Of a DNA stretch of 24,013 nucleotides, positions 1 through 24,013 are shown in pieces (positions within the stretch are counted from its first letter, which is position 1; each line of letters starts with the position of its first letter). This DNA comes from a virus. Where the stretch lies: IMG/VR virus record IMGVR_UViG_3300022859_000018, positions 1 through 24,013 of that record; one strand, written 5' to 3'. The translations under genes and the position numbers were made by a program. Under the pieces are notes generated by a model that was not told the DNA's origin, made no database searches, and saw nothing but the letters and a program-made list of their open reading frames with translations.

Positions 1-72
1 GTAGCCACAGAGAGGGGTTATGTCGTTGGGGAGATTCACAGAAACCGAGATCGATATGCGGGGAGGGAGTGA
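1..72 (+). CDS. 3' end of an unidentified upstream gene
   Basis: An open frame runs from the first base of the window to a TGA at 70-72 and gives 23 residues containing GYVVGEIHRNRDRY. The stop overlaps the ATG of the next gene (TGATG), the tight coupling seen throughout this left module, which is the main reason to believe it is coding. Nothing in the fragment identifies a family. Confidence 0.4.
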   Translation, partial: VATERGYVVGEIHRNRDRYAGRE

Positions 73-374
73 TGATATCAATACCAAAGCCGGTTAAAAC
101 CCGAAGTAAGAAAATAACCAGAAGTGCAGAAGGGGAAGCATGCGCTCTGAGGGTCGCCGAAAGATGCGCACCAAGAGATACGGTTGTCTTTTGTCATGCT
201 CCAAGCTCAGGCAAAGGAACATCAACCAAATCAGATGATTGGTGGGGCGCTTATGGCTGTGCAAACTGTCATGCTATGGCTGATAGTGGAAAGATAAGTG
301 CTGCAGATTGGATGAGAGCCGTATATGAAACCCTGCGAAAACTGATACACAAAGGATTGATACCCATTAAATGA
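72..374 (+). CDS. YbcO/DUF1364-like putative phage nuclease
   Basis: About 100 residues. The pattern S-x-E-G-E-x-C-x-L-R in the first third, a central CHAPSSGKG stretch, a GCANCH Cys-x2-Cys-His cluster and a C-terminal helix ending in KGLIPIK match the DUF1364 (YbcO) family of lambdoid phages, thought to be small metal-binding nucleases of the nin-region type. The Cys and His residues are the likely metal ligands. A GGGGAGGGAG stretch just upstream is a strong Shine-Dalgarno sequence, unlike most genes here. The start may be the GTG at 69 or the ATG at 72; I chose the ATG because it overlaps the preceding stop. Its own stop overlaps the next gene as ATGA. Nuclease activity is inferred from the family only. 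Confidence 0.7.
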   Translation: MISIPKPVKTRSKKITRSAEGEACALRVAERCAPRDTVVFCHAPSSGKGTSTKSDDWWGAYGCANCHAMADSGKISAADWMRAVYETLRKLIHKGLIPIK

Positions 375-775
375 TTGAAGGATTCGAAATAGAAACCCAA
401 GATTTAACAGAGAAGGATATTGAACTCTCTCGTTATGTTTGGCAGGCCTTAAACAGGTCATTCAATCAGGGTAGGTCTATTAAGAATAGAGAAATATCAG
501 CATACGTGAAGAATGTGGCCGGTGTGTCATTATCAGGATCGAGGATCAGAAAGATGATTAACTGGATGCACGTGAAAGGATATCTGCGCGGTCTTGTGGC
601 CACGAGCAAGGGTTATAAGAAGGCTGAGTCGGTTGAGGAAATGCAGAATTATGTTGACAGCCCTCAAGGAAGAGTTGATGCGATCAGTGCCAGGATGGAG
701 GCTGCAATGATTGATGTATCGTTCATGAAAACAAGCAGGTCACATGTTAAACAAAAAGAGCTGAATTATGACTGA
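371..775 (+). CDS. Winged-helix-like phage protein
   Basis: 134 residues, starting at an ATG that overlaps the previous stop (ATGA). The middle reads as a helix-turn-helix or winged-helix module: NREISAYVKN, then VSLSGSRIRKMINWM, a short strand-like YLRGLVATSKGYKKA and a C-terminal helix from about residue 95. The order 'basic recognition helix, then GYL..L.AT.KGY' recalls small DNA-binding proteins next to phage replication genes, but I cannot name a family. The neighbours (putative nuclease before, replication protein two genes after) suggest a role in replication or early regulation. Confidence 0.6.
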   Translation: MIEGFEIETQDLTEKDIELSRYVWQALNRSFNQGRSIKNREISAYVKNVAGVSLSGSRIRKMINWMHVKGYLRGLVATSKGYKKAESVEEMQNYVDSPQGRVDAISARMEAAMIDVSFMKTSRSHVKQKELNYD

Positions 776-1028
776 GAAAAAAATAGCAGAGGCGGTTGTT
801 GAATATCTTGAATTAGATGATGAAGAGTTTGTAGAGAACCTTATAAAAGACATTGAAAACTATGGTCGAGAGAAAAAAATCAACGGCCAGAAGTCATTGG
901 CCAAGGCGGTAAAGAAAATGATGGATACTCAGCAACGGTATTTTCATACTCGAAGCACTGAATCATTAAACGAATCTAAGAAGCTTGAAAAGGATCTAAG
1001 AAAAACAATCGAAGTAATTTTAAGATAG
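768..1028 (+). CDS. Small charged hypothetical protein
   Basis: 86 residues, overlapping the previous gene by 8 bp. The protein is rich in Glu and Lys and looks almost entirely helical (for example AEAVVEYLELDDEEFVENL, then a Lys-rich stretch), with no Cys or recognisable motif. The stop lies directly before the three tandem 11-bp repeats at 1030-1062. I do not recognise it; overlap and operon position support a real gene. Confidence 0.55.
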   Translation: MTEKKIAEAVVEYLELDDEEFVENLIKDIENYGREKKINGQKSLAKAVKKMMDTQQRYFHTRSTESLNESKKLEKDLRKTIEVILR

Positions 1029-1029
1029 A

Positions 1030-1062
1030 ATGGCAGTGCTATAGCAGTGCTATGGCAGTGTT
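1030..1062 (+). repeat. Three tandem 11-bp iteron-like repeats
   Basis: Three perfectly phased units: ATGGCAGTGCT, ATAGCAGTGCT and ATGGCAGTGTT. They fill the gap between a stop codon and the DUF1376 replication gene. Related GCAGTGCCA cores recur inside that gene at about 1465 and 1487, with AGTGCCA again near 1500. The arrangement is compatible with binding sites for the adjacent replication protein, that is, a phage origin. This role is inferred. Confidence 0.5.
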
Positions 1063-1068
1063 ATAAAA

Positions 1069-1917
1069 ATGCTCAAAAAAAATATGGGAAAAGAAAAAGC
1101 ACCGGCGTTTCAATTTTATCCGTCCGATTTCTTATCAGATGGAAACACGATCGTTATGTCAGCAGAAGAAATAGGAATGTACACATTATTGCTATGTGTC
1201 TGTTGGAAGGAAGGCTCTATTCCGGATGATATTGACGAGCTGTCCATATTAACCCGAACTTCTTCGGACAAATTCGAAAAATCATGGGAGAAAAGGATTT
1301 CCAAGTGTTTTGTTAAAAATGATAATGGTGAATTGGTTAATCCAAGGCTTGAAAAAGAGAGGATTAAACAGAAGAATTACAAGAAGAAAAAACAGGAAGC
1401 AGGCAAAAAGGGCGCTCAGGCAAGATGGAATAATAATGATAGCAAAGGTAATGGCAAAGATATAGCAGTGCCACAAAATGAAAATGGCAGTGCCAAGAAA
1501 GTGCCATTGGCAAACGATGGCTCTTCATCTTCTTTTTCATCTTCGGAATTTAATACACATATACCCAGGGGCGCTGCGCGATTTTCCGATGATGATGAAG
1601 AGGGCTATAAGCCTATCGTATTAGATCCCCCTAAAAGTGCAGAGCAGGTTATAAATATGGGCAAGATGTGGACGATTCCGGAGGAGGCCTGCAGGAATTA
1701 CTTTGAACTCAGGTCAGTAGATAATTTTATGAGAACTGATCGTAATGGGAACTGGAAACACATTCCTAATTGGCATGCTGATTTGAGGCATTTATTTAGT
1801 AAAGGCGGTTTGGACAGCAGCAAGAAAAACAATAATAAAGGCAGAAATGGAAGCAGAAAAGGCGTTAACGCAGAAAAAATCATCGCAGATACAGAAGCAA
1901 TGTTCAACGAAGATTGA
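1069..1917 (+). CDS. DUF1376 (YdaU-like) phage replication protein
   Basis: 282 residues. Residues 5-95 carry the DUF1376 signature: APAFQFYPSDFLSDGNTIVM, then EEIGMYTLLLCVCWKEGSIP, then LTRTSSDKFEKSW and a basic helix ending in KKGAQARW. In phages this domain stands where a replication initiator or lambda O-like protein sits. The C-terminal half is low-complexity and Lys/Asn/Ser-rich, then a compact segment (GKMWTIPEEACRNYFELRSV) resembling the DNA-binding tail of phage replication proteins. The start could be the ATG at 1069 or the one at 1084; the latter gives MGKEKAPAFQFYP, closer to family N-termini. Iteron-like repeats lie directly upstream, and further GCAGTGCCA copies lie within the linker-coding region, as the lambda origin lies inside gene O. 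Confidence 0.75.
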   Translation: MLKKNMGKEKAPAFQFYPSDFLSDGNTIVMSAEEIGMYTLLLCVCWKEGSIPDDIDELSILTRTSSDKFEKSWEKRISKCFVKNDNGELVNPRLEKERIKQKNYKKKKQEAGKKGAQARWNNNDSKGNGKDIAVPQNENGSAKKVPLANDGSSSSFSSSEFNTHIPRGAARFSDDDEEGYKPIVLDPPKSAEQVINMGKMWTIPEEACRNYFELRSVDNFMRTDRNGNWKHIPNWHADLRHLFSKGGLDSSKKNNNKGRNGSRKGVNAEKIIADTEAMFNED

Positions 1918-1978
1918 ATTGAAGGTTCTTAGCCCGGATGGTGGGGCTTGGGGAAATCTTGAAGTATCACGTGGGCAG

Positions 1979-2350
1979 ATGGCCGATCAGGAAAAGTCAC
2001 TGTTGGCTTCGCTGAACATGATGATTGCACATGCGGCAGGATTAGAGAATACATCAAAGACACAGATGTTAATGCTTCGTGAGGCCATGAAAAAGAACAA
2101 AGTAACCTGTGAAGAGGCGATAGAGGCCTTTTGGGCTGCCTATTCTGATCCGTATGTAAGCCAGGGGCGAATTGAGTGGCGACACATGTGGAAACATATT
2201 GAGAAAATGCGAAAAGGTGAAGAAGGCAGGTACTTCACTTATGAGCAGATGCTTGGGAAAATGCACAAGGATTCAATACCTCAAAGCGTGTTTACAATGG
2301 TTCCGGAGGAAAAGGATGCTCAAGGCCGTCCGATGTGGGCGCTAAAATAA
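1979..2350 (+). CDS. Hypothetical protein downstream of the replication initiator
   Basis: About 123 residues from the ATG at 1979. The frame is open back to an ATG at 1847, which would overlap the DUF1376 gene by 71 bp, and a TTG at 1919 is another possible start; protein-like sequence between 1919 and 1979 makes the TTG plausible. The product is helical, with segments MLREAMKKNKVTCEEAIEAF and GRIEWRHMWKHIEKMRKGEE. Its position after the initiator suits a helicase loader or replication accessory protein, but no motif such as Walker A is visible, so the function is unknown. Confidence 0.55.
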   Translation: MADQEKSLLASLNMMIAHAAGLENTSKTQMLMLREAMKKNKVTCEEAIEAFWAAYSDPYVSQGRIEWRHMWKHIEKMRKGEEGRYFTYEQMLGKMHKDSIPQSVFTMVPEEKDAQGRPMWALK

Positions 2351-2365
2351 AAACAACAATCAAAA

Positions 2366-2375
2366 CCTTAACACA
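2366..2375 (+). promoter_or_regulatory. TTAACACA leader element, copy 1
   Basis: CCTTAACACA ending 7 nt before the ATG at 2383. It is one of five exact TTAACACA copies placed 7-18 nt before start codons in this window, on both strands. Confidence 0.45.
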
Positions 2376-2382
2376 CAAAACC

Positions 2383-2706
2383 ATGGGAATTAGAAAAGTA
2401 TGCAGGAGTCTCTATTTGGATGATGATGCTATAAGTGATTACCGAAATAGCCTGAAAAATGCACAGAACTTTTTACATCAAAATCAAAAGCGTCAACGGG
2501 TTTTTGAGAAAGATATTGACAACCTGAATCTTAAAAACTGTACAAGCCCAAAGGCATTGTTTTCTCTTACAAGGATGGCAATTAAAAAAAGGGGAAGGCT
2601 TGTCTATCGTGGGTTTACAGGATCAGAGGCTATATCACAGGCCAAAAAAGATGTTTTATTCTTTAAAACAGCAATCAGAAATAACAAAAAAGCCCTTCGG
2701 TCTTAG
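2383..2706 (+). CDS. Small basic phage protein with a YRGxxGS domain
   Basis: 107 residues from the ATG at 2383. A longer frame starts at 2335 inside the previous gene, but the ATG at 2383 is preceded by the recurrent CCTTAACACA leader, so I prefer it. The N-terminal half is a likely coiled coil (DYRNSLKNAQNFLHQNQKRQ). The C-terminal third, LVYRGFTGSEAISQAKKD followed by FFKTAIRNNKKAL, is clearly related to residues about 38-72 of the protein at 22806-23246 (NYRDYVGSMALRQAKEDASF then LRTAITRHEKAV). The function is unknown; the shared domain links the left and right modules. Confidence 0.6.
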   Translation: MGIRKVCRSLYLDDDAISDYRNSLKNAQNFLHQNQKRQRVFEKDIDNLNLKNCTSPKALFSLTRMAIKKRGRLVYRGFTGSEAISQAKKDVLFFKTAIRNNKKALRS

Positions 2707-2714
2707 GGTCATAA

Positions 2715-2724
2715 CTTTAACACA
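2715..2724 (+). promoter_or_regulatory. TTAACACA leader element, copy 2
   Basis: CTTTAACACA ending 14 nt before the ATG of ssb. No Shine-Dalgarno sequence is present. Confidence 0.45.
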
Positions 2725-2738
2725 TAAAAATCAACAAA

Positions 2739-3191
2739 ATGAGTTCACTAAACAAGGTAATATTAATTGGTAGGGTCGGGGCAGATCCGGAAGTAAGATA
2801 TACCCAGAGCAACACAGCGGTTGCAAATTTCAGTCTCGCTACATCGGAAAAATATAAAGACCGAAATGGAGAATCGGTTGAGAATACAGAGTGGCATAAG
2901 TGTGTTGCCTGGGCACGTACAGCCGAGATTCTTCAGGAGTATGTAAATAAGGGGGATCTGATAAGCGTAGAGGGTTCTTTACAGACCAGGGAATGGGAGG
3001 ATAAGAACGGGAATAAACGATACTCCACAGAGGTGAAGGTATTTTCTATGATAATGCTTGGGTCAAAGTCAGACGGGGGCGGTAGATCCAACGGCGGAAA
3101 ACCCCAAGGGGCAAGGGCGAAACAGCAACCGGCCGTAGTGGGTGATCCTCAAATCGATTTTGATGATCTGGACGATGATCTTCCATTTTAA
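2739..3191 (+). CDS. ssb: Single-stranded DNA-binding protein
   Basis: 150 residues. The OB fold occupies residues 1-108, beginning SSLNKVILIGRVGADPEVRY, with the hallmark NFSLATSEKYKD, TEWHKCVAWARTAEI, GDLISVEGSLQTREWEDKNG and YSTEVKV segments. A Gly/Asn/Gln-rich linker follows, then the acidic tip DDLDDDLPF that in bacterial SSBs binds partner proteins. It coats and protects single-stranded DNA at phage replication forks and recruits replication and recombination enzymes. It has the usual bacterial/phage length. It sits within the replication module and uses the TTAACACA leader. The family assignment is secure. Confidence 0.95.
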   Translation: MSSLNKVILIGRVGADPEVRYTQSNTAVANFSLATSEKYKDRNGESVENTEWHKCVAWARTAEILQEYVNKGDLISVEGSLQTREWEDKNGNKRYSTEVKVFSMIMLGSKSDGGGRSNGGKPQGARAKQQPAVVGDPQIDFDDLDDDLPF

Positions 3192-3222
3192 AAAATAACA
3201 ATAATTCTAAATCAGAATAATC

Positions 3223-3651
3223 ATGGATACAATTTTACCAAAGGTATTTGAAGACTGGCCACTTCATGAGCGAATAACATGGCTAAAAGCCAATGCGGAC
3301 AATGTTGATAATGGCAAGACGGTCTTTAAGGATCTAAACGAAAAGCAGATTGATGAACTTGAAAGCAGCATTGCAAAGCAAAATGTTGATCTGGCCGATG
3401 TTCAGAAAGAGTATGATGATATAAAATCAGCATATAATGAACGGTTAAAACCAATGAAAGAGGAGCTGAAAACCTCTGTAAGGATGTTAAAAACCGGACA
3501 GGAAGAAATCACTACTGATATCTATTACATAGCAGACTATGATAATGGAAGGATGATAGGATATGCCCCGGATGGGGTTGTTGTAGAAAACCGGCGCTTA
3601 CGCTCCGATGAAATGCAAAGCACGATTCATTCAATGAACCGGGCTAACTAA
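3223..3651 (+). CDS. Hypothetical coiled-coil protein
   Basis: 142 residues. A long charged helical region of about residues 35-95 (QIDELESSIAKQNVDLADVQ, then KEYDDIKSAYNERLKPMKEE) predicts a coiled coil. It ends in a small beta-rich tail with YYIADYDNGRMIGYAPDG and RRLRSDEMQ. No catalytic motif is visible. It lies between ssb and an acidic protein, with short A-rich leaders before and after, so it belongs to the same early operon. It could be a recombination accessory factor, but nothing proves this. Confidence 0.6.
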   Translation: MDTILPKVFEDWPLHERITWLKANADNVDNGKTVFKDLNEKQIDELESSIAKQNVDLADVQKEYDDIKSAYNERLKPMKEELKTSVRMLKTGQEEITTDIYYIADYDNGRMIGYAPDGVVVENRRLRSDEMQSTIHSMNRAN

Positions 3652-3676
3652 CCAAAAACCAATAATAATTACAATT

Positions 3677-4135
3677 ATGAATAAAGAAAACGATAACACA
3701 GATACCAACGAAAAAGAGCAGGGGTTAAGTGACTCTTTGCCAAAATATGTTATCCACAAGCTTGTAGAGGCTTTCAAAATCAAAGATGTTGTAAAGGACG
3801 ATGGTTCCCTTGGTGCTACGTTGGTACCTGGAAACAAAGCGTTTAAGCCGCTGAAAGTTGACTGGTTGTATGTTAAGAAGCATTCTCCAAAAGCCGGTGG
3901 GTACTACGTTCGGCATGAAGATGGCGAAGAGTCATGTTGGTCTGCCCAAGCGTTTGAGGCGGTATATACACCTCTTGATGCAGAACCGTATGAAACAGAT
4001 GTAGATCTTGACAGCAATGCAGATGAGATTCCGGACGGAGACCTGGATGATTTGGATAGCGATTCAGGCGAGGTTCTCGATGCAGACCTTGCAGAAACCC
4101 TGGAAGAAAAGGAAATTAAGGACGGGCAGGGATAG
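3677..4135 (+). CDS. Acidic hypothetical protein
   Basis: 152 residues. After a polar N-terminus comes a compact domain (PKYVIHKLVEAFKIKDVVKD, then WLYVKKHSPKAGGYYVRHED). The last 60 residues are very acidic, rich in Asp, Glu and Leu (DADEIPDG-like and DLDDLDSDSGE stretches). The acidic tail could mimic DNA or bind a basic partner. The leader carries AACCAAAAACC and an A-rich stretch without a Shine-Dalgarno sequence. I do not recognise the family. Confidence 0.6.
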   Translation: MNKENDNTDTNEKEQGLSDSLPKYVIHKLVEAFKIKDVVKDDGSLGATLVPGNKAFKPLKVDWLYVKKHSPKAGGYYVRHEDGEESCWSAQAFEAVYTPLDAEPYETDVDLDSNADEIPDGDLDDLDSDSGEVLDADLAETLEEKEIKDGQG

Positions 4136-4169
4136 TCCAAACCTTTAAAATCAAAATTTGAGAAACGTA

Positions 4170-4907
4170 ATGTCAGAAAACAAAGAAACAAAGGTCATAA
4201 ACAAAATAGTCCCCGGAAAAGGCGGGGACGTACTTACAATTTTGCAGGGTAAAGCACCCAGTCCAATTGAAAGTCAAGAAGTGAAACGTAGTGGCAGGAT
4301 AGATGCCGCCGGCAACTTCTTTGAAAAGAGAATTGATGTAGGTCAGTTTGAGAAAAAAGATTGTGTACTGTTTGCCAATTATGATGAAAGAACGGTTGTG
4401 CTTGAAATCTTTCCTCAATTTGCTCCCAAAATGGTTAAAATTAGCGGTAAACTATTCTTGGATAGCCAATTGGAACGATTTGGTATCAACAATCCGGACA
4501 CGAAGTATAATCGGGACGAATTGGCGCAACTGTTTAAGTTTAATCGGAATGCTTTTAGCATGATTAGTGAGGGTACTGGTTTTGTGAGAAATCTGAAAGA
4601 TTTTCATCTTAAGTTTGATCAGGCTTTTCAGGACACAGACAATCAGCGAGGATCCAAGAAAGTTGTTGTTGAAAGGGTAATTAATGAATGCAATCTTCCG
4701 GATTCCATCACATTGAACCTGCCGGTGTTTAAAGGATCTGATAAGTCGAGAATCGTTGTTGATGTGCTGTTTGATGTAAGTGCGGTCGGGGACGTTATTT
4801 TCTACTTGGAAAGCGCAGACCTGGCAGATTTGATCGAAGAGAAAACGATTGAACTGATTGATGAACAGGTAAAGCGGTTTGATGGTGTGGCCATCATATA
4901 CAGATAA
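4170..4907 (+). CDS. YfdQ/DUF2303-like phage protein
   Basis: 245 residues from the ATG at 4170 (an in-frame TTG at 4158 is a weaker start). The order of segments resembles DUF2303 (YfdQ) phage proteins: an FANYDERTVVLEIFPQF strand region, the central LDSQLERFGIN and LAQLFKFNRNAF helices, and a beta-rich C-terminal half with LPDSITLNLPVFKGSDKSR and VGDVIFYLESADLADLIEE. Family members are about 270 residues long and lie in phage early regions near single-strand-binding or recombination genes, which fits ssb three genes upstream. Their biochemical role is not established. The assignment rests on remembered architecture, so it is tentative. Confidence 0.5.
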   Translation: MSENKETKVINKIVPGKGGDVLTILQGKAPSPIESQEVKRSGRIDAAGNFFEKRIDVGQFEKKDCVLFANYDERTVVLEIFPQFAPKMVKISGKLFLDSQLERFGINNPDTKYNRDELAQLFKFNRNAFSMISEGTGFVRNLKDFHLKFDQAFQDTDNQRGSKKVVVERVINECNLPDSITLNLPVFKGSDKSRIVVDVLFDVSAVGDVIFYLESADLADLIEEKTIELIDEQVKRFDGVAIIYR

Positions 4908-4917
4908 TTGGTAAGAA

Positions 4918-5029
4918 ATTGGGTGTGGCAGGAGTACAGGCGTACGCAACACGATACGCTCAAGGCGAGTAAGTGTGCGACAGTAGCAGTTGCGGGCATA
5001 GCGTAAATCTATGATCTGCTGCACCCAAT
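4918..5029 (+). ncRNA. Structured spacer closed by a 14-bp helix (putative RNA or small inverted-repeat element)
   Basis: The ends of this spacer pair almost perfectly: ATTGGGTGTGGCAG at 4918-4931 with CTGCTGCACCCAAT at 5016-5029, 14 bp with two G-T wobbles. Inside, CGCAAC at 4945-4950 pairs with GTTGCG at 4989-4994, and a small CGC/GCG hairpin lies at 4957-4967. The interior is GC-richer than neighbouring leaders, and no credible ORF fills it. It is not a tRNA (no T-loop or acceptor pattern). It could be a phage small RNA, a cis-regulatory leader of the gene at 5057, or a MITE-like insertion. Confidence 0.45.
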
Positions 5030-5036
5030 AATTTTT

Positions 5037-5044
5037 TAACACTT
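5037..5044 (+). promoter_or_regulatory. TTAACACT leader element (variant copy)
   Basis: TTAACACT, one base off the TTAACACA consensus, ends 12 nt before the ATG at 5057 and follows the structured spacer directly. Confidence 0.3.
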
Positions 5045-5056
5045 AAAAACAGAAAA

Positions 5057-5404
5057 ATGGATATATCAGAAGCGAAGGATAATGAAGAAAGGAAATACAA
5101 GGCTGAGGCAATATCAGAATTGTCTTGTGAATCTAAAGGGGAAAATATTATTGAAAGCGATATAAAGCTTAACAAGCGCCTACGTAAAGAGATCGATTAC
5201 GTAATTCAGCAGGTAAAAAATGCAAATGGATCACGTGAACGATCTCTATGTATCACAAAACTACAGGAGGCGGTAATGTGGTTAGGAATGGATTTAAAGC
5301 GGATAGCGGAAGAGAATCCGGGAGTGCTTGAAAACCCATACCCGGACAGCAAAAACCCAGACAACACGAAGATTTCTCCGACAGCAGATGATTTAAAGCT
5401 TTAA
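5057..5404 (+). CDS. Hypothetical protein
   Basis: 115 residues, highly charged. The central part, NKRLRKEIDYVIQQVKNANG then SRERSLCITKLQEAVMWLGM, is a helical bundle-like region with the 'RE..LAITKLQEA.MWLG..L..I' pattern common in small phage proteins often labelled Acb2 or Tad1-like or simply hypothetical. The end is Pro/Asp/Asn-rich. The LQEAVMWLGMDLKRI signature is the best lead towards the Acb2-type cyclic-nucleotide sponges that counter CBASS defence; I suggest this only as a possibility. A rho-independent terminator follows 6 bp after the stop. Confidence 0.6.
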   Translation: MDISEAKDNEERKYKAEAISELSCESKGENIIESDIKLNKRLRKEIDYVIQQVKNANGSRERSLCITKLQEAVMWLGMDLKRIAEENPGVLENPYPDSKNPDNTKISPTADDLKL

Positions 5405-5410
5405 CCCCCC

Positions 5411-5450
5411 AAAGCCGGGCGCTGCTTCCTCTGGTGGTTCCCGGCTTTTT
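5411..5450 (+). terminator. Rho-independent terminator
   Basis: AAAGCCGGG at 5411-5419 pairs with CCCGGCTTT at 5440-5448, a perfect 9-bp stem with a 20-nt loop, running into TTTTT at 5446-5450. It ends the early operon after the gene at 5057-5404. Confidence 0.8.
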
Positions 5451-5462
5451 AATGATATAACC

Positions 5463-5843
5463 ATGAAAATCGATAAACTATACTATTACCGGGCAAAAGT
5501 CACGAGCGTCTATGACGGGGACACCTTCCGGGCAGACGTGGATCTGGGCATGTCAGTGGGTATGATGAACCAATCATTCCGAATCGCGGATATTAATACC
5601 CCGGAGGTTCGCGGACAGGAGCGACAGGACGGACTGATTGTCCGCGACCACGTCCGGATTATAATAAAAGACCAGGATATTCTAATCAACACCATGAAGA
5701 CCGGGAAGTTCGGCCGGTGGATAGCGTGGGTGTGGGTGCCTGACAATCAGTATTTCGACAACAACACCTCCTTGGGAGAATATTTATTAAAGAAAGGCTT
5801 TGCAGTCCCTTATGGGCAGGAGTGGAAGGGGATGCCGGTTTAA
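5463..5843 (+). CDS. Staphylococcal-nuclease-like (thermonuclease) protein
   Basis: 126 residues, one SNase domain. The calcium-site/active-site motif YDGDT lies at residues 17-21, FRIADINTPE at 39-48 supplies the equivalents of Arg35 and Glu43 (here Arg40 and Glu48), GKFGR at 81-85 supplies the second catalytic Arg, and SLGEYLLKKGFAVPY at 103-117 is the usual C-terminal helix. All catalytic positions are kept, so an active Ca2+-dependent phosphodiesterase is likely. No signal peptide is seen, which points to an intracellular role such as DNA processing. It follows a terminator closely, so it probably needs its own promoter or read-through. Codon use is more GC-rich than in its neighbours. 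Confidence 0.88.
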   Translation: MKIDKLYYYRAKVTSVYDGDTFRADVDLGMSVGMMNQSFRIADINTPEVRGQERQDGLIVRDHVRIIIKDQDILINTMKTGKFGRWIAWVWVPDNQYFDNNTSLGEYLLKKGFAVPYGQEWKGMPV

Positions 5844-5875
5844 TGACAATTTTTATATAACCAAAAACCTAAACA

Positions 5876-6423
5876 ATGAAATAATTATAAGTGAATTAAA
5901 TATTGAAAAATTATTAAAATCAACAATAAAACGTAGAGCACCAAAATCAGGGTATGATAACGACGTGAAAAATCAGTACAGAAAATCTGTATGGAGTCTT
6001 TTATCAAAAAAAGTGTTGAACCGGTTGATGACAGATAAAAATGCGAAGGTTTTGTTATTACCGTCAAAAGAGGGGATTGAAATAGATGTCGCGATAAGTT
6101 TTGGTATAAAGCCCGAGCAAATCATTGCTATAGATGAAAACCCACAATTATTAGCTCACGCTAAGTGGAAGCATAAAGTGCCGAAACAAAACAGGTTCGG
6201 GTGTAGGGTTTCGGCGATTGGACAGAAGATAAAGGATAGAGGTTGGTATCTCTTATTTGGATTTGAACCTACAGTGCTTGGTATATTAGCTTGGATGGTC
6301 TGGACTAATTATCATTATGCGGATATGCCAGCGGTAGTTCAAAACTATCTACTTTCAATCGGGATCTACCCATTCGACCAATCCGACTTTGGGGTGAGAA
6401 ACGTAAGGAGACTAAATGAATAA
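5876..6423 (+). pseudogene. Frameshifted Rossmann-fold methyltransferase-like gene fused to a duplicated C-terminal block
   Basis: The ATG at 5876 follows a typical AACCAAAAACC leader but reads ATG AAA TAA. One extra A in this run would give MKIIISELNIEKLL and continue in the long frame that ends at 6423. That frame encodes a SAM-type Rossmann N-terminus (AKVLLLPSKEGIEIDVAISF, then IKPEQIIAIDENPQLLAHAK). At about residue 125 it breaks off into unrelated sequence and then the 40-residue tail also found in the protein at 19479-19871. The frame is open upstream to an ATG at 5800 inside the nuclease gene, so translation by coupling cannot be excluded. I read it as a truncated, frameshifted gene joined to a copied block; a homopolymer sequencing error could explain the 5' shift. 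Confidence 0.6.
6295..6418 (+). repeat. Copy A of a near-identical inverted repeat (partner at 19478-19601)
   Basis: From ATGGTCTGGACTAATTATCA to AAGGAGACTAAATGAA the sequence matches the reverse complement of 19478-19601 base for base, except for two substitutions (GGTG versus ACG-type change near 6396) and a 2-bp AA insertion near 6408. It encodes the same 35-residue C-terminus (WTNYHYADMPAVVQNYLLSI and onward) and ends with the same AAGGAGACTAAATG ribosome-binding site. Confidence 0.9.
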
Positions 6424-6514
6424 CAGGTTATTCTTATTTATATTTATAATTCTTGTTATCGTCATTTTTGCTTTATTTTGGGCTGTTGTAGGCGGGATCG
6501 CTTTTCTTTGTTGA
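6416..6514 (+). CDS. Small single-pass membrane peptide (possibly truncated)
   Basis: 32 residues: MNNR followed by an unbroken hydrophobic stretch (LFLFIFIILVIVIFALFWAV) and GGIAFLC. The start has a good ribosome-binding site, AAGGAGAC, 5 nt before the ATG and inside the duplicated block. The last residues overlap the D12 methylase remnant in another frame, so the original C-terminus may have been lost at that junction. It could be a small phage membrane protein such as a holin-like or superinfection-exclusion peptide; length alone cannot decide. Confidence 0.4.
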   Translation: MNNRLFLFIFIILVIVIFALFWAVVGGIAFLC

Positions 6515-6735
6515 TCCTGAGTACTTAGGGGTTAAAAAGGTACCCCAATGAATTTAATATTGAAGATCACGAACGCTTAAGGGATGTTCTTTACATGTGT
6601 AGCGGAGCTATAATTCTATGTGGTTATCAGAGTAAAGAGTATAAAGAGTGGTACGAAGAGAGTGGCTGGATCCGGCATGCGCTTCGATGCAGAATCAAAA
6701 AGATTTATTTAAAAACGGAAAAACCAAAACAATGA
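6504..6735 (+). pseudogene. C-terminal remnant of a D12-class DNA adenine methylase
   Basis: From 6504 one frame reads FFVDPEYLGVKK, clearly the catalytic DPPY motif region with the second Pro changed to Glu. After GTTAAAAAG an extra G shifts the frame, and from 6541 it continues as YPNEFNIEDHERLRDVLY, then GAIILCGYQSKEYKEWYEES and a basic tail to a TGA at 6733-6735. The 'EDH..L...L....G...L.GY.S..Y...Y' pattern is that of the C-terminal part of phage Dam-like D12 methylases. The N-terminal two thirds, including the SAM-binding FxGxG, are absent. Loss of the catalytic motif, the frameshift and the missing half all say it is inactive. Confidence 0.65.
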
Positions 6736-6902
6736 GCGCGATGGAAATGCCGACAATTTGCAGGCTATGCAAGACAATGGTAGAGCATGATGACATGGTA
6801 ATTAACCCAATGGATAACCGAGAATTGATATGCGTTGATTGCCAAAGAGAAATTAATGAAGATATACAGATGGCTCTTGGTGAATTGACAGGAAATGACT
6901 GA
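6732..6902 (+). CDS. Small zinc-ribbon protein
   Basis: 56 residues from the ATG at 6732, which overlaps the stop of the methylase remnant (ATGA) and follows an AAAACCAAAACA leader. Two Cys pairs, CRLC near residue 9 and CVDC near residue 34, are spaced as in a small treble-clef or zinc-ribbon fold. The rest is acidic and helical (REINEDIQMALGEL). It probably binds zinc and perhaps nucleic acid or a protein partner. It faces the next gene tail to tail with only 16 bp between stops. Confidence 0.55.
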   Translation: MSAMEMPTICRLCKTMVEHDDMVINPMDNRELICVDCQREINEDIQMALGELTGND

Positions 6903-6918
6903 TTCAAATAACAAACGA

Positions 6919-7302
6919 CTACTTCTCAATCCTCCTGAAAATCTCTTCCTGCAGGAAATAGCACTCAACCGGAGATAGTGTTTTAACCGTCTCAATAATA
7001 ACGGCCAGATCGCTTTGCTGCTTCTTATCTTTGATCTGATCGGACTCCATATCTAACTTTGAGACCAAGATTTGCTTACTGGCCATGAAAGTAGGGTCAT
7101 AGGCACCCTTTTTAAGAACCTGCGCAATCGTGCGAATATTATCGGGGGTAAATTTCGCTCCTACGGCCTTCAAAATTAAAGGACGCAGGTTGATGTAGGC
7201 ATCAATTGCCCTGGATGCGCCGGCGCTTACCGAACCATGAAGATCGTTAAGAAAATCTTTGTTGTGATCGGTGGTGCGAAATGATGATGTTTTATTTTCC
7301 AT
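6919..7302 (-). CDS. Hypothetical helical protein
   Basis: 127 residues on the minus strand, the last gene of a four-gene minus block. After a polar N-terminus (TSSFRTTDHNKDFLNDLHGS) the protein is helical, with DAYINLRPLILKAVGAKFTP, TIAQVLKKGAYDP and a C-terminal SPVECYFLQEEIFRRIEK. No known motif is visible. It starts 15 bp after the cytosine methylase stop, so the two are probably cotranscribed, and it could be a partner or regulator of that enzyme. That link is only positional. Confidence 0.55.
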   Translation of the reverse strand: MENKTSSFRTTDHNKDFLNDLHGSVSAGASRAIDAYINLRPLILKAVGAKFTPDNIRTIAQVLKKGAYDPTFMASKQILVSKLDMESDQIKDKKQQSDLAVIIETVKTLSPVECYFLQEEIFRRIEK

Positions 7303-7317
7303 GAATGAATATAATAT

Positions 7318-7971
7318 TTAAGCGGCTAACGCATGAGTTGGTTCAGGCCAGACAATAGGGAAGTCTGGCTTTGAAAACATGCCAAACAACCGCTTTCGCT
7401 TGGTGTGCGCTCCATAGTCAGCTGCGTTCAGCTTTCGCCAGTCATGCCGATATCCCATGTCTTTAATCCTCTGCTGCCATGAAAGCCAATTTTTACCGTT
7501 TTTACGTGAGACGGGCTTACCGTTTTCATCAAGTGGCCCCCAACTCATAAACTCCTCAACGTTTTCCCATAGAAACGCATCAGGATCAATGGCTTTGACG
7601 TACCTGTCCATTTCATCAGGCAGGCTACGGCTATCAGCATCACGTGGCATACCTCCCTTTGCCTTGCTGTAATTGGTACACTCCATCGATGCCCACAGAA
7701 TAACCTTTGCCCTTTCGCCGTATTTGCTACGGTAAAACTCTACCAACTTTGTAAGTGAGCCGGTATCAAGGCTTCGGATATCCTCGGAAAAATGAAGCGT
7801 ATTTGGGTGGTTGTACATGTGTGATTCGATCGCAAGCGGGTCGTGATTCACACAGGCAATCACTTTAACCGGGAAGTAGTTACCGATTCGGGCGCGAACT
7901 GCGCCCTCGGTAACTCCCCCTGCTCCGCAAAATAGGTCAACAAATAGAAAGATTGGTTTCTCCACAATCAA
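7318..7971 (-). CDS. DNA cytosine-C5 methyltransferase, short form lacking a target-recognition domain
   Basis: 217 residues. Motif I is DLFCGAGG at 12-19 (SAM binding), motif II VNHDPLAI at 41-48, motif IV ASMECTNYSKAKGG at 94-107 with the catalytic Cys98 (in place of the usual PPCQ), motif VI ENV at 136-138, and motif VIII LNAADYGAHTKRKRLFG at 181-197. The protein then stops after FPIVWPEPTHALAA. The target-recognition domain and motifs IX-X, which pair with motif I in the standard fold, are missing; family members are usually well over 300 residues. It may be truncated and inactive, or need a separate specificity protein. It would protect phage DNA from restriction. It overlaps the upstream small gene by 4 bp. 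Confidence 0.85.
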   Translation of the reverse strand: MIVEKPIFLFVDLFCGAGGVTEGAVRARIGNYFPVKVIACVNHDPLAIESHMYNHPNTLHFSEDIRSLDTGSLTKLVEFYRSKYGERAKVILWASMECTNYSKAKGGMPRDADSRSLPDEMDRYVKAIDPDAFLWENVEEFMSWGPLDENGKPVSRKNGKNWLSWQQRIKDMGYRHDWRKLNAADYGAHTKRKRLFGMFSKPDFPIVWPEPTHALAA

Positions 7972-8171
7972 ACAGCCATAGATAAAGATTCAAGCTGCGC
8001 CCGGAGAGAGCAATACTTTGAATGCAGATCAAGTATCTGTTGCCGGAGATCTTCACGTTCATCAGCAGAGAGTGAATCCCTCTCCTGTACTCGAAGCTTC
8101 TCCAACTGCTCAATTTCTGCCAACGTAATGTTGATCTTCGATCGTAACTGTTTAGGGGTTAGACTACGCAT
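7968..8171 (-). CDS. Small coiled-coil protein
   Basis: 67 residues, nearly all helical and charged, with heptad-like Leu spacing (ITLAEIEQLEKLRVQERDSL, then LRQQILDLHSKYCSLRAQLE). It overlaps its neighbours on both sides (8 bp upstream, 4 bp downstream), so it is translated as part of this minus-strand operon. It may be a partner of the short cytosine methylase or a stand-alone phage protein; the sequence does not decide. Confidence 0.55.
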   Translation of the reverse strand: MRSLTPKQLRSKINITLAEIEQLEKLRVQERDSLSADEREDLRQQILDLHSKYCSLRAQLESLSMAV

Positions 8172-8616
8172 AGATATCCTCCAATCCTTTTGTGATTGTT
8201 GTTGATAGTTCGGTTAAGATTTCATCAAGGAGATCCTCCGAGAACTTTTTGCCAAACTTTGCCTCTTTGTATGGCTGTGCCATGGTCTTTTCAGATAACG
8301 GGTCGTCAGAAAACCAAATACAAATCGGGCAGATCCTTACTCCTTCGTCAATAAACAAGCAGATCATCCTTCTACTTGAATTGCCTGAGATTACAGCCAG
8401 TGTATCGTGACCTGTCCAATATCCTTCCTCTCGAAAGTTGTTGTATGCAGGATCGTCTGTATTTATTCTAACCAACGTGTGAAAAGGAGTGCAAAGACCA
8501 GATTCAACGATCTGCTCTGCCGCCATCATTGGGCTCAAAGCCGCTGAAATCTTATCGTCTCCATCCAACTCACTAAGTACTACAACCTGAAACTTTGTTG
8601 TTGTTAAAATGTCCAT
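8164..8616 (-). CDS. Hypothetical protein, first gene of the minus block
   Basis: 150 residues. The start is the ATG at 8616, preceded by the CCCTTAACACA leader; the frame extends further upstream but that part is AT-rich and runs through the palindromic control region. The product has a beta-rich N-terminal half (TTKFQVVVLSELDGDDKI, then FHTLVRINTDDPAYNNF) with a CPICIWFS segment and a helical, charged C-terminus (FSEDLLDEILTELSTTITKG). I do not recognise the family. It overlaps the next gene by 8 bp. Confidence 0.55.
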   Translation of the reverse strand: MDILTTTKFQVVVLSELDGDDKISAALSPMMAAEQIVESGLCTPFHTLVRINTDDPAYNNFREEGYWTGHDTLAVISGNSSRRMICLFIDEGVRICPICIWFSDDPLSEKTMAQPYKEAKFGKKFSEDLLDEILTELSTTITKGLEDIYA

Positions 8617-8634
8617 GTTTATTTTTCCTCTGTT

Positions 8635-8645
8635 TGTGTTAAGGG
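8635..8645 (-). promoter_or_regulatory. TTAACACA leader element, minus-strand copy
   Basis: On the minus strand this reads CCCTTAACACA and ends 18 nt before the ATG at 8616. Confidence 0.4.
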
Positions 8646-8665
8646 TTTGAATTAATATACATCGG

Positions 8666-8709
8666 TTAAAACATATTTCAAAACAAATACGTTTTAATAT
8701 ATGTTTTAA
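8666..8709. promoter_or_regulatory. 44-bp nested palindrome in the divergent promoter region (putative operator)
   Basis: TTAAAACATAT at 8666-8676 is repeated inverted as ATATGTTTTAA at 8699-8709, and inside it AAAAC at 8680-8684 faces GTTTT at 8691-8695. Both spacers are 3 bp and the centre is 6 bp, so the whole site is symmetrical. It lies between the divergent genes starting at 8616 (minus) and 8834 (plus), the place for a repressor that controls both. No canonical promoter boxes could be assigned. Confidence 0.45.
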
Positions 8710-8816
8710 AAATGTAAACACACAGAAATAGACTCGTAGTTACATAAAAAACGATTGTTTTCATTTTAAATATCGAATTTGTTACATTGAATCAGGCTGG
8801 AAGGTTTTTTTAAACC

Positions 8817-8826
8817 CTTTAACACA
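8817..8826 (+). promoter_or_regulatory. TTAACACA leader element, copy before the metallopeptidase
   Basis: CTTTAACACA ends 7 nt before the ATG at 8834, the same distance as in the copy at 2366-2375. Confidence 0.45.
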
Positions 8827-8833
8827 TTATCAC

Positions 8834-9436
8834 ATGGATATCCCCGTTCCTCCGAAAAGGGTAGAGAGCAAAATGTTCTTACCTGCTCCGGATGTGGTTG
8901 ATTGGATGCAACATGCTTTTCTGTCTGAACAATCTGATCTGTTCAATGAAGATCATATACATCTGCAAGACGCTGAGATAGGTGTGCTGTGGGCGTATGG
9001 AGAGAACCTAAAGCATTCCCGGCGCATTATTGGTACAGCAGAGATCCCCAGGTTACAATCAGGATGGAAAGGACAGAGAAAGGAAGAGCAGCTATCATCT
9101 TGGTTTGGAATGGTGCCTGAGTTTGTGATAACTCTGGAAGTATCATTTTGGAGAGGCGCAGACAATCCGTCCCGGTGCGCTTTGATTGAACATGAAATGT
9201 ATCATTGTGGCCATGCTCATGATATGTTTGGAATGCCAAAGTTCAGTCGGCTTACAGGCAGGCCTATCTATACAATGGTAGCCCATGATGTGGAAGAGTT
9301 TATCGGTGTGGTACGTAGGTATGGAGCGAAAGCATCAGGCGTGGAAGAGTTGGTCAGGACAGCCAACAAAGGAGCAGAGATAGCAACAGCAACTATAGAG
9401 GGTGTGTGTGGTAGGTGTGGTAAAAAGGTCGCATAA
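8834..9436 (+). CDS. Putative phage metallopeptidase (HExxH)
   Basis: 200 residues. The zinc-binding motif HEMYH lies at 120-124, followed by CGHAHDMFGMPKFSRLTGRP. A third ligand region, AHDVEEFIGVVRRYG, lies at 150-164, the arrangement of the 'putative phage metallopeptidase' family found near phage terminases. A CGRCGKK zinc-knuckle-like end is present. The substrate is unknown; the motif is intact, so activity is plausible. The gene is divergent from the minus block and 19 bp upstream of the small terminase, which suggests expression with the packaging genes. The start at 8834 is supported by the TTAACACA leader. Confidence 0.7.
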   Translation: MDIPVPPKRVESKMFLPAPDVVDWMQHAFLSEQSDLFNEDHIHLQDAEIGVLWAYGENLKHSRRIIGTAEIPRLQSGWKGQRKEEQLSSWFGMVPEFVITLEVSFWRGADNPSRCALIEHEMYHCGHAHDMFGMPKFSRLTGRPIYTMVAHDVEEFIGVVRRYGAKASGVEELVRTANKGAEIATATIEGVCGRCGKKVA

Positions 9437-9455
9437 TTTCAATTTTTTACAACCA

Positions 9456-9899
9456 ATGAATATGGCTTCGCTTAAAAGTAAACATAAAGAATTGATTATA
9501 AAGAGATTGGCTTGCTTTACACGTTCAGTCGAGGTTCAAACGGAGTTGAAAGAGTCCTTTGGTATAGACGTCTCGCTTGATCAGGTGGGTTATTATAACC
9601 CCGAGACGGCCAACGGGAGTAAGTTAGCTGAGAAGTGGAAGCAGTTGTATCGGCATACTCGCGAAGAATACATGACGGTAATTACCAAGCATCCCATAGC
9701 CAATAAAGGGTTTCGTCTTGGGGAGCTTCAAAAAAACTATGAAAGGGCAAGCAAAAACATTGTTCTGCAAAATCAGATTCTTGAGCAGGCTGCCAAAGAG
9801 GTTGGCAGAGCGTATGAGAAGGGAGAGGGTGACGGCGACAACAGGCCAACGGTAAACAATTTCATTCAACAGATTTACAATCGGATCGAGGGTAGATGA
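9456..9899 (+). CDS. DUF2280-type small terminase subunit
   Basis: 147 residues from the ATG at 9456; the frame extends back into the previous gene, but the AT-rich leader supports this start. The N-terminal half matches DUF2280: LIIKRLACFTRSVEVQTELK, then FGIDVSLDQVGYYNPE, which is a DNA-binding helix-turn-helix, then LAEKWKQLYRHTREEYM and PIANKGFRLGELQKNYE. A helical C-terminus may oligomerise. Such proteins stand directly before terL and recognise phage DNA to start packaging. The stop overlaps the terL start (ATGA), which confirms the pairing. Confidence 0.75.
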   Translation: MNMASLKSKHKELIIKRLACFTRSVEVQTELKESFGIDVSLDQVGYYNPETANGSKLAEKWKQLYRHTREEYMTVITKHPIANKGFRLGELQKNYERASKNIVLQNQILEQAAKEVGRAYEKGEGDGDNRPTVNNFIQQIYNRIEGR

Positions 9900-11905
9900 G
9901 CGCTGCAAAAAAGCTTTCCCACAAACAGATTATATCTGAGAGTAAAAAAAGAGATGCGAAACTCAATCCAGACTATGATCCATATACTGGTGAAGGAAGT
10001 CTGATTGAGCGATTTCCCTTCATGCAATCACCCGGTGTTACCATTTATCTGCCCTTAGAAATGAAATATGACAGCCTTTTTAAGCTGATCAAGGAAAAAG
10101 GGTGGCAAAAGGCGGCAAACGAAGCTTTTCCGGAGGAAAATCAGGGTGGCCAGGACAAAGTTGAAAGTCTTAGAGAGGCGTTTCATATCGTGCGGTGCCG
10201 TTATGACTTTGAATACTGGTGTGCATCGTGTGTGAAGATTGAGGACAATATGAAAGAGCTGGTTTCTTTCGTGCTGAATCCTCCTCAGCGTATCAGCCTT
10301 CGAGATCTTGAAGAAATGAGAACTGGTGGTGTGCCGGTCAGGAACATCGAAGGGAAGCATCGCCAGTACGGTAGTACAACCATGAAGAACGCCTATGCGT
10401 TTTGGGTTCAGAACGTGGTTCACAATGGGTACTCCGCTTATATCTGCTCGTTAGATCATGGTGGTGGTACCAAGATTGTTGGCCGGTATGAAACCATCGT
10501 CAATAATTACCCGGAAGTCATGGGTAAGATCCGCCTGAAACCATGGATGGGGCTACGCAATACATATGAGGTAGTCGGCACCAATTCACTGATTAACATA
10601 GGTAGCTCCGAACGGCCGAACGCTCCATCGGGAGATACTATTCAGATAGCATTGATATCAGAGGCCGGTAAGATGAAATCTACTGCTGCCAAGGGTGCTA
10701 ATAAGCTCATTACCAACATTATGAGTATGGTTCAGTTGAAACCGCATACCTTCGTGATGATCGAGAGTACTGCAGAAGAGTCCGGCGCTTGGTTCAGGTC
10801 GCAGATCTTTAAGGCAAAACGGGGTGAATCAGGGTTTAAGCTTACCTTTATTTCATGGGTTACTGATCCGAGATGTCAGATTCCCTTGCCAGAGAGTCAG
10901 TACAAGTCGTTCATCGATTCCATGACTACCTATGAATGGGAGGTGTTATGGGAGAATGGTGCTACACTGGATCAGATCAATTGGTATCGAAAGAAGTCTA
11001 AGGAGTACGATCAGCTTTGGGAGATGCAACAGGAGAACCCTACAACGATCGAGGAAATGTTTGCAGGCGCCGGTAAGAAAGTATTTAGCCCTGCTATGAT
11101 CAAAATAGCACGTTCTACCGTTCGTCAACCAAAATACATAGGGGATATTCATGGCAAGTCACACATGGGGCCAGATAGCTTGAAAGACTTGGAGTTTGTT
11201 GAGAACACCAAGGGGAACCTGCAGATATGGATGTTACCGTCTGAATACACAACAGAGAAGGATGTTGCACACAGAGGAGCTACGTTTGTTGATGTGGGTG
11301 GTGTTCACAAGGATAGTGATTACTCGGTGATTAAGGTTGCTGATCGGTGGCCAATGATAGAGGGTGGTTCTGCTGAATGTGCTGCTGTTTGGAGAGGACA
11401 CATTGATCCTGAACTGCTTGCATGGAAGAGCGCACAGATAGCGAAGTTTTTCTATGAATCGATACTGGCCGTTGAAGTCAATGCTCTATACAGCCGGGGC
11501 AATAATACGGACGGTGTTCACTACCTTACGATATTCAATCAGATAGCCAATCATTATCCGAACCTGTTTACCCGGGATGATCCGGATAAAGTTAGAGGCA
11601 GAAACCTTCGGTATGGGTATCACATGACCAATGCAAGCAAGGATATTCTTGTCTCTGGACTGAAATCAGCGTGGAGGCCAGAGAGTGGTGGTGGTTGGGT
11701 GGAACGTAGTCAGACGGCAGTGGATGAAGCTGCTTTCTTTGAAATCAAAGAGGATGGCACAATGGGAGCGATTGAAGGAGAGCATGATGATGAGCTGATC
11801 GCAACCGGTGGGGCGAAGTGGTTGGCAACGGATTATCTTCCTGCTCCATATTACATTGAGAAAACCAAGAAGAAGCAAATTAAATACAATGAAGCCATGA
11901 TTTAG
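9896..11905 (+). CDS. Terminase large subunit (packaging motor and nuclease), left module
   Basis: 669 residues. The ATPase part shows a Walker A-like KHRQYGSTT at 154-162, a Walker B region ending in ALISEAG at 252-258 and a coupling motif MIESTAEE at 288-295. The nuclease part shows TFVDVGG at 463-469 (first acidic residue Asp466), AVEVNALY with Glu527, and EGEHDDELIATGGA at 627-640 with the third acidic pair, the RNase H-like set that cuts concatemeric DNA. All main motifs are kept, so it looks functional. It translocates phage DNA into proheads with the small subunit encoded just before. It is not visibly related to the terminase at 16248-17762. No portal gene follows; the next genes are on the opposite strand. 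Confidence 0.88.
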   Translation: MSAAKKLSHKQIISESKKRDAKLNPDYDPYTGEGSLIERFPFMQSPGVTIYLPLEMKYDSLFKLIKEKGWQKAANEAFPEENQGGQDKVESLREAFHIVRCRYDFEYWCASCVKIEDNMKELVSFVLNPPQRISLRDLEEMRTGGVPVRNIEGKHRQYGSTTMKNAYAFWVQNVVHNGYSAYICSLDHGGGTKIVGRYETIVNNYPEVMGKIRLKPWMGLRNTYEVVGTNSLINIGSSERPNAPSGDTIQIALISEAGKMKSTAAKGANKLITNIMSMVQLKPHTFVMIESTAEESGAWFRSQIFKAKRGESGFKLTFISWVTDPRCQIPLPESQYKSFIDSMTTYEWEVLWENGATLDQINWYRKKSKEYDQLWEMQQENPTTIEEMFAGAGKKVFSPAMIKIARSTVRQPKYIGDIHGKSHMGPDSLKDLEFVENTKGNLQIWMLPSEYTTEKDVAHRGATFVDVGGVHKDSDYSVIKVADRWPMIEGGSAECAAVWRGHIDPELLAWKSAQIAKFFYESILAVEVNALYSRGNNTDGVHYLTIFNQIANHYPNLFTRDDPDKVRGRNLRYGYHMTNASKDILVSGLKSAWRPESGGGWVERSQTAVDEAAFFEIKEDGTMGAIEGEHDDELIATGGAKWLATDYLPAPYYIEKTKKKQIKYNEAMI

Positions 11906-11942
11906 GTTTTAAATTTATTAGATTTGGGTATGGAAGATATAC

Positions 11943-12064
11943 GGTTAGTATATGAAAAGTAGGCGATTACGAAGCACTAAACTTTCGGTTAAGCACGAAC
12001 TTTGACACGAGCCAAAAGCCTTGATTTTACTACTATTTCGCCTATTTTTTATATACATTGTTAC
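11943..12064 (-). repeat. attC-like imperfect palindrome after the DUF262-HNH gene
   Basis: TATATGAAAAGTAGGCGA at 11949-11966 pairs with the reverse complement of 12038-12055 (16 of 18 positions), enclosing 71 nt. The outer ends are GGTTAG on the left and CATTGTTAC on the right, so on the minus strand it opens GTAACAATG, the same TAACAATG string found at 15283-15290. It occupies the gap between the two convergent blocks. It may act as a recombination site or as a two-way terminator; I see no other feature in 11906-12105. Confidence 0.45.
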
Positions 12065-12105
12065 AAGCTGGTGTTCTTTCTGTCGTGGTTCGCCTGTCCA
12101 TTATT

Positions 12106-13269
12106 TTACTTATTACCTTTTGCTCTGTTGTGAGTTTTGCATAACATTTCGCAATTTTTTATGTCTGTCGCACCACCTTTACTCCAAGCTGAAACGTGGT
12201 CTGCATCCATTTCTGCCAGTGTCCAAATTTTAGTTTTGTTTGTGTTGTTTCCTACTGCACATAAAGGACAATTTGAAATTCCTTTTTTCTCTGCTTCTGC
12301 TTTTTGTTTTGCATAAACAGATTTTTTTGTTGCTTCGTCAAATACTCTAACTTCTAAAAGCTTCGTGTCTGTTGCACCACCAAGAATATATTCAAAAACG
12401 CCTTTTCTGGTTTTTATATATGGGTCGGCATAAAGTTTTTTCACTTCTGCTGATACGGTTTTTAAATTGTATGGATTTTTGTGATATGTTTCATATAAAC
12501 GCCCCCATTCAAGTCCTTTCATTTCAGTCTCAACATCTGAAAAAACAGACGAAATCCAATCGATAACACTTGTAAAATAATTTTTTAATACTGTAATGTT
12601 GTTGTCAAATCTATGTTGGCTCATATAATTGCCTACTTTTTCTTTGCTAACCCATTCCAATGCTCTTTCTAAAAACTCCTGCCTATTTGCACTACCTGAA
12701 ATATATGCACTCCATTTTTGTATGTTTGCATTTTGGCTATTGCTAAATTCTTCTTTGCCAAGTGTAACAAATGGACCAGAATAGACTGCATTTAATAATT
12801 CTTGATTGTTTAGTGGAACACCAGCAATATTAATAGTTCTAAACCATTCTTTAATTTCGCTTTCTGTTCCTTCACATTCATAAATTAGCAGTTTTGTATT
12901 TAATATTTTTTCTTGTTTGTCTTTTGCAATTCCACTAAAGTATTGCTCCATTCCATTTTCGTCTTTAATAGCGAATTTACCTGTTACATATCTGCCAAAA
13001 CTTGTAATTCTTTGTTGTCCATCTAATACTTCTAGGTTGTTTTCACTTGGCTTATTGAAGTAAATTAAACCTAACGGATAACCTTTTAAAATGCTTTCTA
13101 AAACAGCAACATCCCTTTTACCATCTGCATAAATATAGTTTCGTTGGTATTCGGGCTGAATTGTCAACTTACCCGATAATCCAAAAAGTCCTTTACCTTC
13201 AAGAGCATTATAAACGAAACCATCGCAAATATCCCTAACGCTTATATCTGTTTTTAGTGTTGTTTTCAT
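12106..13269 (-). CDS. DUF262 (ParB-fold) protein with C-terminal HNH nuclease domain
   Basis: 387 residues. The N-terminal DUF262 domain has [10 protein letters not shown] at 37-46, GYPLGLIYF at 63-71 and the NTPase-type DGQQR at 83-87, the motif set of GmrSD- and SspE-type restriction proteins. The C-terminus from 329 is an HNH domain with CPLC at 334-337, the catalytic ADH (His358), Asn372 and His380 in LCKTHN. DUF262 proteins typically use nucleotide binding or hydrolysis to gate a nuclease. It starts inside the stop of an EcoRI-type methylase (AATGA overlap), so the two are made together; a restriction role against unmethylated DNA is inferred. It is strongly AT-rich compared with the flanking phage genes. 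Confidence 0.82.
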
Positions 13270-14468
13270 TTTTTATGTTTAATAAATATTCTTTGGTATG
13301 CAGATTGAACAATATGACCATCTTTATTTATAAAGTAATTTTTTCTACCATCATTTTCTGCGAGGTTTGCATTTTCATTGGTTTTGCCACCAGAAGAACC
13401 TGTTTTTACACCGTTTTGCTTTACTTCCCAATAATCATCGTATTTTTTTGTGTCAGGAACTTTATCGTGGCAACCTCTTTGGGTTGCACCCAAAATAATA
13501 AATTGCTCAGGATTGTATTTTGGCAAAAAACTTATTGGAACACCCATAACACCATTATAGTCGCTTGGTATTGCAGCTGTAAACGGTATTTCTATTGCAT
13601 CATAGTTATCATATTTTCGATATTCTTTACCTTTTACTACTTTATGCTTGCTGAATTTTATATTATCCGCCATAGACATAAGGGGTAAAAATTGATGTCT
13701 TATGCCGTGGTCAAGATTTGTGAACCATCCTGTCCCCGCTACACTAACCATTTTTTTACCTTCTGCACTCATTTCGACTTCTGTTCCACTTAAAGCATAA
13801 TCATCAGGAACAACAAATGTCATATTCTTACCATTTAATCTCTTATTAAATCTACTGCCAGTCCACATTTTATTGTATTGAATTAGAGGAAAAACTTCCT
13901 TATAGGTAATAGCGTTCATATTGCCAATAATTACAAATTTTTTATCTGCTTCAACTATCCAAGCCAAAAAGCCCCTAAAAAGTGAAAATGGCGGATTCGT
14001 AATAATTACATCAGATTCGTCTCTTAATTTTTTTATTTCTTCGCTTCTGAAATCACCATCTCCTTTTAAATATTCCCACTCTAAATCATTAACATCAATT
14101 TTTCCATCCCCTGTTCTGTCATTTTTCAGGGTAAATATTTTACCATTCACAATGGTTTTTTTATCATCAAATTGTGGATTTGTTGTTTCAAAAAGTGTTG
14201 GTTGATAAACACTTTTAATATTTTTACTTTCAGGGGCAAAACTTGTGCTAATAAGTTTTTTTAATTTAAGACGTTCAAAATTTTGAGCAAAGAACTTAGT
14301 AAAGTTGCTCCATTCTGGATCATCGCAAGGCAATAGCACTGTCTTACCTCGGAACACATCTGAGTTGAAATCTAAATAGGCATTGATTTCCTTTTCGATG
14401 TCATGGTATTGCGTATAGAACTCATCATTTTTAGCCCTTTTGGCCGCTGTTAGGTTACTATTTGCCAT
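13266..14468 (-). CDS. EcoRI-type adenine-specific DNA methyltransferase
   Basis: 400 residues. The N-terminus [20 protein letters not shown] is the usual opening of this family. [20 protein letters not shown] at 44-63 and the catalytic NPPF at 158-161, followed by [10 protein letters not shown] and [20 protein letters not shown], match the EcoRI-methylase family (PF13651), which methylates adenine N6. All motifs appear intact. The stop overlaps the DUF262-HNH start, so this is very probably the protective half of a restriction pair. The target site cannot be read from sequence. Codon use is AT-rich, as in the rest of the island. Confidence 0.85.
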
Positions 14469-14511
14469 TTATTTTATTATTTCATCAATTTAATATTTTA
14501 TTATTTCAAGA

Positions 14512-14562
14512 GCGTTGGCAAAAAAGCAATGTGTGCGATAGCACTCTTTGCTTGCGCGTTGG
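14512..14562 (-). repeat. Hairpin flanked by GCGTTGG direct repeats
   Basis: GCGTTGG occurs at 14512-14518 and again at 14556-14562. Between them, 14524-14536 pairs with 14541-14553 (11 of 13 positions, GATA loop). On the minus strand it begins CCAACGC, similar to the edge of the palindrome at 15280-15337. It lies 43 bp before the EcoRI-type methylase start and may be the end of a gene-less or eroded cassette. Confidence 0.4.
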
Positions 14563-14577
14563 TTTTTTTTTAATGGG

Positions 14578-14672
14578 GCACAACAATGGCTAAAGTTAAT
14601 AGCCTAAATAGGTCTTGTTATAGTTTTATGGTTAGTAATTAAGGCTACTAACCTTAGCCTAGACGTTAGGTG
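14578..14672 (-). repeat. attC-like palindrome after the MT-A70 methylase gene
   Basis: GGCTAAAGTTAATAGCCT at 14588-14605 is repeated inverted at 14642-14659 (16 of 18 pairs) around a 36-nt centre. On the minus strand the outer boxes are ACCTAAC, a perfect RYYYAAC core, and GTTGTGC, one base off GTTRRRY, about 90 nt apart. The two spacers between box and stem differ in length, as in integron attC sites. It begins at the stop codon of the MT-A70 methylase. Confidence 0.5.
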
Positions 14673-15250
14673 TAATATTCTCTAAGGTCAATGCTACTAT
14701 TAACTTCATCTCCCCAAACATCCCATCCATCTGTTTTTTGTCTTGCAAATAGTTCTATTCTTGGAATATCACCAAATAATTCTATTATTTTGTCCCTGAA
14801 TATTTGTGGTTTTTTAGAGTGTTTACTTCTGTCATTTTCTATAACTTGGTATATGTTATTTGCAATTTTGTATTTACTCATTGCCCCCTTCGTTCCAAAT
14901 AAACATATTTCACAATTTTTCATAGTCCATGCTCCAGTATTGGCATATAATTTTCCATTTTTTGTTTTTTTAACCCATACGAACGATATTACCTTGTATT
15001 TAAAACCCCAACTTTTCATTAATTCTATTCCTTCTTCTATGTGGGAATCATTACACCACATAAATAAAGCGCAATCAAAATCACTAATTTCATTTATTGG
15101 TAATTGTTTTAAGTCATTTTTGTTCATTGAACTATACGGTAAATCTCTTAGTGGCCTAACTTGTTTCCTTTTGGGAAAAGTTTCTTGATATACTCCAACA
15201 TCATTGTATTTCCATGGTGGGTCTGCGTAAATTATATTGTATTTTTTCAT
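14666..15250 (-). CDS. MT-A70-family adenine methyltransferase
   Basis: 194 residues. YNIIYADPPWKY near the N-terminus carries the catalytic DPPW at residues 10-13. The expected later segments follow: LPYSSMNKNDLKQLPI, DCALFMWCNDSHIEEGIELM, FVWVKKTKNGK, KHSKKPQIFRDKIIELFGD and RIELFARQKTDGWDVWGDEV. This is the phage/bacterial MT-A70 group that methylates DNA adenine N6, and it is near full length. It lies alone between two palindromic spacers on the same strand as the other island genes, like a single cassette. It probably masks phage or host DNA from restriction. Confidence 0.85.
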   Translation of the reverse strand: MKKYNIIYADPPWKYNDVGVYQETFPKRKQVRPLRDLPYSSMNKNDLKQLPINEISDFDCALFMWCNDSHIEEGIELMKSWGFKYKVISFVWVKKTKNGKLYANTGAWTMKNCEICLFGTKGAMSKYKIANNIYQVIENDRSKHSKKPQIFRDKIIELFGDIPRIELFARQKTDGWDVWGDEVNSSIDLREYYT

Positions 15251-15279
15251 CTTTCGTTATTTTAATCCGTTCATACTAC

Positions 15280-15337
15280 ACCTAACAATGTGTAAAACGG
15301 CATTAAAACGACCGCATACACTCAGCGTTGGCGTGCA
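15280..15337 (-). repeat. attC-like palindrome after the D12 methylase gene
   Basis: GTGTA at 15290-15294 pairs with TACAC at 15317-15321, and CGG at 15298-15300 with CCG at 15312-15314. The outer boxes are CCTAAC at 15281-15286 and GTTGG at 15327-15331. On the minus strand the exit box reads GTTAGGT, a perfect GTTRRRY, and the entry box GCCAAC is imperfect. The whole element, under 60 nt, fills the space between the D12 stop and the MT-A70 leader. Confidence 0.5.
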
Positions 15338-16216
15338 TTAAAGAGAATAGTTCAGCAATAAGCGATCAGAGACCATTTCAGATTCCAAGGTTTGACCTTC
15401 CATTTGGAACCTTCTTAACATAGAGCGACCGACAGAGACAAACATTTCTTCCTCAAAAAGACCTTCAGGAATTGGCAAATCACATAAGTAGCTTCCTGAC
15501 TTTTTGTTTCCGTCAATACTAAGAGCGACACGAACACCTTTTGATTTAGCATAATCTATCGATTCTAAAAGTTCTTCAAGTTTGAACGCTTGTGCTCCGT
15601 ACAAAATACTCTGACTATGACTATATGGTGGGTCACAATAAATCAAATCTCCAGATTGAGCCATTTCGAAAATCTCTTTGTAATCAACATTTAAAAAATT
15701 CACATTTTTCATTCTTAAAGACCAATCTTTTACCCTTTTCCTAAATGTCTCAACGGGAATTGGAGTGTGCACACCACAAGGCGTACTCATATATCCGTCT
15801 GCTTTTCTAAATCTCACAATTCCACCATAGCATGAACGGGTTAAATACAGAAAATCTGCCCCATTATGTTTAGAATTAAAAGATGCCAAAACACTATTAT
15901 AAACGTCTTTTTTATCCTCTGTATCAAGTCTATTACGTCTTTCAGCATACCACTCTATTAATTCATTTGGGTCGTCTTTTAACTTCTGCCATATCTCGAC
16001 TAAGGGAGCGAAAATATCAGAGCCAATTCCTGATGTTGGTGCAACTGTTGCCATTACTGCCCCACTTCCCAAGAATGGTTCATAGAATGTACCAAAGTCA
16101 GCAGGAAAACACTTGGTTATTTCACCAGCGAACTTCTGCTTATTGCCAACCCATTTTAGCAATTGAGATTTGGGTGGTGTGTATGTAGCGAACTTGGAAT
16201 CAAGAGACAGTTGCAT
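15338..16216 (-). CDS. D12-class DNA adenine methyltransferase (Dam-like)
   Basis: 292 residues. QLLKWVGNKQKFAGEI at 18-33 is the Dam-like N-terminal motif, FYEPFLGSGAV at 44-54 is the SAM-binding motif I, and IYCDPPYSHS at 192-201 contains the catalytic DPPY. The segment between has FLYLTRSCYGGIVRFRKADG, also typical. It is intact and of normal family length. It is the first gene after the right-hand terL stop, 31 bp away, and is followed by an attC-like palindrome. It methylates adenine N6 at an unknown short site. A decayed D12 gene of another subgroup lies at 6504-6735. Confidence 0.88.
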   Translation of the reverse strand: MQLSLDSKFATYTPPKSQLLKWVGNKQKFAGEITKCFPADFGTFYEPFLGSGAVMATVAPTSGIGSDIFAPLVEIWQKLKDDPNELIEWYAERRNRLDTEDKKDVYNSVLASFNSKHNGADFLYLTRSCYGGIVRFRKADGYMSTPCGVHTPIPVETFRKRVKDWSLRMKNVNFLNVDYKEIFEMAQSGDLIYCDPPYSHSQSILYGAQAFKLEELLESIDYAKSKGVRVALSIDGNKKSGSYLCDLPIPEGLFEEEMFVSVGRSMLRRFQMEGQTLESEMVSDRLLLNYSL

Positions 16217-16247
16217 AGACGTTAATTAAATTCAAGTTGTCTTGCAA

Positions 16248-17762
16248 TCACAACCCACCCAACTTAAAGCTCCTTGTTTTGGTTTTACGGATCGGGTATT
16301 TCTGAACGCTGTAATACGACCAGGCTTCCGCGGCGTGCTCTACATTTCCCTTTTTATCAATTCCGTCACCTTTTCGTTTGGACTGCTCTAGGGAGTCAAT
16401 CAGGTTTGCGCATTTATTGGATATAATTACAAAGGACTCTCCGTCACGCTGCCAGTCTTTCAATCGTTTATTCGACGCGTCAAGACGCTCAGAAACAGGC
16501 GGGTTCGCCGTTGGTACATAGTCCTGAATCTCCCACTGTTCGGCAGCCAGCACCTCTTTGATGATCTGATAGTTGGATTTGATGCTCGATGTGTGCCCGT
16601 GTTTTCCCGAGGCATCCCCGTATAGGTGAATGATCTTGTTTTCGTGGTCCCGGTAGATCCGGACAAAGTCCTGTATGTGGTACTCCGTCCGGGTTCTCTC
16701 ATTATCAACCAGCTCCCCAAAAACGACATCCATTGGCGGCATGTCGTGCAGAAGGATCCAGCTCATGGGCTCGATGTTGAAATCGCAGCACATCACAATA
16801 GGCATGGCCGGGTTATACAGATCCTCGTCGGTAACGTGGGCTTGGTAGTCAAAGTTCTCCCATGCCTTATTGCTGATTGACGCCGTGTAATCGATATCCA
16901 CCTCGGCGGCCAGATCCTGCTTAGACCTTCGTTTCTTCTCCCTCTCGTACCAAGCCTGCGTTTTAAGCGGGTGAGCGCTCCAATACATCCGGTGAACGTC
17001 GATCTGCCCGGCGTTCTGGCTTCTCAAAGCATAAAAGTGATTGTTTCGCCCGTTTGCCGAGCTGATAGCCAGTTTACAATCTGTCACATCGGAGGCGGAC
17101 TGCCAAGCGCTCTCATCAGTGTTGCTCCACTTACCAAACTCGTCAAAGATCACCGCCTTTTTCCGGCCACCCGTGGCAAAATAAGGGTTATTGCTCTCCC
17201 CGGTGATGCTCGATCCGGTCTGCGGGTTGGTGATGTTCATGAACGACATGTGCTTTTGAACATCAAAGCCATCGGGAAGCAGCCACTTTGGTTGTCGCTT
17301 GATCTGATATCTAATTTTCGGAAACAGGGCGTCCATGTCCCCGATCTTATCCACGAAGTCCTCTTTACGCGATCCCACCTTAAAATCATTACCAGCCCCC
17401 CCGAATTGCCAGTACCACTGAATAACCGCCAATACAAGCCAGCTGGCTCCCATGTCCCGGGACTTCTCTGTCAGGCCGTCTTTGCCACCATCGATGTGAT
17501 CTACCAGCCACATCACATACTCGTCCTGGTATTCCCACGTCAAAAACAGAATGTGCGCGTCGTCGTAGCCAAGCTTCGATTGGTTTTCCGGGCGGGGATC
17601 GAACGTCCATCCAAAGCAGTTTAGCCAGAAAAGGATATCCTGCTTACACCACGCTTTTACAGCTGATCGGAACTCCGGGTCTTTGTCTGCCTTTGAAAGG
17701 ATCTCCGCCCGGTATCGATAGTTATCCTCGCGGGTTTTGGGGTATGGGGGGTTATTGCTCAA
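16248..17762 (-). CDS. Terminase large subunit, right module
   Basis: 504 residues. The ATPase has SRDMGASW at 101-108 (the phage-type Walker A), AVIFDEFGKW at 203-212 (Walker B) and AISSANGRN at 232-240 (coupling motif). The nuclease has MCCDFNIEP (Asp327), LYGDASGKHG (Asp383) and EHAAEAWSYY near 475-484. The set is complete. The frame opens at a TTG at 17762, right after an in-frame stop, and no upstream ATG is possible; a six-codon ATG frame overlaps this start. The small subunit precedes it by 81 bp. No portal gene follows: the adenine methylase island begins after the stop. It is more GC-rich than the island. Confidence 0.9.
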   Translation of the reverse strand: MSNNPPYPKTREDNYRYRAEILSKADKDPEFRSAVKAWCKQDILFWLNCFGWTFDPRPENQSKLGYDDAHILFLTWEYQDEYVMWLVDHIDGGKDGLTEKSRDMGASWLVLAVIQWYWQFGGAGNDFKVGSRKEDFVDKIGDMDALFPKIRYQIKRQPKWLLPDGFDVQKHMSFMNITNPQTGSSITGESNNPYFATGGRKKAVIFDEFGKWSNTDESAWQSASDVTDCKLAISSANGRNNHFYALRSQNAGQIDVHRMYWSAHPLKTQAWYEREKKRRSKQDLAAEVDIDYTASISNKAWENFDYQAHVTDEDLYNPAMPIVMCCDFNIEPMSWILLHDMPPMDVVFGELVDNERTRTEYHIQDFVRIYRDHENKIIHLYGDASGKHGHTSSIKSNYQIIKEVLAAEQWEIQDYVPTANPPVSERLDASNKRLKDWQRDGESFVIISNKCANLIDSLEQSKRKGDGIDKKGNVEHAAEAWSYYSVQKYPIRKTKTRSFKLGGL

Positions 17763-17843
17763 TTTCTTTCATGGTGAATTAATTTAAAGTTGGTATTATC
17801 TCGGTCAGATTGCCGAGTTTGGGCGGTTTTGGTTATTGAATAA

Positions 17844-18503
17844 TCACCCCCCGGTTATCTTACCTTGAACGTAATCCCGAGGATCGCCCTTTTCGGGATC
17901 CCATTCGGCGGTTTTCATATTTACGTCCAGTTTTTCAGGTGCGTATTTGCCCCAGACTTTCAATATCTTGTCAATCGCGTCCTTTGAGTCGTGGAGTTCG
18001 ATTTCAAAGACGCGATCGGTTACAACTTCATCATCACCGGAATGTGATTTTCTTACTACATCCTTCTGTTTGATCTTCTTAATCAAGTGAAACTGCTTTC
18101 TCGCCTCTGGATTGGACAGGTCGATTTTAAGCGTTCCGTCCTGTTGAACTTCCATGAAAGACTCGAAGCTTCCGCGCCCCATGTCTGCCAGTCTCTTGAC
18201 TGCCTCCTCTGCGCTCATGGACAGTTCGTCCATGCGTTTCTTGATTGCGTCCTGAACTGAAGTTTTCTGAAGGAGTTGATAACCCTGTTCTGAAGCTGTT
18301 TTTTTCGAGTACCCAGCACTTATCGCGGAGCGCGTAGCGTTGTAATCAATGCAGTACTCTTCAACAAACCTTTTCTGTTTGTCCGTCAACCCCGCTTCAG
18401 GATCCTGCTGCTGATGAGCCTTAATATGACAATACTCCGAACCCTTTATAGCACTGCTTTTACAGCTTTTACCGCTTTTTGTATGTGCCTTGCATTTGCT
18501 CAT
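17844..18503 (-). CDS. Small terminase subunit with N-terminal zinc-like motif
   Basis: 219 residues. The first 31 residues (CKAHTKSGKSCKSSAIKGSE, then YCHIKAH) place three Cys and two His as in a small zinc-binding knuckle common on small terminases of this host group. From about residue 39, LTDKQKRFVEEYCIDYNATR, SAISAGYSKKTASEQGYQLL and VQDAIKKRMDEL form the Terminase_2 DNA-binding domain. A C-terminal region with AIDKILKVWGKYAPEKLDV is typical of the family. It recognises the packaging site and recruits the large subunit encoded next. Confidence 0.88.
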   Translation of the reverse strand: MSKCKAHTKSGKSCKSSAIKGSEYCHIKAHQQQDPEAGLTDKQKRFVEEYCIDYNATRSAISAGYSKKTASEQGYQLLQKTSVQDAIKKRMDELSMSAEEAVKRLADMGRGSFESFMEVQQDGTLKIDLSNPEARKQFHLIKKIKQKDVVRKSHSGDDEVVTDRVFEIELHDSKDAIDKILKVWGKYAPEKLDVNMKTAEWDPEKGDPRDYVQGKITGG

Positions 18504-18571
18504 GTTATCAATCTATCTCATTGAGGGTGGTTTGGAAACCTATTTTTAAGGGGTGTTGGTTTCATAGCTGC

Positions 18572-18853
18572 TCACCGTTCATAAATGATTGACTCTATGG
18601 TTTTCTCACTGTAATGAAACTTTTTGCTCAGTACACTCACGCTCTCCTTGGATCCGATTTCGCCCTTGATCTGATCGTATTCAAGTTTAATCTGCTTCCA
18701 TTTCTTTCGAACCCGTATTCCCTGGACGATAATCTCCCGAACGGGCTCGTCGACGATAATACGCGCTGCGCTTTCGAGGAAATCAAAGGCTTCGAGTTCT
18801 TTGCCCGGTGTTATTTTTTGAAGAACCTGCTCGATTTCTTTGAATGTTTTCAT
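18572..18853 (-). CDS. Helical protein with C-terminal helix-turn-helix
   Basis: 93 residues. The last third, ESVSVLSKKFHYSEKTIESI, reads as a helix-turn-helix (scan for 'vlskkfhySekTIesII'). The middle is a basic helix (IRVRKKWKQIKLEYDQIKGE). It sits just upstream of the small terminase gene and may regulate the late genes or assist in packaging. The general look is of the Mor/GcrA-type small regulators, but no family can be named. Confidence 0.6.
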   Translation of the reverse strand: MKTFKEIEQVLQKITPGKELEAFDFLESAARIIVDEPVREIIVQGIRVRKKWKQIKLEYDQIKGEIGSKESVSVLSKKFHYSEKTIESIIYER

Positions 18854-18867
18854 AGTGAGTATGGGGT

Positions 18868-18945
18868 TTATCGGTTTTTGCGGAGCTTCATCATAGCAAT
18901 CTTAACCCGCTGAATATTCACCAGCTGGCTAACACTTGAATTAGA
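18868..18945 (-). pseudogene. C-terminal fragment of a paralogue of the gene at 20573-20974
   Basis: On the minus strand this reads SNSSVSQLVNIQRVKIAMMK then LRKNR and a stop, matching the end of the 20573-20974 protein (INSSVSQLVNVQKVKIEMMK). A 24-bp stretch (18920-18943 and 20625-20648) is identical. There is no start and no upstream half; the neighbouring small gene runs into it in another frame. It is a scar of recombination or deletion. Confidence 0.65.
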
Positions 18946-19088
18946 CGATAAATCCCCACATATCCAAGACCGTGGTTTTCGCAGTATCTACGAGCATCGG
19001 CAATTGTAATGCCCGGCACTACTGGCCCGGCAAAGACCTGAAGTTCACCATCTATTAAGGCGGTCACTCTCGTTGCGTATTTATTCAT
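18918..19088 (-). CDS. Small protein with FAGPxVPGI motif, C-terminus altered by recombination
   Basis: 56 residues from the ATG at 19088, chosen for the strong ribosome-binding site AAAGGAGACAAAATG. The body, ALIDGELQVFAGPVVPGITI then ADARRYCENHGLGYVGIY, shares the 'G-D/E-L-Q-x-F-x-G-P-x-V-P-G-I' string with the neighbour at 19099-19482. The last nine residues (RLIQVLASW) are read out of frame through the fragment of the 20573-type gene, so the natural end has been replaced. The function is unknown. Confidence 0.55.
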   Translation of the reverse strand: MNKYATRVTALIDGELQVFAGPVVPGITIADARRYCENHGLGYVGIYRLIQVLASW

Positions 19089-19098
19089 TTTGTCTCCT

Positions 19099-19482
19099 TT
19101 AAAGTTCTGTTCTTTTAATAAGCCATACACCTAATTTAACACGCCAATCATTCCAGTTTTTATACATTCTTGCCATTGTAAACAATTGTGCTGTCAGTAA
19201 TGCTTTTTGTCCATTAATGCCAATAGTCAATTCTGTTTTATGGTATTTATTAGGCGTTTCTTCTGTACACAATAAATCAAAGTCTATCATAATGCCTGGA
19301 ACTTCTGGCCCAATGAATGACTGAAGGTCACCCTTTTTGTTTTTCTCATAAAATTCTATCAGGCGATGAATACACATAGCATCACCCGTGCTGCTATATT
19401 CATATTTATTTCTCAGATGTTCTACCATCTGGTCAAGTGACAGAGTATTCCAATCTAACCACCCTTCTGGTACTTGTTTCAT
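19099..19482 (-). CDS. Hypothetical accessory protein with a GPxVPGI motif
   Basis: 127 residues, starting inside the stop of the previous gene (AAATGAAAC) with GGAGAC 5 nt upstream. Segments: an N-terminal helical part (GWLDWNTLSLDQMVEHLRNK, then DAMCIHRLIEFYEKNKKGDL), the FIGPEVPGIMIDF string near residue 60, and a C-terminal part LTAQLFTMARMYKNWNDWRV followed by LGVWLIKRTEL. I recognise no domain. It belongs to a run of small genes with uniform strong ribosome-binding sites, different in style from the rest of the window. Confidence 0.6.
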   Translation of the reverse strand: MKQVPEGWLDWNTLSLDQMVEHLRNKYEYSSTGDAMCIHRLIEFYEKNKKGDLQSFIGPEVPGIMIDFDLLCTEETPNKYHKTELTIGINGQKALLTAQLFTMARMYKNWNDWRVKLGVWLIKRTEL

Positions 19483-19601
19483 TTAGTCTCCACGTTTCTC
19501 GTCCCAAAGTCGGATTGGTCGAATGGGTAGATCCCGATTGAAAGTAGATAGTTTTGAACTACCGCTGGCATATCCGCATAATGATAATTAGTCCAGACCA
19601 T
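19478..19601 (-). repeat. Copy B of a near-identical inverted repeat (partner at 6295-6418)
   Basis: On the minus strand it encodes the last 35 residues of the 130-residue protein at 19479-19871 and the ribosome-binding site of the next gene. It lacks the AA insertion seen in copy A, so the reading frames of the two copies end differently. This is probably the original context, since the block continues a full-length gene here. Confidence 0.9.
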
Positions 19602-19871
19602 TAATCTATACCTGATTTCTCCGAGCGGTGTTATATCTTGTTCCTGAAATGTTGGACACTTTCTCAACTCTTCATCTGTCATGTCCTCAATCTTACGTGC
19701 CACGAGAGTACAATAGCGCACATTAATCAGAGCACCATTAAGGATAAGGAAACACCCATGAAATTCAGTTGAATAGCCTTCTATTTCAATGTTCTCAGGA
19801 AAGTTGAATTTATTCTCTTTTATTGAGAATTTCCCATTTGAAAATAAGTTTGGCACATCTTTCCAGTTCAT
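19479..19871 (-). CDS. Hypothetical protein whose C-terminus is duplicated at 6295
   Basis: 130 residues, with AAAGGAGACAGAATG as the start region. The N-terminal part is beta-rich (GKFSIKENKFNFPENIEIEG, then FHGCFLILNGALINVRYCTL), followed by DMTDEELRKCPTFQEQDITP and the tail WTNYHYADMPAVVQNYLLSI. No known family is visible. The tail is shared almost exactly with the mosaic gene at 5876-6423, so the left copy was probably derived from a relative of this gene. Confidence 0.6.
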   Translation of the reverse strand: MNWKDVPNLFSNGKFSIKENKFNFPENIEIEGYSTEFHGCFLILNGALINVRYCTLVARKIEDMTDEELRKCPTFQEQDITPLGEIRYRLMVWTNYHYADMPAVVQNYLLSIGIYPFDQSDFGTRNVETK

Positions 19872-19909
19872 TCTGTCTCCTTTAGTTAATATTCTACTTT
19901 ATCAGCAAC

Positions 19910-20194
19910 TCAAAGCATCTTACCGCACTTCATACAGTATTGAACCTCTAAGTATCCGCTACCATGTCTTTCAGATGTTGGATGGGCGCATTTCATATAA
20001 TCCAAAGCCTTTTCCCCTTCGAGGCGTTTCTCATCCCAAAACTGGACATAGGCCATACCTGTTTCACCATGTCCGCAACAGGCGTTCATTACATCCGAGA
20101 GAGTTCCAATGCAGCCGTCATGACCCTCAACAGTTCTTCTCAAACCACAATGCCCACAGGTTTCTTTTCCGTATCCGTCTAAATAATTACTCAT
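19910..20194 (-). CDS. Cys/His-rich zinc-binding protein
   Basis: 94 residues. CGHCGLRRTVEGHDGC near the N-terminus and YCMKCGKML at the C-terminus frame a body with ACCGHGETG and CAHPTSERHGSGYLEVQYC. Such paired Cys-x2-Cys and Cys/His clusters point to one or two zinc-ribbon sites. The start has AAAGGATACAAAATG, the same ribosome-binding-site style as the neighbours. It may bind nucleic acid or a host protein. The family is not identified. Confidence 0.6.
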   Translation of the reverse strand: MSNYLDGYGKETCGHCGLRRTVEGHDGCIGTLSDVMNACCGHGETGMAYVQFWDEKRLEGEKALDYMKCAHPTSERHGSGYLEVQYCMKCGKML

Positions 20195-20218
20195 TTTGTA
20201 TCCTTTTTGGGCTTAAAA

Positions 20219-20303
20219 AGCAACAGTGGCGTATTCAAAGGCGAAGGATTCGTCTAACATCCATTTTAAATGGCAAACCCTAAAGCCCGCCACTGTTGCT
20301 CAT
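20219..20303 (-). ncRNA. Inverted-repeat hairpin element
   Basis: AGCAACAGTGGCG at 20219-20231 is perfectly inverted as CGCCACTGTTGCT at 20288-20300, with a 56-nt loop that itself contains the near-palindrome CCATTTTAAATGG at 20261-20273. On the minus strand the stem ends in CTTTTTAA, terminator-like, and the element separates two small genes. It may be a structured leader, an attenuator or a very small mobile repeat. Confidence 0.45.
20280..20303 (-). CDS. Possible 7-residue leader peptide
   Basis: A start region TAAGGAGACAAAATG, identical in style to the ribosome-binding sites of the neighbouring genes, is followed by only seven codons (MSNSGGL) and TAG. Its first codons form one arm of the 13-bp hairpin at 20219-20300. 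It may be a leader peptide controlling the downstream gene, or the stub of a gene lost by deletion. Confidence 0.3.
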   Translation of the reverse strand: MSNSGGL

Positions 20304-20319
20304 TTTGTCTCCTTAAGGG

Positions 20320-20535
20320 TTAATCGTCAAAAGCGCCTGAACATTCCTCACACAACCCGCCGAACATATCAAGCTCTTCTTGGGATGTTTCTTCCATACA
20401 TTCAGGACATTTAGTTTCTTCCCCCATTTTAATGATCGATACTTCTGGGTTTTCACAGTCACACTCTTCAATGTGTTTTCGCGGATTGGTCCCGCTGATT
20501 GTAATATCTTCAAGTAGTATGTGTTCGACGTTCAT
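20320..20535 (-). CDS. Small Cys-rich protein with a ParB-like N-terminal string
   Basis: 71 residues. The opening HILLEDITISGTNPRKHIEE resembles the start of ParB-type domains, where NPRK sits in the first motif, but the rest of the ParB fold is absent. Instead there are CDCENPEVS, a CPECME pair and a CEECSGAFDD end, which suggest a zinc ribbon. It could be a truncated ParB-like protein fused to a zinc ribbon, or an unrelated zinc protein. The start follows the TTAACACA leader. Confidence 0.5.
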   Translation of the reverse strand: MNVEHILLEDITISGTNPRKHIEECDCENPEVSIIKMGEETKCPECMEETSQEELDMFGGLCEECSGAFDD

Positions 20536-20551
20536 TTTTTCTCGTTCTTAG

Positions 20552-20562
20552 TGTGTTAAGGG
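20552..20562 (-). promoter_or_regulatory. TTAACACA leader element, right-module copy
   Basis: On the minus strand CCCTTAACACA ends 16 nt before the ATG at 20535. It matches the left-module copies. Confidence 0.45.
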
Positions 20563-20572
20563 TTTTTTATTT

Positions 20573-20974
20573 TTACTTCTTTCTGTGAAGTTTCATCATC
20601 TCGATCTTTACTTTTTGCACGTTTACCAGCTGGCTAACACTTGAATTAATCGCCTTGGCCTGGCCGACGTAACCCGGGTTATCTTTTACTTCTTTCATTG
20701 TGGCCATCAATACATCCTCGACGCTGTTTAGATTTTTAAAGTCCTGACTTTTGTGAGCCAGACCGTTGCCACTTGTAACCTCAGGTAGTTGAGTGCTCTC
20801 GAATTTTTCGATCTCCTCAGCTACATCGCTTTTGTTGAAAATAATGGCTGTACTATCGGTTAGTATATGTACACGGCCATCAGCGATATGCCACTCCTTC
20901 AGCTGGTAGGCTTTTGATTTGTAGATCACCCGACTTCCCATCAGGTCGTCCAGTTGATTATTTATTTTGCTCAT
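20573..20974 (-). CDS. Hypothetical phage protein (intact paralogue of the 18868 remnant)
   Basis: 133 residues, overlapping the HNH gene by 17 bp. The N-terminal half looks like a small beta barrel (SRVIYKSKAYQLKEWHIADG, then VHILTDSTAIIFNKSDVAEE), the middle is a linker, and the C-terminal helix region (NSVEDVLMATMKEVKDNPGY, then INSSVSQLVNVQKVKIEMMK) is the part copied at 18868-18945. The last part resembles small phage proteins that precede terminases, with 'A.S.S...L...K..IE...L'. The function is unknown. Confidence 0.6.
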   Translation of the reverse strand: MSKINNQLDDLMGSRVIYKSKAYQLKEWHIADGRVHILTDSTAIIFNKSDVAEEIEKFESTQLPEVTSGNGLAHKSQDFKNLNSVEDVLMATMKEVKDNPGYVGQAKAINSSVSQLVNVQKVKIEMMKLHRKK

Positions 20975-21908
20975 CTTCTATTTGTTTAAGTTTTCGGTTT
21001 AGTAAATATCGTTTTCGGGCCACTCTGATCAGGTCCTGCCGGTGCTCAATCAGGTACTCCCGCAGTTCTTTATCACCACCGACGAGGTGCCCCGCGACAT
21101 AAGAATCGTGCAGATCCACCGCTGGGTGGCCGTGTTCTTTATAGAATTTTTTCAGAGCAGCCGCGGCCTTTTCTCTGTTCACATTTCTGCACGCGTGCTC
21201 TCCCCGGGTAATCAGCTCCCAGTTACTTGGTATACAGTTCATGGTATTGCCGTCCTTGCAGCGAAGTAGATGGCCTTTCGGAATCGAGCCGTTTTTCTTT
21301 TTCCAATTGTGGCGGTGCAGTAGGTCCCATTTGGCTTTGGCCACCCGAATGTGCATGTATGGAGTACCTTTTGAGTCCACCCTGCAGCTTATAGCCCCAT
21401 CCCATTTGGTGTTTACGGGCGAGTGACCTTTTTTGAACCGGGTTTTTTTGGTCTTTTCGATCGCCTCCCGGCTCATGTAATCGGTTTTCTTTAAGCCCTT
21501 ATTCTCCGGAGTGTGGCCTTTTGGATATCTATTTTTAACAGCCTTTTCACATTTTGCCAGCTGGGCCCCAAGTCCCCGGTTCTGCTCCAGCAGGTAATCC
21601 GGGTTCTTATGGATCCCCAACAAAGAAACGCGGCCATATATCGATGACCTTGTTCGGCCACCAAGCATCTTCTGAACCTCGTTAATTTCCGTTGTTGGAT
21701 AATAATCGCGTAGAATCTGATCCTGTTTTTCGGTCCATTCCCTTCGAATGAATTTGATCAATCTCATCTTTTTTCTGGCGTTACGGACTCCACCTGGCTT
21801 CACGCCAAGGTGGTCAGCCATCTTCTTATCAGATAAATCCTGCCAGTTATCACGGATAAACTGTAGATCCTCCTCGGTGTACACCCTGCTTCTTTTGGGT
21901 TTACTCAT
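20958..21908 (-). CDS. HNH endonuclease with N-terminal Myb/SANT-like DNA-binding repeats
   Basis: 316 residues. Two helix-turn-helix repeats open the protein (YTEEDLQFIRDNWQDLSDKK at about 10-29 and WTEKQDQILRDYYPTTEINE at about 58-77), each followed by a recognition helix. KGHTPENKG and KKGHSPVNTKWDG linkers follow, and the HNH core (HRHNWKKKNGSIPKGHLLRC, then KDGNTMNCIPSNWELITR) lies at about 205-245. This is the phage HNH type that nicks or cuts DNA. The usual second His of the 'HKDGN' string is Cys here (RCKDGN), which may affect metal binding. It can help packaging or act as a free-standing homing enzyme. It overlaps both neighbours. Confidence 0.82.
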   Translation of the reverse strand: MSKPKRSRVYTEEDLQFIRDNWQDLSDKKMADHLGVKPGGVRNARKKMRLIKFIRREWTEKQDQILRDYYPTTEINEVQKMLGGRTRSSIYGRVSLLGIHKNPDYLLEQNRGLGAQLAKCEKAVKNRYPKGHTPENKGLKKTDYMSREAIEKTKKTRFKKGHSPVNTKWDGAISCRVDSKGTPYMHIRVAKAKWDLLHRHNWKKKNGSIPKGHLLRCKDGNTMNCIPSNWELITRGEHACRNVNREKAAAALKKFYKEHGHPAVDLHDSYVAGHLVGGDKELREYLIEHRQDLIRVARKRYLLNRKLKQIEDEQNK

Positions 21909-22177
21909 TTGAAAAACTCCTCAAGTTCCTCGATCGATTTCTTAGCAATCCCCTTCCCTACGATCTCCATTTTAAGGGTCTCGAGCAGGCTGGCATCAGG
22001 ACCAGTGTTAGATGGGACGGTGAAGTCTAGTCTTGAAATGATATTTTGCTTTTCCTTTTTTGAACCAGACTTATAATGATCGTTAATCGCATCAATAAGG
22101 TCTTCTGTCTCCATCTCTGAGAAATGAACCCTAACATATTCACATAGTTCTACTTCAATATATCCTCCTCTGGCCAT
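21905..22177 (-). CDS. Hypothetical protein
   Basis: 90 residues, starting 2 bp after the previous stop and overlapping the HNH gene start by 4 bp (ATGA). It has an N-terminal GGYIEVELCEYVRVHFSEME segment, then helices (DLIDAINDHYKSGSKKEKQN, and SLLETLKMEIVGKGIAKKSI) with an acidic end. Similar small proteins occur near phage recombination genes, but I cannot name a family. Tight coupling on both sides supports it as a real gene. Confidence 0.55.
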   Translation of the reverse strand: MARGGYIEVELCEYVRVHFSEMETEDLIDAINDHYKSGSKKEKQNIISRLDFTVPSNTGPDASLLETLKMEIVGKGIAKKSIEELEEFFK

Positions 22178-22179
22178 AA

Positions 22180-22794
22180 CTACACCCTCACCTGTGATTC
22201 AGATTGCGGATCCAGATCGTACAGGCTGCTCACTGTGGCCTGAATCGTTTTATACCAGGTGTTCCCGTGTTTGTCGTTGATCCGATAGAAGTCAGTGAAG
22301 TCCGGCTTACGGATATTGAACTTCCAGTACCCTTCCTTGGGTTTATACCGGGAGTAAACCTGCATTAGCAGGTGATAAAGCATGAACTCCTTCGTATCAC
22401 CGTCCAGCATGTCCCAGAGCTCACCGGATATCTGAATCAGGTAATCGAATCCGGAAAAGAACTGGCTGACTTCGTTTTCTTTCGTGATCCTCGCCGCACG
22501 TTTTTTGCTGATATTCGGGTAGATCAACAGGCAGCCCACACTGGCCGGACCGATATCAATACCACGCTCCTCCATGACCCTCTCGGCCAAGTCCCGCATC
22601 TGCGTGCTTTTTATGATACTTTTAGTCTGCCCTTTAAATTTTTCATTAATGCGCGACTGATCGAAGTTGGTCCGTATGGGAGTAAATCCCTCGCCGTCCA
22701 TTCGAAGCTGTTTTGCAACCGCCTGCATTTTTTTAGATGTTGTTTTTGCGGTACGTCCGCTACTGTCTGTAATTTCAATATCGATGTCATTCAT
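22180..22794 (-). CDS. Metallopeptidase-like phage protein with lost HExxH
   Basis: 204 residues. A lysine-rich N-terminus is followed by IGPASVGCLLIYPNISKKRA, then SGELWDMLDGDTKEFMLYHL and KPDFTDFYRINDKHGNTWYK. The order 'W..L.....K.F.L.H.LM' then 'KPDF.DFY.I' resembles putative phage metallopeptidases, where the first segment would carry HExxH; here it reads HLLMQ, so zinc catalysis is unlikely. It could be a non-catalytic relative of the enzyme at 8834-9436, but the similarity is weak. It lies in an operon with the small gene 2 bp downstream. Confidence 0.5.
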   Translation of the reverse strand: MNDIDIEITDSSGRTAKTTSKKMQAVAKQLRMDGEGFTPIRTNFDQSRINEKFKGQTKSIIKSTQMRDLAERVMEERGIDIGPASVGCLLIYPNISKKRAARITKENEVSQFFSGFDYLIQISGELWDMLDGDTKEFMLYHLLMQVYSRYKPKEGYWKFNIRKPDFTDFYRINDKHGNTWYKTIQATVSSLYDLDPQSESQVRV

Positions 22795-22805
22795 AGTATT
22801 CTGGT

Positions 22806-23246
22806 TTAATTGTTGTTATGGTACTTTAAAAGTCTTGTCGTGTAGCGTCGGATCTTCTCCTGCAGGTAGACAGAAATCTCTTTATTCCGATTGTGTAGCA
22901 GGTTTGATATATCTTGCTCACTACAGCCGGCTATTACTGCGATATCTTTACTTCTCATACTCTGTGATAGCTTTTTAATGATTTTCACCACTTGGTTGAG
23001 ATCCGGGCTTCTGCGCTGATCCGGAAGATTCCCGCTAACAGCCTTTTCATGCCTGGTTATCGCCGTTCGCAGAAAGCTTGCGTCCTCCTTGGCCTGCCTT
23101 AGAGCCATAGATCCCACATAATCTCGATAGTTCACCCGTTGGGTTTTTGCCTTTTCAATCACTTCCAGGGACTTTTTGAGCTCCCGGCGATATCGGGTGA
23201 TTTCAGGTTGTTTCATTGACAGTGATCTTGGTAGTGATGTATTCAT
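22806..23246 (-). CDS. Protein with YRxxxGS domain and C-terminal helix-turn-helix
   Basis: 146 residues, overlapping the previous stop (ATGA-type overlap at 23243-23246); an internal ATG at 23216 is an alternative start. The N-terminal half, NYRDYVGSMALRQAKEDASF then LRTAITRHEKAV, matches the C-terminal third of the protein at 2383-2706. The C-terminal half, SMRSKDIAVIAGCSEQDISN then LLHNRNKEISVYLQEKIRRY, is a helix-turn-helix of the Cro/XRE-like type. It probably binds DNA and may regulate the early genes. The left homologue lacks this HTH. Confidence 0.6.
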   Translation of the reverse strand: MNTSLPRSLSMKQPEITRYRRELKKSLEVIEKAKTQRVNYRDYVGSMALRQAKEDASFLRTAITRHEKAVSGNLPDQRRSPDLNQVVKIIKKLSQSMRSKDIAVIAGCSEQDISNLLHNRNKEISVYLQEKIRRYTTRLLKYHNNN

Positions 23247-23956
23247 GATTTTTTGGATTGTGTTACAAGTCCGCGACGCTCAGCCTCGTTAAATATTCGC
23301 TTGATATACCCTTTTCCATTTAATCCCGACATCCATTGATCAAATGATTCATTTCCCATAACCTGGTTGATCTTTTTGTGTTGATCAACGATCGTCTCAT
23401 CCGGCCAATTCTCAACTTTTTCCCCGGATATCATCCTTTCATGGTCTGTTTCGTCAATTGGAGTTGTTTGCCTGGGTAGTTCTTTTGGTTTTTTCTGCGG
23501 GTAGTACTTGTTTCTCGTCTCATACAACCGATCTCTGACCCCGCTTGAAACAATCCAGTCATTAAAAGCCGTCACAATGGCTGCCATATTGTTTCCCCTT
23601 CGGGGCGCGCGGCCACTAACAAGAGCTTTTGTAAATTCAGAAACAACGATATCTCCCGGGATATCCTGGGGCACTAAATGATTTTCATAGAAAAGAGCCA
23701 CCCATAACTCTGATAAAAAGCTTGAAATTTGATCCTTATCAGACGGAAGCTCGTTTAAAGCACCTATTTTGAGATACATTTCGTACAACGAGTCGGTGGC
23801 TGGTCTTTCTGGTTTTGGATATACATTTCCCCCGTCACTTCGATTCGAGATGTATGTCAAAGCCTTCTCCCGACTAAAATTAACAGGGATTTCTATGTAT
23901 TTACGCTCTTGAAAGGTACTCGACAGCCTGGTCTCCTTTTGTTTTACTATGTCCAT
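23243..23956 (-). CDS. Hypothetical protein of the right early region
   Basis: 237 residues, with an A-rich leader (AACAAAAAAAAATAAACA) before the ATG at 23956. Helical segments include KISFLSELW-type stretches (SSFLSELWVALFYENHLVP), VSEFTKALVSGRAPRRGNN and a C-terminal GNESFDQWMSGLNGKGYIKR. The middle has a Lys/Pro-rich linker (YYPQKKPKELPRQTTPIDET). Position and composition fit a replication accessory or helicase-loader-like protein, but no motif proves it. It overlaps the next gene. Confidence 0.55.
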   Translation of the reverse strand: MDIVKQKETRLSSTFQERKYIEIPVNFSREKALTYISNRSDGGNVYPKPERPATDSLYEMYLKIGALNELPSDKDQISSFLSELWVALFYENHLVPQDIPGDIVVSEFTKALVSGRAPRRGNNMAAIVTAFNDWIVSSGVRDRLYETRNKYYPQKKPKELPRQTTPIDETDHERMISGEKVENWPDETIVDQHKKINQVMGNESFDQWMSGLNGKGYIKRIFNEAERRGLVTQSKKS

Positions 23957-24013
23957 TGTTTATTTTTTTTTGTTTTTCTATTGGAGGATAGGCCTGCCAG
24001 TCATCAAGCCATG
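23901..24013 (-). other. Possible 3' end of a further minus-strand gene
   Basis: On the minus strand a frame reads WLDDWQAYPPIEKQKK and continues to a TAA at 23901-23903, overlapping the gene at 23243-23956 by about 56 bp. A second frame ends at a TAG at 23978-23980 (GLMTGRPILQ). One of them is probably the end of the upstream gene; the A-rich leader after 23978 slightly favours the second. The window edge prevents a decision. Confidence 0.25.

What the first reader, a model, noticed from the sequence alone, without database searches (positions are those of the whole stretch)
4918..5029. Unexplained 112-nt structured spacer
The ends form a 14-bp helix and an inner CGCAAC/GTTGCG helix supports a multi-branch fold. 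It is not a tRNA, and it lies in an early operon just before a gene whose leader follows directly. It could be a phage small RNA, a ligand-sensing leader or a tiny inverted-repeat element.
Basis: partly seen in the sequence, partly recalled or inferred. Interest (0 to 1): 0.6.

Follow-up and report, generated by a model that had tools for sequence, protein, structure and literature searches.

The report
Long-loop hairpin ending a phage gene
The 112-base stretch is a real, unusually long-looped RNA hairpin (a stem formed by its ends, no detectable order inside) sitting where related phages keep a shorter hairpin just after the same gene, so it is most likely a transcript-end (terminator-like) signal rather than a new folded RNA.

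Summary
The arms at 4918-4932/5015-5029 pair (15 bp) better than nearly all shuffles of the spacer. The inner "multi-branch" part has no support: with arms fixed and only the 84-nt interior shuffled, folding is unchanged (z +0.15), and the proposed CGCAAC/GTTGCG helix has ensemble probability 0.002. No tRNA, Rfam family, blastn relative or model match was found, so covariation cannot be tested.

Position explains it best. The upstream gene is a DUF2303-like phage gene. Of 67 distinct relatives, about half have a significant hairpin right after its stop codon (usually 7-14 nt later), against 17% of other spacers; 93% keep a spacer of at least 40 nt there, against 27% elsewhere. The window's stem starts 10 nt after the stop and is followed by AATTTTTT. 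I read it as the family's 3'-end, terminator-like hairpin with an exceptionally long loop (82 nt; others mostly 3-16, hairpins up to 37). The same genome has three more long-loop stems. In Bacteroides-type relatives the same spot instead carries very diverse tRNA-like RNAs, the more remarkable by-product of this work.

The parts
4170..4907 (+). DUF2303-like phage gene (phrog_11501) whose stop codon (4905-4907) precedes the element
   Evidence: PHROGs hit 2.8e-33; tblastn to phage proteins annotated DUF2303; no Pfam hit at 0.01
4918..4932 (+). 5' arm of the closing stem (ATTGGGTGTGGCAGG), starting 10 nt after the stop codon
4933..5014 (+).
5015..5029 (+). 3' arm of the closing stem (TCTGCTGCACCCAAT)
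5032..5037 (+). run of six T, 2 nt after the stem (tail AATTTTTTAAC)
   Evidence: sequence
5057..5404 (+). next gene: Acb2/Tad1-hairpin-domain protein (anti-CBASS/anti-Thoeris sponge type)
   Evidence: PF24729 27.8 bits, cutoff 27; relatives in Bacteroides, Tenacibaculum and crAss-like phages
5411..5448 (+). hairpin after the Acb2-type gene (9 bp, 20-nt loop, T-rich end), terminator-like

Best explanation
The element is the 3'-end hairpin of the DUF2303 transcription unit: a terminator-like (or transcript-end protecting) stem of 15 bp followed by a T-run, of the kind that sits a few nucleotides after DUF2303 in about half or more of its relatives, but with its loop lengthened to 82 nt in this phage. 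Proposed working: RNA polymerase transcribes the early genes through DUF2303; the two arms pair in the nascent RNA; at the T-run part of the polymerases stop, giving the mRNA a stable 3' end and lowering transcription into the Acb2-type gene. Shown: the stem, its non-random strength, its position, and the position of hairpins in relatives. Inferred: that it terminates transcription, how efficiently, and that the loop has no function of its own.
For: Stem strength against shuffles. Stem followed by AATTTTTT. Significant hairpin in 38 of 67 and, rerun, 35 of 67 distinct post-DUF2303 spacers, against 26 of 150 control spacers of 40 nt or more in the same loci. Stem starts cluster 7-14 nt after the stop; the window's is at 10. 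93% of DUF2303 genes are followed by a gap of at least 40 nt, against 27% of other co-directional pairs; median gap 76 against 9. Loops of 24-37 nt occur in relatives (L087, L055, L058, L153). Four further stems stronger than most shuffles sit in spacers of this window, three with loops of 36, 56 and 71 nt (0 of 300 shuffles) and one, after the next gene, with 20 nt (5 of 300). The interior folds like shuffles.
Against: An 82-nt loop is far beyond textbook intrinsic terminators; a nascent stem that must wait for 82 nt would close late. The T-run starts 2 nt after the stem, and many relatives' hairpins have only weak T-tracts. No transcript data. The window's protein is a long branch with no close relative, so the link rests on position, not on aligned RNA sequence.
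Confidence: 0.52

Rival explanations
1. A discrete phage small RNA occupying an 'RNA slot' behind DUF2303. In Bacteroides-type relatives this very spot carries tRNA-like RNAs of 64-190 nt; the window's element would be a non-tRNA occupant, cut from the mRNA, with the long stem closing it.
For: 26 distinct tRNA-like RNAs found in the slot; T-arm motifs are about 20 times denser there than elsewhere in the same loci; L009's tRNA-like starts 8 nt after the stop, as the window's element starts 10 nt after it; elevated G+C of the element.
Against: No T-arm or tRNA match in the window; local alignment to slot sequences is no better than for shuffled elements (37 against a mean maximum of 34.7); interior shows no folding signal.
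Confidence: 0.2
2. An RNase III or other processing/stability stem, or an antitermination/attenuation site, that sets the ratio of DUF2303 to Acb2-type protein without acting as a terminator.
For: Continuous 15-bp stem between two genes of one run; hairpins recur at this place in relatives.
Against: Followed by a T-run, which is expected of a terminator; no factor-binding motif found.
Confidence: 0.13
3. A ligand-sensing leader of the Acb2/Tad1-type gene, for instance sensing the cyclic nucleotides that such proteins bind.
For: It lies directly upstream of an Acb2/Tad1-domain gene.
Against: No Rfam riboswitch even at E 10; none of the 32 inspected Acb2-type relatives in IMG/VR, nor three in phage genomes, has a recognisable counterpart upstream; interior not structured beyond chance.
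Confidence: 0.05
4. A miniature inverted-repeat insertion, or a piece of foreign sequence inserted into an ordinary hairpin loop.
For: Higher G+C than its surroundings; loop far longer than in relatives.
Against: No second copy in the window; arm pair and core 18-mer each match only one other place in IMG/VR; no evident target-site duplication.
Confidence: 0.1

Closest known systems
Intrinsic (Rho-independent) transcription terminators
   Same: Stable stem at a gene's 3' end followed by a T-run; hairpins at the same place in relatives.
   Different: Loop of 82 nt instead of a few nt; T-run begins 2 nt after the stem; termination untested.
Short hairpins after DUF2303 genes in Bacteroidota phages and prophages (this work)
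   Same: Distance from the stop codon, stem length, U-rich tail in many.
   Different: Loop length; no sequence similarity.
tRNA-like RNAs in the same slot of Bacteroides phages (e.g. BS-TP2, L003:3250-3357)
   Same: Same genomic slot; closed by a helix at its ends.
   Different: Those keep a 7-bp acceptor-type stem and a T-arm with TTCGA; the window element has neither.
Integron attC sites (considered from memory)
   Same: Imperfect inverted repeat of about 112 nt whose ends read ATTGGGT/ACCCAAT, near the R-box consensus.
   Different: The boxes run in the opposite order and lack the GTT core, so the defining cleavage box is absent.

Membership tests
Intrinsic terminator | Stable G+C-containing stem at the 3' end of a gene or transcription unit | tested here: met
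   15-bp stem, 1 in 1000 shuffles as good, 10 nt after a stop codon
Intrinsic terminator | T-run directly downstream | tested here: met
   AATTTTTTAAC after the stem; offset of 2 nt
Intrinsic terminator | Short loop (a few nt) | tested here: not met
   82-nt loop; the terminator scan, limited to loops of 3-8, does not report it. I therefore call it terminator-like, not a terminator
Intrinsic terminator | RNA 3' ends at the T-run | not testable with these tools
   needs transcript data
tRNA / tRNA-like slot RNA | T-arm with TTCRA-type loop stacked on a 7-bp acceptor stem | tested here: not met
   none found in the window; ARAGORN and Rfam negative
Known structured RNA family (Rfam 15) | Covariance-model match at gathering score | tested here: not met
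Conserved structured ncRNA | Homologues with compensatory changes | tested here: inconclusive
   no homologues found
Miniature inverted-repeat element | Several copies with the same ends | tested here: not met
Post-DUF2303 hairpin class (defined here) | Significant stem starting within about 25 nt of the DUF2303 stop | tested here: met
   starts 10 nt after the stop; 0 of 40 shuffles as good

The most novel reading that the evidence does not exclude
The spacer behind DUF2303 is an RNA cassette slot of Bacteroidota phages that swaps in fast-changing non-coding RNAs (tRNA-like in Bacteroides phages, others elsewhere), and the window's element is a non-tRNA occupant acting as a small RNA, possibly in counter-defence next to an Acb2/Tad1-type gene.
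Probability: 0.14. Interest if true: 0.65.

Novelty: new variant of a known kind. Interest (0 to 1): 0.3.

Why it matters
For the element itself, little: it shows that hairpins ending phage genes may carry loops of 80 nt, and warns that a whole-element folding z-score can come from one closing stem. The slot matters more. A gene of unknown function (DUF2303, the YfdQ family) is followed in Bacteroidota phages by a conserved spacer holding either a hairpin or very diverse tRNA-like RNAs that ARAGORN mostly misses; that is a concrete place to look for unrecognised phage RNAs.

Tried and rejected
Rfam at gathering and permissive thresholds: only an irrelevant sRNA match (RF02059, E 0.77) outside the element. 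blastn against phages; arm-pair pattern in IMG/VR (the one hit, L088, is shorter, in another context and without similarity); core 18-mer in IMG/VR (one hit at a stretch end, not followed); single-sequence covariance model over 116 sources, 1.45 Mb: no homologue; the weak minus-strand self-match is the palindrome of its own stem. Riboswitch for the Acb2-type gene: no counterpart upstream of its relatives. tRNA: no T-arm. A suggestive alignment to L081's tRNA-like RNA is within the shuffled range. attC: boxes in the wrong order. Bacteroidetes promoter consensus: none near the element. Short ORF 4908-5006 (32 aa, TTG start): no evidence that it is a gene, not pursued. Terminase relatives do not carry the DUF2303 region within the stretches fetched, so they could not supply the missing homologues. 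A DUF2303 search with the window protein alone found nothing.

Full report
Setting. The window is a single 24,013-base IMG/VR virus record. The element lies in the 149-nt spacer 4908-5056 between a DUF2303-like gene and an Acb2/Tad1-domain gene, within a co-directional run that also holds a primosomal-type protein, a single-stranded-DNA-binding-type protein and a nuclease.

Is the structure real? The arms 4918-4932 and 5015-5029 pair over 15 bp. The helix is stronger than in all but 1 of 1000 dinucleotide shuffles of the spacer. But the signal is entirely the outer stem: the 84-nt interior alone has z -0.31, and when the arms are kept and the interior is shuffled the real sequence is not more stable than the shuffled ones (z +0.15). 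The CGCAAC/GTTGCG helix is nearly absent from the predicted ensemble (0.002) and such a match is common by chance. Many near-equal interior folds exist.

Relatives. No homologue of the RNA was found by blastn, by patterns, or by a model built from the single sequence, so covariation is untestable. I therefore compared the place rather than the sequence, using 80 IMG/VR loci, five phage records and 33 loci of bacterial genome assemblies that encode DUF2303 relatives.

The place. After removing near-duplicate spacers, 67 distinct slots remain. About half (38 in one run, 35 in another) hold a hairpin that at most 1 of 40 shuffles matches, against 26 of 150 other spacers of at least 40 nt in the same loci. 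The stem usually starts 7-14 nt after the stop; in the window, 10 nt. A gap of at least 40 nt follows 93% of DUF2303 genes but only 27% of other co-directional genes. Loops are mostly 3-16 nt, with 24-37 nt in L087, L055, L058 and L153; the one longer value, 67 nt in L009, is the acceptor stem of a tRNA-like RNA. The gene caller used for the control is crude (longest ORFs), and the pass mark of 1 in 40 is lenient, so the contrast, not the absolute rate, is the evidence.

Reading. The outer stem with its AATTTTTT tail is most simply this phage's version of the post-DUF2303 hairpin, a terminator-like 3' end, with an exceptional 82-nt loop. Long loops are a habit of this genome: stems of 19, 18 and 14 bp with loops of 71, 36 and 56 nt occupy three other spacers and none is matched by 300 shuffles. 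Termination itself is inferred, and by the textbook short-loop criterion the element fails, hence 'terminator-like'.

The rival slot-RNA view. In Bacteroides-type phages the same slot carries tRNA-like RNAs: a 7-bp acceptor-type stem and a T-arm with TTCGA, around a middle that differs wholly between phages, 64-190 nt long. Because candidates were chosen for pairing, their covariation is partly built in; the conserved TTCGA loop and the roughly 20-fold enrichment of T-arms in the slot are better evidence. ARAGORN misses most, and Rfam's tRNA model catches only some. The window element lacks every one of these marks. A paper search found nothing on such RNAs, within an open-access library only. 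DUF2303's E. coli relative YfdQ belongs to a gene cluster whose overexpression inhibits replication initiation (PMC4776307), which does not explain the spacer.

Verdict. A real long-loop hairpin, probably a transcript end; the interior is unexplained but shows no sign of structure. Interest is low to moderate, raised by what the comparison revealed about the slot.

Noticed in passing
L003:3250-3357, L004:2676-2783, and slots of L009, L012, L013, L015, L020, L029, L033, L036, L038, L040, L043, L058, L083, L138, L157, L159, L164, L166 (downstream of DUF2303): Very diverse tRNA-like RNAs (26 distinct) in one conserved slot: acceptor-type stem and TTCGA T-arm kept, the D/anticodon region replaced by unrelated sequence; closely related DUF2303 genes are followed by different RNAs. 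T-arm motifs are about 20 times denser there than elsewhere.
   Followed up: partly
L015:1281-1357, L020:708-790, L036:560-642, L038:5749-5823: ARAGORN predicts tRNAs with four-base anticodons (enlarged anticodon loops) in several Bacteroides-type phage loci.
   Followed up: no
window 11948-12056 (+), 14588-14659 (-), 20218-20301 (-): Three more long stems (19, 18 and 14 bp) with loops of 71, 36 and 56 nt in spacers, none matched by 300 shuffles.
   Followed up: partly
window 20299-20316 (-) and 20190-20207 (-): Repeated ribosome-binding/start motif (AAGGAGACAAAATGAGC): upstream of the gene at 19910-20194 a 7-codon ORF (MSNSGGL) lies in the 5' arm of the long stem, like a leader peptide with an attenuator.
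   Followed up: no
window 5057-5404: Acb2/Tad1-hairpin-domain protein just above the Pfam cut-off, with an added N-terminal part; relatives of about 50-70% identity in many phage contigs.
   Followed up: partly
window 9896-11905 (+) and 16248-17762 (-): Two different large-terminase-like ORFs in one 24-kb record, on opposite strands.
   Followed up: no
window 18875-18943 and 20580-20648; ORFs 5800-6423 and 19479-19871: A 69-nt repeat at 77% identity, and two ORFs sharing the peptide VWTNYHYADMPAVVQNYLLSIGIYPFDQSDFG.
   Followed up: no
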